A stretch of DNA of 64,000 nt from Streptomyces sp. NBC_01304 (GTDB taxonomy: Bacteria > Actinomycetota > Actinomycetes > Streptomycetales > Streptomycetaceae): NCBI RefSeq assembly GCF_035975855.1, contig NZ_CP109055.1:1984001-2048000 (forward strand). Direction: 5' to 3'. Positions 1 to 64,000 of this stretch are shown here, in pieces. The position numbers were made by a program, and so were the translations under genes. The notes under the pieces are model-generated. The model saw only the letters and a list, made by a program, of their open reading frames with translations, was not told where the DNA came from and did no database searches. Numbering within the stretch: the first letter of the stretch is position 1; each line of letters opens with the position of its first letter.

Positions 1-2
1 TG

Positions 3-308
3 ATCGCGGCCCGCCGGCAGCTGCCGCCCGAGGTCCTTGTCCCGGTGTTCGACCGGATGGCCGACGAGGGCTTCCTGTCCCGCGAGGGCACCTACTTCTC
101 CCTGACACCGGCGGGCGAGCGCGAGGCCGAGACGATCGGCAAGGCCTGGGCGGCCTGGCTGGGCGACCAGCTGGAGTCGGACCTCGGACACCCGGCAGGG
201 CCCGAACTGCGCGCGGCGGTCGACCGGATCGCGAAGCGGCTGCTGGCGGAGGATCTGGCGCACGGGATGCCGGGCGGGCAGGGGAAGGTGCCGGCGGGGT
301 CGCGCTAG
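3..308 (+). CDS. C-terminal end of a winged-helix (MarR-like) protein, 5' truncated by the window
   Basis: The reading frame is open from the window edge to TAG at 306-308, so the true start lies outside. The visible ~100 residues contain a helix, then FDRMADEGFLSREGTYFSLTP and AGEREAE. This is the wing and following helix typical of MarR-type winged-helix domains ('LTPAGEREAE'). Such a tail occurs both in free MarR regulators and as the cytosolic C-terminus of some actinobacterial MFS exporters, and the fragment cannot separate the two. A GTG at 45 also opens the frame but would split the winged helix. Function beyond DNA-binding-like fold is not claimed. Confidence 0.55.
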   Translation: MAARRQLPPEVLVPVFDRMADEGFLSREGTYFSLTPAGEREAETIGKAWAAWLGDQLESDLGHPAGPELRAAVDRIAKRLLAEDLAHGMPGGQGKVPAGSR

Positions 309-402
309 GGCCTGTGTGACGTTGATCTGCTGCCGCCGGGCGGTGTCAGTCCGCTGAAGTAGCCTTCCCGCCACCGCACGTCGACTGGAAGGTTCAAGAG
401 AA

Positions 403-1911
403 GTGACTGGCCTGTCTGCTTTCCCGCTGCCGTTTCATGCTTCACGCTCCATAGCGTTCGCGACGCCTCGGACGCTGCGGGAACTTCAGATGATGCAGTG
501 CAGCGCCCACATCCGGGCGAAGCCGGGGTGGTTCGACAAGGTGAACGATGCCGGCATCGTCGCCAGGTGGACGCAGGAAGCGGCCGCCCAGGGTCTCACC
601 GAAGCGCAGGTTCGTTACGTGCTGGCCGAACTCGTGCACTACGCCGCGTTGCGGGACGGGCGGACCGGCGTCGAGGTGTCCGCCGTCGACGGGGTGTGGC
701 AGTCGGACACGCTGGTCGGTGACGCGCTCGGATCCCGGCTGCGCGAGGCGGTTCGGGTTCTGGAGGAGGTCCCCGGGGCGGAACAGGACTGGCATCCCGG
801 ATCCGACGGCCAGGTACTGGATCTGGTGCATCCGTCGCTGTTCTGTCTGGTGAGAGACGTGAGCGGCGCGCCCGAGCGGGCCTGGCAGAACCCGGCGAAC
901 CGCCATGCGCAGTACGAATTCTCGGAGAAGTTCCAGTGGCTGCCCACGGATGTCGACGTCAGTGACGACGGCGATGTCGCCTTCCGCTCGTACGTCAACA
1001 ACGTCCATCCCGAGACTCATCGCGAACTCGGCTCCGTCCTGCCGGACTTGTTCGCGCGCCTGCGCCCGCTCTTCGAGAACGTGCTCACCGATCTGCGCCA
1101 TCCGCGGCCCCCGCGGATCGAGGCCGATCCCTACGGGTGGTACGACTCGGAGCCCGAGTACCCGGACAAGTCGTCCTTCAGTGACGAGGAGGCCTACAAG
1201 GAGGCCGTCCGCGCCTATGGCGAGGCCCAGGACGCCTGGTGGGAGAACCGCCGCCCCTCCGTCCCGGACGCCCCGGCCTTCACCCCGCCCGGGGTGCCCG
1301 ACGACTTCGCCCGAGTCGACCTGCGCGGCCGCCGTCTCCAGGTCATCGTCAAGCTCGCCACCCTTCACCTCACCCCGGACAAGCCCGAGTACACCGGCGG
1401 TTCCTGGCATGTCGAGGGGATGCTGAACGAGCGGATCGTCTCGACCGGCATCTACTACTGGGACAGCGAGAACATCACCGAAAGCCGGCTGAGCTTCCGG
1501 GCGGCACTCGACGACCCGGACTACGAACAGAACGACGACGACGGTCTGCGTGAGGTCTACGGCCTGGAGGACGAAGACGCACTGAACCAGGTGCTGGGAT
1601 CGGCAGCGACCCCGGCGGGCCGCTGCCTGGCGTTCCCGAACATCCTGCAACACCGCGTCGGTTCGTTCCGCCTCGCGGACCCCGGCCGCCCGGGGCATCG
1701 CAAGATTCTCGCGTTCTTCCTGGTCGACCCGTCGGAAAAGATCGTCTCGACCTCCGATGTGCCCCCGCAGCAGCCATGGTCCGACACCTCGACCATGACG
1801 CTCGAACAGGCCAGGAACTACCGCGAACAACTCATGCGGGAACGCAAGTTCTTCGTCGACGAACACAACGAGCAGCTCTACGAACGAGAATTCTCCCTCT
1901 GCGAGCACTGA
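403..1911 (+). CDS. DUF4246 family protein (2OG-Fe(II) oxygenase-like fold suspected)
   Basis: The protein has 502 aa with a GTG start preceded by GGAAGG ten bases upstream. The N-terminal TPRTLRELQMMQ and the C-terminal region match the DUF4246 family known from fungi and actinomycetes. Residues that could bind a metal are visible: H336-x-E338 in WHVEGMLNE and H417 in QHRVGSF, followed by GHRKILAFFLVDP. This spacing recalls the HxD/E...H plus Arg core of 2-oxoglutarate/iron oxygenases, an inference from motif layout only. A His/Asp/Glu-poor, Pro/Trp-rich middle (about 240-310) has no clear motif. It converges on the last gene of the NRPS operon with a 7-bp gap. A tailoring role is possible but unsupported. 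Confidence 0.8.
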   Translation: MTGLSAFPLPFHASRSIAFATPRTLRELQMMQCSAHIRAKPGWFDKVNDAGIVARWTQEAAAQGLTEAQVRYVLAELVHYAALRDGRTGVEVSAVDGVWQSDTLVGDALGSRLREAVRVLEEVPGAEQDWHPGSDGQVLDLVHPSLFCLVRDVSGAPERAWQNPANRHAQYEFSEKFQWLPTDVDVSDDGDVAFRSYVNNVHPETHRELGSVLPDLFARLRPLFENVLTDLRHPRPPRIEADPYGWYDSEPEYPDKSSFSDEEAYKEAVRAYGEAQDAWWENRRPSVPDAPAFTPPGVPDDFARVDLRGRRLQVIVKLATLHLTPDKPEYTGGSWHVEGMLNERIVSTGIYYWDSENITESRLSFRAALDDPDYEQNDDDGLREVYGLEDEDALNQVLGSAATPAGRCLAFPNILQHRVGSFRLADPGRPGHRKILAFFLVDPSEKIVSTSDVPPQQPWSDTSTMTLEQARNYREQLMRERKFFVDEHNEQLYEREFSLCEH

Positions 1912-1918
1912 ACCTCAC

Positions 1919-3469
1919 TCACGCCCCCACCCCGGCACGCCCTTCTCCGGCTGTCGACAACCGAGCGGCGACCGCCCTGCGGTCGATCTTGCGGTTCGCG
2001 TTGAGCGGCAGGTCGTCGACCCGGGTCAGGCCGCGCGGCACCATGTACCCCGGAACACGCTCGGCCAGCTCCGCGCGCACCAGCGACGGGTCCTGGGCGA
2101 TGCCGGTGTAGGCGGCCGCCAGACCCGTCTGGCCATGCGCGTCCGCGACCGGCACGACCACCGCCTCCTCGACGCCGGGCAGTGCGCGCAGCGCGGCCTC
2201 GACCTCGCCGAGCTCGATGCGATGGCCTCGGATCTTCACCTGGTGGTCGAGGCGCCCCAGATGAACCAGGGCCTCCCCCTGGGCCCGCACCCGGTCACCG
2301 GTGCGGTAGTACACCTCGTCGCCGGGCGGCGCGGCGTCCTCGTACGGCGTCGCCACCCGCCCGTCGAAGCGGACGAACCGGCCCGCGTTCTCCTCGGGCC
2401 GCAGATATCCGGGAAAGCGCTGCGGCCCGCGTACGCACAGCTCCCCTTCCTCGGACGGTGCGCCGGACTCGTCGAGGACGAGGAAGTCGAGACGCGGGTA
2501 CACCGTGCCGATCGGCACGGTGCCGTTGGCGGTCTTCGGCCACCGTCGCGGGTCGTCGGGCAGTCTGAACTGGGCGCAGGAGATGGTCACTTCGGTGGGT
2601 CCGTAGAGGTTCTCCAGGACGGCGGCGGGTGCGGCCTCGCGCCAGGCGGCGGCCTGCCGCACGGTCAGCGGCTCGCCGCCGAACAGCGTCCAGCGCAGCT
2701 GCGGCATGCCGCCCGCCGTCAGGTCGCCCAGGCGCTGCGCGTACGTGATGACGGACGGCACCGAGAACCAGTGCGTGATGCCACGGCCGGCGATGAACCG
2801 TGCGGGGCGCACCAGTTCACCGCGGCCGGGGACCACCAGCGCCGCCCCCGCGGACCAGGCGGTGAACATGTCCCAGGCCGCCGGGTCGAAGGTGAGGTCG
2901 AAGGTCCCCGACACCCGGGCGTCCGGGCCGATGTCGTAGCGGTCCAGGGCGTGGTCCAGGGTCGCCGAGGCGTTGCGCTGGAGGATCGGCACGCCTTTGG
3001 GTGTGCCGGTGGATCCGGAGGTGAACACGATGTACGCGACGGAGTCGGGGTCCGGTCGGTGCGCGGGCAGTTCCAGGCCGGCGTCGACGTCGCCGTCCGT
3101 GGTGAACTGCACGACCGGCACCGGCAGTTGGCGCACCTCCTCGGCGATCGCCACGTCGAGGCCGGCGTCGGCCGCGATGACCGCGAGCCGCTGCGGTGCC
3201 TGGTCGACGCCGAGCGGCACCGCGGCTGCCCCGATCCGCTGCGCCGCCAGATAGGAGGCGTACGCGGCGACACTGCGCCCCGCCAGGATGCCGACCCGGG
3301 CCGGGACCCGGCCGTCGAGCGCCGCGACCAGGCGGGCCGCGGTCCGGTCGGCGAGGGCCCGCAGTTCCGCGTACGTCAGTCGGCTGCCGCCGACCTCCAG
3401 CGCGGTCCGGTCGCCGAACTCGGCGGCGGAGGCGGCGAATCGCTCGTACAGGGTGGGCTGGTCGGTCAC
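1919..3469 (-). CDS. Free-standing NRPS adenylation domain
   Basis: This 516-aa single adenylation domain has no carrier or condensation domain. Core motifs are in order: A3 FTSGSTGTPKG near residue 153, A5 NLYGPTE, A7 YRTGD, A8 region HQVKIRGHRIELGEVE, and A10 LNANRKIDR carrying the catalytic Lys. It should activate an amino or related acid as the AMP ester and load a carrier in trans. The binding-pocket residues, read by eye, are D-P-W-F-L-G-L-I-S-(K), which I cannot assign to a substrate. The GTG start at 3469 overlaps the TGA of the upstream gene (GTGA), so translation is probably coupled. It is the last gene of the NRPS operon. The free carrier at 21635-21880 is the obvious partner. Confidence 0.9.
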   Translation of the reverse strand: MTDQPTLYERFAASAAEFGDRTALEVGGSRLTYAELRALADRTAARLVAALDGRVPARVGILAGRSVAAYASYLAAQRIGAAAVPLGVDQAPQRLAVIAADAGLDVAIAEEVRQLPVPVVQFTTDGDVDAGLELPAHRPDPDSVAYIVFTSGSTGTPKGVPILQRNASATLDHALDRYDIGPDARVSGTFDLTFDPAAWDMFTAWSAGAALVVPGRGELVRPARFIAGRGITHWFSVPSVITYAQRLGDLTAGGMPQLRWTLFGGEPLTVRQAAAWREAAPAAVLENLYGPTEVTISCAQFRLPDDPRRWPKTANGTVPIGTVYPRLDFLVLDESGAPSEEGELCVRGPQRFPGYLRPEENAGRFVRFDGRVATPYEDAAPPGDEVYYRTGDRVRAQGEALVHLGRLDHQVKIRGHRIELGEVEAALRALPGVEEAVVVPVADAHGQTGLAAAYTGIAQDPSLVRAELAERVPGYMVPRGLTRVDDLPLNANRKIDRRAVAARLSTAGEGRAGVGA

Positions 3470-5142
3470 GGCCGGCCCCCCGCGCCCTCGGCGGCACCGG
3501 AGCCGGTGACGTACGCGTCGTAATAGACGGGCGTGCCGAGGTAGGAGGACGTGAACACGCCGCCCACCCGGGACCCGCTGACCGCGAGATGGACGTACGA
3601 GTAGAGGGGTATGAGCGGCACCTGATGTGTCGTCAGCCGTTCGTCGAGGGCGCCCCATTCGGGTGCCGCGAGGTCTGCGGGCAGGGCGCTGATCCGGTCG
3701 ATCTCCGCGTTGATGTCCGGGTCGTCGAGGTAGGTGAAGTTGGCGTTGCCCGTCGGCCGGATGGTGCGCCCGTCGAAGGCGGTCAGGAGTGTCGAGGCGC
3801 CGGGCCAGTCGGCGGCCGTCGCCATCATGTAGAGGTCGTACTCGTTGTCCTTGGCGAGCGCGGCCGCATTGTGCGAGGGGCGGTCGATCTCCACCACCTC
3901 GACCCGGAAGCCCGCCCGCTCCAGGCTGTCGGCCACCGCCCGGCACGCCCCGGTGAAGTAGGCGCCGTCCCGGCTGAGCAGCCGCAGGGTGGGCGTGGCT
4001 CCCGCGAGCAGGGCGCGCGCCGCCTCGGGATCGCCGTGCGGGCCCGCGCCGTGCGGGTCGGGGTAGGCGCGGTAGCCGATGGTGCCGGGCGACAGCAGGG
4101 TGTGCACCAGGGCGCCCTGCGTCGGGTCCAGCATCGCGTCGCGCACCGCGCCGCGGTCCACCGCCGTGGCGAGGGCGCGGCGCACCGAACTATTCGTCAC
4201 CCGGGCGGTGTTGACGGCGAGATACCAGACGAGCGGAGTGGGATCCCGGCGCAGCCGGCCCTGGAGGGAGGTGTCGGCGAGGAGTTCCGGGGCGAGTTCG
4301 GCCGGCGCCTGGTTCTCGCCCACGGCGAAGGTGTCGTCGCCCTGATCGCCGCGTGCGCGCACGGTCTGCTGCTCCGCGTCGACCCCCAACTCGATGTGGA
4401 TGCGGTCCACATGGTCATGGCGCACCGCGTCGGTCGCGGCCGACCAGTGCGGGTTGCGTTCCAGGATCAGCCGCTCGTCCGGGACGTGGTCGGCGATCCG
4501 GTACGAGCCCGACGCCAGCGGCGCCTTGCCGTAGCTCTCCCCCGTGTCCACGTCCGCCGGGACCGGCGCGGTCGTGGCGAGGGACACGGCCATCGGCAGG
4601 TCCGGGTGCGGATCGCGGAAGCGGAACACCAGGGTGCGGGCGCCGCGTACCTCCAGGCCGGGCACCTGGTCGCTGCCGGAGGTGTGCGGACCCGGATAGT
4701 CGCCGTTCTCGCGCAGCCAGTCCTGCAGATGCGTGGGTCCGCCCGGGAGGGACTGCTCGAAGGAGCGGGCGATGCCGTGCGCGACGTCGGCCGCGGTGAC
4801 CGGGCGGCCGTCCTCGAAGCGGATGCCGTCCTTGAGGGTGAACTCCCAGGTGCGCGCGTCTCCGTGGACGTCGCGGCCCGGGCTGTCGGCGAGATCGCCG
4901 ACCAGCGTCCAGCCGCCCCTGCCGTCCTCGGCGAACATCGTCAGCGTCCGGTACAGCAACTGCCCGAGCGCCGTGGACTGCAAGGTGTGGATGCGTTGGG
5001 GGTCGAGGTGGTCGTAGTCGCCGTCGCGCAGGATGCGCAGCGTCCCGCCGCGCTCAGCGCCCTCCACGGGGCGGGCCGGGCCCCGCGAGTCGACGGGGTC
5101 CCAGGCGATGGAGGTGGCCGCTTCCCGCTGGGTCCCGGTCAT
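3466..5142 (-). CDS. Family 5 extracellular solute-binding protein-like (OppA/DppA type) without signal peptide
   Basis: The 558 aa begin MTGTQREAATSIAWDPVDS and reach the start of the SBP_bac_5 domain (GGTLRILRDGDYDHLDPQR) near residue 32. Family features follow: LLYRTLTMF, WEFTLKDGIRFEDGRPVTAADV, and later the LIPLYSYVHLAVSG region. Family members normally bind oligopeptides or similar solutes outside the cell as lipoproteins. Here I see no signal peptide, lipobox or membrane segment, and the start is fixed by an ATGA overlap with the preceding gene. It is therefore probably cytosolic. No permease or ATPase genes accompany it. A role in handling the peptide intermediate or product, or a repurposed binding fold, is inference. 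Confidence 0.82.
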   Translation of the reverse strand: MTGTQREAATSIAWDPVDSRGPARPVEGAERGGTLRILRDGDYDHLDPQRIHTLQSTALGQLLYRTLTMFAEDGRGGWTLVGDLADSPGRDVHGDARTWEFTLKDGIRFEDGRPVTAADVAHGIARSFEQSLPGGPTHLQDWLRENGDYPGPHTSGSDQVPGLEVRGARTLVFRFRDPHPDLPMAVSLATTAPVPADVDTGESYGKAPLASGSYRIADHVPDERLILERNPHWSAATDAVRHDHVDRIHIELGVDAEQQTVRARGDQGDDTFAVGENQAPAELAPELLADTSLQGRLRRDPTPLVWYLAVNTARVTNSSVRRALATAVDRGAVRDAMLDPTQGALVHTLLSPGTIGYRAYPDPHGAGPHGDPEAARALLAGATPTLRLLSRDGAYFTGACRAVADSLERAGFRVEVVEIDRPSHNAAALAKDNEYDLYMMATAADWPGASTLLTAFDGRTIRPTGNANFTYLDDPDINAEIDRISALPADLAAPEWGALDERLTTHQVPLIPLYSYVHLAVSGSRVGGVFTSSYLGTPVYYDAYVTGSGAAEGAGGRP

Positions 5143-6203
5143 CGCTCGCCGCCCGTCTGCGTGGCCCGGCGCAGCGCGTCGAGCCGGTCGAGCCCGGCGA
5201 GCACCGTGTCCGAGGGCACCCCGAAGTCGATGAGGCAGGCCAGTTCGTCGACGCCGGCGGCCCGCGCCTGTTCCACGATCGCGGACGCCTGCTCGACGGT
5301 GCCGAACAGACCGCTGCTCGTGTAGTACGTGTCGAAGGAGCGCCGGACCAGGAAGTCGATGTCGGAGTCCCGGAGTTTGTCCAGGTCGAAGCCCTGCAGA
5401 ATGCTGGTGGCGGAGCGGGCGATCAGTCCGAAGGAGCTCTTCAGGTACGCGGTGAAGGGTTCCCGGACCGTCTCCTTGACCTGGCCCGCGTCATCGCCGA
5501 TGTAGGTGTGCAGCATCAGCGCGACATGCCCGGGGCGGCCGTCGTGGTCGGGCCGGTCGGCCAGGGCCTTGCGGTAGAGGGCGATCTTCTCGGCGAGTTC
5601 GTCGAGGCTCTGCCCCAGCAGGTGGGTGAGCACCCCGGCGCCCGCCCGGCCCGCGGCCCGGAAGGTCTCCGGGCCGCCTGCGCTCGTGACCCACACCGGC
5701 AGTTCGGCCTGCACGGGCCTCGGGTGGATCCGCACCTCGGCGGGGTTGCCGGCGCCATCGGTGACCTGGAGCGGTTCGCCCCGCCACAGGGCGCGCACCT
5801 GGTCCACCGCCTCCAGGACGGCGTTCTTGCGGTCCGCGTAGCCCTCGGGGCGCAGCGCGAAGTCCACCGCGTTCCAGCCGGACGCCAGGGAGATGCCGGC
5901 CCGGCCGCCGGAGATGTTGTCGACGACCGACCACTCCTCGGCGATCCGTACCGGGTGGTGGAGCGGCGCCACCACGCTGCCCGCCCGGATCGCGACCCGC
6001 TCGGTGACGGCCGCGACCGCGGCACCGGTCACCGACGGGTTGGGGTAGAGCCCGCCGAACGGATGGAAGTGCCGCTCGGGCGTCCACACCGCCGAGAAGC
6101 CGTGCGTATCGGCGAACCGGGCACCGTCGAGCAGCAGGTCGTAGCGCCCGCCGTCGGTGGAGCCGACGCTGCCGTCCGCGAAGTAGAAGAGGCTGAAGTC
6201 CAT
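5139..6203 (-). CDS. Luciferase-like FMN-dependent monooxygenase (MupA/Atu3671-like, LLM class)
   Basis: The protein has about 354 aa and a TIM-barrel flavin monooxygenase signature: MDFSLFYFADG at the start, VWTPERHFHPFGGLYPNPSV, HHPVRIAEEWSVVDN, GRAGISLASGWN, and LPVWVTSAGGPETF. These match the NRPS/PKS-associated MupA-like subgroup. It probably uses reduced FMN and oxygen to oxidise a carrier-bound or released substrate, for example by hydroxylation. The start at 6203 is preferred over the ATG at 6209 because AAGG lies 7 bases before it, against 1 base for the other. Its stop overlaps the next start as ATGA. The substrate cannot be read from the sequence. Confidence 0.9.
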   Translation of the reverse strand: MDFSLFYFADGSVGSTDGGRYDLLLDGARFADTHGFSAVWTPERHFHPFGGLYPNPSVTGAAVAAVTERVAIRAGSVVAPLHHPVRIAEEWSVVDNISGGRAGISLASGWNAVDFALRPEGYADRKNAVLEAVDQVRALWRGEPLQVTDGAGNPAEVRIHPRPVQAELPVWVTSAGGPETFRAAGRAGAGVLTHLLGQSLDELAEKIALYRKALADRPDHDGRPGHVALMLHTYIGDDAGQVKETVREPFTAYLKSSFGLIARSATSILQGFDLDKLRDSDIDFLVRRSFDTYYTSSGLFGTVEQASAIVEQARAAGVDELACLIDFGVPSDTVLAGLDRLDALRRATQTGGER

Positions 6204-6220
6204 GTCCATGCCTTGGAGTT

Positions 6221-6249
6221 GAAGGGAGGGAAGGAAGAGGGAAGGGAGG
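6221..6249. repeat. 29-base homopurine/homopyrimidine tract
   Basis: The plus strand from 6221 to 6249 consists only of A and G in a near-repetitive GAAGGGAGG pattern. It sits between the mbtH-like gene and the flavin monooxygenase, so in the transcript it is a pyrimidine tract just ahead of the monooxygenase ribosome binding site. It could be an unstructured leader or a triplex-prone tract. No function is assigned. Confidence 0.6.
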
Positions 6250-6260
6250 TGAGGCGCGTG

Positions 6261-6461
6261 CTAGCGGATGCTCAGCGGCCGCAGGTCGGTCCAGACCGAG
6301 TCGATGTGGGCCAGGCACTCCTCGCGCGAGCCACGGGTGCCGGTCTCGCGCCAGCCGTCGGGCAGCGGCAGCACGGCCGGCCAGAGCGAGTACTGCTCCT
6401 CGTGGTTGACGACGACGGTGTGGACCGGCTCGGAGAAGGTGCCGGTGGGCTGGTCGGTCAT
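6261..6461 (-). CDS. mbtH: MbtH-like protein
   Basis: This 66-aa protein carries the complete MbtH signature: [10 protein letters not shown], the PLPDGW turn, the conserved [17 protein letters not shown] helix and a short tail. MbtH proteins bind the large subdomain of NRPS adenylation domains and are often needed for their folding or activity. Here it lies inside the NRPS operon between the exporter and the monooxygenase, so the five A domains of this cluster are its likely clients. The Ser-activating A domain of the large synthetase is one plausible dependent. Known: the family role. Inferred: which A domains need it. Confidence 0.97.
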
Positions 6462-6492
6462 GGGTGACTGGTGCCTTTCTGGTCTGAAGGAT

Positions 6493-6528
6493 CTGCAGGA
6501 GCTGCAGGAGCTGCAGGAGCTGCAGGGG
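6493..6528. repeat. Four tandem 9-bp repeats (CTGCAGGAG)
   Basis: Three perfect copies of CTGCAGGAG and a fourth ending GGG lie in the 73-bp gap between the MFS stop and the MbtH start. The repeat is non-coding on the operon strand. It could vary in copy number by slippage and change the spacing ahead of mbtH. Confidence 0.85.
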
Positions 6529-6534
6529 AGGTAC

Positions 6535-7836
6535 TCACTCGGAAAGCTGAGCGGGCAGCTCGTGCTTGAGGCGGGCGAGCGAGGACGCGCCGAGCGGGAT
6601 CAGGGCGAGGCACAGGCCGATCGCGGTGATCAGGACGGTGGAGCGCAGGCCTGCCGCCGCGCCCAGGAAGCCGCCGATGAGGGCGCCGAGCGGGGCGATG
6701 CCCATGGCGACGAAGCGGTTCGTGGCGGCTACCCGGCCCTGCAGCGAGTCGGGGGTGAGGGTCTGGCGGATGCTGAGGATGGTCACGTTGTTGGCCACGC
6801 CGAACGACGCGAACAGGAAGTTGATCAGCATCAGCGCACCCACCGAGAGCACCCCGTCGCCGTGCACGGCGGCCGTGCCCAGCATCACCAGGTTGGCGAT
6901 CGACGCGGTGATCAGCATGGTGCGGCCGTAGCCGAGCCGCTTGGGCAGCTGTCCCGCGAAGGTCGCGCCGACCAGGAAGCCCGGGCCGAGCGCGGCCATC
7001 ACCAGGCCGATCTGTGCGGCGCTCAGACCGAGGGTGCGCGGCATGAACTGAAGGAAAGCCACCTCGTACGCGGTGAACGACAGGTTGAAGATGGACGCCA
7101 TGATCGTCATGGCGCGCAGCGCCTCGTTGCCGAACACGAACCGCAGGCCGGTCCACACCTCGCGCAGCGTCGCGGCGGGGCCGGCCGCCTCGGTGGCCGT
7201 CGGCTTGTCCTCCCGGTGCTTGATGGACCAGATGGTGACCGCGGAGGCCAGATACGAGGCGGACGCGGCGAGCACCGCCACGGGCGCCGTCAGCCACTGC
7301 ACGAGGACACCGCCGAGCGCGGGACCGCCGACGGTGGCCGCGGACTGGCTGGCGCCGAGGGCCGCGTTGCCCCGGGTCAGCTCGTCGCGTTCGACGAGGC
7401 GGGGCAGATAGGCCTGCCCCGCCACGTCGAAGAGCACGCTTCCGCAGCCCGCGAAGAAGCCGAGGACATACAGCCAGCTGATGCCCAGCGAGTGCGTCCA
7501 GTACAGAACCGGGATCACCGAAAGGACCAGGGCCCGGCCGAGGTCGGTGGCGATGAGGATGTTCCGGCGCCGCACCCGGTCCACCAGGACTCCCGCGAGC
7601 AGCGAAAGCAGCAGATACGGCAGCTTGATCACGGAGGTCAGCACACCGACCTGCGCCGAACTCGCCGTCAGGGCGAGCACGGCGACCAGCGGCAGGGCCA
7701 GTTCGCTGATCTGGGCCGCGAACAGCGAGGCGGTCTGGCCGGTCCACAGCTTGGTGAAGTCGGCGTTCTTCCACACGCTGCGCGGTGGTGCGGGGGCCGC
7801 CTCGTCGACCTCGGCGGCGGTCACGGTTTCTGACAT
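6535..7836 (-). CDS. MFS exporter (MFS_3/EntS-like), likely peptide export
   Basis: The 433 aa contain about twelve hydrophobic segments. Family motifs are [27 protein letters not shown] at the first helix, [16 protein letters not shown] in the loop-2 position, and [18 protein letters not shown] in the middle. This is the EntS-like exporter group often found with siderophore and NRPS genes. GAGGAG stands 8 bases before the ATG. Its position within the operon, directly after the terminal NRPS module, suggests it exports the finished peptide. Self-resistance would fit equally. Substrate is inferred from context only. Confidence 0.9.
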
Positions 7837-7891
7837 GGGGACAACTCCTCGATGGTGGTGCGTACTTGACCGGCCGGGGGAACGGGGTGGG

Positions 7892-10800
7892 TCACCCGGC
7901 GAGCTCGCCGCGCGGCCGGCCGGCCGCGGCGCCCTCCAGGCGGCGGGCGACCTCGGGGACGTTGGGCTGCTCGAGCATGCTGAAGTGGTTGCCGGGCGAC
8001 TCGTCGATCAGGAGCCGGCCGCCGACCCGCTCCAGCCAGCCCATGTGCCAGCCGTCGAACAGCTCCGTCTCGGCCCGGATGAGGACCGCGTCGGTGCGCA
8101 GCGGGTCGCGCGGGGTGTCGCGGTACGTGAGCAGGGCGCGGGCGTGCCGCTGGTAGAGCTGGACCAGACGGCGCAGGTCCGCGGTGGAGCGGGCGTCGGC
8201 CCGCTCGTGGCCGGTGCCCTGGGTGAGCCTGACGACGTGCTCGATCCGGGCGTCGGAGTCCAGCGCCGCCAACTCCTCCTCGGTGACGTCCAGTTGACCG
8301 GCGAACGCGCCGAGGATCGCCGCGGACTCGCTGGTGGCGTAGCGCGGCGGCACCGGGTCGTCGATGCTGGCGCTGATGATCGTGAGCATCCCGACCTCTT
8401 CGCCCGCGGCCTCCAGCTGCCGGGCCATCTCGTACGAGACCATCCCGCCCATGCACCAGCCGCCGAGGTAATAGGGCCCCTCGGGCTGGACCGCGCGGAC
8501 CTCGGAGAGGTAGAGGCGGGCGATGTCCTCGACGGTGTCGGGGCGGGGCACGTCGGGGCCCGCGTACTCGGGTGCCTGGAAGGCGTAGAGCGGCTGGTCG
8601 GGGTGGAGCACGTCGACGAGTTCGGAGTAGCAGAACACGCTCCCGCCGAGCGGGTGCACCAGGAAGAACGGCGGGCGTTCGCCGGCCGAGCGCAGGGTGA
8701 CCAGGGTGGAGGCGGTGGCCTGCTGCTCGCCGTCGATGATCGAGGCGAGCTTCTCGATGGTGCCGCCCTCGAAGAGCGCCGCGACCGGCACTTCCACGTC
8801 CGTGATGTCGGGCAGCCGCATGATCACGCGCAGGGCGGAGATGGAGGTGCCGCCGAGGTCGAGGAACGGGTCGGTGACGCCGACCCGTTCGACGGACAGG
8901 ACATCGCGCCAGATCTCGGCGAGCTGTTCCTCGGTCTCGGTGCGCGGGGCGACGAACACCCCGGCTGTGGTCTGAGCGCGGTCGGGGGCGGGCAGGGCCT
9001 GCCGGTCGACCTTGCCGTTCGGCGTGAGCGGGAAGGCGTCCAGGACGACGAAGGCGCTCGGCACCATGTAGTCGGGAAGCGACTCGGCGGCCAGGGCGCG
9101 CAGTTCGGCGGTATCGGGCTGGGAACCGACGGCCCCGTCGGCGGTGAGGTAGGCGACCAGGCGGGTGCCGCCCGGCGCGTCGTCCCGGGCGGTGACCACG
9201 ACCCGCCCCACGGCGGGATGCCGGGCGAGGACCGTCTCGATCTCGCCCAGCTCGATCCGGAAGCCGCGCACCTTGACCTGGTGGTCGGAGCGCCCGAGGA
9301 ACTCCAGCCTGCCGTCGGGCAGTCGGCGGGCCACGTCACCGGTGCGGTACATCCGGGCGCCGGGCAGCCCGCCGTACGGGTCGGGCACGAAGCGCTCCGC
9401 CGTCAGGTCGCCGCGCCGCGAGTAGCCGCGGGCGAGGCCGTCGCCCGCGATGTACAGGTCGCCGGGCACGCCGTCGGGGACCAGGCCGTAGGAGGCGTCC
9501 AGGATGTGCACCTGGGTGCCGGCGATCGGGCGGCCGAGCGTGACGGGTTCGGCGGGCCGCACCCGGTCCAGGCAGGACCAGATGGTCGTCTCGGTCGGGC
9601 CGTACGCGTTCCACACCTCGCCGAACCGGTCGGTGAGGTCCCGGGCCAGTTCCTCGGGCAGCGCCTCGCCGCCCGATATCACCCGCAGCCGGGGGTCGGC
9701 GCCCAGGCCCGCCTCGACGAGCAGCCGCCAACTCGACGGCGTGGCCTGGACGATGGTCGCGCCCGAGGACTCCAGGTGCTCGCGCAGCCGGGCCCCGTCC
9801 ACCGCGATGTCGGGGGCGACGATCAGCTCGGCGCCGGTGAGCAGCGGCAGATAGACCTCCAGGCCCGCGATGTCGAAGGACAGCGAGGTCACCGCGAGCA
9901 GCCGGTCGGCGGGCGTGATGCGCAGATCGCGGCCGAAGGAGAACAGCAGGTTGAGCAGGGCCCGGTGCGGCACCTGCACGCCCTTGGGCAGGCCCGTCGA
10001 GCCCGAGGTGTAGATGACGTACGCGAGGTGGTCCGGGCCCGCGAGCCAGGGCAGGTCGACGTCCGGGCGGTCCGCCGCGGTGGCGGCGGTGACCTCGATG
10101 ACGGCCGTGCCCTCGGGGGTCCGGGGCGGGGTGGACCCGGCGCCCGTGAGGAGCACCGGCACCGCGGCGTCGTCGAGCATGTAGGCGAGCCGGTCCGCCG
10201 GATAGCCCGGGTCCAACGGCACATACGCGCCACCGGCCTTGAGCACCGCGACCAGGCTGACGATCAGTTCCAGGGAGCGGTCCAGGTGGACGCCGACCAG
10301 GGTGTCCGGGCCGACGCCGTGGTCGCGCAGCTCCCAGGCGAGGCGGTTGGAGCGGGCGCCCAGCTCGGCGTACGTGAGGGTGTCGGTGCCGAACCGGACC
10401 GCCACCGCGTCGGGGGTCTTCGCCGCACGCTCGGCGAGCAGCTCGGGCAGGGTGCGCTCCAGGGACCAGCCCTCCGCGGTGTCGTTCCACTCGCGCAGCA
10501 GCCGCTCGCGCTCGGCCGCGTCGAGGAGTTCGGTGGCGTGCACGGCGGCCGAGGGATCCTCGACGAGCGCGGCGAGAGCCCTGGCGTAGTAGCCGCCGAT
10601 GGTCTCGACGCGTGCGGCGGTGAACTGCGCGGCGTCGTAGTTGATGCGCAGCCCGACCTCGCCGGTGGCCGGGTCGGTGCCGAAGTTTGCCGTGAAGGGG
10701 AAGTTGGTCTGCTCGAAGAACTCCCCGCCCGTGATGGACAGTTGGTCCAGTTCGAGCTCGTAGCTGCGGAAGCTGCGGTGGTCCACGACCGTCTCGAACA

Positions 10801-11836
10801 GCGGCCCCTGGCGCAGGTCCTGCAGCAGCTGGGCGAGCGGGTAGCGGCGGTGCGGCAGCGCGTCGGTCTCCTGGTGGTGGATCCGCTGGGCCAGCTCGGT
10901 CCAGGTGGCGCCCGCCACGTCGGCCACCAGCGGCAGCGTGTTCAGGAACAGGCCGACGACCTGGTCGCCGTCCGCGGTCTCGGGCCGGCCGTTGCTGACC
11001 CGGCCGGTGACGACGCGGGACTGTCCGGTGAGCAGCGAGAGGACCCGGGCGTGCGCGGCGAACATCACGGCCTTCACCCCCACCCCGGCGTCGGCCGCCA
11101 CCTTGCGCAGCCGGTCGCCGATGCCCTCGGGCAGCGGCACTTGGTGGAGGCGGGCCGTGCGCTCGTCGAGGCGGCCCGCGTCTTCGTGCCGGGGCAGCCC
11201 GGTGAAGTCGCTGTCGGCGAGCAGCGCCGTCCAGTAGGCGCGGTCCTCGTCGGACGCCAGGGCCGCCTGCTCCAGCGCCAGATAGTCGCGGAACCGGGTG
11301 ACCGGCGCGGGGGCGGCGCTGAAGGTGCCGCCGAGCCCGGCGTCGTACCCCTCAAGGAGCTGTGCGGTGACCAGCGACAGGCTCCAGCCGTCGAGCACGG
11401 CGTGGTGGAAGCTCAGATTGAGCTGGAAGTCGCTGTCGGAGAAGACCTGTACGTGCACGGCGAGCAGCGGCGCCTTCGTCAGCACGAACGGCGTGCCCTT
11501 CTCCCGCGCGGTCCACTCGGCGATGCGCGCGGCCTGTTCGGCGGGGTCGAGTCCGCGCAGGTCGTCGACGGTGAGCGGGGTCTCGACCGTGGCGTGCACC
11601 AGCTGCATGGGTTGGCTGAAGCGGGTCACGTCGAAGCTGGACCGCAGGATGTCGTGGCGGGCGAGGACCGCGTCGAGGGATCTGCGCAGGGCCGCCTCGT
11701 CGAAGGGCCCGGACAGCCGGATGCCGGAGATGTCGTGGTAGGTGGGCGTGTCACCGTCCGCGAAGCTGTGGAAGAGCATTCCGGACTGGAGCAGGGTGAG
11801 GGGATAGGCGTCGATGATGTCGTCGGCAGACGGCAC
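7892..11836 (-). CDS. NRPS module C-A-T-TE with a Cys-type thioesterase
   Basis: The GTG start at 11836 (GGAAGGA six bases before) gives 1314 aa. The condensation domain (about 1-440) has HHAVLDG near 142 and opens AYPLTLLQSGMLFHS, unlike the LSWTQERLWF of the other C domains. The adenylation domain (about 455-960) has YTSGSTGLPKG near 607. Its pocket reads D-I-L-Q-I-G-A-I-W-(K), closest to glycine-type codes. The carrier (about 970-1050) has LGGTS with Ser998. The thioesterase (about 1070-1310) has LGGWCMGG with Cys1128 where Ser is usual, and a catalytic-type His in GNHFSML. It is the only module with a TE, so it should add the last residue and release the peptide by hydrolysis or cyclisation. 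Confidence 0.95.
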   Translation of the reverse strand: MPSADDIIDAYPLTLLQSGMLFHSFADGDTPTYHDISGIRLSGPFDEAALRRSLDAVLARHDILRSSFDVTRFSQPMQLVHATVETPLTVDDLRGLDPAEQAARIAEWTAREKGTPFVLTKAPLLAVHVQVFSDSDFQLNLSFHHAVLDGWSLSLVTAQLLEGYDAGLGGTFSAAPAPVTRFRDYLALEQAALASDEDRAYWTALLADSDFTGLPRHEDAGRLDERTARLHQVPLPEGIGDRLRKVAADAGVGVKAVMFAAHARVLSLLTGQSRVVTGRVSNGRPETADGDQVVGLFLNTLPLVADVAGATWTELAQRIHHQETDALPHRRYPLAQLLQDLRQGPLFETVVDHRSFRSYELELDQLSITGGEFFEQTNFPFTANFGTDPATGEVGLRINYDAAQFTAARVETIGGYYARALAALVEDPSAAVHATELLDAAERERLLREWNDTAEGWSLERTLPELLAERAAKTPDAVAVRFGTDTLTYAELGARSNRLAWELRDHGVGPDTLVGVHLDRSLELIVSLVAVLKAGGAYVPLDPGYPADRLAYMLDDAAVPVLLTGAGSTPPRTPEGTAVIEVTAATAADRPDVDLPWLAGPDHLAYVIYTSGSTGLPKGVQVPHRALLNLLFSFGRDLRITPADRLLAVTSLSFDIAGLEVYLPLLTGAELIVAPDIAVDGARLREHLESSGATIVQATPSSWRLLVEAGLGADPRLRVISGGEALPEELARDLTDRFGEVWNAYGPTETTIWSCLDRVRPAEPVTLGRPIAGTQVHILDASYGLVPDGVPGDLYIAGDGLARGYSRRGDLTAERFVPDPYGGLPGARMYRTGDVARRLPDGRLEFLGRSDHQVKVRGFRIELGEIETVLARHPAVGRVVVTARDDAPGGTRLVAYLTADGAVGSQPDTAELRALAAESLPDYMVPSAFVVLDAFPLTPNGKVDRQALPAPDRAQTTAGVFVAPRTETEEQLAEIWRDVLSVERVGVTDPFLDLGGTSISALRVIMRLPDITDVEVPVAALFEGGTIEKLASIIDGEQQATASTLVTLRSAGERPPFFLVHPLGGSVFCYSELVDVLHPDQPLYAFQAPEYAGPDVPRPDTVEDIARLYLSEVRAVQPEGPYYLGGWCMGGMVSYEMARQLEAAGEEVGMLTIISASIDDPVPPRYATSESAAILGAFAGQLDVTEEELAALDSDARIEHVVRLTQGTGHERADARSTADLRRLVQLYQRHARALLTYRDTPRDPLRTDAVLIRAETELFDGWHMGWLERVGGRLLIDESPGNHFSMLEQPNVPEVARRLEGAAAGRPRGELAG

Positions 11837-11970
11837 GGTGGATCCTTCCGGGTGGGTCGAGGGGGTACGCGGGTGGGCTCGCCCGGCTGAAGGGCGAGCG
11901 GCCGTTTCGGGGGCGCGGCCGGCGAGGCATGCGGTCGGCGAGGCGTGCGGTCGGTCAGCAGCGCGGCCGG

Positions 11971-18317
<6,347 letters not shown>

Positions 18318-18321
<4 letters not shown>

Positions 18322-21300
18322 CGTGGGTCCTTGTCGGATCGTGGGTCCGTGTCGGAAGGAGAACGGAGTGGAGAGGTACGGGCCGGGTGGGGGGCCGGTG
18401 CGGCGAGGTGCGGGCCGGGTGGCGCGGAGAGGTCGAGGAGTTCCGAGCGGAAGCGGTCGGCGATCTCGGCGAGCGCCTGCGCGTCGAGCAGCCCTTCGGG
18501 CGCCAGGACGGCGCCCGTGTAGCTCAGGCCGTCGTCCCACAGCTCGCAGCACAGCTCGGTCTGCGGGCCCAGGGGCGGGGCGGCCAGCGGCGTGAACCGC
18601 ACGCCGTCCGGGGTCAGTTGGGGCGGCCCGGTGCGCTGGAGGGCGAGGATGTTCTGGTAGAGCGGGGCGCGGCCGTCGGGCGGGCGTGGGGCGAGCGCGG
18701 CGATCTCGTCGGTGGGGAGCGCCGGGTGCGCGAGGACGTCGAAGAGCCGCTCCCGGGCGAGGGCGAGCAGTTCGCCGGGCGGCTGCGCGGGATCCGCGGT
18801 GATGCGGACCGGCAGACCGTTGGCGAGATACCCGACGGTCCGTTCTTCCTGTGGACCGCGGGTGTCGACGACGGTGCCGATCGTGAGGTCGTACTGCCCG
18901 GTGACCTTGGCCAGCGTCCGCCACCAGGCGGCAAGCAGCACGACCAGCGCGGGGCAGCGCTCGGCGGCGGCCAACTCCTTTACCCTCGAGGCCTGTTCAC
19001 CGCTGAGGCGCACCGGATGTGCGACCACGTCACGGGTCCACAGCTCCCGCATGGACGGCGCAGCACCGTACGGCAGGGCGAGGGCGGGCGCGTCCTCGAC
19101 CTGGCCGCGCCAGAACGCGCGCTGCCGTTCCCGCTCCGCGGGGGCGAGGCCGGCGTCCTCGGGCGGCCCGGGCGCCGCCGCCGGCGGGGACCCCGCGTAC
19201 GCGGCGGCCAGGTCCGCCATGACGACGGCGTCGGAGGCACCGTCGTACACGAGGTGGTGGACGCCGATGAGCAGCAGGTGGCGGCGCGGCCCGAGGGTGA
19301 GCAACGCGCCCGCGAACAGCGGGCCCCGGTCGAGATCGTGCAGTCCCGCCGCCAGCTCCTCGACGAGCTGCTGCTCCTCCCACTGGCCCCACTCCGCCCG
19401 CTCCGGATCGCCCGCGCTGCGGCGGACCGTGAGCGGGACCGGCGCGGCCCTGCCGGCCACGCTGCGGCGGGGACGGGCGCCCTGGCGGGGGAACGACGTC
19501 CGCAGGGCGGGGTGGGCGGCGGCCACCGCGGTCAGGGCCTGCCGCAGCCGGTCGGGGTCGAGCGGGCCGGTCACCTCGGTACGGGTGACGACCACATGTC
19601 CGGGTGCCCCCGGGGCCAGCCGCTCGGCCAGCCAGAACCGCCGCTCGCCGGGCGAGAGTTGGCCGGTGTCGGCGCCCGCACCCGCACCTATGTGCGTGTC
19701 TGTGCCCGGCACGTCGGCGGCCTCGCGCGCGGGGGTCGCCGGGCGCTGTCGTACGAGGTCTTCGAGGGCGGCGACGCTCGGGTGCCGGTACACATCGCGG
19801 GCGGACAGCGAGAGCCCGCACTGCCGCGAGAGCCGTGCCGCGACGCGCAGCACCTGCAGCGAGTTCGCACCGGCGTCGAGCAGGTCGGCGTCGGCGCCGA
19901 GCGCGGGCAGCGCGAGGATCTCCCGCACCGCCCGCAGCACGGCCGACTCGGAGCCGTCACCGGCGCCGCTCCCGCTGGGGCCGCCTGCCTCGGCGCCGTT
20001 GCCGCCGAGGCCGCCGTCCCCTTCCCCGCTCTTGGCGGGGCTGTCTTTTCCGGCTTCACCGGCTTCCCCGGCATCGCTCGTGCCGGGCTCTCCGCCCGCC
20101 GCCCCGGCGCCGGGCCGCGCGAGCGCCCACGCCTCGACGGCGCGCAGGTCCGCCTTGCCGGTGGGGCCCAGCGGTACCGGCTCCAGGTGCAGGAACCGGT
20201 CCGGTCGCAGATAGCCGGCCAGCGTCGCCGCGGCGTGCCCGCGCAACCGCGCGTCCGGCAGCGCACGGCCCGACCCGGTGACGTACACGCAGACCGTGCC
20301 GACGACAGTGGACCGCTCATCGCGCACCGGCACCAGGAACGCCTGCCGCACACCCGGGAGTTCGGCGATCCGCCGTTCCACCTCGCCCGGCTCGACCCGA
20401 TGCCCCCGGATCTTGAACTGGCGGTCCAGCCTGCCGAGGAAGGAGAGCCGCCCCGAGCCGTCGAGGACGACCCGGTCGCCGGTGCGGTACGCGCGCAGCG
20501 CACCGTGGCCCGGCAGCGTCAGCGTGGCGAAGCGGCGCTCGTCCTCCTCGGGCCGGGCGAGATAGCCGAGGGCGAGCCCGTCACCGGCCACCCACAGCTC
20601 CCCGGCAGTCCCGTGCTCCACCGGCCGGCCCGCCGCGTCCAGGACGGCAAGGAGCGTGCCGCGCACCGGAGAGCCCAGTGGAATCCCGTACGGGCCGTCG
20701 TCCAGCTGCCTGCCGATGTCGTACGTCGACACGAACACCATGGACTCCACCGGGCCGTAGCCATTGGTGAGGCGCAGCCCGGGGAAGCGGGCCCGCAGCG
20801 CGGCGACATGCGGCTCGGACAGGCGCTCACCGCCGGTCATCAGGTGCTGGATGCCCTCGAACGCGTCGATGTCCTCGTCGACGAGGAGATTGACCAACGA
20901 GCTGGTCAGCCAGGCGGTGTTGACCTGCTGTCCGCCGATCAGCGCGCGCAGCCCGTCGGGCGTGAGCAGCCGCTCGGCCGGCACCACACAGCACCCCCCG
21001 TTCATCAGCGGCCCGAACACCTCCAGCGCACCGGCGTCCCAGTAGGGCGCGGCGAGCAGGGGCATGACGGTCCCGCGTCCGAACGCGGCGAACCCGCCGT
21101 CGACGAACGTGCGGACGAAGGCACGGTGCGGTACGACCACGCCCTTGGGCCGCCCGGTGGAACCGGAGGTGAAGAACACGCAGGCCGCATCCCCGGCACC
21201 GGGCATGCCGGCCGTCGCGTGCCCGGGTGCTGCGGCACGGACCGCCCTGACCCGGGCGCCGTCGGTGTCGACGGCGTCGAGCACGACCGTGGCGTCCAGG

Positions 21301-21638
21301 TCGGCGAGCACCCCGTCGACGCGCTCGGCAGGCCAGTCGGGGTCCACCGCCGCATAGGCCGCGCCCGCGAGCAGCACACCCAGCGCGGCGATCGCGAAGG
21401 CCGCGCCGGGAACGGCCCTGACCGGCACGAACGCACCGGGCCGTACCCCCGCCCCGGTGAGCAGATCGCGGATCTCGTAGGCGCGCCGCACCAGTTCGGC
21501 GTACGTGACCCGGTCCTCGCCGGGCCCGCACAACGCGGGCGCCTGCGGGAAGCGGGCCGCCTGCGCGAGCACCGCCGCGTGCACCGTCTCCTCCTCCCCT
21601 ATGGGCGCACCGGGGCGGACGGCGATCGAAAGGCTCAC
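18318..21638 (-). CDS. NRPS starter A-T-C
   Basis: The GTG start at 21638 overlaps the stop of the carrier gene (GTGA); the protein has 1106 aa. The A domain (about 20-510) has FFTSGSTGRPKG near 159, YRTGD, and GPTGKAD as A10. Its pocket reads D-A-L-W-M-G-G-V-F, nearest to valine-type codes (DAxWxGGTF). A linker of about 60 residues rich in Gly, Ala, Ser and Glu (about 510-570) precedes the T domain, whose site is GANS near 590. A full C domain (about 650-1080) with HHLVYDG near 796 ends the protein. With no C domain ahead of A, it probably initiates. Because the next synthetase also begins with C, two C domains meet at this junction. Confidence 0.93.
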
Positions 21639-21880
21639 GGCAGACGGGGGGCGTCGGCCAGCGCGTCGGCCAGTTGCGCCGGCGTCAGTTGCAGTACGTC
21701 CGTGAAGTCGGCCTCGATCTGCCAGGTCTCCTCGATCCGGGCGACGACGAGGACGGCATGGAACGAGTCGCCGCCCTGCGCGACGAACGAGGCGTCGGCC
21801 ACCGCTTCGCCGCCGAGTACCTCGGCGACTATGCGGAGCACGTTCTCCGGGTCCAGGGCAGGACGTTCTACGAGCTCCAT
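21635..21880 (-). CDS. Free-standing peptidyl carrier protein
   Basis: The ATG at 21880 (GGAGAG nine bases upstream) gives an 81-aa carrier with AQGGDSFHAVLV, the Ser being the phosphopantetheine site. A longer frame exists upstream but its extra residues look non-coding. It is the first gene of the NRPS operon and its TGA overlaps the GTG of the A-T-C synthetase. No A domain is fused to it, while a free A domain closes the operon. Loading of this carrier by that A domain, and its use between the two tandem C domains, is inferred from counting domains. Confidence 0.88.
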   Translation of the reverse strand: MELVERPALDPENVLRIVAEVLGGEAVADASFVAQGGDSFHAVLVVARIEETWQIEADFTDVLQLTPAQLADALADAPRLP

Positions 21881-22629
21881 CTGTGGTGTCTCTCCGATGA
21901 GTTGGGGTGCGGCACGGGGCAGGACAGGGCGCGGCACGGCAGCGTGAACCGGCCGCGGAAGGCGACAGCAAAAGGAAGGGAAGAAGGGCAGGAAGCCAGG
22001 AACCAGTGAGGAGCGGAGGCAAGAGTTCGCCTGCCGACGCAAGCCCCGCGAGAGGGCGAGAAGGGGCGTGGATCAGGCGGTGTGCTGCTGCACGGTCAGG
22101 CTCAACACGAGGAGGACCACACGCGACCGAAGTCGATGTGGTTGCGGGTGACCAGCGGCAGTGGTGCGGGCATGGCGCCAGTGGAGCACCGGCGCGTCGG
22201 CCCCGTCAACAGACTCCAGGCTTGGCCGGATGCTTGCCACACCGCGTTCACACTGCCGTAGTGGAGCGCTCTCGGACGTGGGTAAATCCCACTCGCCCGC
22301 CCTCGTCTTTGACTCAACTACCGCTAGGGCGGCGGGAGCCGGCGAGGGTGTCGCCGATGCGGAGCCCTGCTGCGGCCTGCGGGCTCCCCAAAGGAGGCAT
22401 GGACCCGAGCACCCCGAGTAGATCAACTCGCCCCGCCTACAGCGCCACAGGGGACATGGCCGTCCTCGGTCATGCTGCCCGCGGGGAGCCAGCGGCGGGG
22501 GAAGGCCGTGGCCAACGTGCTGTCTGGTCTCGCTGGGGATGGAGCATCAGTTCCGTGCCGACGCCACATCTGGGGTGCGCGTCCACCGTGGCCACGGCAA
22601 CTCACTGATCGCCTTGCGTGACCTTCCCG
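21881..22629. other. 749-bp gene-poor region upstream of the NRPS operon
   Basis: Short open frames occur on both strands here but none has a recognisable domain, convincing start or typical coding look. The operon promoter should lie here, because the carrier at 21880 is its first gene. I could not fix -10/-35 boxes. The stretch 21965-22040 is purine-rich on the plus strand. No cluster-specific regulator gene is present on this side. Confidence 0.5.
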
Positions 22630-23026
22630 TCAGCCAGGGGAGCAGTGTTGCTGGTGCCCAGAGACCGTGGTCGCGCTCTCTCCGGGCGTTCCCGGCTCTG
22701 AAGCCGCGGGTGCCTGGGCGGCCTTCGGCGAGGGAATCGCGAAGGCGATCAGCACCCCGAGCAGGGTGAGCCCGGCCGACACATGAACGGCCGTCTGCAA
22801 GCCGCCGACGAAGTCCGCGATGCCCGAGCGGCTGGCCGGTGCCGCGATGGCGACCAGGACGGCCAGGCCCACGGCGCTGCCGATCTGCTGCGATGTCGAG
22901 GCGGTCGCCGAGGCCACGCCCTGCTGCTCCGGGGCGACGCCGGTTGCGGCGGCCACCCACATGCCGGTCCAGGTGACACCTTGGCCGATGCCCAGGAACA
23001 CGATGGCGGCGAGCAGCGGGGCATAC
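22630..23026 (-). pseudogene. C-terminal remnant of an MFS (DHA2/EmrB-type) transporter
   Basis: Reading leftwards from about 23026, the frame encodes YAPLLAAIVFLGIGQGVTW, then GVAPEQQGVASATASTSQQI and GSAVGLAVLVAIAAPA. These are the last helices of a 14-helix drug exporter, where 'APEQQGVASATASTSQQIGSAVG' is the family's late signature. It ends at the stop at 22630. Upstream of YAPLL the frame no longer resembles a transporter, and a different gene fragment begins on the other strand at the same place. The first three quarters of the gene are missing, so it cannot be functional. Confidence 0.75.
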
Positions 23027-23533
23027 CTGCCGTCACTCCGCGCCTTCCTCGTCGGCCGTATCACGTTCCTCGTGATGGCCGGGATCATGGTGATCGGCGC
23101 GTTCAGGGTCATGGACGCCGCAGCCGAGACCGAGTGGAGCGACGACGAACTGGCCTCCGCGGTACGGCAGGGCACGGCCCAGTTGGACGGATCCTCCTTC
23201 GTCGGCGAGCTCGGAGCCGGTGACGGTGACGCGGGTGCCACCGGGCCCGGCTCCGCCTCCGACGCCACGACGATCGAGGACGTGGTCCGCGAACACAGCG
23301 GCGGCGAGGCCCCACCGTCCGGCGTCTCGGCTGAGCCTGTGGAACCGCACACAGCAGCCGACGCCCGCTACACGGTCACCGCCTCCGGCACGGAGGCCAC
23401 CTTCTGCATCAGCGTCCGCCAAAGGCGGTCGAAAGCCGACGACTACCAAGGCGTGGGAGTGGCCGGTGGCCAGAGCTCCGTCACCCTGCCCGGCCACAGG
23501 CTCGCCGCGACCAGCCACACAGGACCATGTTGA
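23027..23533 (+). pseudogene. Membrane-anchored or secreted hypothetical protein, probably 5' truncated
   Basis: The plus frame from the junction near 23027 reads LRAFLVGRITFLVMAGIMVIGAF, a membrane segment, then an acidic Ala/Gly/Asp-rich linker and a C-terminal YTVTASGTEATFCISVR region ending at 23533. It looks like a natural exported protein, but no ribosome binding site precedes the candidate starts at GTG 23072 or ATG 23075. The frame runs back into the antisense of the MFS remnant. The likeliest reading is a gene that lost its beginning in the rearrangement that also cut the MFS gene. I do not recognise the family. Confidence 0.45.
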
Positions 23534-23947
23534 CCGCCCTCACGGCACCGTCAACATAGGTGCACAACACGCAAGTTGATGGGTCCGGGGCCCGGACGAG
23601 TCGCCCAGCGCCAACCTGGCGTACGAGCGTTGCGCATGGCCGCGTGCACCGCACCAGCGCATCGGTCACCCTGCCTGCAACGTCTCGCCGCCCCTTCCGG
23701 CGGGCCGTACGAACTGCACCGGGTACGACCGGGATGCCCGTCAGGCTCGGCGTGCGCAAGGCCTCGCCCCCTCCGCCCGTCGGCACGCATCCGCGCGCCG
23801 AGGGATCAGTCACTACCTCGGGCCAGGACTTACAGACGTACGTCGACTGTCATCGCTGGGTGTTCGCTCACCGCCGCGGGGTGCCGGTGGCTTCGCCCTT
23901 GACCGCGCCAAGGCCGCGTCGTACGGCGATATGTCACCCCAGGCCCC
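23534..23947. other. 414-bp stretch without a recognised gene
   Basis: Open frames on both strands here give low-complexity Arg/Pro/Ala-rich translations typical of shadows in high-GC DNA. I see no domain, strong start signal or hairpin. It separates the truncated genes from the MocR gene. Confidence 0.4.
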
Positions 23948-25354
23948 TCACCCCCCATGGAGGAGGTCGCCCACGGAGGCGATGCCCGCCGCGATGGCGC
24001 GCTCATCGACGTTGCCGAATCCAAGGACCAGTTGGACCGGCGTGCGCAGATGCGCCGAGCGGCAGGCGCTCATCCCGTAGAGGCCGACGGATCTGGCCCG
24101 GGCGGCGGTGATGACGGCCAACTCGTCGGCCGGCTCGCCGAGATGCGCGACCGCATGGAACCCTGCTGCCAAGCCGGTCACCTCGACACCGGGGGCATGT
24201 TCGGCGAGCGCTTCCACCAATGCGGTACGTCGGGCGGCGTACTTGGTTCGCATCCGGCGCAAGTGCCGGTCGTAGCGGCCGGACTGGATCATCGTCGCGA
24301 GGGCGAGCTGGTCGAGCGTGGGTGAGCCGCGGTCGTCGAGGCGCTTGAGCGCGGTGATGTCCTCGGCGAGCGCGGGAGGGCAGAGCAGCCACCCGATGCG
24401 AAGCGCCGGCACGAGGGATTTGCTGACGCTGCCGATGGAGACCACACGGTCCGCGGCGAGTCCCTGCAGTGCGCCGACCGGCTCCCGGTCGTAGCGGAAC
24501 TCCGCGTCGTAATCGTCCTCGATGATGACCGCGTCGGCACGCCTCGCCCATTCGATGAGTGCCAGCCGGCGCTCGGGGGCGAGTGCCACGCCCGTCGGCC
24601 ACTGGTGTGCGGGGGTGACGATGACCGCTCGGGCATCGGTCGCCACGAGCGCCTCGACGTCGATGCCGTGCTCGGCGACCGGCACCGGGACCGCCGTCAT
24701 ACCCGCCGCCTCCGCGGCCCCGCGTACGGCGGCGGGTGAGCCCGGATCCTCGTACGCGACGCACCGCACTCCTGTCCGGGCCAGGGCGCGCAGGGCCAGG
24801 CCGAGGCCCTGCGCGTACCCCGAGCAGATGACGATCCGTTCGGGGTCCGCCGCGGCGGACCGCACCCGCCGCAGATAGCCGGCCACAACCTCACGCAGTA
24901 CGGCGCTGCCGCGCGGGTCGCCGTAGTCGAGCGCGGTCACCGGCGCGGCCCTGCCGGCCTCGCGCATCGCCCACAGCCAGTCAGCGAGCGGGAATCCGCT
25001 CAAGTCCGGGACGCCCCACCGGAAATCGGCCACGAGGCCCGGTCCCGCCAGGGGAACTGTGGAGCGAGTCGGCGGCGCACCCTCCCCTGCCGCCACCCGG
25101 GTCGCCGAGCCGGCCCGGGCGGACAGGTATCCCTCGGCCTGGAGCTGGGCGTAGCAGTCCTGTACGAGCCCGCGTGAAAGGCCTAGCGCGCGGGCCAGTT
25201 CGCGCGACGAAGGCAGCCGCTCGCCGACTTGCAGGCGCCCCGTCCTGATCGCGTCGCGGACCTGGTGTTCCAGTTGCCGTCGCAAAGGTTCGGCACGCTC
25301 GCGGTCGATGTCGAGAAGAAGCTCGGGCGACAGACCGGACCACTCAAGGCGCAT
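23948..25354 (-). CDS. MocR-type transcriptional regulator (GntR HTH + aminotransferase fold)
   Basis: The 468 aa join an N-terminal GntR winged helix (RRQLEHQVRDAIRTGRLQVG, LPSSRELARALGLSRGLVQ, about 20-85) to a fold-type I aminotransferase-like domain. The PLP-binding features are visible: EDDYDAEFRY and SVSKSLVPALRIGW, the Lys forming the Schiff base. MocR proteins sense PLP and/or amino compounds and usually regulate themselves and a divergent neighbour. Here a divergent MFS transporter starts 47 bp away and a GGACC/GGTCC inverted repeat lies in the gap. The probable job is control of that transporter. The effector is unknown. Confidence 0.93.
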   Translation of the reverse strand: MRLEWSGLSPELLLDIDRERAEPLRRQLEHQVRDAIRTGRLQVGERLPSSRELARALGLSRGLVQDCYAQLQAEGYLSARAGSATRVAAGEGAPPTRSTVPLAGPGLVADFRWGVPDLSGFPLADWLWAMREAGRAAPVTALDYGDPRGSAVLREVVAGYLRRVRSAAADPERIVICSGYAQGLGLALRALARTGVRCVAYEDPGSPAAVRGAAEAAGMTAVPVPVAEHGIDVEALVATDARAVIVTPAHQWPTGVALAPERRLALIEWARRADAVIIEDDYDAEFRYDREPVGALQGLAADRVVSIGSVSKSLVPALRIGWLLCPPALAEDITALKRLDDRGSPTLDQLALATMIQSGRYDRHLRRMRTKYAARRTALVEALAEHAPGVEVTGLAAGFHAVAHLGEPADELAVITAARARSVGLYGMSACRSAHLRTPVQLVLGFGNVDERAIAAGIASVGDLLHGG

Positions 25355-25360
25355 GGAATT

Positions 25361-25378
25361 GGACCTTACCGATGGTCC
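25361..25378. promoter_or_regulatory. Candidate MocR operator in the divergent promoter
   Basis: GGACC at 25361-25365 and GGTCC at 25374-25378 form an inverted repeat with an 8-bp spacer in the 47-bp gap between mocR and the MFS gene. A TAGCGT -10-like hexamer at 25390-25395 stands 6 bases before the MFS ATG, so that transcript may be leaderless. The 5-bp arms are short and the operator call rests mainly on position. Confidence 0.5.
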
Positions 25379-25401
25379 GCCCGCCCCTCTAGCGTCCTTG
25401 C

Positions 25402-26595
25402 ATGGCCCAGACGACCGATCCGCAGCCCGCAGAATCCACTTCCGAACGACCCCGGCTGGTGACCCGGCCGCTACTCGTGCGCTTTGTGTCGATCATCGGC
25501 GCCTCGGCGAGCTACTACCTGCTGTTGTCGGTCGTTCCCCTGTACGCCGAGGAGTCCGGCTCGGGCGGCGGCGCGGGGCTGACCACAGGCGCGCTCATGT
25601 TCGCCACAGTCGTCGGGGTGCTGCTCAGCCCCCGGCTGCTAGCCCGCTTCGGTATCCGTGTGACGCTGGCGGCGGGTCTGTTCCTACTCGGCGCGCCGGC
25701 GATGGCACTGACCGCCTCCGGGCACATCGGGTGGATCGTGGCGATCTGTATCGTGCGCGGTCTGGGCTTCGCCGTCACCCTCGTCGCGGGCGGCGCGCTG
25801 ACGGCGTCGCTGATCCCCCCCGAGCGCCGGGGTGAAGGGCTGGCGCTGGTTGGCATCGTGTCCGGAGTGCCGACGCTGGCAGCCCTGCCGCTGGGCGTGT
25901 GGCTGACGGCCCACGTCGGATACGGGCCGGTGTCGGCGGCCGGCGGCCTGGTCGCGCTGGCCGCGATCCTCACGGTTCCCGCCCTGCCCTACCGGGACGC
26001 TGCCGAGGGGAAGCAGCTCGGTCTGATCACCGGATTCCGCACTGGGCACCTCGTCCGGCCCGCCGTCGTCTTCGCGGCCACCGCTCTGGCCGCGGGGATC
26101 ATCGTCACCTTCCTCCCACTCGCCGTGCCGTCGGCGTCCACCGGGCTCGTAGCGGTGGCCCTGTTCGTGCAGCCCACCGCCTCGACTGCGGCCCGCTGGG
26201 CCGCCGGCCGGCACGGCGACCGGCACGGAACTGCCAGGCTCGTCCTGCCCGGGCTGCTCGCCTCGGCACTGGGCACGCTCATGCTGACTCTGACGCACAA
26301 TCCGATCGCGGTGGTAGCCGGAGTGGCCGTCTTCGGCATCGGCTTCGGCATCGCCCAGAACGCCACACTGTCCCTGATGTACTCGCGCGTCCCCAGCGGG
26401 AGTTACGGCACGGTCAGTGCCATGTGGAACTTCGCCTACGACGCGGGCATGGGCGCCGGCGCCGTCGGCTTCGGCCTGCTGGCCGGCGGGACCGGCTACT
26501 CACTGGCCTTCGCCTGCACCGCCGCCCTGATGCTCACAGCCCTGGCCCCCGCCCTGCGCGACCGAGCGACAGCCGCCGCTCCGGACCTCCGGTGA
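25402..26595 (+). CDS. MFS transporter, divergent from MocR regulator
   Basis: The 397 aa have about twelve hydrophobic segments: VRFVSIIGASASYYLLLSVV at helix 1, LLSPRLLARFGIRVTL as the loop-2 motif, and GIGFGIAQNATLSLMYSRV in the second half. Such MFS proteins with a SxxSYYLLLxVVPLY start are common actinobacterial efflux-type carriers. No ribosome binding site is seen, in line with a leaderless mRNA. Control by the adjacent MocR protein is likely from the divergent layout. Substrate unknown. Confidence 0.9.
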   Translation: MAQTTDPQPAESTSERPRLVTRPLLVRFVSIIGASASYYLLLSVVPLYAEESGSGGGAGLTTGALMFATVVGVLLSPRLLARFGIRVTLAAGLFLLGAPAMALTASGHIGWIVAICIVRGLGFAVTLVAGGALTASLIPPERRGEGLALVGIVSGVPTLAALPLGVWLTAHVGYGPVSAAGGLVALAAILTVPALPYRDAAEGKQLGLITGFRTGHLVRPAVVFAATALAAGIIVTFLPLAVPSASTGLVAVALFVQPTASTAARWAAGRHGDRHGTARLVLPGLLASALGTLMLTLTHNPIAVVAGVAVFGIGFGIAQNATLSLMYSRVPSGSYGTVSAMWNFAYDAGMGAGAVGFGLLAGGTGYSLAFACTAALMLTALAPALRDRATAAAPDLR

Positions 26596-26671
26596 CGTCG
26601 AGTCAAAGACGCCGAGATCCAGGTCGGACCTGGTCTGAGCGGCGGGTGCGGTTGACTGGTCTTGCCTCCAA

Positions 26672-27000
26672 TCAAGCGCTCCGTCGCTCTGACGGCCCTG
26701 GCCGCAGCCCTCCCCCTCCCTGGCGGGTGCAGCGCAAGCCGAGCCGGGCCAACGCTGCCTTGAGCCTGGCAAGTTCAGGCCCCGCATCCTTGGCGGGCAT
26801 CTTCCACCGGAACGCCTGCCCCTCGCCGTCCACGTAGATCAGCGTCCCGCTGCGTTGCGCCTCGGTCAGGTCGAAGACCTGGCTGCGCCACTGGAAAGTT
26901 CCGGGCTGAATGGGCCCGGCGTTGGTGAAGCCATCAGCGTTGACGCCGGCCGCGTTGACCGTCATGTCGTCGATGGCTTCACCATCGGGCGCGACCCACT
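26672..27000 (-). pseudogene. Unidentified coding remnant, 5' end lost
   Basis: From about 27000 leftwards the minus frame reads WRWQWVAPDGEAIDDMTVNA, then PIQPGTFQWRSQVFDLTEA, RSGTLIYVDGEGQAFRWKM and a basic C-terminus, with a stop at 26672. The composition looks like a genuine protein end. The frame then continues into unrelated low-complexity sequence, and no start signal is visible near 27000. I do not recognise the family. It abuts a transposase-like remnant on the other strand. Confidence 0.35.
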
Positions 27001-27114
27001 GCCAACGCCATCGCGCTCTGGACGACCCGATACATCGACGCCGCCGGCGCCCTGCGCCCGCTGAGCGACGCGGACGGGCTCGAGCTGAACGAGGACGGCG
27101 AAGGGGTGGACTGA
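27001..27114 (+). pseudogene. Possible 3' remnant of a Tn3-family transposase
   Basis: The plus frame reads NAIALWTTRYIDAAGALRPL followed by an acidic tail and TGA at 27112-27114. 'NAI.LWTTRY.DAA' resembles the segment close to the C-terminus of actinobacterial Tn3-type transposases. The usual LSPL...HxNxLGRY ending is missing. Only some 15 residues are informative, so this is tentative. It fits with the other truncated genes and insertion remnants between 22 and 31 kb. Confidence 0.3.
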
Positions 27115-27213
27115 ACGCCCACATCGGGTGACGCGGGCACCTCGGGTGGCCGGGTGCTCGGAAATCGCACGTGCCGGTAGGGGAGCTGATCTCAGGCTGC
27201 CTGGTACGTCCGA

Positions 27214-27798
27214 CTAAGCCTTGGCTGCTGCGGCCGACCTGGCGGCCCGCTCGATCTTCGCGCAGTGGGCCGCACGGGCTTCCTCGTCGATCGGCTTCTC
27301 GTGTTCGGCGCGCAACCCGGTGCGGCCGTCGAGGCCCTCGCGCAGGATGTCGGCGTGCCCGGCATGCCGGACGGACTCGACGAGGACATGGGCCATGACG
27401 GCGAGCAGGTTCGTGTTGGGATAAGGCTCCGGCCACCACGGCACGTGGCCGGGGGCGTCGGGGGGAAGCTCGTTGATCGTCGCGTCCGAGTGTTCCCACG
27501 TGCGCCGGTAGAACCCGGTGATTTGCTCGCGGGTCTCGTCCTCGGTCGCCCACTGATCACTGCCGTCGGAGTCCTGCCACCGGGGCAGCGGTTCCGGGGA
27601 AGGGCGGTCGAAGACCTCGCCGAAGTACCTGGCCTCGACGGTGGCCACGTGTTTGACCAGGCCGAGGAGGTTGGTCCCGGTCGCTGTCAAAGGTCGGCGG
27701 GCGTCGTATTCGGACAAGCCGTCGAGTTTCCAGAGCAGTGCCTCGCGGTCCCGCCGCAGTCTCCCGTGCAGGTCGTCCTTCGCGAATTCATCGATCAT
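27214..27798 (-). CDS. DinB/DUF664 family protein
   Basis: The protein has about 194 aa from ATG 27798, which has GGAAGG ten bases upstream (an in-frame ATG at 27816 is less well placed). The four-helix DinB-like pattern is visible: LLWKLDGLSEYDARRPLT, TGTNLLGLVKHVATVEARYF and NLLAVMAHVLVESVRHAGHA. His residues in LVKHVATVE and RHAGHADILRE sit where the family binds a metal. Members act as metal-dependent thiol-linked enzymes or have no known role, and the substrate cannot be told. It stands alone between a decayed region and an MFS gene. Confidence 0.88.
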   Translation of the reverse strand: MIDEFAKDDLHGRLRRDREALLWKLDGLSEYDARRPLTATGTNLLGLVKHVATVEARYFGEVFDRPSPEPLPRWQDSDGSDQWATEDETREQITGFYRRTWEHSDATINELPPDAPGHVPWWPEPYPNTNLLAVMAHVLVESVRHAGHADILREGLDGRTGLRAEHEKPIDEEARAAHCAKIERAARSAAAAKA

Positions 27799-27947
27799 GC
27801 GGCATGAACCTTCCATGGGCTGTTCGTGGTCTCAAGATCCCGTACGTGGTCCGCAACGGCTGGCAGAGCCGAGTGACCGTCTGTCAGAGAGATGTGGGGG
27901 TGGGGGTGGGGTGTGTGACGGCTTGTGGCTGACCCGGCCTGCGACGG

Positions 27948-29264
27948 TTACTGCGCAGGAGAGTTACACGCATGCTGTTCGGTGCCGTTCTCTGATCCCG
28001 TTGAGTGGTTGGGGACGGGGCGCGGGGAGGTGGGCGGGTGCCAGGTGAGAATCCAGCCGGCGGTAAGTGCCGCCGCGCCGCCTGCCAGGGCGATTGCGCC
28101 GCCTGTTCCGATGCCTGCGGCCACCGCGCCGAAGCAGGCCGGCCCGACGCCCTGCAGTGTCATGCTGCCGGAGCCGAGCAGCCCGAAGGCCTGGCCCTGG
28201 CCGTCCTGCGGCAGGGCGTCCAGGAACGGCCGTTGCAGGCCGAGAGCGTAGGCGAATCCGAAGCCGCAGAGCAGCAGCAGACAGGACGAGACGCCCACTC
28301 CGGGCTCGGCGGCGAAGCCGACCAGCGGCAGTCCCATCAGCGCAATCAACGGGACTACCAGTCGCTCCCGGGTGGGTGGCCGTAGGAGCCGGCCCACCAG
28401 CAGGTCACCGACCAGCATGCCGACCGGCAGACAGCCCATCAGCACCGCGTACCAGCCGGGCGCGAAGTGGCGTCCTCCCGCGTAGGCGACGATCAGGCCT
28501 TCCGCGCCCGCTACGAACGCGGGAGGTAGCCACTGGGCCAGCATCAGGCGTCGCACCGTGTCTCCGCGCAGCAGCAGGCCGGCACCGTGCAGGCTTGTGC
28601 GGACGGTCCCGCCATCGCCCCGGGCGCTGCCGGGTGTGCCGCCAAACTCTCGCGGCTGCAGCCGGGGCAGCCGGATGCGGATGGCGAGCGCGCAGCCGAG
28701 GTAAAGGGCGGCGCTTACCGCGAGCGCCCGGTGCGGGCCGAGTGCCGCGACGGCCGCACCGCCCAGCGCCAGACCGAGCAATTGTGCGCCGGAGGCAGCG
28801 ATGTTGTTCAGTGAACGGCCCAGTACATAGGCATCGCCCTCCAGCCACTGTGCGACCAGCCGGCTCGACGCACCGTGAAACACCGGTGTGGCGAGGGCGA
28901 CCAGCGCCACGACACCGAGGCTTGCCGCGATCGGCATCCGCACCAGGGCGAGCAGCAGGGCGGCGGCGCACTCCAAGGCGTAGCCGCCGGCGATGAGCGC
29001 GCGGGGCGGCAGTCGGTCGGCCAGCGAGCCCAGCAGCAGCGAGCCGAACAACTGCGGGAGGAAGCCGATGCCGAAGGCCAGTGCGCTCAACAGCGCGGAG
29101 CCGGTGGTCGCGAAGACCAGCACCGAGAACGTGGTGATCCGCAGCGAGTCCGCGGTGATCGCGACGGTGCGGGTCGAGAAGAGCAGCCGGAATCGCGGCT
29201 CGGCCAGCACCTCCCGGTAGGTGGCACGGTGGTTGCCCTGCGCGGGTTCGGCGGTGAGGGTCAT
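27948..29264 (-). CDS. MFS transporter, divergent from ArsR-type regulator
   Basis: The 438 aa start MTLTAEPAQGNHRATYREVL, then LFSTRTVAITADSLRITTFS in helix 1, LLLGSLADRLPPRALIAGG as the loop-2 signature and LGLQRPFLDALPQDGQGQAF in the second half. It belongs to the broad multidrug/macrolide-type MFS group common in actinomycetes. It diverges from an ArsR-type regulator with a perfect 8-bp inverted repeat between them, which suggests local repression and inducible efflux. Substrate unknown. Confidence 0.9.
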   Translation of the reverse strand: MTLTAEPAQGNHRATYREVLAEPRFRLLFSTRTVAITADSLRITTFSVLVFATTGSALLSALAFGIGFLPQLFGSLLLGSLADRLPPRALIAGGYALECAAALLLALVRMPIAASLGVVALVALATPVFHGASSRLVAQWLEGDAYVLGRSLNNIAASGAQLLGLALGGAAVAALGPHRALAVSAALYLGCALAIRIRLPRLQPREFGGTPGSARGDGGTVRTSLHGAGLLLRGDTVRRLMLAQWLPPAFVAGAEGLIVAYAGGRHFAPGWYAVLMGCLPVGMLVGDLLVGRLLRPPTRERLVVPLIALMGLPLVGFAAEPGVGVSSCLLLLCGFGFAYALGLQRPFLDALPQDGQGQAFGLLGSGSMTLQGVGPACFGAVAAGIGTGGAIALAGGAAALTAGWILTWHPPTSPRPVPNHSTGSENGTEQHACNSPAQ

Positions 29265-29303
29265 GACGCCGAGCCTCGCCCTGTGCCCACACCACTCACC
29301 AAT

Positions 29304-29323
29304 GATTCGTCGCTGGACGAATC
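29304..29323. promoter_or_regulatory. Perfect inverted repeat, probable ArsR-type operator
   Basis: GATTCGTCGCTGGACGAATC is an 8-bp perfect inverted repeat with a 4-bp spacer. It lies in the 89-bp gap between the divergent MFS and winged-helix genes, 31 bp before the regulator start. Position, symmetry and its AT-rich arms in GC-rich DNA point to the binding site of the adjacent regulator. A TAGCAT -10-like box at 29342-29347 precedes the GTG, which may be leaderless. Confidence 0.7.
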
Positions 29324-29353
29324 GGAACAGGCGTCTGGCGGTAGCATGACTGG

Positions 29354-30331
29354 GTGCTGCGCTTCGAAGTGTCCGTCGAGGACCTGCTGCGCAGCCGCTT
29401 CGCGCTGTCGCCCGCGACGGACCTCGTCCTGCTGCTGCGCTCGCTCGCCGGCCAGAACCGGCCGCTGCCGCGAGCCTGGGCCACCCGGCTTCTGCCGGCC
29501 TTTGAACGGCTTCGCCGCGAGACCGAACTGGACGCCGTCCTCGCGCTGCAAACCCCGCAAGGCGGACCGAACTTCGTCGCCCCGCCCCCGCGCGGCCTCA
29601 ACCAGACCTGGGCAGACGACCTGGCCATGATCCGGGCCACACCGCTGGAAGTGGCCCGCCACGAGTTCGCCGCCGCCGCGACCGGCCCGTCCGCGCGTGA
29701 TCCCCGCGTACGCGCAGTGCTGGACTCGACGGACGCCGTCTCCAGGATCGCCGAGGCGATGGACCAGGCGTGGCAAGAGCTGCTCGCCCCGGACTGGCCG
29801 CAACTGCGCGCGATCTGTGAGCGCGATGTCGTGCACCGGGTGGGTGTGATCGGCGAGCACGGATGGGCCGCGACCATCGAGAGCCTGCACCCGGGCATCG
29901 TCTCGCGCGCCGGCGGTATCGAGATCGGCTTCTTCCGAGGCGGAACAGTCCGCCTCGCCGGCGACGGGCTCCTGCTGATCCCTTCGGTCTTCGTCGGGAA
30001 TGTCGCCGCCCACCTGGAAGACCCCTGGCCCAGGACCTTGGTCTATCCGGCCCGCGGCACCGCCGCCCTGTGGGGCGAACAGGAGACCGTCCCCCAACCG
30101 GACGCGCTGACCGCTCTGGTCGGCCGGGCCCGAGCCCGGCTGCTGTTGGCGCTGGACGCCCCGGCCAGTACCAGCCACCTCGCCCGAAGCCTCGCCATGG
30201 CACCCGGCGCGGTAGGAGACCACCTCGCCATCCTGCGAGGCGCGGGGCTGCTCGTCCGTGCCAGGTCCGGACGGTCGGTGCTCTACCGGCGCACCCCGCT
30301 CGGCGAGGCGCTGGTCGCCGGTTCGGGCTGA
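29354..30331 (+). CDS. ArsR/SmtB-like winged-helix regulator with DUF5937 N-terminus
   Basis: The 325 aa start at GTG (VLRFEVSVEDLLRSRF). The N-terminal ~230 residues match the DUF5937-type sensor part of actinobacterial regulators. The C-terminal ~80 residues form a winged helix: RARLLLALDAPASTSHLAR, APGAVGDHLAILRGAGLLVR, GRSVLYRRTPLG. That order is usual for this large ArsR subgroup, which lacks the classic metal-binding ELCVCDL motif. It most likely represses the divergent MFS gene through the palindrome between them. The ligand is unknown. Confidence 0.88.
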   Translation: MLRFEVSVEDLLRSRFALSPATDLVLLLRSLAGQNRPLPRAWATRLLPAFERLRRETELDAVLALQTPQGGPNFVAPPPRGLNQTWADDLAMIRATPLEVARHEFAAAATGPSARDPRVRAVLDSTDAVSRIAEAMDQAWQELLAPDWPQLRAICERDVVHRVGVIGEHGWAATIESLHPGIVSRAGGIEIGFFRGGTVRLAGDGLLLIPSVFVGNVAAHLEDPWPRTLVYPARGTAALWGEQETVPQPDALTALVGRARARLLLALDAPASTSHLARSLAMAPGAVGDHLAILRGAGLLVRARSGRSVLYRRTPLGEALVAGSG

Positions 30332-30368
30332 GGGCTCAGATCAGCACTGCTCTTTTGAGGCGCCGCCA

Positions 30369-30406
30369 GCCTGTCAACGGCCAGATCAAAGTCTCCGTTG
30401 ACAGGC
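30369..30406. terminator. 12-bp perfect inverted repeat after the ArsR-type gene
   Basis: GCCTGTCAACGG (30369-30380) and CCGTTGACAGGC (30395-30406) are perfect complements around a 14-nt loop, 38 bp after the regulator stop. No T run follows. It could end that transcript. However, TGTCAAC is also how IS481-type elements begin, and a transposase remnant lies to its right, so it may instead be an insertion-sequence end. Confidence 0.5.
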
Positions 30407-30700
30407 GGCCAACGCGTCAGTTCCATGAGTACCCCCGCCCACTACCCCGTCACAGCATGACGATTGCCCCAGCAAGTCAGTGGACTCGATCACCGGACGG
30501 CAGCCCTTGCGGCGGTTGGTGGTCGTCTGCCTGTTGTCCGTCGCGGTGAGGCGGATCGTGACCGGTGACCTCCGCCGGCGGGGATGGGTTCCGATCTTCG
30601 TGATGTCGACGTGGGCCATCGAGGCGGCCAGGCCCAGGATCGGACCGTTCCGGGCGGGACCGCGCCTGCGGGTCCGGCGGAAGTCGCACGCGCGGACGCT
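30372..30700 (-). mobile_element. Decayed IS481-type transposase remnant
   Basis: The minus frame around 30480-30620 reads MAHVDITKIGTHPRRRR and, further on, TDNRQTTTNRRKG. These parallel the 'VHVDVTKFGxIPDGGG...GDRNRxAT' segment near the DDE core of IS481-family transposases. The rest of the enzyme is absent and the frame is broken on both sides. TGTCAACGG at 30372 could be the outer end. The call rests on a short degenerate match. No other gene is seen between 30332 and 30769. Confidence 0.4.
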
Positions 30701-30769
30701 CGACGTCGGCCGGTGTCCGGTGCGGCGTTGTGCGTGACCGCCTGTCATCGGCCTCCGTCAGGTGCACGC

Positions 30770-31534
30770 CTAGGGCCTGTGCGCGACGGTCAACAGCCAC
30801 TCGAGCGCGGCCTCCGCGTCGGCGGCAACCGGGACGCCCTGCGGGCAGGCGGGCCGGCGGACCACGACCACGGGCAGTCCGAGGTGTCGCGCGGCGACGA
30901 GTTTGGCGGCCGTGGCCGCTCCCCCGCTGTCCTTGGTGACCAGGACGTCGATCGCGTGCTCCCGCAGGAGCGCCGTCTCGCCCTCGACGGTGAACGGGCC
31001 CCGGTCGAGGACCACTTGGGCGTGCGGGGGCAGGGGCGGTTCGGGCGGCTCCACGGAACGTACGAGGAAATGAAGTGAGTCCAGCTCCCGCCCACAGAAG
31101 GCGGAGAGCCCGAGCCGGCCCGTCGTGAGGAAGATCCGCTCCCCCAACTCGGGCAGCAGCGCGGCCGCCTCGGCCAGGGAGGCGACCGAGTGCCACGTGT
31201 CCCCCGGTCCGGCCTGCCAGCCGGGGCGGCGCAGTGTCAGGAGCGGTACGCGGGCTGCCTGCGCGGCCTCTGCGGCGTTCGCGCTGATCGCTTCGGCGAA
31301 GGGGTGCGTCGCGTCCACGAGGGCGTCGACGCGGTGTTCGCGCAACCATGCCGTCAGGCCCTCGACGCCGCCGAATCCGCCGATGCGTACGTCGCCGGGG
31401 AGCGCCCCGGGGCGAGCGACGCGGCCCGCGAGGGAGCTGGTCACGTGCAGGTCGGGGCGGTCCGCGAGGGCGGCCGCGAGGTGGCGGGCCTCCGTGGTGC
31501 CGCCGAGGATCAGGACGTGCGCCGGCGACCGCAT
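30770..31534 (-). CDS. cobK: Precorrin-6A reductase (CobK/CbiJ)
   Basis: This 254-aa protein matches CobK: VLILGGTTEARHLAAALADR at the start, GGFGGVEGLTAWLREHRVDA, LVDATHPFAEAISANA (the DATHPFA signature), IFLTTGRLGL, and VTKDSGGAATAAKLVAAR near the end. It reduces precorrin-6A (or cobalt-precorrin-6A) with NAD(P)H in corrin-ring synthesis. ATG 31534 forms TGATG with the stop of the regulator gene upstream, so the two are co-translated. A GTG three bases earlier is possible. No other cobalamin gene is in the window, so it stands apart from a cob cluster. Confidence 0.93.
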   Translation of the reverse strand: MRSPAHVLILGGTTEARHLAAALADRPDLHVTSSLAGRVARPGALPGDVRIGGFGGVEGLTAWLREHRVDALVDATHPFAEAISANAAEAAQAARVPLLTLRRPGWQAGPGDTWHSVASLAEAAALLPELGERIFLTTGRLGLSAFCGRELDSLHFLVRSVEPPEPPLPPHAQVVLDRGPFTVEGETALLREHAIDVLVTKDSGGAATAAKLVAARHLGLPVVVVRRPACPQGVPVAADAEAALEWLLTVAHRP

Positions 31535-32112
31535 CACGGCATCCGGTCGTCGGTGACCTGTACGTGGTCGGCGATGCCCACGACCAGGACGCGCGTGCCG
31601 GGTTCGAGTGGGCGCCAGCGGTGCTTGATGCCGCCCGCGCAGTACAGGGTGTCGCCCGCCCGGAGGTGGTGCGTCGTGCCGTCGGCCTCGACCTCGGCGG
31701 AGCCGTCGGCGACGTAGAGGATCTCGTCGTTGCGGTGCACGAGCTCGCGTCGGCCCGCGTGGGCGCCGGTGAACTCCAGGGCGTGCAGCCTCTGTTGGCC
31801 GCGTACGAGTGGGCGCATCCGCCCGGGTGTGCCGTCCCCCGCGTCGTCGTGAACTGCGGCCGATTGCCGGCGTACGACATCCACCGGGCGCGGCGCCTCG
31901 GCTGCGGCGAGGAGCTGCACGGCCGTCGTGCCGAGTGCGTCGGCGATGCGCTGGAGGGAGCCCATGCTCGGCCGGGAGCGGCCGTTCTCGACCTGGCTGA
32001 GGAACGGCACGGACAGGCCGGTGCGGGCGGCCACTTCGGCCAGGGTCAGGTCGAGGGCGCGGCGGCGCCTGCGCATGCCGGGGCCGATCCGGGGCTCGTC
32101 CGCCTCACTCAC
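31534..32112 (-). CDS. XRE-family regulator with C-terminal cupin
   Basis: The 192 aa carry an N-terminal helix-turn-helix (LTLAEVAARTGLSVPFLSQV, ENGRSRPSMGSLQRIADALG, about 22-62). The C-terminal cupin_2 barrel contains ELVHRNDEILYVADGSAEVE, LRAGDTLYCAGGIKHRW and a VLVVGI strand. Such proteins usually sense a small metabolite through the cupin and control neighbouring genes. It is translationally joined to cobK and diverges from the arylsulfotransferase-like gene. A CTTAAC/GTTAAG inverted repeat in the divergent gap is a candidate site. Ligand unknown. Confidence 0.92.
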   Translation of the reverse strand: MSEADEPRIGPGMRRRRRALDLTLAEVAARTGLSVPFLSQVENGRSRPSMGSLQRIADALGTTAVQLLAAAEAPRPVDVVRRQSAAVHDDAGDGTPGRMRPLVRGQQRLHALEFTGAHAGRRELVHRNDEILYVADGSAEVEADGTTHHLRAGDTLYCAGGIKHRWRPLEPGTRVLVVGIADHVQVTDDRMP

Positions 32113-32177
32113 GCCGCGCTCACGTCTCGCTCATCTCACTCTCCGAACCGGGGGTGGGGCAGAAGCCTACCTCTCTG

Positions 32178-32215
32178 CTTAACTCCTTCACTGTCACCAA
32201 AGAAAGTTAAGTAAC
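32178..32215. promoter_or_regulatory. AT-rich inverted repeat in divergent promoter (XRE-cupin / ASST-like)
   Basis: CTTAAC at 32178-32183 faces GTTAAG at 32206-32211 in the 124-bp gap, and the right arm is also part of GTTAAGTAAC (32206-32215). The local AT content is far above its surroundings. It is a plausible operator for the XRE-cupin protein, not more. Confidence 0.45.
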
Positions 32216-32236
32216 TCTGTCCCTGGGGGGTTCCTC

Positions 32237-33367
32237 ATGCCTGCTGTCGACCAGAACCAGCGCCGCCGTCGCGGCACCGGACTCATCGCGCTCGACGAGG
32301 AGCGCAGCTTCGGCGGCTACACGCTCTTCGCGCCGCTCACCGGGACCGGCGAGGTCCATCTGATCGACGCGCACGGAGAGGTCGTGCACCGCTGGGACCT
32401 TCCGTACCGCCCGGGCCGCCACGCGCGCGTCCTGCCGAACGGCAACCTCGGCTACAACGGCGTACTCCCCGACGAGCCCGCCCTGTTCCCGATGTGGCAC
32501 AAGTACCGCGGCGGCATCATGCAGGAGGTCGCCCCGGACGGCACGGTCCTGCGCGAGCACCGGGACCGGTACCAGCACCACGACGCGCACCACTACGGCG
32601 ACGGCCGGCTCCTCTACAGCGCGCTTGAGCCGCTGACGGGGGCCGAGGCGGCAGCCGTACGCGGTGGGGTGCCCGGCTCCGAGGCGGGCGGCGACACCAT
32701 ATGGGCGGACACCATCAAGGAGGTCGACGCGCAGGGCCGCACCACATGGGAGTGGCGCGTCGCCGAACACCTCGACCGGGACGGCTTCCCGCTGCACCCG
32801 GACTACTCCCGCGAGCACTATCCGCTCATCAACAGCGTGCTCCCGCTGCGCGACGGCAACATCCTGGCCAGCCTGCGCAGCGCCTCCGCGGTGATCGTCA
32901 TCAGCCGCGCCACCGGCGAGGTCGTGTGGCGTACGGAGCCGGGTGTCGTGAGCCAGCAGCACTGCCCGACCGAGCTGGACAACGGCAACTTCCTCGTCTT
33001 CGACAACGGCGTCTACCGGCCCGGGAACGACGTGCCGTTCAGCCGCGTCATCGAGGTCGAACCGGCGAGCGGCAAGGTGGTGTGGGAGTACCACGATCCG
33101 GCGCGCGAGGCGTTCTTCGCGCCCTTCATGGGCAGCGCGCAGCGCTTGGCGAACGGCAACACCCTGGTCACCGACTCCCCGGCGGGCCGCCTCTTCGAGG
33201 TGACCGAGGACGGCTATCTGTGCTGGGAGTACGTGGTGCCGTTCTTCGGCGGTTACCGGGAGCGCGAGGTGAGCGCCCTCTTCCCGGCGGAGCCGAACGC
33301 GGTGTTCCGTGCGTACCGGTACGCCGCCGAGGAGGTGCCCTGGCTGCGGACGGATGCCCGGCGCTGA
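32237..33367 (+). CDS. Arylsulfotransferase (ASST)-like beta-propeller protein
   Basis: The 376 aa show repeated propeller-blade phrases: GEVHLIDAHGEVVHRWDLPY, RHARVLPNGNLGYNG, GGIMQEVAPDGTVLREH, INSVLPLRDGNILASLRSAS, NGNFLVFDNG, VVWEYHDPAREAFFAPFMGS and GRLFEVTEDGYLCWEYVVP. These match the ASST/arylsulfotransferase N-terminal and propeller family. True ASSTs are exported and use a catalytic His. HHDAHHYGDGRLLY offers candidates, but no signal peptide is seen, so it is probably cytosolic and its reaction is uncertain. It is divergent from the XRE-cupin regulator, its likely controller. Confidence 0.85.
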   Translation: MPAVDQNQRRRRGTGLIALDEERSFGGYTLFAPLTGTGEVHLIDAHGEVVHRWDLPYRPGRHARVLPNGNLGYNGVLPDEPALFPMWHKYRGGIMQEVAPDGTVLREHRDRYQHHDAHHYGDGRLLYSALEPLTGAEAAAVRGGVPGSEAGGDTIWADTIKEVDAQGRTTWEWRVAEHLDRDGFPLHPDYSREHYPLINSVLPLRDGNILASLRSASAVIVISRATGEVVWRTEPGVVSQQHCPTELDNGNFLVFDNGVYRPGNDVPFSRVIEVEPASGKVVWEYHDPAREAFFAPFMGSAQRLANGNTLVTDSPAGRLFEVTEDGYLCWEYVVPFFGGYREREVSALFPAEPNAVFRAYRYAAEEVPWLRTDARR

Positions 33368-33374
33368 AGGGGGG

Positions 33375-33800
33375 TCAAGACGCGGCAGCGATCTCGTCGA
33401 CAGAGGCGGCGTCGCCGGTGCCGTCGAAGGGCGGATAGCTCTCGCCGCCCATGCGCTCGGCCGCGTCCACGTACGCGGCGAGCGCCTCGCGGGACCGGGC
33501 GAGCGTCTCCATCTGGTCGTCCAGCCGCTGCAGCCGTCCCCGCATCGCGGCCAACAGCTCGGGGCATCCGGGGAGTTGGGGTGCCTCGCCGACCGCGCAG
33601 GGCAGCACGTAGGCGATGTCCTCGGAGGACAGTCCGGCACCGAGCAGGTGCCGGATCTGCTTCACCCGCAGCAGGGCGCCCTCGTCGAACTCGCGATAGC
33701 CGTTCGCCCTGCGGTCCGCCGGCAGCAGGCCCTGGGCCTCGTAGTAGCGCAGCTGGTGGGCGTTGACGCCCGTCCGGCGACTCAGTTCCCCGATACGCAT
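33375..33800 (-). CDS. MerR-family regulator
   Basis: The 141 aa open MRIGELSRRTGVNAHQLRYY and EAQGLLPADRRANGYREFDE, the classic MerR winged helix, then a coiled-coil region (RLQRLDDQMETLARSREALAA). One Cys pair (VLPCAVGE, LPGCPEL) lies near the effector region, but the pattern is not that of SoxR or the mercury sensors. ATG 33800 is chosen over TTG 33803. It diverges from the imine-reductase-like gene. The gap contains a long-spacer promoter with a dyad, the arrangement MerR proteins act on. Confidence 0.92.
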   Translation of the reverse strand: MRIGELSRRTGVNAHQLRYYEAQGLLPADRRANGYREFDEGALLRVKQIRHLLGAGLSSEDIAYVLPCAVGEAPQLPGCPELLAAMRGRLQRLDDQMETLARSREALAAYVDAAERMGGESYPPFDGTGDAASVDEIAAAS

Positions 33801-33812
33801 CAAAAACCTCGC

Positions 33813-33844
33813 TTGACCTTCACACCGGTATCAACGTTGACGAT
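33813..33844 (+). promoter_or_regulatory. MerR-type promoter with dyad in the spacer
   Basis: A -35-like TTGACC (33813-33818) and -10-like GACGAT (33839-33844) are separated by 20 bp. That spacing needs the untwisting MerR activators provide. The spacer holds TTCACACCGGTATCAA (33819-33834), a 16-bp imperfect dyad (12 of 16 symmetric) centred on ACCGGT. It drives toward the gene starting at 33851. Read by eye. Confidence 0.55.
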
Positions 33845-33850
33845 GTTGCC

Positions 33851-34780
33851 ATGAACAACGCAACCGATACCGCTACTCCCGTTACCGCCGCTCCCGCGAC
33901 CGCTACTCCCGTGACAGTCATCGGACTTGGCCTGATGGGCCAGGCGCTCGCCGCCACCTTCCTCAAGGCCGGGCATCCCACGACCGTGTGGAACCGTACG
34001 ACCGCCAAGGCCGACCAACTGGTCGCGGACGGCGCGCAATTGGCGCCCACGATCGGCCACGCGGTCAAGGCAAGCCCTCTGACGATCGTCTGCGTCACCG
34101 ACTACCGGGCGATGTACGAACTGCTCGACGCGGGCGACGTCGAACGGGTCGAACTGGACGGCACGATGCTGGTCAACCTGACCTCGGGCTCCTCCGCCCA
34201 GGCCCGGGAGGCCGCCCGCTGGGCCGAGCGGCGCGGCGCCCGTTACCTGGACGGCGCCATCATGGCCATCCCGTCGGCGATCGGGACGGCCGAGGCGGTG
34301 ATTCTGCACAGCGGGCCGCAGTCGGACTTCGAGGCGCACGAGTCGGCGCTCGCCGCGCTCGGCACCGTCAGCCATCTCGGTGCGGACCACGGGCTCGCGT
34401 CCCTGTACGACGTGGCCGGACTGGCCATGATGTGGAGCGTCCTGAACGCCTGGCTGCAGGGCACCGCCCTGCTCAGGACCGCCGGTGTGGACGCGGCGAC
34501 GTACGCCCCGTTCGCGCGGCAGATCGCCGCCGGTGTCGCCGAATGGCTGCCCGGGCACGCCGAGGAGATCGACAGCCGCTCCTTCGCGGCCGAGGTGGCG
34601 GCCCTGGACACCCATGCCCGGTCGATAGACCACCTCATCGAGGAGAGCGAGGCGGTGGGCGTCAACGCCGAACTGCCCAGGCTGATCAAGGCGATGGCCG
34701 ACCGGTCGCTCGCCGCCGGACACGGCGGGGAGCAGTACTCCGTGCTGATCGAGGAGTTCGAGAAGCCCCGGACCGACTGA
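33851..34780 (+). CDS. NADPH-dependent imine reductase-like dehydrogenase
   Basis: The 309 aa start with a Thr/Ala/Pro-rich stretch, then the Rossmann motif VTVIGLGLMGQALAATFLKA (about 20-40) and VWNRTTAKADQLVADGA, where the Arg suits NADPH. The C-terminal helical domain has LASLYDVAGLAMMW, with Asp187 at the position of the catalytic Asp in many imine reductases. It would reduce cyclic imines, or a beta-hydroxyacid if it is closer to that sister family. Control by the divergent MerR protein is likely. Substrate unknown. Confidence 0.9.
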   Translation: MNNATDTATPVTAAPATATPVTVIGLGLMGQALAATFLKAGHPTTVWNRTTAKADQLVADGAQLAPTIGHAVKASPLTIVCVTDYRAMYELLDAGDVERVELDGTMLVNLTSGSSAQAREAARWAERRGARYLDGAIMAIPSAIGTAEAVILHSGPQSDFEAHESALAALGTVSHLGADHGLASLYDVAGLAMMWSVLNAWLQGTALLRTAGVDAATYAPFARQIAAGVAEWLPGHAEEIDSRSFAAEVAALDTHARSIDHLIEESEAVGVNAELPRLIKAMADRSLAAGHGGEQYSVLIEEFEKPRTD

Positions 34781-34802
34781 GCGGTGAACCCGCCGCGTGC
34801 CC

Positions 34803-36320
34803 TCAGGCGGCGACAGTGACCTCGGTCGCGGCCGGCCGCTGCTCCCCGATGAGCGCCCGCAGCTTGCCCGCGCCGAGGAACATCGCGATGCCCGCGACGA
34901 TCAACAGGGCGCCCTGCCAGAGGAAGTTGGAGCTCTGGCCGATCACGTCGTCCAGGCGGGGCAGCTGTCCGCCGATCGCGTCGCCGGTCGCGGCGGCCAG
35001 GAACCAGACGCCCATCATCTGGTTGGTGAAGGCGCGCGGCGCGAGCACGGTGGTCACGGACAGACCCACCGGGCTGAGGCACATCTCGCCGATGACCTGG
35101 ATGAAGTAGACGCCGATCAGCCACATCAGGGAGACCTTCGCACCGCCGGAGGCCAGCGACGAGGCGGCCGACATCAGGAGGAAGGAGATTCCGACCAGGC
35201 CGAGCGCGGCGGCGAACTTGCCGGGGGTGGAGAAGTTGCGCCCCCGGCGCACCCAGAACACCGCGAACAGCGGCGCCATCAGGATCACGAACACCGAGCC
35301 GATGGACTGGGTCCAACTGGCGGGCATGGACCAGCCGAAGACGTCCAGGTTGGTCTTCTGCGCGGCGAACAGGTTGAGTTCGCTGCCGACCTGGTCGTAG
35401 ATCATCCAGAACAGGGCGGCGGCCGCGAACAGCCATACGTACGCCTTGAGGCGCTTGCGCTCCTCGGTGGTGACGCTGGGGCTGCGGTACATGTAGACGA
35501 GGTAGCCGCCCGGGACGACGACAGCGATCAGCGTGAGCGCGAAGGTGATGTTGTCGATGTCCAGGCTGCCGGTGACCGCGCCGAGCAGGCCGAGCAGCAG
35601 CAGGCCGGCCGCGGCGATGGCGCCGTTGCGCTTGAGGGTGTGGCGCTCGCGCGGGGTCAGCGGGGTGATGGGGGCTTCCTTGTACGTGTCCGCCATGCGC
35701 CGGCCGCCGATGACGTACTGCGCGAGGCCGAAGGCCATGCCGACGGCCGCGGCGGCGAAGCCGAGGTGCCAGTTGACCTCCTCGCCGAGGAAGCCGACGA
35801 GCAGCGGGGCGACCAGGGCGCCGAAGTTGATGCCCATGTAGAAGAGCGAGTAGCCGGCGTCGCGGCGCTCGTCGCCCTCGGCGTAGAGGCAGCCGACCAT
35901 CGCGGAGATGTTGGACTTCAGGAGTCCGGTGCCGATGGTGATGAGGAACAGGCCCGGCCAGACGCCCAGGTTGCCGGGGACCGACATGGCGATGTGGCCG
36001 GCCATGATGACGATGCCGCCCCACAGTACGGTGCGGCGGGCGCCGAGCAGGCGGTCGGCGACCCAGCCGCCGGGCAGCGCGAGCAGGCCGATCATGGCCA
36101 TGTACACGCCCTCGACGGCCTCGGCGGTGCCCTCGCTCAGGCCCATGCCGCCCGACTGCGTCTTGGCGGCGAGGAAGTGGACCAGGATGGCGACCATGCC
36201 GTAGAGGCTGAAGCGCTCCCACATCTCGGTCAGCGCGAGCGTGGAGAGCCCTCGGGGGTGCCGCCGCCTGGACGGGGCCGGCACCTCGGGCTGCTTCTGC
36301 ATACTTATCGAATCACTCAC
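34803..36320 (-). CDS. POT/PTR-family proton-coupled peptide transporter
   Basis: The 505 aa contain family signatures: LALTEMWERFSLYGMVAILV at helix 1 (the ExxERFxxYG motif), GGWVADRLLGARRTVLWGG, GTGLLKSNISAMVGCLYAEG, DAGYSLFYMGINFGALVAPL (PTR2 signature 2) and EMCLSPVGLSVTTVLAPRAF. It should import di- and tripeptides with protons. It converges on the imine reductase gene with a 22-bp gap and looks monocistronic. The 287-bp gap to the ATPase gene holds its promoter; I found no distinctive motif there. Confidence 0.95.
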   Translation of the reverse strand: MSDSISMQKQPEVPAPSRRRHPRGLSTLALTEMWERFSLYGMVAILVHFLAAKTQSGGMGLSEGTAEAVEGVYMAMIGLLALPGGWVADRLLGARRTVLWGGIVIMAGHIAMSVPGNLGVWPGLFLITIGTGLLKSNISAMVGCLYAEGDERRDAGYSLFYMGINFGALVAPLLVGFLGEEVNWHLGFAAAAVGMAFGLAQYVIGGRRMADTYKEAPITPLTPRERHTLKRNGAIAAAGLLLLGLLGAVTGSLDIDNITFALTLIAVVVPGGYLVYMYRSPSVTTEERKRLKAYVWLFAAAALFWMIYDQVGSELNLFAAQKTNLDVFGWSMPASWTQSIGSVFVILMAPLFAVFWVRRGRNFSTPGKFAAALGLVGISFLLMSAASSLASGGAKVSLMWLIGVYFIQVIGEMCLSPVGLSVTTVLAPRAFTNQMMGVWFLAAATGDAIGGQLPRLDDVIGQSSNFLWQGALLIVAGIAMFLGAGKLRALIGEQRPAATEVTVAA

Positions 36321-36607
36321 ATATCCAAGCTAGGTGCCCCTACCAGATCACACCTCCACTTTTTGGCCGATATGGGGCCGGGACCCGGCAGGCCCTTGGA
36401 CCCGGCCGTAAGTAACCAACTGGTCCCCGCCGTACGTAATCAGCCATCGGGCCGGGCGGAAAACAGATCGCTCCCACCCCTCCAACCACGGTAAAACCAG
36501 CGGTACTTCGCATGTCCGAGCGATCAGCGTGGGATCCTCACTGCACCGGCGCACGGCAGGCAACGGCACCTACCGGCACGCATCGGCATTCAGGGGAGCG
36601 GGGGCAC

Positions 36608-38590
36608 GTGACGGAGTCGGCAGCGGGCATCGGCATCAGGGGACGCAGGGGCATCGTCTCCCTGGTGGACGCCTGCCTGAAACAGCAGCCGGACGCGGAG
36701 CGCCCCGTCACCCTGCTCCTCGGGCCGCACGGCAGCGGCTCCAGCGAGACGCACAGCGTCCTGATGGAGCGGTTCGGGCCCGAATTCCCTTTCGCGTACG
36801 TCAAGTTCGCCCCGGGCCAGGCCCTGCTCCCCCGCTACGCCCTGGGCCTGATCGCCCGCCAGCTGGAGCGCAAGCTGCCGCGCTACCGGCGCTCCCGCTT
36901 TCCGCTCCTCACCCTCGGGCTGCTCGCCTCCGACCAGGACCTGTCGATCACCACGCTGGCCCAGGGCAGGCGCGACATCCGGCGCAGGCTCGACTCCTTC
37001 CAGCAGCAGGCCGAGCACCGCTACGGCGACTACCTCGCGGCCTTCCTCGATGTCGCGGGCAGCGCGATCAGGGCGCCGGAGGGTGCCTCCGCGCTCGTCC
37101 ACGCCCTGCTCACGGACGCCCTGCGGCGCGGACGGCGCAGGCTGCCGGGGACCCGGTTCAGCGCGGAGGCCGCCTGGTACGGGGACCATCCGCTGATCCA
37201 GAGCCAGGACCGCTGGGACGCCCTGGTCGAGCTCAACATCTGGCGCCACCAGGGCGACGAGGACGACACGGAGCGCCTGGACCGGGTGCTGTTCTCGGCG
37301 TTCCTGGAGGATCTGCGGCGCAATGTGGGTCGCTCCTTCGCGCCCCGCTCGCTGCTCGTCCTGCTCGACGACACCCACACCGAGTACGGCCGCCGCTTCC
37401 TCGACCTGCTCCTTCGCGCCCGGCACGACGACACGGTGGTGGCCGGGCGGGACTGCGACCCGCTGACCGTCGTCGCGAGCTGCAACCGCTGGCTGCCGCG
37501 CTGGGGCCCGGTCACCGGCGAGCAGTGGCCCTGGCAGCTGCGGGTGCCGGACCGGGCCTCGCCCGCGGACTGGGCCGAGCACCGGCCGCCGCGGGACGGC
37601 GAGGACACCTGGTGGTATCCGCTGCGGCTGCGCGACCTCAATCTGGACGAGGTCCGCATCCACATCGAGCAGCAGCTGCACACGCATCCGGGCCTCGCCC
37701 CGTTCGCCCGGCTCGCGCCCTTCATCCACCGGCTCACCAGCGGCCTGCCGAAGGCGGTGCACGAGGTCCTGGAGGTGCTGCGGCAGCAGGGCGCGCCGCC
37801 CGATCCGGGGCCGGAGCAGGACCGCTGGCTGCGGACGCTCCCGGAGCGGACGGTGCAGGTCGGCGAGGACAACGTACCTCTGGTGGACTCGGCGCTCGCC
37901 GGGCTCCTGGAGGGCTTCGGGCCGCGGGAGCTGGACTCGCTCGCCGAGTGCGCGGCGGCCCAGGACCTGTATCTGGGCACGCAGGTGCTCGGGCACGGCG
38001 AGGCGCTGTTCACCGAGCTGCGGTCCCGCTGGCTGCTGCAGAGCCCCGGTTCGCTGACGCCCGCGCTGCATCCGTGGCTGCGCCGGCTGCTGCTGTGGCA
38101 GCTGGCGCTGCGACCGCACGACTGGGACACCGCCCACGAGCTGCTCGCCGACCACCACCAGGCGGAGGGACGCGGGGCGGCGCAGATGTACCACCGGCTC
38201 GCCCTCGGTGATCTGGACGCGGTGGCCGGGCATCTCGTGGACCGCTTCCAGGCGGTCCGCGCCGAGCAGTGGATCAGCGAGTTCGACCGGATCACGGCGG
38301 CCCCCAACCGCCTGATGACACCGGGCGGTCCGCTCGACCTGCTGGCCGGGCTCGGCCCCGCCCATCCCGACGCCGCGGTGACCACGCACGCGGTGGTGCG
38401 GGATCTGACGGCCGCCCGCTGGCTGTGGAGCGACCCGCTCACCGACCCCGCGCTGCGGCTCGGCGATGTGATCGCCGACGGCTTCATCCAGCTGTCGAGA
38501 CTGTGGAGGAACGACAACGTGGCCCTGCTCAACGAGTCGGAGCGCTACCGCCACTGGCGCCACCCGCTGACGATCACGGCAGGGGGCTGA
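36608..38590 (+). CDS. Uncharacterised ATPase-like protein with degenerate P-loop
   Basis: GTG 36608 gives 660 aa; an ATG at 36512 is in frame but lacks a ribosome binding site. After VTLLLGPHGSGSSET (residues 39-46 in the Walker A place) the invariant Lys is Ser45. A Walker B-like SLLVLLDDTH lies near 254, followed by LTVVASCNRWLPRWGP, a sensor-1-like strand. The remaining half is helical, with a winged-helix-like stretch around AGLLEGFGPRELDSLAECA. The plan resembles STAND/AAA regulators with a nucleotide site that may bind but not hydrolyse. It ends 5 bp before a membrane receptor gene. The pair probably works together. No family recognised. Confidence 0.8.
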   Translation: MTESAAGIGIRGRRGIVSLVDACLKQQPDAERPVTLLLGPHGSGSSETHSVLMERFGPEFPFAYVKFAPGQALLPRYALGLIARQLERKLPRYRRSRFPLLTLGLLASDQDLSITTLAQGRRDIRRRLDSFQQQAEHRYGDYLAAFLDVAGSAIRAPEGASALVHALLTDALRRGRRRLPGTRFSAEAAWYGDHPLIQSQDRWDALVELNIWRHQGDEDDTERLDRVLFSAFLEDLRRNVGRSFAPRSLLVLLDDTHTEYGRRFLDLLLRARHDDTVVAGRDCDPLTVVASCNRWLPRWGPVTGEQWPWQLRVPDRASPADWAEHRPPRDGEDTWWYPLRLRDLNLDEVRIHIEQQLHTHPGLAPFARLAPFIHRLTSGLPKAVHEVLEVLRQQGAPPDPGPEQDRWLRTLPERTVQVGEDNVPLVDSALAGLLEGFGPRELDSLAECAAAQDLYLGTQVLGHGEALFTELRSRWLLQSPGSLTPALHPWLRRLLLWQLALRPHDWDTAHELLADHHQAEGRGAAQMYHRLALGDLDAVAGHLVDRFQAVRAEQWISEFDRITAAPNRLMTPGGPLDLLAGLGPAHPDAAVTTHAVVRDLTAARWLWSDPLTDPALRLGDVIADGFIQLSRLWRNDNVALLNESERYRHWRHPLTITAGG

Positions 38591-38595
38591 GCGCC

Positions 38596-40068
38596 ATGCG
38601 CAGGATCGAATGGCCGCTGCACGTCGTGAAGCGGGTGGTGATCGGGGTGCTCGCCGCCGTCGCGCTCGGGATCCTCGGGAACCTGGCGTGGGGCTGGTAC
38701 GAGTCGTCGCAGGCCAAGTGCGGGGACGGCGTGGTCAAGCGGGGCGAGAAGGACGAATGCGTCGGGGTCACCGACGGCGCGTACCACTTCGCCGGTCATC
38801 TCGCCGAGGTGGAGAAGAAGATCAAGGCGGAGAACGACCGGGTCGTCAAGAACGAGGGCAAGGAGCCGTACGTCAGCGTCGCCTACCTGGCCTCCTTCAC
38901 CCTCGACAACGACGACAGCAACTCCGAGAACTCCGTACGCCATGAACTCGAAGGCGCCTACCTCGCCCAGTACCGGCACAATCGCGGCGACCTCTCCGCC
39001 TCGCCCAAGATCCGTCTGCTGATCGCCAATTCGGGGAGCAGTTCGTCCGAGTGGTCGCACACCGCCGACGAGCTGATCGCCCGCAAGGACTCCGAGCGCC
39101 TCGTCTCGGTCGTCGGACTCGGACCGAGTACGAACCGCAATCTGGCCGCGTTGAAGCGGTTCTCCGAGGCCGGACTCGCCACCGTCGCGAGCACCATGAC
39201 GGCGACGAACATAAAGGACATCAACGGTTTCGTCCGCGTGGCGCCCACCAACGACGCGGAGGCGAAGGCGGGTTCGGCCTATCTCAAGCAGCAGAAGATC
39301 CGCAGCGCCGTCGTCGTCCAGGACGCCGCCGAGAGCAATCTGTACGCGAAGACGCTCGGCAGGGCCTTCGAGAAGGAGTTCAAGGACGACACCCATGAAC
39401 TGGTCGCCGACACCATGACGTACGACTCGTCCGTGGCCGGCGCCTGGCAGAACGAGCTGCGGTACATGCCGGGCCAGCTCTGCGACCAAAAGCCCCAGGT
39501 CGTCTATTTCGCCGGGCGCGGCCGGCATCTGTCGCACTTCCTCGACGCGATCGCCAACCGGGCCTGCCAGAAGCAGCCGTTCACGGTCCTGACCGGCGAC
39601 GACACCACGAACCTCACCCCGGACGAGCTGGCCGCCGCCGCGAAGACCGGGGTGGACGTGCTGTACACGGGTCTCGCCCACGCGGAGATGTACGACAAGA
39701 ACCGCAAGGCGGTGTCCGAGCCCTCGGCGCGGAACTTCCGCCCCGGCAACCTGCTCGACCAGTGGTTCAAGAACGACCCGCGCTACGACGGCCAGGACAT
39801 CATGGCGCACGACGCGGTCCTCACCGCGGCGCAGGGCATCCGGATGGCCTCGGGCTGGAAGGGCAAGGTCACCGGGCCCGCGGTGGCGCGGATGTTCCAT
39901 CAGATGGTCGGCAACCAGGCGGTGCCCGGCGCCAGCGGCTTCATCCAGTTCCAGAACACCGGCGACCCGGTCAACAAGGCCATCCCGATCCTGCAGCTGA
40001 CCGCCGACGGCCGCTCCGAGCTCATCGCCGTCTCGTCCGACCGGGGCCGGCCGACCGAGCGCCCGTGA
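38596..40068 (+). CDS. Membrane-anchored type I periplasmic-binding-fold receptor
   Basis: The 490-aa protein starts at ATG 38596, 5 bp after the ATPase stop. Residues about 12-38 (VVKRVVIGVLAAVALGILGN) form a single membrane anchor with no lipobox. The outer part matches branched-chain amino acid/ANF-receptor binding folds: ENSVRHELEGAYLAQYRHNR, VVGLGPSTNRNLAALKRFSE, GLATVASTMTATN, FVRVAPTNDAEAKAGSAYLK, PQVVYFAGRGRHLSHFLDAI and GQDIMAHDAVLTAAQGIRMA. There are no transporter genes nearby, so it is better read as a tethered sensor than a transport component. Ligand unknown. Confidence 0.85.
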   Translation: MRRIEWPLHVVKRVVIGVLAAVALGILGNLAWGWYESSQAKCGDGVVKRGEKDECVGVTDGAYHFAGHLAEVEKKIKAENDRVVKNEGKEPYVSVAYLASFTLDNDDSNSENSVRHELEGAYLAQYRHNRGDLSASPKIRLLIANSGSSSSEWSHTADELIARKDSERLVSVVGLGPSTNRNLAALKRFSEAGLATVASTMTATNIKDINGFVRVAPTNDAEAKAGSAYLKQQKIRSAVVVQDAAESNLYAKTLGRAFEKEFKDDTHELVADTMTYDSSVAGAWQNELRYMPGQLCDQKPQVVYFAGRGRHLSHFLDAIANRACQKQPFTVLTGDDTTNLTPDELAAAAKTGVDVLYTGLAHAEMYDKNRKAVSEPSARNFRPGNLLDQWFKNDPRYDGQDIMAHDAVLTAAQGIRMASGWKGKVTGPAVARMFHQMVGNQAVPGASGFIQFQNTGDPVNKAIPILQLTADGRSELIAVSSDRGRPTERP

Positions 40069-40097
40069 ACGCAGCCCCTTCCACTGAAAGCCACCAG

Positions 40098-40110
40098 CCA
40101 TGACTCATGG
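40098..40110. promoter_or_regulatory. CCATGA-C-TCATGG palindrome
   Basis: A perfect 6+1+6 palindrome 30 bp after the receptor stop and 90 bp before the small secreted protein. It may be an operator for the latter or a weak termination hairpin. No T run follows. Confidence 0.4.
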
Positions 40111-40199
40111 TGTTCTGTCGCTTTTGTGGCTATCTATGCGTTCAGTTCGGTGCGGACAATGAATCGGCCCCACAGAACGCCCAGAGGAAGGAATCAGCC

Positions 40200-40472
40200 A
40201 TGAGGCACCACACTCTGCGCAACACGTTCGTGGCTGCAGGAGCAGGCGTGGCACTGGCGCTCTCCGCCGGCAGCGCCGGCGCCGACTGCGTCAGCCAGGA
40301 GGTCTTCAACTCGTGCCTCAGCACGGGCAACGCCGCGATGGATCTGGCCCGCCAAACCGAAACCGGCGTCGACGACGCCGCCGCAAGTGCCGCACTTCAA
40401 GCGTGTTACGTGCAGTGCGACGACGACGCCTCTGCCCTGCAGAACAATCTGGCACCGGTCGCGAAGTGGTAG
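40200..40472 (+). CDS. Small secreted four-cysteine protein
   Basis: The ATG at 40200 follows GAGGAAGGA and gives 90 aa. Residues 1-28 form a Sec signal peptide (basic start, AAGAGVALALSAGSAGA, cleavage expected before DCVSQE). The mature part of about 62 residues is acidic and has four Cys (DCVS, NSCLS, QACYVQC), enough for two disulfides. No family is recognised. It could be a secreted peptide related to the ATPase/receptor pair upstream, but only closeness suggests that. Confidence 0.75.
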   Translation: MRHHTLRNTFVAAGAGVALALSAGSAGADCVSQEVFNSCLSTGNAAMDLARQTETGVDDAAASAALQACYVQCDDDASALQNNLAPVAKW

Positions 40473-40678
40473 CCGGCAAGTGGTAGCCGGCCGGCGAAAG
40501 GCGGGATTTCAGGGCTGGCCCTGATGTCCGGGCGCCTGGCGCCGCCTAAGTTGGACCGCACCGGCACCGCTCCGCGATTGGGCAGTCGGGGGACACGGGG
40601 GTAGGTCCAGCGCGGGGCGGACGTCCGGGACGAGGTCGGCCCGAGGGGGGTCAGGCATCGCGACCGGCCCGAGAGGGA

Positions 40679-41326
40679 TCAGGCGCCGCGCAGATAGGCG
40701 AGGACCGCCATCACGCGCCGGTGGTCCATCGATTCCGCGCCGAGCCGCAGCTTGGTGAAGATGTTGCGTACGTGCGTCTCCACCGTCTTGCCGCCGATGA
40801 CCAGCTGCTGCGCGATGGCGTCGTTGGACCTGCCCTGGGCCATCAGTTCCAGTACGTCCCGCTCCCGTGCGGTGAGTTGGGCCAGCGGCCCCGCCGCACT
40901 GCGCGCGCCCATCAGGCGGGCCACGACCTCCGGGTCCACGACGGCCTCACCCGCCGCGACCCGTTTCAGCGCACCGGCCAGCTCGTCGACGTCCGCGACG
41001 CGTTCCTTGAGCAGATAGCCGAAGCCCCGGGAGTCCTCGGCGAGCGCCCGCACCGTGGCCGTCGTCTCGACGTACTGGGACAGCAGCAGCACCCCGGTAC
41101 CGGGGAACGCGGACCGGATCGCGGCCGCCGCGCGGATGCCTTCGTCGGTGTGGGTCGGCGGCATCCGGATGTCCAACAGGACGACGTCCGGGCGGTGTTC
41201 GGCGACCAGGCCGAGCAGCGGCCCGGCCTCCCCGCACTGTGCGGACACCTCCACGCCCTCGTCCTGGAGCAGCCGCACGATGCCCTGGCGCAGGATCGCC
41301 GAGTCCTCGGCCACGATCACCCGCAC
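40679..41326 (-). CDS. NarL/LuxR-family response regulator
   Basis: From GTG 41326 this 215-aa protein has the receiver motifs VRVIVAEDSAILRQGIVRLL (acidic pocket), DVVLLDIRMPP (phospho-acceptor Asp) and LLLSQYVET, then GYLLKERVADVDEL with the conserved Lys. The LuxR-type helix-turn-helix is LTARERDVLELMAQGRSNDA and KTVETHVRNIFTKL. Its start overlaps the end of the kinase gene by 10 bp, so the two form an operon. It should be phosphorylated by that kinase. Target genes are unknown. Confidence 0.95.
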   Translation of the reverse strand: MRVIVAEDSAILRQGIVRLLQDEGVEVSAQCGEAGPLLGLVAEHRPDVVLLDIRMPPTHTDEGIRAAAAIRSAFPGTGVLLLSQYVETTATVRALAEDSRGFGYLLKERVADVDELAGALKRVAAGEAVVDPEVVARLMGARSAAGPLAQLTARERDVLELMAQGRSNDAIAQQLVIGGKTVETHVRNIFTKLRLGAESMDHRRVMAVLAYLRGA

Positions 41327-43077
41327 GGCAGCTCCGCCCTGATCCGGGTGCCGCCCCCGGCGGGGCTGTGCACCTGCAGTACGCCGTCGACGGCGGCCAG
41401 GCGGTCGGCGAGGCCGCGCAGTCCGGAGCCGAGCGCCGTGTCGGCGCCTCCTATGCCGTCGTCGACCGTCTCGACGACGAGGGTGTCGCCGTGTCTGCGG
41501 GCCGAGATGCTGACGGCCTTGGCGCGGGCGTGCTTGGCGGCGTTGGCGAGGGTCTCGCAGACGGTGAAATAGGCGGTGGACTCCACCACCGGGTCGAAGC
41601 GGCCGGGTTCGGCGGCGACCACCACGGGCAGCGCGGCCTGCTCGGCGAGCGCGGTGAGCGCCGGGCCGAGGCCCTCGCGGGTGAGGACGGCCGGGTGGAT
41701 GCCGTGCGCGATGCCGCGCAGCTCCTCCAGGGCCAGGCGCAGGCTGTGCTCGACCTCGGCGACGGAGTCGCGCACGGAGGCGTCGGGGTGATCGGCGACG
41801 CCCTTGGCGACGCGGCGCAGTGTCATCAGGGCGAAGACGAGGCGGGTCTGCGCGCCGTCGTGCAGGTCCCGTTCCAGGCGTTGGCGTTCGGTGTCGGCGG
41901 CGCGCACGATGCGTGAGGTGACCTCCCTGGCCTCGGTGCGCAGCCAGGCGTTCTCCAGGCCGAGCCGCAGCGAGGCGCCGACCGCTTCGAGGAGTTCGGG
42001 GTCCTCGGCGAGGGCCGGGTCGTGGCGGAGCACGGCGAGCGGGGTGCCGCGCGAGGAGTCGACCCGGGTGACGCCGGGGCCGTCCGCCTTGAGGCGCCGG
42101 CCGCCCTCGTCGACGTACGCACTCTGCTCCTCCTGCCACAGTCCGAGCCGTACGGTCGCGTCCCCGAGCACCCGCGCCAGCATCGCGCGCATGCGGGCGG
42201 GCGTGGGTTCCGCGCCGACCTCGATGACGAGGCCGCTGACCTCCGCGCGCTGCAGCTGCATCCGCAGGAGTCCGGCCAGGAAGGCGAGCGGGACGGCGGC
42301 CTGGGCGAGGTCGGAAGCAAGCAGGATCGCGTCCTCGCCGAGACCGCTCAGGTCGGGCAGGGCGAGGAGCAGGACGTCCCAGGCGGCGAAGGCCATGGTG
42401 ATGCTGATCGCGATCCAGGCGGGGAGCAGCGCGCGGCGGCGGGCCACGGAGGCGCGCCGCCAGCGGCGCACGATCGCCACGACCATGACAATGGAGATCG
42501 CCCAGCCGAGACCGCGATAGACGCCGTCGACGTACGGGAAGAGGCCGGTTGCATCCGGTACGAGCAGCGGGTTGGGGCCGCAGTCGCGGCAGTCCAGATA
42601 CGTCGCCTCGGACGCGAGGGCCGGGTCGTAGGTGAGGGTGCGCAGGAGGCCGCCGACCGCGACGAGTCCGTAACCGAAGCCGATGAGCCGCCGTCCCGTG
42701 GCGGAGGCCGCCCGGCCGTCGGGGAAGGTGAGGACGAGGTGGACGAGGACGGCCATGTTGAGCGCCTCCCACCAGGCGCCCACGGCGAACAGGGCGGGCA
42801 CGTTCGTGCCCTGCAGATTGCCGAGGAACCAGGTGATGCCCTCGGCGACCATGAGCAGGCCGGTGCGGTTGGCGGGCCTGCGCCACCAGGCGACCAGGCC
42901 GGCGCCCGCGTAGGCCCAGCCCACGGCGAGGTCGCGGGCCACGTCGGCGGCGGACCCGCCGGCACGTGCGTAGCCCACGGCGCCTGCTGTGCCGGCTGCT
43001 GCGGCGAGGACGGCGGCGAGGGCCAGGACAGGCCCTAGCCGGGCCGCGACGGTGTCGAACCCCTTCACCGGCCACAC
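41317..43077 (-). CDS. Membrane sensor histidine kinase (HisKA_3 type)
   Basis: The 586 aa have a long multi-spanning N-terminus (about eight hydrophobic segments within 1-270, including LAAVLAAAAGTAGAVGYARA and WISIVM-like stretches). A GAF-like region around 280-370 follows. The dimerisation/phospho-acceptor segment is ERQRLERDLHDGAQTRLVFA, with the His in LHDGAQ. The ATPase end has CETLANAAKHARA (N box) and VDDGIGGADTALGSGLRGLA (G boxes). It is paired with the downstream LuxR-type regulator. The start is a GTG with no strong ribosome binding site. Signal unknown. Confidence 0.93.
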   Translation of the reverse strand: MWPVKGFDTVAARLGPVLALAAVLAAAAGTAGAVGYARAGGSAADVARDLAVGWAYAGAGLVAWWRRPANRTGLLMVAEGITWFLGNLQGTNVPALFAVGAWWEALNMAVLVHLVLTFPDGRAASATGRRLIGFGYGLVAVGGLLRTLTYDPALASEATYLDCRDCGPNPLLVPDATGLFPYVDGVYRGLGWAISIVMVVAIVRRWRRASVARRRALLPAWIAISITMAFAAWDVLLLALPDLSGLGEDAILLASDLAQAAVPLAFLAGLLRMQLQRAEVSGLVIEVGAEPTPARMRAMLARVLGDATVRLGLWQEEQSAYVDEGGRRLKADGPGVTRVDSSRGTPLAVLRHDPALAEDPELLEAVGASLRLGLENAWLRTEAREVTSRIVRAADTERQRLERDLHDGAQTRLVFALMTLRRVAKGVADHPDASVRDSVAEVEHSLRLALEELRGIAHGIHPAVLTREGLGPALTALAEQAALPVVVAAEPGRFDPVVESTAYFTVCETLANAAKHARAKAVSISARRHGDTLVVETVDDGIGGADTALGSGLRGLADRLAAVDGVLQVHSPAGGGTRIRAELPCG

Positions 43078-43191
43078 GTTAGGCCATGGTCAGCGGGGTG
43101 CGGCGGGCCGGTACGCAGCTGCTGACCGGTCGGTCAGTTCTGGCCGGAACCCGTGGCCGGAATCCGACCTCGCCCGAGGCCTCGCCCGAGG

Positions 43192-43260
43192 CTGTCGGCC
43201 GACCTGGTCGGCCGCTGTCAGCCGACCTGGTCGGCCGCTGTCAGCCGACCTGGTCGGTCG
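43192..43260. repeat. Three tandem 23-bp repeats, each with a CCGACCTGGTCGG palindrome
   Basis: Units at 43192-43214, 43215-43237 and 43238-43260 differ at two positions only. Each contains the 6+1+6 palindrome CCGACCTGGTCGG. The third unit overlaps the last codons and stop (TDQVG) of the VanW-protein gene. The rest lies between that gene and the kinase gene on the same strand. Serial hairpins here could terminate or attenuate read-through. Confidence 0.85.
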
Positions 43261-45019
43261 GGCCGCCGGAGGGCTTCTCCGGCGCCTCGCAGGTGACCTT
43301 GTCGCGCGGCGTGTAGTGCGTGCGGAACGGCTCGCGCTTCACTTCCACGCCGTCCTTCTTGAAGATCCGCTCGACCGTGACGTCGAAGCCCTCGGCCGGG
43401 GTCTGCGGCTCGCACTGCTTGCTGTCGCTGGTGCGCTCGGCGGGCTGCTTGATGTTGGTGCGCGGGCCCTTGGTGGCCTCGATGGAGTCGTACTTCTTGG
43501 TGCCGATGAAGCTGATGGTGACCGAGGTGTCGGTGGCCTTGGCCTCGACGTAGATGGCGTTGCCCGAGTCGTTGTTGAACTTCAGGTCGAGGCTGCCCCA
43601 GGCGACGGTGGCCTCGCGGCCCTCCGGGTAGCGCTCGATGTAGAAGGAGTGCGCGCCGTACTCGACGGGCTTCACGCCGGCGAAGAACATCGCGTTGAAC
43701 ATCGTGGTGGCCACGGCCGAGACGCCACCGCCTGCGGCCTTGGTGTACTGGCCGTTGAGGATCATCGTGCCGTCGACGAAGCCGTTGGCCTTGGTGCGCT
43801 CACCGACGGTCTTGTTGTAGCTCCAGGTCTCCCCCGGCTTCACCACGGACCCGTTGATCAGCTCGGCGGCGCGGCCGATGTTGGTCGTACGGTACGGAGC
43901 CTTGTCGAAGTTGACCGTGAAGGAGGACATCTTCTCCTTCAGGCCGAGCTGCGCGGCGTTCTCGCGGGTCACCGTGGGCTGCGTCTTCACGGTCGCCACG
44001 TCGGCGGTGCGGGCGGCGGTGCCGGTCTTGGCGAGCAGCGGCAGGACGGCCTTTTCGAGGGCCTTGTCGGTGATCTCCTGGCCGGGCTTGGCGTCGGCGA
44101 CCACGACCACCTTGTCGCCGTCGAGGCGCAGCTGGGCGTTGGTCGCCTTGGTGGCGACCTGGGCGAGCGGCGCGGTGAGCGCGGGGTCGGCGAGCAGGCC
44201 CTTGGCGTCGAGCTTGGGCTGCAGCTTGCCGTCCGCGTCGGGCTGCATCTTGAGGTGCTTGCCGAGGATCTCCTGGCCGATGACGAGCTGCTTGTCGCCG
44301 ACCTTGAGGGTCACGGGGCCCGACATGGCGGGGTCGCCGAACTCGCGCAGGGCGCGCTTGGCCTCTTCGCCGGAGACGCCGGGCTCGGTCTTCTTGGTGG
44401 GGAGGTCGGCCGCGGTCACCTGGGGCTTGTCCGTGCCGGACTTCTTGCCGCCGTCGCCGTCGTCCTTGGCCTTCGCCAGGTACGTGCCGCGCAGGGTGTC
44501 GATCGCGGCGTCGACGTCGAGGGCCTGGCCGGTGCGGGCCTCGACCTCCTTGGCCTTGCCGCCCTTGAAGGAGACGCCGCCGTCGCGGACCTTCTGGTCG
44601 TGCGTCTTGGACAGGTCCTGCAGGGCGATGCGGGCCTTGGCCTCGTCGACCTTGACGACCGGCTCCACGTCGCCGCCGGAGCCGAAGAGGTTCCCGATCA
44701 CGTTCAGCGGGTTGGCGCCGGGGTTCGCGGCCCGCTCGGCGGTCTGCTCGGCATCGAAGCCAAGGCCTGCCTTCGCGGGGTCGATCTCGGCGCTGCGTCC
44801 CCCGATGTTCAGCTTCAGCGGCTCGGACGCGGCCTGGGCGTGCTCCTTCTCCAGCTTCTCGCGGGCCTCACCGCGGCTCAGGCCGCCGATGTCGACGCCG
44901 CGCACCTGGGTGCCCGAGGATATGCCGTCGCCGGCGAGCAGCAGCCCGGCGAGATACAGGCCACCGGCACCTACAACCACCGCGCCACCAGCGGCCGCGG
45001 CGGGATGTATTCGGCGCAT
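43241..45019 (-). CDS. VanW-family cell-wall-associated protein
   Basis: ATG 45019, with AGGGAG five bases before, gives 592 aa. A membrane anchor (GGAVVVGAGGLYLAGLLLAG, about 10-32) is followed by two peptidoglycan-binding-like (PG_binding_4) repeats, each with RGVDIGGLS- or EEAKRALREF-type helices, separated by a Lys/Asp/Gly-rich linker. The VanW domain at about 390-540 has RTTNIGRAAELINGSVVKPG, ETWSYNKTVGERTKANGFVD and GGGVSAVATTMFNAMFFAG. Family members sit at the envelope and are linked to glycopeptide resistance loci or wall modification, but biochemistry is lacking. It is divergent from a secreted hydrolase gene. Confidence 0.93.
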   Translation of the reverse strand: MRRIHPAAAAGGAVVVGAGGLYLAGLLLAGDGISSGTQVRGVDIGGLSRGEAREKLEKEHAQAASEPLKLNIGGRSAEIDPAKAGLGFDAEQTAERAANPGANPLNVIGNLFGSGGDVEPVVKVDEAKARIALQDLSKTHDQKVRDGGVSFKGGKAKEVEARTGQALDVDAAIDTLRGTYLAKAKDDGDGGKKSGTDKPQVTAADLPTKKTEPGVSGEEAKRALREFGDPAMSGPVTLKVGDKQLVIGQEILGKHLKMQPDADGKLQPKLDAKGLLADPALTAPLAQVATKATNAQLRLDGDKVVVVADAKPGQEITDKALEKAVLPLLAKTGTAARTADVATVKTQPTVTRENAAQLGLKEKMSSFTVNFDKAPYRTTNIGRAAELINGSVVKPGETWSYNKTVGERTKANGFVDGTMILNGQYTKAAGGGVSAVATTMFNAMFFAGVKPVEYGAHSFYIERYPEGREATVAWGSLDLKFNNDSGNAIYVEAKATDTSVTISFIGTKKYDSIEATKGPRTNIKQPAERTSDSKQCEPQTPAEGFDVTVERIFKKDGVEVKREPFRTHYTPRDKVTCEAPEKPSGGPTDQVG

Positions 45020-45118
45020 GAGTCTCCCTGGAGAAGGTCTGGGCGGGGTCTGGCGAAGGTAGCAAGATGCACCTAATTGGGCAATAAGGATGAACTGTGC
45101 GTAATCGGTCCACTTCGG

Positions 45119-45132
45119 CCGGTGATCACCGG
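45119..45132. promoter_or_regulatory. CCGGTGATCACCGG palindrome in a divergent promoter
   Basis: A perfect 14-bp palindrome lies in the 212-bp gap between the VanW and EEP-hydrolase genes, with a further GATCACCGG half-site at 45148-45156. Nearer the hydrolase gene, ACCGTTCAC occurs twice (45167 and 45179). That is reminiscent of PhoP direct repeats but spaced 12 rather than 11 bp. The controlling proteins are unknown. Confidence 0.45.
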
Positions 45133-45231
45133 GTCCCGTCGAGCGACGATCACCGGACCTCCGGAAACCGTTCACCACACCGTTCACGGCACCCACGTGT
45201 GCGCCTCACCGCCGACTGGTACGAACATGGC

Positions 45232-46110
45232 ATGGACATGAAACTCTTCCGGCGGGCGGCCTGCGCGGGCACCGCCCTGGCCGCCGCCTTCACCCTCGGC
45301 CTGGCCGCACCCGCTCCGGCGGCGGCCCCCGCTCCCGCCGCCGGCACGCTCACCGTGATGAGCTTCAACACCTGGCACGGCGGCACCCAGGTCCCCGACG
45401 GCACCAACAAGACCGCGAACGAGATCACCAAGGCGGGCGCCGACGTCGTCTCGCTGCAGGAGTACTCCGGCAGCTCGACCCGGCAGATCGCGGACAAGCT
45501 CGGCTGGTACGCCACCGACACCGGCACCGACGTCGACATCATCAGCAGGCTCCCCTTCGAGGGCACCGACTGGACGACGGGCGGCGGCGGCACGGTCGCC
45601 GTGAAGATCAAGGGCATCTGGATCTACTCGGCGCATCTCGACTACACCAAGTACGGCCCGTACAACGCCTGCTTCGACAACGACAGTTACGAGACCATCT
45701 ACGCCGACGAGGCGAACCGCAAGAAGCAGGCGCAGGAAATCCTCAGCTGGGCCGGCTCCAGCCCCGCGATCATCGCCGGCGACTTCAACACGCCGTCCCA
45801 CCTGGACTGGACCGCCGACACCAAGGCGGCGCACTGCGCTTCGGTGGTCCAGTGGCCCGCCACCAAGGTCTTCGCGGACGCCGGCTACTGGGACTCGTAC
45901 CGCGAGGTCAATCCGGACGAGGCGGCCCGCCCCGGCAACACCTGGTCGCCGGTGGTGAAGACGAACGAGGGCCGCCCCGAGCCGCAGGACCGGATCGACT
46001 TCATCCTCTACCGGGGCGGCTCGCTGGACGCGACCAACTCCCGTACATGGGGCGGGGGTTCGGGCTGGCCGTCGGACCATCTCGCGGTGGTGACGACCTT
46101 CAACCTCTGA
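45232..46110 (+). CDS. Secreted endonuclease/exonuclease/phosphatase (EEP)-fold hydrolase
   Basis: The protein has about 292 aa. Residues 1-37 are a signal peptide (KLFRRAACAGTALAAAFTLG, then AAPAPAAA). EEP signatures follow: LTVMSFNTWHGG (Asn), DVVSLQEYSG (metal Glu), SAHLDY, IIAGDFNTPSHLDW (GDFN), QDRIDFILYRG and WPSDHLAVVTTF (SDH). These are the metal and catalytic residues of the DNase I/sphingomyelinase/phosphodiesterase fold. It should cleave a phosphodiester or phosphoester outside the cell. Whether the substrate is nucleic acid, lipid or inositol phosphate is open. The ATG at 45238 is an alternative start. It is divergent from the VanW gene. Confidence 0.9.
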   Translation: MDMKLFRRAACAGTALAAAFTLGLAAPAPAAAPAPAAGTLTVMSFNTWHGGTQVPDGTNKTANEITKAGADVVSLQEYSGSSTRQIADKLGWYATDTGTDVDIISRLPFEGTDWTTGGGGTVAVKIKGIWIYSAHLDYTKYGPYNACFDNDSYETIYADEANRKKQAQEILSWAGSSPAIIAGDFNTPSHLDWTADTKAAHCASVVQWPATKVFADAGYWDSYREVNPDEAARPGNTWSPVVKTNEGRPEPQDRIDFILYRGGSLDATNSRTWGGGSGWPSDHLAVVTTFNL

Positions 46111-46128
46111 CTTCCACCCCGCGCGGGC

Positions 46129-46764
46129 TCAACTCACGCCGCGCGGACGGAACTGGATGCTGATGCGCGGTCCTGCCGCGCGCGTCGACTTGGGGATCGC
46201 GTGTTCCCAGGTGCGCTGGCAGGAACCGCCCATCACGATCAGATCGCCGTGCCCGAGCGGCCGCCGCACGCTCGGCCCGCCTCCGAGCGGGCGCAGGACC
46301 AGGTCGCGCGGGGAGCCCACCGAGAGGATGGCGACCATGGTGTCCTCACGGGCGCCCCGACCGATCCGGTCGCCGTGCCAGGCCACGCTGTCGCGGCCGT
46401 CCCGGTAGTAGCAGAGGCCGGCCGTGGTGAAGGGTTCGCCCAGCTCGGCGGCGTAATGCGCACCGAGCGCGCCCCTCGCCTCGGCCAGGACCGGGTCCGG
46501 GAGCGGGACGCCCTCGCGGTAGAAGGCGAGCAGTCTCGGTACGTCCACGACCTGTTCGTACATCTGCCGCCGCTCGGCCCGCCACGGCACGGCCGCGGCA
46601 AGGCGCTCGAAGAGCCCGTCCGCCCCGCTCAGCCAGCCGGGCAGCAGGTCGATCCAGGCACCGTCACCCAGCTCGGTCCTGCGCAGGCCGTCGAGCGGGG
46701 CGAGGCGGGAGCCGGTCGCGTCGTCGGGCTGGTCGAAGAGGGAGCCCTGGAGGTGCATGGCCAT
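46129..46764 (-). CDS. AlkB-like 2OG-Fe(II) dioxygenase
   Basis: The 211 aa include the iron ligands H130-x-D132 in VAWHGDRIG and H188 in TWEHAIPK, and the 2-oxoglutarate Arg pair in RISIQFR (R200, R206). Substrate-recognition phrases YREGVPLPDPVL and GLCYYRDGRDSVAWHGD match the AlkB/ALKBH2-like family that removes alkyl groups from DNA or RNA bases. AAGG stands 7 bases before the ATG. It is monocistronic, convergent with the EEP hydrolase and divergent from the glyoxalase-like gene. Confidence 0.95.
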   Translation of the reverse strand: MAMHLQGSLFDQPDDATGSRLAPLDGLRRTELGDGAWIDLLPGWLSGADGLFERLAAAVPWRAERRQMYEQVVDVPRLLAFYREGVPLPDPVLAEARGALGAHYAAELGEPFTTAGLCYYRDGRDSVAWHGDRIGRGAREDTMVAILSVGSPRDLVLRPLGGGPSVRRPLGHGDLIVMGGSCQRTWEHAIPKSTRAAGPRISIQFRPRGVS

Positions 46765-46906
46765 GACCGCACCTTACCGCTTAATCGAATACACGTTCCA
46801 TTCCAGCGCCACTAGCGTGTTCCCCTTCGGCGCACTCCCTGTACTCGCTGCACTCGCCGCACCCGCTGCACGCGCCGCACCCCCTACGTCACCGGGAGGT
46901 CCTCAC

Positions 46907-47299
46907 ATGGCCAGCAAGTTCACCGAGCTCGCGATCGACTGCGCTGATCCGCACGCCCTGGCCCGGTTCTGGTGCTCGGTCCTCGACTACGAGGTGCTGG
47001 ACGAGGAGGAGGACGGGGTGGTCACCATCGGCTCCCCCACAGCCCCCGAGGCCAAGAGCCATCCGGGTCCGGTGTCGCCGACGTTGACCTTCGCGCGCGT
47101 GCCCGAGGGCAAGACGATCAAGAACCGGCTCCACCTCGACGTCAACGCGACCGACCGGGAGCAGGACGAAGAGGTCCGCCGCCTGCTCGACCTGGGCGCC
47201 CGGCACGCCGACGTCGGCCAGAGTGGCGAGGAGAGCTGGGTGACCCTGGCCGACCCGGAGGGGAACGAGTTCTGCGTCCTCGCGAGCCGCTGCCCCTGA
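46907..47299 (+). CDS. Glyoxalase/bleomycin-resistance-fold (VOC) protein
   Basis: This 130-aa protein with GGGAGG before the ATG shows the VOC pattern: KFTELAIDCADPHALARFWC, KNRLHLDVNATDREQDEEVR and SWVTLADPEGNEFCVLA. The last is the family's C-terminal 'DPEGNEFC' motif. Members range from metal-dependent enzymes to antibiotic-binding proteins. This actinobacterial subgroup with FWCSVLDYEV is of unknown role. A TAGCGT -10-like box lies at 46813-46818. Substrate not predictable. Confidence 0.9.
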   Translation: MASKFTELAIDCADPHALARFWCSVLDYEVLDEEEDGVVTIGSPTAPEAKSHPGPVSPTLTFARVPEGKTIKNRLHLDVNATDREQDEEVRRLLDLGARHADVGQSGEESWVTLADPEGNEFCVLASRCP

Positions 47300-47323
47300 G
47301 CAAAAGGGCGCGCAAAGGGGCGG

Positions 47324-48451
47324 TCAGAGAACCGCGATGCCCAGGGGTCGCACCCCGGCCGGCAGCCGCCGCGTCTCACCGCTGTCCAGGTCGACGACGG
47401 TGATGCCGTCCCACGAGCCCTCCCGGGTGAAGCCGCCGGTGACGTACGCGGTGCGGCCGTCCTCGGACACCGCGACGTCCTCGTGCGGACCGTCGAGCGG
47501 CACGACGCGCTCCTTGCCGTCCGGCGCGCGGACCGTCAGGGACGGCCCCTCGTCGGAGCCGTCGATCGGCCCCGTGCCGACGACGAGCAGGGTGCCGTCG
47601 GGGGCGACGGCGGCGCCGTGCTGATGAGTGTTGGCGGTCATCTTCTCGATGGCCACCTTCCCGGTACGCGGGTCGAGGACAGCAAGCCGCTCCCCCTCGA
47701 AGGGCAGCAGCACCTTGCCGTCGTCGCGTACGGCGGCATAGTGCGGCTTCAGCCAGGAGCCGAGGCCGAGCTCGCCGTACGGGGCGACCACGAGCCTGCG
47801 CGGCGTGAGCGAGTCGGTGCGCACGGCCGTCACGTCGTACGAGTCGTGCCCGGTGGCGTACACCTCGGCGCCGTCACGCGAGACATCGACGTCGAAGGGG
47901 CGGCGGCCGACGGGAACCGTGTCCGTCACCTCGCGCCGGTCGGCGTCGATGACCTCCAACACCCCCTTCTCACCAGGGACGTTGACGCCGACGTACACCT
48001 GCTTGCCGTCGGGTGCGAGGGCGATGCCCATGCCGCCGCCGCGGTACTCGCCCGTCGTGACGGGTCCGGTCTTCGTCTCGTACGGGATCCGGCCGAGGCT
48101 CTTGCGCGTCTCGGTGTCGACGACGGCCACGCCCTCGGCGGTCGCCACCCATGCCCTGCCGTCGTCGCCGACGACCAGGCCGTACGGCGCCGTCCCGACC
48201 TTCACCGAGTCGATGGGCCCACGGTCCGGGTCGACGAAGGTGACCGTGTCGGCGTCGAAGTCCGCGACAAGGAGGGTGCCCTGCGCGGTGCGCGCGGGGG
48301 CCGGACCTGACGGCTTCACGTCGGCGGTCCGGGGCGCGGCGGGCGCGGACTCGGCGGCCCCGCCGGTACCGCACCCGGCGAGGAACAGCACCAGAGCGGC
48401 AGTTCCGAGGACTCCGCCCCGCAGGGCCGTGCCCCGGCCGGCGCCCGCCAT
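47324..48451 (-). CDS. YVTN-type beta-propeller lipoprotein
   Basis: The 375 aa begin with a lipoprotein signal (VLGTAALVLFLAGCGTGG; Cys27-type lipobox LAGC) and a Pro/Ala-rich spacer. The propeller follows, with phrases such as GTLLVADFDADTVTFVD, APYGLVVGDDGRAWVATAEG, MGIALAPDGKQVYVGVNV, GRRPFDVDVSRDGAEVYATG and HEDVAVSEDGRTAYVTGGF. It should be anchored outside the membrane, as a binding or scaffold protein. Its ATG overlaps the stop of the ankyrin gene by one base (TGATG), so they are co-translated. Confidence 0.9.
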   Translation of the reverse strand: MAGAGRGTALRGGVLGTAALVLFLAGCGTGGAAESAPAAPRTADVKPSGPAPARTAQGTLLVADFDADTVTFVDPDRGPIDSVKVGTAPYGLVVGDDGRAWVATAEGVAVVDTETRKSLGRIPYETKTGPVTTGEYRGGGMGIALAPDGKQVYVGVNVPGEKGVLEVIDADRREVTDTVPVGRRPFDVDVSRDGAEVYATGHDSYDVTAVRTDSLTPRRLVVAPYGELGLGSWLKPHYAAVRDDGKVLLPFEGERLAVLDPRTGKVAIEKMTANTHQHGAAVAPDGTLLVVGTGPIDGSDEGPSLTVRAPDGKERVVPLDGPHEDVAVSEDGRTAYVTGGFTREGSWDGITVVDLDSGETRRLPAGVRPLGIAVL

Positions 48452-49044
48452 CAGGCGGCCCTCAGCAGTGCCGCGAGGGCCTTGAAGCCGCGCCGCTCGG
48501 CGTGCCGCAGCGGTGTGACGCCGTCCCCGTCGGCGAGGTCGCGGCGGGCGCCCGCCGCGAGGAGCAGTTCCACGATCTCCTGGTGGTCGAGGCCCCCGTC
48601 GCCGAGGATCACGGCCTCCAACAGGGCGGTCCAGCCGAGGTCGTTGACGTGGTTCACGTCGATGTCGGTCTCGCGCAGCACGGCCCGTACGTAGGCGACA
48701 TGGCCCCGCTCGCTGGCCGGGATCAGCGAGATCCCGCCGAAGCGGTTGCGCAGGGTCAGGTCCGGGCCCGCGGGCAGCAGGACCCGCATCATCGCGACAT
48801 TGCCGGTCACGCCGGTGACCAGCCAGGCGCTGTCGTGGCGCATGTCCTGGGCGTTCGGGTCGGCGCCGGCCGCGACAAGGACCCGCGCCGCCTCGACATG
48901 ACTGTTGAGGGAGGCGATCAGGAGGGGAGAGCGCAGGTCCTCGTCTCGCGCTTCCACGGAGGCTCCGGCGTCCAGGGCGGCACGTACCTCTGCGGCGTCG
49001 CCACGGCGGGCGGCGTCGAGGAGCCGGCGGTTGCGTTCGTGCAT
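48451..49044 (-). CDS. Cytosolic ankyrin-repeat protein
   Basis: ATG 49044 is preferred because GGAGGA lies just upstream; ATG 49056 is the alternative. The 197 aa consist of about five ankyrin repeats: LLDAARRGDAAEVRAALDAG, SPLLIASLNSHVEAARVLVA, SAWLVTGVTGNVAMMRVLL, GGISLIPASERGHVAYVRA and GWTALLEAVILGDGG. It lacks a signal peptide. It is clearly related to the lipoprotein at 52157-52936, sharing the unusual WLVTGVTG, SLIPA and LLEAVILGDGG blocks. It is co-translated with the propeller lipoprotein. Its role is presumably protein binding. Confidence 0.9.
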   Translation of the reverse strand: MHERNRRLLDAARRGDAAEVRAALDAGASVEARDEDLRSPLLIASLNSHVEAARVLVAAGADPNAQDMRHDSAWLVTGVTGNVAMMRVLLPAGPDLTLRNRFGGISLIPASERGHVAYVRAVLRETDIDVNHVNDLGWTALLEAVILGDGGLDHQEIVELLLAAGARRDLADGDGVTPLRHAERRGFKALAALLRAA

Positions 49045-49068
49045 CTGGTCCTCCATGTCCGTACGAAA

Positions 49069-49109
49069 AAGCCCGGCGGCACCCGTACGGGGGGGGCGGG
49101 TGCCGCCGG
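49069..49109 (-). terminator. Rho-independent terminator after hbpS
   Basis: On the minus strand a perfect 12-bp stem (CCGGCGGCACCC at 49073-49084 against GGGTGCCGCCGG at 49098-49109) with a 13-nt loop is followed by a run of five T. It ends the HbpS transcript and separates it from the ankyrin gene on the same strand. Confidence 0.85.
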
Positions 49110-49136
49110 AGTCTGTGAACTGCCCGGTGGGACGGA

Positions 49137-49670
49137 CTACTTGGCGAGGGAGGCCACGCCGGCCTGCGCGAACTTCTCGTCCAGGTCGCCGCTCGGGGCG
49201 CCGGCCACGCCGATGCCCGCGATCGGGGCGTTCTTCACGGTGACGGGGGCGCCACCGGCGAGGAAGAGGGTGCCGGGGATGTCCTTCAGCGTCGGGGCCT
49301 TCTCGAGGTTCTTGACCAGCTGCGAGGTGGGGGCGTTCCAGGAGACGGCGGTGAAGGCCTTCTTCTGCGCGGCCTCGTAGGACTGCGGGCCGGCGCCGTC
49401 GCCGCGCAGCGTCAGGATGGTGTTGCCGTTGCGGTCCACGACGGCGACGGAGACACGCTGGTTCTCCTTCTTCGCGGCGTCGAGGGTGACCTGCGCGGCC
49501 TTGGTGGCGGCCTCGATGGTCAGGTGGGTGGACTGCATCGTGTTCTTGTTCTTGGCGTCCGCGGCCGGGGTGGCGGCGTTGGCCGAGACGGTGCCGAAGG
49601 TGCCGGCGGCGAGCGCGGCGGCGGCGACGGAACCGGTCAGGACACGGGTACGCAGGGAAAGCTTCTTCAT
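49137..49670 (-). CDS. hbpS: HbpS-like secreted heme-binding protein (GlcG/HbpS family)
   Basis: ATG 49670 gives 177 aa. A signal peptide (KLSLRTRVLTGSVAAAALAA, cleavage near ANA-ATPA) precedes the GlcG/HbpS domain: LTIEAATKAAQVTLDAAKKE, VSVAVVDRNGNTILTLRGDG, SYEAAQKKAFTAVSW, GAPVTVKNAPIAGIGVAGAP and DEKFAQAGVASL. The Streptomyces HbpS protein binds heme outside the cell and modulates the SenS sensor kinase. A SenS-like kinase gene starts 250 bp away in the opposite direction, which supports the assignment. The TLRGDGAGP block suits the family. Confidence 0.9.
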   Translation of the reverse strand: MKKLSLRTRVLTGSVAAAALAAGTFGTVSANAATPAADAKNKNTMQSTHLTIEAATKAAQVTLDAAKKENQRVSVAVVDRNGNTILTLRGDGAGPQSYEAAQKKAFTAVSWNAPTSQLVKNLEKAPTLKDIPGTLFLAGGAPVTVKNAPIAGIGVAGAPSGDLDEKFAQAGVASLAK

Positions 49671-49920
49671 GATCTTTGGCTCCTCAGGGTCAACCAGGTG
49701 GCTCGGGAAGCTCTGCTTGCTGCGTTCCCGCTCTGGTATCCATCGTGGCGGCGGAACCCGCCCCCACCGGTCGACCTGGAGGCTGCCGTCCGCGTGCCCG
49801 ACGGATGACGGCCCCGTCAACCGATCAGCTGATGCGAGGGTCATCCGCCCAGGTCACCATGGGTACGGCAGGACAAGTGGGACAAGGGCACACGGTGCGT
49901 GAAGACGGAAGAGGCAAGCG

Positions 49921-51246
49921 GTGCAGCTAGACAAGCGGTCGCCCGAGGAGCCGTCCCCGGCCGGGACGTCCCACGCGGAGCAGCCGTTCGCCGTCCCGGA
50001 CGCGCAGCCGTTCGCCGACCCGGACGCCCGCTGGCTCGCGGCCGTGATGCATGTGGCCTTCTTCGTGCTCCTCGGCTCGTCCCTGACCCGCTATCTGATG
50101 GTCCACCCCAAGGCGCCCGCCACCCCGTGGGTGCTGGTGCTCGCGGTCACGCTGGCGCTGCTCTACCTGCTCGGCCCGGTCATCGGCCCACGGGAGGACC
50201 CCACTCCGGACCGGACGGGCGCGGGCACGGCACACAAGGTCTGGCTGACCGCCGTGATCGGCATCTGGCTCACCCTGGCCTACCTCGCGCCGAGCTTCGG
50301 CTGGTGCGCGGTGCCGCTCTTCTACACCGGTCTGCGGACCCTGCGGTTGCGGGCCGCGGTCATTCTCGTCTTCCTGCTCACCACGTTCGTCGTGGCGGCG
50401 CAGATGAAACTGCGGCTGCGCTTCGGTTTCGACCCGAACCTGATCCTCGCGCCGTTGGCCGGCTCCGCCGTCGCCACCGCCGTGTTCACGTACTCCCAGC
50501 GCCAGACGGACCGGCTGCGGACCACTGTCGCCGATCTCGTACGCACCCGTCGTGAACTGGCCGCCACCGAGCGGCGCGAGGGCACGCTCGCCGAGCGGCA
50601 GCGCCTCTCCATGGAGATCCACGACACCCTCGCCCAGGGCCTGTCCAGCCAGCAGATGCTGCTGCAGGCAGCGAGCCGCCTCTGGAGCACGGACCCCGAG
50701 ACCGCCCTGCGCCATGTCCGCAGCGCCGAGTCCATCGCCGAGCACAACCTCGTCGAGGCCCGCCGCTTCGTGCACGATCTCGCCCCCGCCGACCTGGCCG
50801 AGGGCGGCGGCCTCACCGACGCGCTGCGCAGGCTCGCCGCGCGCGAGACGTCCGGCGCGCTCCAGGTCCGCTTCCGCCAGGACGGCGATCCGCTGACGCC
50901 GCTGCCCGACCGGGTCCAGTCCGCGCTGCTGAGGATCGCGCAGGGCGCCCTTGCGAACGTACGCGAGCACGCCGACGCCACCACGGCGGCCCTCACCCTC
51001 ACCCACCTCGACGACCAGGTGGTCCTGGACATCGCCGACGACGGCTGCGGCTTCGATGCCACCGGACAGCCCGGCGGCGTACGCGGGCACGGCCTGCCGG
51101 CGATGCGGGCGCGGGCGCAACAGCTCGGCGGCACGCTCACCGTCGAGACGGATCCGGGGCTCGGGACGGTCGTCTCCGCGGCGATTCCGCTCGCGGGGAC
51201 CGATGCCCAGGAGGACGGACCCGCTCCCCGCGTCGGCCCCGTCTGA
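49921..51246 (+). CDS. senS: SenS-like sensor histidine kinase
   Basis: GTG 49921 with AGAGG upstream gives 441 aa. Five or six membrane segments fill about 40-200 (AAVMHVAFFVLLGSSL, WVLVLAVTLALLYLLGPVIG, KVWLTAVIGIWLTLAYLAP, AAVILVFLLTTFVVAA, ILAPLAGSAVATAVFTYS). HisKA_3 follows with ERQRLSMEIHDTLAQGLSSQ, His in EIHDTLAQG, then ALANVREHADATTAALTL and ADDGCGFDATGQPGGVRGHG. The membrane plan and divergent HbpS gene point to SenS, the redox/heme-responsive kinase. Its partner SenR, a LuxR-type regulator, is not next to it: a GntR gene on the other strand follows. Confidence 0.85.
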   Translation: MQLDKRSPEEPSPAGTSHAEQPFAVPDAQPFADPDARWLAAVMHVAFFVLLGSSLTRYLMVHPKAPATPWVLVLAVTLALLYLLGPVIGPREDPTPDRTGAGTAHKVWLTAVIGIWLTLAYLAPSFGWCAVPLFYTGLRTLRLRAAVILVFLLTTFVVAAQMKLRLRFGFDPNLILAPLAGSAVATAVFTYSQRQTDRLRTTVADLVRTRRELAATERREGTLAERQRLSMEIHDTLAQGLSSQQMLLQAASRLWSTDPETALRHVRSAESIAEHNLVEARRFVHDLAPADLAEGGGLTDALRRLAARETSGALQVRFRQDGDPLTPLPDRVQSALLRIAQGALANVREHADATTAALTLTHLDDQVVLDIADDGCGFDATGQPGGVRGHGLPAMRARAQQLGGTLTVETDPGLGTVVSAAIPLAGTDAQEDGPAPRVGPV

Positions 51247-51261
51247 TCAGCTCCGTACGCG

Positions 51262-51936
51262 CTACTCCTCGGCCGTTTGCTCCTTGGCCGCCCGCAGATG
51301 CGCGGCGATCGCGCCGCGCCCCGTCTCCAGGTGCTGCATGACCAGTTCCTCGACGCGCTGCACGTCCCGCGCCGCGATCGAGTCGTAGAGCTCTTCGTGC
51401 TCCTTGGCGACGGCCAGCAGGTCGTCGTGCCGGCTGAGCAGCCAGCGCATCCGGCTGCGCAACGTGCGTTCCAGCTCGGTGAGCAGTTCGTTGGCGGCGA
51501 GCGAGGTCACCGTCTCGTGGAAGTCGGCGGCGGCGCGGCGCGCGCGTACGGCGTCGCCCTGCCGGGCCGCGTCCAGCTCCGCGTCGAGGTTGGCGCGGAG
51601 CTGTTCGAGCCCCGGGCGGGTGCAGCGCTGGGCCGCGAGGCGGAAGGTCAGGGTCTCCAGTGCGGAGCGCACTTCGTCCAGGTCCGACACGTCCGTGGGG
51701 CTGAACTCCCGCACGACGGCCCAGGTCCGCGGTCGCGGGGTCACCAGGCCCTCCGCCACGAGCGACTTGAGGGCTTCGCGCACGGGCAGCCGGCTCACGC
51801 CGAGATCGGCGGCGAGCTCACGCTCGACGAGCTTGCTCCCGGGTGGACGTACGCCGTCGAGGATGTCGTCCCGCAACTGCCGGGTGACCCGATCCGACTC
51901 GGGCTCGAAGCCTTCAGAACCTGCCATGCGGCTCAT
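51262..51936 (-). CDS. GntR/FCD-family regulator
   Basis: The 224 aa have a GntR winged helix (QLRDDILDGVRPPGSKLVER, ELAADLGVSRLPVREALKSL, about 18-75). The all-helical FCD effector domain has acidic and His residues in DLDEVRSALETLTFRLAAQR, DFHETVTSLAANELL and KEHEELYDSIAARD, which usually bind a metal and an organic acid. It is divergent from the ankyrin lipoprotein, with a TTGGTATACC-type site in the gap. Matching sites before the amidohydrolase and permease suggest it represses the whole 52-57 kb group. Confidence 0.93.
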   Translation of the reverse strand: MSRMAGSEGFEPESDRVTRQLRDDILDGVRPPGSKLVERELAADLGVSRLPVREALKSLVAEGLVTPRPRTWAVVREFSPTDVSDLDEVRSALETLTFRLAAQRCTRPGLEQLRANLDAELDAARQGDAVRARRAAADFHETVTSLAANELLTELERTLRSRMRWLLSRHDDLLAVAKEHEELYDSIAARDVQRVEELVMQHLETGRGAIAAHLRAAKEQTAEE

Positions 51937-51964
51937 TCTCTCACCAGGTCAGGGAGGAGCCTGT

Positions 51965-51976
51965 TTGGTATACCGA
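51965..51976. promoter_or_regulatory. GntR/FCD operator, site 1
   Basis: TTGGTATACCGA differs by one base from the perfect palindrome TTGGTATACCAA at 56891. It stands 28 bp before the GntR start in the gap to the ankyrin lipoprotein. GTATAC-centred palindromes are typical FCD-type GntR sites. A CCGA-ATA-TCGG dyad overlaps its right side. Confidence 0.65.
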
Positions 51977-52156
51977 ATATCGGATACTGGGGATCGGGCA
52001 TGCGGCGCATCAGCCGATCGGTCGACCCGGGAGTCCTCCGTACGCCGCCGGGCTCCAGCCGGTTCAGCGACGGCCGCGCCCGCGAAGCGCTCCGAGCATG
52101 GACTGAACGGGCCCTCATCGGCCGCCGGCTCCCCCACGACCACGAAAGAGGACCCC

Positions 52157-52936
52157 ATGGCTTCGTCGCGCAGGATCACCCTTCTCATCGCCTCGCTCGC
52201 CGGGGCGGCCGTGCTCGCGACCGCGTGCAGCGCGCAGTCCGACGCCGCGCCCACGGCCGAGCGGACGCCCGCAGCAGCCCAGTCCTCATCCGGATCTGCG
52301 TCAGCCACGGCCAAGGGAGAGGTGAAGCGCCAGGAATCCGACCCCGCCGCGAGCCGGGACCTCCTCACCGCCGCGCGCGACGGAAAGCCCGATGCCGTAC
52401 GCGATGCCATCGCGCGCGGCGCCGACCTCGAAACCCGCGACGCCGACCGCCGCACACCGCTGCTCCTCGCCGCCACCGGCGACCACGACGTGGCCGCCCG
52501 GCTGCTCGTCGAGGCGGGCGCCGACCCGGACGCGGTCGACGCGCAGCGCGATACTCCCTGGCTGGTCACCGGCGTGACCGGCAGCGCCAAGATGGCCCGG
52601 GTGCTGGCCGCGGCGGACCCGGACTACACCCTGGTCAACCGGTACGGCGGCACGTCCCTGATCCCGGCCGGCGAGCACGGTCACGTCGACTACATCCGCG
52701 AGGTCACCACCAACCCGGACATCGACGTCGACATCAACCACATCAACGACCTCGGCTGGACCGCCCTGTTGGAGGCAGTGATCCTCGGCGACGGCGGCAA
52801 GGACCACCAGGAGTCCGTGAAGCTTCTGCTGGCCGGGGGCGCCGACCGTTCCCTCGAGGACAAGTCCGGGAAGACGGCGCTGCAGCATGCCGAGGAGAAG
52901 GGCCAGGACGAGATCGCCCGGCTGCTGCGCGGCTAG
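52157..52936 (+). CDS. Ankyrin-repeat lipoprotein
   Basis: ATG 52157 follows AAAGAGGA by five bases; the protein has 259 aa. The signal is ITLLIASLAGAAVLATACSA, with Cys near residue 24 as the lipid site. A Ser/Ala/Thr-rich spacer leads to about five ankyrin repeats: LLTAARDGKPDAVRDAIARG, TPLLLAATGDHDVAARLLVE, TPWLVTGVTGSAKMARVLAA, GGTSLIPAGEHGHVDYIREV and GWTALLEAVILGDGGKDHQE. It should sit on the outer membrane face and bind a protein partner. It is a paralogue of the cytosolic ankyrin protein at 48451-49044. GntR sites flank it on both sides. Confidence 0.9.
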   Translation: MASSRRITLLIASLAGAAVLATACSAQSDAAPTAERTPAAAQSSSGSASATAKGEVKRQESDPAASRDLLTAARDGKPDAVRDAIARGADLETRDADRRTPLLLAATGDHDVAARLLVEAGADPDAVDAQRDTPWLVTGVTGSAKMARVLAAADPDYTLVNRYGGTSLIPAGEHGHVDYIREVTTNPDIDVDINHINDLGWTALLEAVILGDGGKDHQESVKLLLAGGADRSLEDKSGKTALQHAEEKGQDEIARLLRG

Positions 52937-52962
52937 GCCCCCTCCACCGCCCCTGCCGCTAT

Positions 52963-52974
52963 CTGGTATTCCAA
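52963..52974. promoter_or_regulatory. GntR/FCD operator, site 2
   Basis: CTGGTATTCCAA matches the TTGGTATACCAA palindrome at 10 of 12 positions. It lies 27 bp after the ankyrin gene stop and 66 bp before the amidohydrolase start, where that gene's promoter is expected. Confidence 0.55.
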
Positions 52975-53039
52975 ATGCTACGGTCTGGACGCCGACTCCG
53001 ACGCCGGCCCCGCCCGGCCGGCGACCTCAGGAGGATCCC

Positions 53040-54512
53040 TTGCGTACTCGTTGGCGCGCCGCCCATGTGCTCGCCCACCAGGGCGGACGCCACGTGCTGC
53101 TGCGCGACGGCGAGGTGGTCTGGGAAGACGACACCCTCATCCATGTCGGCCGCGGCTGGACCGGTCCCCTCGACCACGATGTCGATCTGGGCGACTGCCT
53201 GGTGACACCGGGGCTCATCGATCTCGACGCCCTGGCCGACATCGACCACCTCGTCCTCGACTCCTGGGCCTCGCCCGAACTCGCCCCGGGGCACCAGTGG
53301 TCGTACGAGTACGCCGCACGCAGCCGCGACGTGTTCACCCCGGACGAGCGCTCGGTGATCCGTACGTACGCACTCGTCCAGCTCGCCCTGCACGGCATCA
53401 CCACCTACATGCCGATCGCCTCCGAGGTGCACAGCGCGTGGGCCGAGACGTACGACGAGCTCGTCGCCATGGCCGACACCTCGCGACGGCTCGGCCTGCG
53501 CGGCTACTTGGGGCCGAGCTACCGCTCCGGCGTGAACGTCGTCCACCCCGACGGCCGGCGCGACATCGCGTTCGACGAGGAGCGGGGGCGGGCCGGGCTG
53601 CGGGACGCCGAGCGGTTCCTCGACCACGTCGAGCAGTTGGCCGACCCGCTCGTACGCGGCGCGCTCCTGCCCTGCCGCATCGAGACGCTCACCCCCCAAC
53701 TCCTGGACGCCACAGCCGAGTTGGCCCTGAGCCGGGACGTCCCGGTCCGCCTGCACTGCCTGCAGGGCATGACGGAACGCGCACTCGTGCGACGCATCCA
53801 CGACTGCACGCCACTCGAACTCCTCACCCGCAGCGGCCTGTTGGAGACCCGGCTGCTCGTGCCGCACGGCATCGTCATCGACCGCCACCCGTCCGTGCAG
53901 GGCGAGGACCGCGGCGACCTGGCCGTCCTCGTCGACGCCGGGGTGTCCGTCGTGCACTGCCCGCAGACCTCACTGCGCTACGGGGACGTGCTGCACTCCT
54001 TCGGCACGTACCGCGACGCCGGGCTCAATCTGTGCCTGGGCACCGACTCGTTCCCGCCTGACCTGATCCGGGGCATGGACCTCGGGGTGCACCTCGCCAA
54101 GGTGGTCGACGGGCGGGCGGATGCCGCGCCCGCCGAGGCGTATGTCGAGGCCGCCACGCTCGGCGGGGCCCGGGCCCTGGGCCGCGACGATCTCGGCCGC
54201 CTTGCGCCGGGCGCCCGCGCCGACCTCGTCGCGTTCCGGCTCGACGACTTCCGTGACGGCGTGCTCGACGACCCCGTACGGACGCTGCTCCTCAACGGCA
54301 GTGCCCGCAACGCCACTTGCTCCGTGGTGAACGGCCGGCCGGTCCTCGTCGACGGCCGGCTGCCCGGAGTCGACACCGACGAGCTGGGCCGCCGCGCGCA
54401 GGCCCTGTTCGACAAGATGCGCGCGGCCTACGGCGAGCGGGACGTACACGGCCGCGGAGCCGACGTACTCTTCCCGCCCACCTTCCCGGACTTCGAGGAG
54501 CCGGACCGGTGA
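53040..54512 (+). CDS. Amidohydrolase-superfamily enzyme (chlorohydrolase/deaminase-like)
   Basis: TTG at 53040 is the start: AGGAGG stands five bases before it and the domain begins at once (490 aa). The fold markers are GDCLVTPGLIDLDALADIDH, VPVRLHCLQG (His), LLVPHGIVID (His), VVHCPQTSLRYG, LCLGTDSFPPDLIRGMDL (Asp) and LAPGARADLVAFRLDD near the end. The usual HxH metal pair after TPGLI is replaced by DLDALAD. This matches a subgroup annotated as chlorohydrolase-like, which may use one metal or none. It probably hydrolyses a cyclic amide or amine. It converges on the racemase-like gene. Confidence 0.85.
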   Translation: MRTRWRAAHVLAHQGGRHVLLRDGEVVWEDDTLIHVGRGWTGPLDHDVDLGDCLVTPGLIDLDALADIDHLVLDSWASPELAPGHQWSYEYAARSRDVFTPDERSVIRTYALVQLALHGITTYMPIASEVHSAWAETYDELVAMADTSRRLGLRGYLGPSYRSGVNVVHPDGRRDIAFDEERGRAGLRDAERFLDHVEQLADPLVRGALLPCRIETLTPQLLDATAELALSRDVPVRLHCLQGMTERALVRRIHDCTPLELLTRSGLLETRLLVPHGIVIDRHPSVQGEDRGDLAVLVDAGVSVVHCPQTSLRYGDVLHSFGTYRDAGLNLCLGTDSFPPDLIRGMDLGVHLAKVVDGRADAAPAEAYVEAATLGGARALGRDDLGRLAPGARADLVAFRLDDFRDGVLDDPVRTLLLNGSARNATCSVVNGRPVLVDGRLPGVDTDELGRRAQALFDKMRAAYGERDVHGRGADVLFPPTFPDFEEPDR

Positions 54513-54536
54513 GCCGGTAGTCAGGCCCCCGGTAGC

Positions 54537-55262
54537 TCAGACCCAGCGCGGCGGCCAGTTCTTCACGGTCTTGGGCCGCGGCGCCGCGTACGTACGCACC
54601 TTGGACGTGGACAGACCGAGGCGTACGAGGGATTCGGCGATGGTCACCGCCGCCGCGACGCCGTCGACCACCGGTACGCCGGTGCGCTCGGTCACGCGCT
54701 CCGCGAGGCCCGCCATGCCGCCGCAGCCGAGGCAGATGACTTCGGCCTTGTCGTCCTCGACGGCGCGGGCCGCCTGCTCGACGATGGCCTTCACGGCGGC
54801 TTCCGCGTCCTCCTCCAGGGCGAGTACGGGCAGACCGCTGGCCCGGACCGAGGCGCAGCGGTCGAGCAGTCCCGCGAGCCGGAGCCTGTCCTCGATGAGC
54901 GGCACGGTCCGGTCGAGCGTGGTGACGACGGAGTAGCGGTGGCCGAGGAACTGCGCGGTGCTGGCCGCGGCCTCGGTGATGTCGACGACGGGCACGTCGA
55001 GCAGTTCTTGCAGCCCCTCCCGCCCGTGCTCGCCGTATCCGGCCTGGATGACGGCGTCGAAGGGCTGCGGGTAGGCGCGTACCGCCTCCATCACGGAGAC
55101 CGCCGCGAGGTAGCTCTCGTAATTGCCCTCCACGGACTCGGCGCCAAACTCCGGTGTGAGCGGCACGATTTCGGTGCCCGGCGACGCGGCCTCGGCGGCC
55201 TGGATCCCGATGCTCTCGGTGATCGAGGTGGTGGTGTTGACGTTGACTACGAGGATGCGCAT
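54537..55262 (-). CDS. Asp/Glu/hydantoin racemase-fold protein with one catalytic Cys
   Basis: ATG 55262 gives 241 aa: MRILVVNVNTTTSITESIG, PQPFDAVIQAGYGEHGREGL, PVVDITEAAASTAQFLGHRY, EVICLGCGGMAGLAERVTER and VPVVDGVAAAVTIAESLVRL. These define the hydantoin racemase family. The second catalytic Cys is present (LGCGGMAG). The first, normally in an ACFxDxG-type motif, is replaced by QAGYGEHG. Single-Cys members of this fold include arylmalonate decarboxylase, so true racemase activity is doubtful. It follows the NCS1 permease gene by 98 bp on the same strand, so it is probably in that operon. Confidence 0.88.
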   Translation of the reverse strand: MRILVVNVNTTTSITESIGIQAAEAASPGTEIVPLTPEFGAESVEGNYESYLAAVSVMEAVRAYPQPFDAVIQAGYGEHGREGLQELLDVPVVDITEAAASTAQFLGHRYSVVTTLDRTVPLIEDRLRLAGLLDRCASVRASGLPVLALEEDAEAAVKAIVEQAARAVEDDKAEVICLGCGGMAGLAERVTERTGVPVVDGVAAAVTIAESLVRLGLSTSKVRTYAAPRPKTVKNWPPRWV

Positions 55263-55360
55263 GGGTGGGCTTTCTGTGCGGGTGGAGCCGGAGGATCTCG
55301 TGGAGGGATACGGGCGTTGGTCGCTCCCCTTGTGGCCGGGGCCGACCGTGCCCGGCGCTG

Positions 55361-56866
55361 TCAGTGGGCGGCGCTGCTGGAGGCGTCGACCGCGATGGCC
55401 GCGCCGTCGACGTCCCGGGCCGGCCGGCTGCGGTCCGCGAAGGCCAGGTAGAGGAGGGCGGCGAGGATCGCGCCGATGAACCACGAGAAGCCGGAGACGG
55501 ACTCGAAGGCGGGGACCAGGGCGACGACCACGGCGACGGCCGCTGCCGGGACGAGGGCGCCGATCGCCCGCACGTGCCAGCCACCCCGGTACTGGTAGTC
55601 ACCATCCGCGTCTTCGGTGTAGAGGTCCGGCACGTTCACGCGGGTCCGGCGGATCAGCCAGTAGTCCGTCATCACGATGCCGAAGACCGGGCCGAGCAGG
55701 GCGCCGAGTCCGCCCAGGAAGTAGTTGACGACGGTCGGGCTGTTGTAGAGGTTCCAGGGCAGGATGATCAGTCCGATGACGGCGCTGACGAGCCCGGCGC
55801 TGCGGAACGTGAGCTTGCGCGGGAACAGGTTGACCAGGGCGTAGATGGGCGCGACGAAGTTCGCGAGCAGGTTGACCGCGATGGTGAGGGTGATGAAGGC
55901 GAGCGACGCGGCCACCATCAGGAAGGTGTTGGGGATCGTCCGGACGATGTCTTCCGGACCCGTGATGACTTCGCCGTTCAGCTTGAACTGGGCACCGCTG
56001 AGCACGACCGCGATGCCCGCGAAGAACAGCATGTTGACGGGGATGCCGATGAGGTTGCCGCGGACGATCGCGCCGCGGCTCTTCGCGGAGCGCGTGAAGT
56101 CGCAGAAGTTGAGCACGAAGGTGCCGTAGATGACGACCCAGAGCGCGGCGCTGCGCAGGATCTCGCCCCACGCGGCGAGACCGGTCGGGGCGTCACCGGT
56201 CGACAGGGCGATGGAGCCGTCCGCCCGGACGAACATCCAGATCGCCAGCGCACACATGGTGATCAGGATCGTCGGCGCCGCGAACGCCATGTACTTGCGG
56301 ATGAGGTCCATGCCGAAGCTGACGATGAGGACCTGGACCGCCCACAGCACGAGGAAGCTGATCCAGCCGAGCACGGACAGCCCCAGGACCGAGGTCTCGT
56401 CGAGGGAGGCGAGCCCGGGGAACAGGACCTTGACGAGGGCGTTCAGGACGGACGCGGCGAGATAGGTCTGTATCCCAAACCAGGCGATGGCCACGGCACC
56501 GCGCACCATGGCCGGGATCTGCGCCCCCTTGATCCCGAAGGCGATACGACTCATCACGGGGAACGGAACACCCGTTTTGTGCCCCATGTACCCCGAGAGA
56601 TTCAGCAGCACGAGCAGCAGACCCGAGGCGACCGCGAAGGCGATCAGGATGTGCCACACGCTCATCCCGAGCGCGAACAGCCCTACGGCGAAGGCGTAGT
56701 TGCCGAGGCTGTGCACGTCATTGCCCCAGAGCGTGAACACGTTGTACGCACCCCAGCGGCGCCCTTCCTTCTTGGTGGGGGCGAGGTCGGGGCTGTAGAG
56801 GCCGGGGCTGGTGCGGGGCGGCCCGTCGACCGTGACCGTCGCCGGCCTGTCGTAGACGGCATCCAT
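55361..56866 (-). CDS. NCS1-family nucleobase/hydantoin permease
   Basis: The 501 aa have about twelve hydrophobic segments and family motifs: YSPDLAPTKKEGRRWGAYNV, FTLWGNDVHSLGNYAFAVGL, NLSGYMGHKTGVPFPVMSRI, FGIKGAQIPAMVRGAVAIAW, FGIQTYLAA and NFCDFTRSAKSRGAIVRGNL. NCS1 proteins import nucleobases, allantoin or hydantoins with a cation. The WGNDVHSLGNY and WFGIQTYLAA blocks match the allantoin/hydantoin side of the family. A perfect GntR-type palindrome stands 24 bp before the start. It shares an operon with the racemase-fold gene. Confidence 0.95.
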   Translation of the reverse strand: MDAVYDRPATVTVDGPPRTSPGLYSPDLAPTKKEGRRWGAYNVFTLWGNDVHSLGNYAFAVGLFALGMSVWHILIAFAVASGLLLVLLNLSGYMGHKTGVPFPVMSRIAFGIKGAQIPAMVRGAVAIAWFGIQTYLAASVLNALVKVLFPGLASLDETSVLGLSVLGWISFLVLWAVQVLIVSFGMDLIRKYMAFAAPTILITMCALAIWMFVRADGSIALSTGDAPTGLAAWGEILRSAALWVVIYGTFVLNFCDFTRSAKSRGAIVRGNLIGIPVNMLFFAGIAVVLSGAQFKLNGEVITGPEDIVRTIPNTFLMVAASLAFITLTIAVNLLANFVAPIYALVNLFPRKLTFRSAGLVSAVIGLIILPWNLYNSPTVVNYFLGGLGALLGPVFGIVMTDYWLIRRTRVNVPDLYTEDADGDYQYRGGWHVRAIGALVPAAAVAVVVALVPAFESVSGFSWFIGAILAALLYLAFADRSRPARDVDGAAIAVDASSSAAH

Positions 56867-56890
56867 GACACACTCCTACTCGCTCGCCTT

Positions 56891-56902
56891 TTGGTATACC
56901 AA
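56891..56902. promoter_or_regulatory. GntR/FCD operator, site 3 (perfect palindrome)
   Basis: TTGGTATACCAA is a perfect 12-bp palindrome 24 bp upstream of the permease start codon, where a repressor would block the promoter. It is the best copy of the three sites found. Confidence 0.75.
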
Positions 56903-56977
56903 TTTGGGGATGGGCGCGAGACTATGGCTGGGGGCAGGGGTGGTCAATAGGTGGCGGCCACAGAAGTGGAACTTTGA

Positions 56978-57033
56978 CCTCCGGAAAACCGGAGGCGGGC
57001 ACGAAGTAGGGGCCATCCGAAGACGGCCCCTAC
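56978..57033. terminator. Two hairpins between the permease and the LuxR-type regulator
   Basis: CCTCCGG-AAAA-CCGGAGG (56978-56995) and GTAGGGGCC/GGCCCCTAC (57006-57014 with 57025-57033) are perfect stems. They follow the stop of the minus-strand regulator at 57103 and precede the permease operator. They probably end the regulator transcript. No long T run is present. Confidence 0.6.
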
Positions 57034-57047
57034 CTGCAGGAGTTTCA

Positions 57048-57089
57048 GGAGTCTGAAGTCAGAAGTCTGAAGTCAGGAGTCTGAAGTCA
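57048..57089. repeat. Three tandem 14-bp repeats (GGAGTCTGAAGTCA)
   Basis: Units at 57048, 57062 and 57076 differ at one base. They lie just beyond the regulator stop, next to the hairpins above. No function can be assigned. The array may vary in copy number. Confidence 0.8.
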
Positions 57090-57102
57090 GACCCTGGGTC
57101 CC

Positions 57103-58095
57103 TCACAGCCACCCTGCGCGCTGGGCCTGCAAGGCCATCTGAAAACGGTTCGCGGCACCGAGCCGGGCCATCAGCATCTGCAGCCGGCGAAAGAGCGTAC
57201 GGCGGCTGATGCCCAGCTCACGGGCGATGGTGTCGTCGCCCGCGCCGCCCGCGAGGAGCCACAGCAGGCGGCGGTCGGCAGGCGCCAACCCGCCGCGCAG
57301 GGCCGTCGAGCCGTGGAACGGCAGGGCGTTCTGCCAGGACTGCTCGAACAGGGCGATGAGCGCGGACAGCAGTCCGCACGGCTGCACGACCAGCATGGTG
57401 TTGTGCACGTCGGCCTCTTTGATCGACAACGACACCAGTGCGTACGCCTCGTCGATGATCACGAGTTTCACCGGCACGGACGGCAGCACCCTGGCCTGCT
57501 CACCCGCGTTGATGCACGGCTCGATGGCGTCCTTCAGCCGGCCGGGGTGCTCCAGCGACTCCCGCGAGTACACGACGCGCTGCGTCACCCCGCGGGCGAG
57601 CGTGGCCAGCGCGTCGTCCGTGGCGCTGGGCACGTCGAAGTACGGCGGTGACTCCAGCTGCCGGATCTGCTCGCGGGCACTGGCCCAGGCGTGCCGGATC
57701 CGAGGGCCGATGGCGTCGCCGGTGACGACCTCGACGAGATCGTCGTTGTACGCGGCCAGCCGCTGTCGCCGGAACGACTCGAAGGCGCCCCCGACGGCGA
57801 TGCGTGACTCCTCGACCTCGGCCGCCCGGTGCCGGGCGAGGATCTCCAGGCCGGCCGTCGGCGGCACGGGGGCCACCACGTCCGCGTCCCCGTCGGCGGC
57901 GCTGGCCAGCCCGGCGTCGACGAGGACGCGGTACGCCGAGGCGAGGTCGCCGTCGTCGAGACCGGCCGCGGCTCCGATCGCGGTCAGCGGTGCGGGGGCC
58001 AGCTCTAGCAGCGCCAGATACACCTGGCCGGCCGCGTGATCGAGGCCAAGGAGCCGCAGGGCCTCGCCTAGCTTCGCATTCGTCATGGTCAGCAT
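57103..58095 (-). CDS. LuxR-type HTH regulator with TrmB-like N-terminus
   Basis: ATG 58095 (GGGGGAG nine bases upstream) gives 330 aa; ATG 58086 is the alternative. The N-terminus resembles a TrmB-type winged helix (LRLLGLDHAAGQVYLALLEL, APLTAIGAAAGLDDGDLASA). A middle sensor-like region has VTQRVVYSRESLEHPGRLKD and VPVKLVIIDEAYALVSLS. The C-terminal LuxR-type helix-turn-helix is LAPADRRLLWLLAGGAGDDT, IARELGISRRTLFRRLQMLM and LGAANRFQMAL. It is divergent from the M24 peptidase gene, with a GTGCCA-G-TGGCAC palindrome between them. It likely controls that gene. Effector unknown. Confidence 0.9.
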   Translation of the reverse strand: MLTMTNAKLGEALRLLGLDHAAGQVYLALLELAPAPLTAIGAAAGLDDGDLASAYRVLVDAGLASAADGDADVVAPVPPTAGLEILARHRAAEVEESRIAVGGAFESFRRQRLAAYNDDLVEVVTGDAIGPRIRHAWASAREQIRQLESPPYFDVPSATDDALATLARGVTQRVVYSRESLEHPGRLKDAIEPCINAGEQARVLPSVPVKLVIIDEAYALVSLSIKEADVHNTMLVVQPCGLLSALIALFEQSWQNALPFHGSTALRGGLAPADRRLLWLLAGGAGDDTIARELGISRRTLFRRLQMLMARLGAANRFQMALQAQRAGWL

Positions 58096-58128
58096 TATCG
58101 ACCGCTCCCCCGCACTCGTGGCCGATCT

Positions 58129-58141
58129 GTGCCAGTGGCAC
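58129..58141. promoter_or_regulatory. GTGCCA-G-TGGCAC palindrome, candidate LuxR-type operator
   Basis: A perfect 6+1+6 palindrome lies in the 141-bp gap between the regulator (start 58095) and the M24 peptidase (start 58237). TGCCA/TGGCA arms recur at sites of this kind of regulator. The assignment rests on position and symmetry. Confidence 0.55.
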
Positions 58142-58236
58142 TCCTCGGCCCCGGGCGGTGTGCGGTGCGGGATACCGTCCGCAAGCCGTCGTCGACCGGC
58201 GGGCATCCGGGAATCACCCACAGGAAGGTGTACGAC

Positions 58237-59658
58237 GTGTCCGAGCGCCGGAAGAACGGTCTCTACGCAGGGATCTCCGAGGAACTCTCCGCCTTGATGC
58301 GCACGGGCTGGGCGGACACCGAGCGGCACGACCTGCAGCCGGACGAGCAGGCACCGTACGCCGCCGACCGCCGCGCCGCACTCTCCGCACGCTTCCCCGG
58401 CGAGCGCCTGGTGATCCCGTCGGGAAACCTCAAGACCCGTTCCAACGACGACACTTACCCGTTCCGGCCGTACTCGGGCTACGTACACATGACGGGCGAC
58501 CAGGCCCGCGACGGCGCCCTCGTCCTGGAACCGCGTGCGGGCGGCGGCCACGACGCGTACTGCTACCAGCTGCCGCGCGACAGCCGCGACGACGACGAGT
58601 TCTGGAGCGGCTACCACGCCGAACTCTGGATGGGCCGCCGCCGCTCGCTGGCCGAGTCCGCGCGCGTGCTGGGTCTGGCCTGCCGCGACGTCCGTACGGC
58701 GGCCGAGGACCTGGCCTCCTCCTCCACCTCCTCCGGTGTGCCGACCCGGATCGTGCGCGGCATCGACCCGGCCCTGGAGGCCGCCGTCAGCACCGACGAG
58801 GAGCGCGACGCCGACCTGGAGCAGGCACTCAGCGATCTCCGCGTCATCAAGGACGAGTGGGAGATCAAGGAGATGCGGGGGGCCGTGGACTCCACGGTGC
58901 GCGGCTTCACCGATGTGGTCGGCGAGCTGTCGACGGCGGTCGCCTCGTCCGAGCGCTGGATCGAGGGCACCTTCTACCGCCGCGCCCGCCTCGAGGGCAA
59001 CCACGTCGGCTACGGCTCGATCTGCGCCGCGGGCGAGCACGCCACGATCATGCACTGGACCGACAACGACGGTCCGGTACGCCCCGGAGACCTGCTCCTC
59101 CTCGACGCAGGCGTGGAGTCACGCACCCTCTACACCGCCGACGTCACCCGCACCCTCCCCATCAACGGAACGTTCACGCCCGTACAACGCAAGGTCTACG
59201 ACGCGGTGTACGAGGCCCAGGAAGCCGGCTTCGCGGCCGTCAAGCCGGGCGCGGCCTACCGCGACTTCCACGAGGCGTCCCAACGCCACCTCGCGACGCG
59301 CCTCGTCGAGTGGGGCTTCATCGAGGGCCCTGCCGACCGCGCGTACGAACTCGGCCTGCAGCGACGCTTCACCATGGCCGGCACCGGCCACATGCTCGGC
59401 CTGGACGTCCACGACTGCGCCCAGGCCCGCAACGAGGAGTACGTCGACGGGCCACTGCAGCCCGGCATGATCCTCACCGTCGAACCCGGCCTGTACTTCC
59501 AGCCGGACGACCTCACCGTCCCCGAGGAGTGGCGCGGCATCGGCGTCCGCATCGAGGACGACCTCCTCGTCACGGACGCCGGCCACGAGAACCTGTCGGC
59601 GGGGCTGCCTCGGTCGGCGGAGGACGTGGAGGCTTGGATGGGACGGGTTGCGGGCTGA
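58237..59658 (+). CDS. M24-family Xaa-Pro aminopeptidase (PepP-like)
   Basis: GTG 58237 has AGGAAGG eight bases before it; GTG 58228 is possible. The 473 aa have an AMP_N domain (ELSALMRTGWADTERHDLQP, RFPGERLVIPSGNLKTRSND, YPFRPYSGYVHMTGDQ). The pita-bread catalytic part has dinuclear metal ligands Asp290 in LLLDAGVE, Asp in TADVTRTLP, His385 in GTGHMLGLDVHD, Glu in LTVEPGLYF and Glu in GVRIEDDLLVT. It should remove N-terminal residues before Pro from peptides in the cytosol. Beside the amidohydrolase and permease group, it may instead act on an amide-type nutrient. Confidence 0.93.
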   Translation: MSERRKNGLYAGISEELSALMRTGWADTERHDLQPDEQAPYAADRRAALSARFPGERLVIPSGNLKTRSNDDTYPFRPYSGYVHMTGDQARDGALVLEPRAGGGHDAYCYQLPRDSRDDDEFWSGYHAELWMGRRRSLAESARVLGLACRDVRTAAEDLASSSTSSGVPTRIVRGIDPALEAAVSTDEERDADLEQALSDLRVIKDEWEIKEMRGAVDSTVRGFTDVVGELSTAVASSERWIEGTFYRRARLEGNHVGYGSICAAGEHATIMHWTDNDGPVRPGDLLLLDAGVESRTLYTADVTRTLPINGTFTPVQRKVYDAVYEAQEAGFAAVKPGAAYRDFHEASQRHLATRLVEWGFIEGPADRAYELGLQRRFTMAGTGHMLGLDVHDCAQARNEEYVDGPLQPGMILTVEPGLYFQPDDLTVPEEWRGIGVRIEDDLLVTDAGHENLSAGLPRSAEDVEAWMGRVAG

Positions 59659-59695
59659 GGGCTGAGGGCAACCACCCGCCTGAGTAAGGGAGTTG

Positions 59696-59731
59696 GGCCA
59701 GGGGCGCCGGTGCCGCGTGGCACCCCTGGCC
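59696..59731 (+). terminator. Long imperfect hairpin after the M24 peptidase gene
   Basis: GGCCAGG (59696-59702) pairs with CCTGGCC (59725-59731), and GGTGCC (59709-59714) with GGCACC (59719-59724) around a GCGT loop. It starts 38 bp after the stop and is the likely terminator. A second dyad (CACCGG/CCGGTG, 59741-59775) follows. The remainder of 59776-60113 shows no gene. Confidence 0.65.
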
Positions 59732-60113
59732 GCGCCGCTTCACCGGAGGGGCGCATCCCTCCCCCACGCCCGGTGTGCCGCTGAGCTACGCGGCCACTGC
59801 CAACCGTGCGAGGAGGGCCGCCGCACCCGTCCCACGAGCCAGGTCGCTTCGCGGGAACGCCCCGCAGCGGCAGCGCCGACCGGCAGTGGCCCCACCCGGA
59901 GGACAGTTCGCCCGCACAAGCGCCAAGCCGCCTTCGCCAAAGAGCGGATGAAACGGGCCCATCACGCACGCACCCCTGCCGACTGGGCAGGACCGCTCAG
60001 CATCACGCCCCCCTGACCGCTCCAATGTCCAGCAACGACTACAGTCACTGCGATCTTGGTCCTGCTCGCCCTCCGCCGGCAGAACCGCCGTTCCATCCCG
60101 TGGGGGGATATCC

Positions 60114-60875
60114 ATGCGCAAGCGCACCACCATTGCCCTGCTCACCGCCGGCGTGACCACTGGGCTCGTAGCCCCGACCGCCGTTGCAGACACGCAGCAA
60201 GGCGACACTGAGATCGTCTCCACCACCGTGAATGGCGGCAAGCCCATCGTGGTCGGCACCCAGGCCACCACCCAGTTCAACGTCACTGTCACCGCCACCG
60301 ACCCCAGTGGGATCGACATCACGGATGCTGTGATGTACCACGGCTCCTACGAGGCACCCACAAGCATCAACTCGCCCAGCAGCAAGCCGCCGTGCAAGGC
60401 AATCGATGCCACAACCTATGCATGCACCGTCACCTTCACGCTGGGCGCCGGCTGGCTGAGCAATCCCGACGCAGGCACCTGGCACCTCAGCGCCCTCGCC
60501 TACGCCAAGGACGGCGACCACCACCACGACCGTGCGGCTGCAACCTTCAACCTGCAGCGCGCCTCCAAGCTCACCGTCAACGCCGCACCCGAGCCGGTCA
60601 AGAAGGGCAAGACCCTCACGGTCACCGGCAAGCTGTCACGCGCCAACTGGGAGACCCATACCTACCGCGGCTACACCAACCAGCCTGTCCAGCTGCAGTT
60701 CCGCAAGAAGACTGCCAGCAGCTACACCACCGTCAAGACGGTGAAAACGGACAGCAGCGGCAACCTCAAGACCACCGTTCCGGCTGCTGCGGACGGCTAC
60801 TGGCGCTGGCACTTCGCCGGTACGTCCACCACCCCGGCAGCCAAGGCTTCGGGTGACTTCGTCGACGTGCGGTAG
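60114..60875 (+). CDS. Secreted Ig-like-fold protein of unknown function
   Basis: The 253-aa protein has a signal peptide ([20 protein letters not shown], cleavage near AVA-DTQ). Two beta-rich domains follow. The first (about 28-150) has [20 protein letters not shown] and two Cys in KPPCKAID and YACTVTF, probably disulfide-linked. The second (about 152-253) has [40 protein letters not shown] and [13 protein letters not shown]. This is the 'KGKxLTVTGKL...YTxVKTVKTD' type of Ig-like repeat common in Streptomyces exported proteins. No catalytic motif is seen. A strong terminator follows at once. Confidence 0.88.
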
Positions 60876-60880
60876 GCGTG

Positions 60881-60921
60881 CTGTCCGGGACGGGACACCA
60901 CAGGTGTCCCGTCCCGGACAG
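60881..60921 (+). terminator. 19-bp perfect stem-loop terminator
   Basis: Positions 60881-60899 and 60903-60921 are perfect complements around the loop ACA, starting 5 bp after the stop of the secreted protein. No T run follows. As it is symmetric, it may also stop transcripts coming from the opposite side. Confidence 0.85.
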
Positions 60922-60958
60922 CGCCCACCCACCTACCTGAACAAGTTCCTGGAGCACG

Positions 60959-61354
60959 TCACTTACTACTCCAAACGACCCTTTGCTCAGCAGAGACAGC
61001 TGAAGCCTCGACCGGGTCAGTCCCACCCAGCAAAGCGCTTGCCCGCTTGCAGAGCACGAGCCCAGTGACTTGTCTGGACCGGAGAGCAAGAGCAAGGCTC
61101 CGCTCGCCCCAACTATGGGGAAGCCCAGAGAGTTCAAGAATCTCGCGAGTTTCGTCCGCGCCGGCAACAGTGATTGCTATCGACTCGTACTGGGTGGCCA
61201 TTTTCATGGCACTCACTCCCTCGAAGAGCAGATCCAAGCAACCGCTGTCCACCTCGTCAGGAACTGCCCTGAGCAACAGCTGAGAATGACCGACCCCGTA
61301 TCGCCAGACTCTGAACGTACGTTCTGAGCTGAACGCGACCGCGCCGCCAGGCAT
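60959..61354 (-). CDS. Conserved hypothetical protein
   Basis: The protein has about 131 aa from ATG 61354; the frame is open up to 61456 and the start is uncertain because no strong ribosome binding site is seen. It reads RTFRVWRYGVGHSQLLLRAV, LDLLFEGVSAMKMATQYESI and RQVTGLVLCKRASALLG. This is a pattern I associate with small Streptomyces proteins of unknown function. There is no signal peptide, membrane segment or catalytic motif. GC content is lower than in neighbouring genes, a possible sign of transfer. Confidence 0.65.
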   Translation of the reverse strand: MPGGAVAFSSERTFRVWRYGVGHSQLLLRAVPDEVDSGCLDLLFEGVSAMKMATQYESIAITVAGADETREILELSGLPHSWGERSLALALRSRQVTGLVLCKRASALLGGTDPVEASAVSAEQRVVWSSK

Positions 61355-61634
61355 CTCGTTGGAATGGGTTGTCAACGACACTCTCTCCTCGATACCAAGT
61401 GATCTGACTCCTCGCATCTGACGACTGGCTGCCCCTGTGGAGTTCCCGGGTTGCAAGTCCCTTCCAAATCGAACGAGATCCTGGTTTGGGGCCCGAAATC
61501 AAGCCCCGAGTGGCGCGGCGGCCGCGGCGGCTGACCTGACACCGGCCCCACCCGTCACCGCTCGGCTTCGGCATGCCAGAATCCGCGCTCTGGCCTGGCC
61601 TTTGGTGTGCCGGGCCCGGAACAAGGGGTGGGGA

Positions 61635-62216
61635 ATGCAGGGTTGGGCATCCAGGAGTGTCAGATCCACCGCCACGGCGGCATGCGTGGCCGCGGCGGCG
61701 CTGCTGTTCGGGGGGTGCGCGGGTGCGGACACCCCGGACGGGCAGGGGACGCCCAAGGCCAAGGGGACCACGTCGGCGGGGGCGTCGCCTGCCGCCAAGG
61801 CCGAGGCGCGGGAGAAGACGTTGGCGCAAGTACGGAGCGATCTCCGATTTGCCGCCGCAGGATTCAAGGAGCTGAACTTCCTCGAGGCACCTGAGCGTCC
61901 CGGCTCACAGGTCCACGCTGTCGCCATGTCCCGAACCGTCCCCGGCGACGCCGAACTGCAGCGCGTCATCAGCCGGTTCGAGGAACGTGGCTGGAGGGTC
62001 GACGGCGAGGTGGAGGCCGGCGCCGGAGCGTTCCTCAAGGCGGGCGACGAGTGGCGGGTCATCGCCGGCGTCGGCCCAGTGCCAAAGGAAGCGCGAGCAA
62101 AGGCCGGTTCCTATCGCGGCACGCTCGTCCTGGGGGCAAGCCACGTTGTTCCTCGCAAGAAGCCCAGCTCCGATGGCTCCACGCTCCCCGTACCCACCCA
62201 GCCCACCCTGCCCTGA
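61635..62216 (+). CDS. Lipoprotein of unknown function
   Basis: ATG 61635 follows AGGGGTGGGGA. The 193 aa start with a lipoprotein signal (STATAACVAAAALLFGGCAG; Cys in the FGGC lipobox near residue 28) and an Ala/Thr/Lys-rich spacer. A compact domain follows (TLAQVRSDLRFAAAGFKELN, VHAVAMSRTVPGDAELQRVI, RFEERGWRVDGEVEAGAGAF, LKAGDEWRVIAGVGPVP). The layout suits a small surface-anchored binding domain. No family recognised. Confidence 0.8.
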   Translation: MQGWASRSVRSTATAACVAAAALLFGGCAGADTPDGQGTPKAKGTTSAGASPAAKAEAREKTLAQVRSDLRFAAAGFKELNFLEAPERPGSQVHAVAMSRTVPGDAELQRVISRFEERGWRVDGEVEAGAGAFLKAGDEWRVIAGVGPVPKEARAKAGSYRGTLVLGASHVVPRKKPSSDGSTLPVPTQPTLP

Positions 62217-62318
62217 GCTCGGCCTTGATACTGGAGGTCAGGGCGACAAGGCATTCGTACCGGGCGGCAAAGCAGGCGTGGCGGACGGCCTGGGTGCCGG
62301 ACCCTCACCCTGAAACGA

Positions 62319-64000
62319 TCAGCAACTCCGTGGATCCGGCCCCTGCGGCCGCAACCGATAGACGGCTCCGGACTCATCCCCGACCAGGATGACCGGCTCG
62401 GTCAGATACGCCGTGACGCACACCTGGATGGGATGATCCCCCGTCCACCGTGCCACCTCCTGCAACTCCGGCACCATCCACAGCCGCACAGTCCGGTCAT
62501 AGCTTGCGGTGACGGCCCAGCGGGCATCCGGGCTCAGGGATACCGCGTAGACGGTGTCGTGATGACCGCGTAGGACACCGAGGAGTTCGCCGCTGTCGAG
62601 GTTCCACAGCCAGGCTTCGTCTCCACCGCCGGCGAGAGCGATCTGGCCGTCGTCACTGAGGTCGATCGCATAGATGGTGCCCTCGGGACCAGGGAGTGCC
62701 TGTACCAGCACTTCACCGCTGACATCCCATTCACGCAGCTTCTGTCGACCGTCCCCGAAAAGGAGACGTTCCGGGCCGCTCCATTGGAGGGCGTAGACCG
62801 TTTCGCTGACATCGATCGACTGTCGGTGCTCGCCGGATTCCAGATCCCAGACGTGCACCGAGAGGCCGTCTCCACCAGCGGCAAGGAACCGCGCGTCGGG
62901 TGAGAAGGCCAGGGTCCGGATCCTGCCCGTGGGTGTCTCAAGTCGGTGCAGCGTACGTTCCCCGCCGGAGCCGGAGCCGGAGCCGGAGCCGGCGCCGGCG
63001 CCGACGACGTAGACCGTACGGCTGTCCGGACTGCTGGCCAACAACGCGCCGTCGGCGCTCCAGGTGTGAGCACCGGCGTGCGTCGAAGGCACGGGTGTGC
63101 AGTTCAGCAGGGAACCGTCCCGGACGCTCCACGTGCGTTCCGTCCGGTCGTGTCCGACCGAGGTGGCGCGTAGCCCATCCGCACTGAGGGCGATGCTGTG
63201 CACGACGTCGCTATGGCCGTCGGGCGCGGGCTGGTCCTCCCCTTCGAGCCACCACAGGAGGGCGGCATCGTCGTCGCCGCCGGAGGCGATCGAACGCCCG
63301 TCAGGCGAAACGGCGACGGACAGGACCGCACCGGAATGACCTCGCAGAGTACGCAACGCTTCCCCTGTGGCGATCTGCCATGTCCGTACGGTCATGTCGA
63401 GCCCGCCGCTGACCAGGATGCCGAACGGCGCGAGAGTCAGCGAGCACAACTTGGCGTCGTGGCCGTGCAGTTCCTGCAGGAGTTCGCCGGTACGCACGTC
63501 CCACACCCTGATCGTGCCGTCGGCGCCGCCGCACACGAGGGAGCGGCCGTCCTCGCTGATAGCCACTGCTCCGATGGCCCCGCCGGGGTTCACGACGGTC
63601 TCCGGCTCCCTGTCCGTGTCCGTGTGCCAGATCATCAGGTGCCCGTTGTCTAGCGCGCCAACGGCAACGCTGCCGTCCGTGTTCACCGCTACCGCGGTGA
63701 TGGCGTCAAGGCGACCGTCCCAAGTGGCCAGCATCGCCCCGGTTTCCACGTCCCAGAACCGCAGCGTCTTGTCCCACCCGGCGGACACCAGCCTGGTCCC
63801 GTCTCCGCTCACGCCCAGTGAGGTCACCGCGCCCCGGTGTCCGGTGAACGTGCGGATGCGGCGCCCGCTGGTGAGGTTGCACAGGCTGATGGTCCCGTCG
63901 GCAGAGGCGGCGGCGACCGCGTACCCGCCCGGGATGACAGCTGCCGCCAGGATCGGCTTCGTGTGCGCGGTGATGGTGCGGACGAGTCGTCCGGTGTCGA
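62319..64000 (-). CDS. WD40-repeat protein, 5' end outside the window
   Basis: The frame is open to the window edge, so the N-terminus is missing; at least 560 residues are visible. WD40 blades recur with GH...WD spacing: LVSAGWDKTLRFWDVETG, SLVCGGADGTIRVWDVRTGE, LRTLRGHSGAVLSVAVSPDG, RFLAAGGDGLSVHVWDLESG, QIALAGGGDEAWLWNLDSGE and AVTASYDRTVRLWMVPE. Between two blades sits VGAGAGSGSGSGSGGE, encoded by a short CCGGAG hexamer repeat near 62965-62988. Large WD40 proteins in Streptomyces often carry an N-terminal kinase, caspase-like or NTPase domain. None is visible here. Confidence 0.92.
   Translation of the reverse strand, partial: DTGRLVRTITAHTKPILAAAVIPGGYAVAAASADGTISLCNLTSGRRIRTFTGHRGAVTSLGVSGDGTRLVSAGWDKTLRFWDVETGAMLATWDGRLDAITAVAVNTDGSVAVGALDNGHLMIWHTDTDREPETVVNPGGAIGAVAISEDGRSLVCGGADGTIRVWDVRTGELLQELHGHDAKLCSLTLAPFGILVSGGLDMTVRTWQIATGEALRTLRGHSGAVLSVAVSPDGRSIASGGDDDAALLWWLEGEDQPAPDGHSDVVHSIALSADGLRATSVGHDRTERTWSVRDGSLLNCTPVPSTHAGAHTWSADGALLASSPDSRTVYVVGAGAGSGSGSGSGGERTLHRLETPTGRIRTLAFSPDARFLAAGGDGLSVHVWDLESGEHRQSIDVSETVYALQWSGPERLLFGDGRQKLREWDVSGEVLVQALPGPEGTIYAIDLSDDGQIALAGGGDEAWLWNLDSGELLGVLRGHHDTVYAVSLSPDARWAVTASYDRTVRLWMVPELQEVARWTGDHPIQVCVTAYLTEPVILVGDESGAVYRLRPQGPDPRSC

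What the first reader, a model, noticed from the sequence alone, without database searches (positions are those of the whole stretch)
1919..21880. NRPS line that closes only if a free A domain and a free carrier form a module between two tandem C domains
Seen: A-T-C ends in a C domain and the next protein starts with another C domain, each with an intact HHxxxDG. The same operon encodes exactly one free carrier (first gene) and one free A domain (last gene). If that A loads that carrier, and the carrier accepts from the first C and donates to the second, every C has a donor and acceptor. The result is five residues: Val-like, unknown, Lys2-type substrate, Ser, Gly-like. A split module with A and T at opposite ends of an operon is unusual.
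Basis: partly seen in the sequence, partly recalled or inferred. Interest (0 to 1): 0.75.

Follow-up and report, generated by a model that had tools for sequence, protein, structure and literature searches.

The report
Peptide assembly line with split module
A Streptomyces-like gene cluster for an unknown small peptide has one building step divided between two separate proteins, and six related clusters keep the same divided layout, so it is probably a working part of the assembly line.

Summary
Observation confirmed. C1 is a C domain, not an E domain. Six orthologous clusters keep the parts in the same order. Carrier serine and both histidines of C1 are kept 7 of 7, and carrier and free A share the deep split of the other parts.

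'Closes only if' is too strong, since the free carrier could also start the chain. Of 20 A-T-C proteins fetched from other genomes, 18 have a C-less A-T or a free A nearby (no control set).

Carriers fed in trans are known. This is a new variant of a known kind: a conserved cluster family, for which I found no description, with an internal, fully split module. Loading, direction and product are untested.

The parts
21635..21880 (-). free peptidyl carrier, 81 aa, QGGDSF; closest solved structure is a type II PCP (4neo, E 3.5e-4)
18318..21638 (-). NRPS protein A1-T1-C1, 1106 aa, GTG start overlapping the carrier stop
18321..19673 (-). terminal condensation domain C1, HHLVYDG; C type, not E
11971..18321 (-). 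NRPS protein C2-A2-T2-C3-A3-T3, 2116 aa; A2 Lys2-like, A3 Ser code
17002..18321 (-). first condensation domain C2, HHIVFDG
7892..11836 (-). NRPS protein C4-A4-T4-TE, 1314 aa; A4 Gly-like code
6535..7836 (-). MFS exporter-like protein
6261..6461 (-).
5139..6209 (-). FMN luciferase-like monooxygenase, TIGR04020 (MupA/Atu3671), closest solved structure PuwE
3466..5142 (-). family 5 solute-binding-like protein (SBP), closest solved structure OppA2 of clavulanic acid; no hydrophobic N-terminus
1919..3469 (-). free adenylation domain, 516 aa, code DPWSLGLIS; closest solved structures 8k4r and IdnL7 (6akd)

Best explanation
One module of a five-residue NRPS line has been split into two free proteins. 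A1 loads T1 with a hydrophobic, perhaps Val-like residue. The free A loads the free carrier with a small amino acid. The LLM may oxidise the residue on that carrier at the alpha carbon. C1 moves the T1 residue onto the free carrier. C2 takes the dipeptide from the free carrier to T2 (perhaps a Lys2-type residue). C3 and C4 add Ser and a Gly-like residue, the TE releases the peptide and the MFS exports it; the MbtH-like protein may help one or more A domains. Shown: parts, order, intact motifs, conservation and co-inheritance. Inferred: that A loads the carrier, the direction through C1 and C2, the substrates, the LLM site and the export.
For: 5 A, 5 T, 4 C, 1 TE in the same order in 7 of 7 clusters. 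Of 392 genomes of the genus (own included) 5 have a carrier match of 55% identity or more, and the same five are the five best free-A matches. All 14 parts tested share the G065+G428 split. dN/dS in two pairs: carrier 0.22 and 0.26, C1 0.41 and 0.47, free A 0.30 and 0.37. C1 matches C domains at 1e-28 but 2xhg, an E domain (recalled), only at 7e-4. The carrier's closest solved match is a type II PCP (weak). In other genomes 20 of 20 fetched A-T-C proteins end in C, and 18 of 20 have a C-less A-T or free A nearby, including free A next to free carrier in G164. Pfam assigned no discrete TE, which could release a carrier-bound monomer, among the operon's genes.
Against: No biochemistry. Reversed use of C1 gives the same arithmetic. 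C1 has HHxxxDA instead of DG in 3 of 7 clusters and the highest dN/dS of the four C domains in both pairs. The free A is closest to VinM/IdnL7-type enzymes. Kinship of C1 with the surveyed A-T-C C domains is not supported once more C domains are added (0.388). No control set of ordinary NRPS loci was surveyed for C-less A-T or free A neighbours. Discrete TEs elsewhere in the genome were not looked for.
Confidence: 0.6

Rival explanations
1. The free A and free carrier are the initiation unit: the carrier-bound residue is the donor to C1, T1 the acceptor, then C2 takes the dipeptide from T1 to T2. Residues one and two swap.
For: The same arithmetic closes. The carrier gene is first and overlaps the A-T-C gene, as expected for a donor that works with A-T-C.
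Against: A C domain fused behind its T normally takes that T as donor (recalled rule). In the surveyed A-T-C loci the usual partner is a C-less A-T or free A, which I read as an acceptor, though direction is not shown there either.
Confidence: 0.17
2. The free A is a VinM-like enzyme that couples a small amino acid directly to the amine of a carrier-bound residue, without a C domain, for example as a cap; the free carrier is then loaded by another A domain.
For: Closest solved structures are 8k4r (probably VinM, inferred) and IdnL7 6akd; VinM forms an amide on a carrier-bound beta-amino acyl group (passages of PMC11284099).
Against: [quoted passage not shown] Pfam assigned no peptidase or acyltransferase, as the vicenistatin pathway uses, among the operon's genes.
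Confidence: 0.1
3. Free A and free carrier only prepare an unusual monomer (oxidised by the LLM) that is released and re-activated by an A domain of the line, as proposed for PlyC and the free PCPs of polyoxypeptin; one of the tandem C domains is then idle or does another reaction.
For: LLM, SBP and free A genes overlap; polyoxypeptin precedent. C1 is the least constrained C domain and has DA in 3 of 7.
Against: Pfam assigned no discrete TE among the operon's genes. C1 and C2 keep both histidines in 7 of 7. It leaves a tandem C unexplained.
Confidence: 0.1

Closest known systems
Type II (free) PCPs; 4neo, titled NRPS type II-PCP (BlmI of the bleomycin producer, recalled)
   Same: free-standing carrier of about 80-90 aa, closest solved match
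   Different: match is weak (E 3.5e-4); here the carrier sits, in the proposed chain order, between an A-T-C and a C-starting protein of one conserved operon
Stand-alone A-T units feeding a line in trans (syringomycin SyrB1, albicidin Alb04, ramoplanin, enduracidin; PMC8949500 passages)
   Same: an amino acid is activated and held on a separate carrier, often for tailoring, before entering the line
   Different: there A and T are one protein and the line keeps a module lacking A or holding a dead A; here A and T are two proteins at opposite ends of the operon and the line keeps no slot for them other than the tandem C
Polyoxypeptin PlyC (free A) and PlyD/PlyQ (free PCP) (PMC3943440 passages)
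   Same: separate free A and free PCP genes, essential for product, with oxygenases
   Different: there discrete TEs are proposed to release the monomer for re-activation; none was assigned in this operon, and here the number of C domains fits direct use
VinM / IdnL7 free A enzymes (PMC11284099, PMC11253843 passages)
   Same: closest solved structures to the free A; activate small amino acids; VinM acts with a free carrier
   Different: the three residues called typical are absent here; macrolactam polyketide context, amide formation in VinM
Ichizinone cluster (PMC12144821: abstract, passages, section 17)
   Same: Streptomyces NRPS line with separate module proteins, MFS, MbtH and an LLM proposed to oxidise an alpha carbon
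   Different: four modules, one with an epimerization domain, and a KS-ACP protein; no free A or free carrier named in what I saw
Locus G164 of the genus (L164+L152+L165)
   Same: A-T-C protein with an adjacent free A and free carrier on the same strand
   Different: mixed with KS and C-A proteins; no LLM or SBP hit with the profiles used

Membership tests
Canonical condensation domain (C1) | HHxxxDG with intact second His | tested here: met
   HHLVYDG in the window; HH and D kept 7 of 7, the final G is A in 3 of 7
Epimerization domain (alternative for C1) | closer to E than to C domains; E motifs | tested here: not met
   C domains at 1e-28, 2xhg (E domain, recalled) at 7e-4; no E motif seen on reading the sequence (motifs recalled)
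Type II peptidyl carrier protein | free-standing, PP-binding family, serine for phosphopantetheine | tested here: met
   81 aa, PF00550 above cut-off, GGDS in 7 of 7
Type II peptidyl carrier protein | loaded in trans by a free A domain | not testable with these tools
   needs a loading assay
VinM-type amide-forming A enzyme | C217, A285, T318 (IdnL7 numbering) | tested here: not met
   P, G, S or A in the columns aligned to 8k4r; an alignment to IdnL7 itself was not printed
MupA/Atu3671 LLM (TIGR04020) | score above NCBIfam cut-off | tested here: met
   487.7 bits against cut-off 244.45; only one place above cut-off in the genome
Lys2 / alpha-aminoadipate enzyme TIGR03443 (A2) | score above cut-off of TIGR03443 | tested here: not met
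   251 of 1030 bits. Of five A domains searched alone only A2 is listed at 1e-60, but the whole C-A-T-TE frame also reached 245 bits: a modest resemblance
Exported solute-binding protein family 5 | hydrophobic signal peptide | tested here: not met
   highest Kyte-Doolittle mean over 15 residues near the N-terminus is -0.28 in the window and at most 0.57 in 6 orthologs; no signal-peptide predictor was available

The most novel reading that the evidence does not exclude
The module was split so that the LLM can reach the residue on a small free carrier: the free A loads it, the LLM (perhaps with the OppA2-like protein as a cytoplasmic partner) oxidises its alpha carbon, and the oxidised residue enters through C1 and C2, giving a pentapeptide with an oxidised residue two, from a cluster family for which I found no described product.
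Probability: 0.25. Interest if true: 0.7.

Novelty: new variant of a known kind. Interest (0 to 1): 0.5.

Why it matters
Tools that read modules along one protein would probably call this line four modules with a spare C. If the split module is real, it is a natural, evolutionarily stable example of a detachable internal module (A and T as separate proteins), useful for engineering and for tailoring on the carrier. It also points to a peptide family, apparently undescribed, in this genus and a second genus of the family. The LLM and the OppA2-like protein without a visible signal sequence are open questions that could be tested here.

Tried and rejected
Considered and rejected: C1 is an epimerase, which would make the layout an ordinary A-T-E then C-A-T (against it). 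Considered: C1 forms one clade with the C of the A-T-C protein at 9.144 Mb; seen in a small tree but not supported in the larger one (0.388), where its nearest neighbours are C domains of G036, G048 and G045 (0.862), which look stand-alone because they follow the LLM frame (inferred). Considered: the fused A-T-C-C-A-T-C-A-T open frame of G428 as a natural fusion; rejected because A1 and C1 homology there lies in two frames each. G557 was a carrier hit (48%) but lies in a different NRPS/PKS cluster, with an LLM of 47% identity. The C1 search in 199 genomes at E 1e-45 found only the window and two of the orthologs. Literature: ten searches (open-access library only). Searches found no paper; the others gave listings, some capped (10 of 56, 5 of 6, 12 of 300, 13 of 14, 20 of 81). 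I saw none that I could tie to this cluster and opened only the six papers named in the report. No structure was predicted.

Limits of counts: G428 C1 (and possibly A1) taken includes residues read past the frame break, so its identities and its place are rough; its C1 was left out. The free A of G547 and G428 is cut by the end of my stretch, and the last five code letters of G547 are missing. In the A-T-C survey I fetched 20 of the 42 places, from the upper part of the ranking, leaving out G244, G267, G283, G014, G068 (two pieces) and G116 on the way, and all below G145. The printed tables leave out MFS-only frames. My profile HMMs come from the window family (KS from G557), so a very divergent C domain could be missed. 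That G000 and its genus are Streptomyces is inferred from matching named records.
Full report
Check of the observation. The window is G000:C1:1984001-2048000 of a genome of 10.99 Mb, Streptomyces by its kin (inferred). On the minus strand, in order of transcription, are: free carrier 21880-21635 (81 aa), A1-T1-C1 21638-18318 (1106 aa), C2-A2-T2-C3-A3-T3 18321-11971 (2116 aa), C4-A4-T4-TE 11836-7892 (1314 aa), MFS 7836-6535, MbtH-like 6461-6261, LLM 6209-5139, solute-binding-like protein (SBP) 5142-3466, and free A 3469-1919. Four junctions overlap by 4 bp. The carrier has PF00550 above cut-off and QGGDSF; C1 has HHLVYDG and C2 HHIVFDG.

Is C1 a C domain? An A-T-E protein followed by C-A-T would look similar and be ordinary. 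C1 matches the N-terminal part of Txo2 and Txo1 at about 1e-28, PvdL at 2e-24 and the 'C-domain type II peptide synthetase' 4znm at 3e-19, while 2xhg (an E domain, recalled) is reached only at 7e-4. C2 is a strong, ordinary C (Txo1, 1.3e-75) and is 54.7% identical to C3. C1 is a divergent C domain, not an E domain.

Conservation. The carrier was searched in 392 genomes of the genus (own included): 58 had a match at 1e-4, but only 5 of 55% identity or more (own, G267, G243, G065, G049). The free A, searched in 392 genomes of the genus under the same handles, gave the same five as its five best matches (61-100%); the highest identity among the rest is 59%. A draw of 200 genomes of the family added G547 (58%), G428 (46%, another genus) and G557 (48%), a different NRPS/PKS cluster. 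Six of the seven foreign loci have every domain of the operon in the same order, and the MbtH gene was found in 6 of 6. The named records Streptomyces sp. NBC_00620 and NRRL F-525 hold the 3' part. Carrier serine is kept 7 of 7. Codes: A1 DALL[LM]G[GC]VF, A2 DPRHFG[LM]QA, A3 DVWH[VA]SLVD, A4 DILQ[IV]GAIW in 7 of 7; free A DPWSLGL[VI][SA] in 6 of 6 complete. C1 keeps HH and D in 7 of 7, but the last G is A in G243, G065 and G428. All 14 parts tested put G065 and G428 apart from the rest (support 0.904-1.0), so carrier and free A were inherited with the line. dN/dS in two close pairs is below 1 for every part; carrier 0.22 and 0.26, free A 0.30 and 0.37, C1 0.41 and 0.47. C1 is thus less constrained than C2-C4 but not decaying.

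Arithmetic. Five A, five T, four C and one TE make one linear pentapeptide with nothing left over. This is conserved in 7 of 7. An order in which the free carrier donates to T1 through C1 also balances, so 'closes only if' is too strong.

A-T-C proteins elsewhere. The same genome has another A-T-C protein at 9.144 Mb, with a KS-T and a C-less A-T beside it. Its C domain was searched in 295 genomes of the genus: 42 places in 39 genomes at 1e-35. I fetched 20 of the 42. All 20 are A-T-C proteins in open frames of 1036-1374 codons that end in C. With wider stretches for 10 of them, 14 of 20 have a C-less A-T protein nearby (G229 among them has weak C-like fragments before the A; some of the 14 also have a free A), 4 have a free A (G151 and G226 beside a T-TE; G253, which also has an A-T further off; G164 next to a free carrier), one has only a fragment at the edge (G275) and one, on a short contig, has nothing (G001). 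G036, G048 and G045 also have a free carrier, an LLM of 390-399 bits and a C that looks stand-alone, and those C domains are the nearest neighbours of C1 in the tree (0.862). So these A-T-C proteins commonly lie near a C-less acceptor, sometimes split. I did not run a control set of ordinary NRPS loci, and the joint clade of C1 with these A-T-C C domains has support of only 0.388.

The free A. Its closest solved structures are 8k4r, probably VinM by its kinship and my recall (inferred), and IdnL7 6akd; the similar total for LgrA is the sum of two domains. VinM activates Ala, Ser and Gly and forms an amide on a carrier-bound beta-amino acyl group (passages). [quoted passage not shown]) are P, G and S or A here. 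Free A matches at 1e-120 or better occur in 84 of 392 genomes, most at 46-59% identity, and in the 20 loci that I annotated they lie in other settings: beside a second A, a KS, C-T-TE or C-A-T, and once (L127) in an A-T-C protein. So the free A probably uses a small amino acid, and I hold loading more likely than amide formation, but this is open.

Other parts. The LLM belongs to TIGR04020 (487.7 bits), is the only one above cut-off in the genome, is one of the best conserved parts (79-86%) and is closest to PuwE. MupA is tied to alpha-hydroxylation of a carrier-bound thioester (abstract start; passages), and IchD is proposed to oxidise an alpha carbon. The SBP is closest to OppA2 of clavulanic acid and shows no hydrophobic N-terminus in 7 of 7. 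LLM, SBP and free A genes overlap, which is why I place the LLM on the free carrier, as an inference.

Substrates. A3 has a Ser code (recalled). A2 is, of the five A domains searched alone, the only one listed for the alpha-aminoadipate model TIGR03443 at 1e-60 (251 bits, far below its cut-off), but the whole C-A-T-TE frame also reached 245 bits, so 'Lys2-type' is a modest resemblance. A1 ranks near an AusA stretch, near 4gr5 (SlgN1, recalled) and near PA1221, a Val domain, so Val-like is weak. A4 is Gly-like by recalled codes.

Known and new. Carriers loaded in trans are well known: stand-alone A-T units in syringomycin, albicidin, ramoplanin and enduracidin (passages of PMC8949500), and free A with free PCPs in polyoxypeptin (passages of PMC3943440). 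What differs is that A and T are two proteins at opposite ends of a conserved operon and stand for an internal module. I found no description of this cluster in the open-access library (listings partly capped). Papers seen: PMC11284099, PMC11253843, PMC10952193, PMC3943440, PMC8949500 (passages), PMC12144821 (abstract, passages, section 17).

Noticed in passing
   Followed up: yes
window 3466-5142: OppA2-like solute-binding protein without a hydrophobic N-terminus, between LLM and free A in all seven clusters. Role unknown.
   Followed up: partly
G267 and G243 clusters (L039-L042), A2 domain: In-frame low-complexity stretches of 147 and 131 codons, (GQP)n-like and (GTSP)n-like, between matched segments at different places of A2.
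   Followed up: partly
L052+L053 (G428): A1 and C1 homology lies in two frames each; draft genome, left as is.
   Followed up: no
loci upstream of the carrier in G267, G243, G049, G547, G428: Divergent gene next to the carrier in five relatives, LuxR-like by my reading of its C-terminus, not scanned; not seen at that place in the window.
   Followed up: no
L150, L153, L156 (G036, G048, G045): Clusters with LLM, apparently stand-alone C, free carrier and A-T-C protein; their C domains are nearest to C1.
   Followed up: partly
L127 (G212:C29:80001-100000): A domain like the free A inside an A-T-C protein, with carriers and another A nearby.
   Followed up: no
window 403-1911 (+): DUF4246 protein gene converges on the free A gene with a 7 bp gap.
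   Followed up: no
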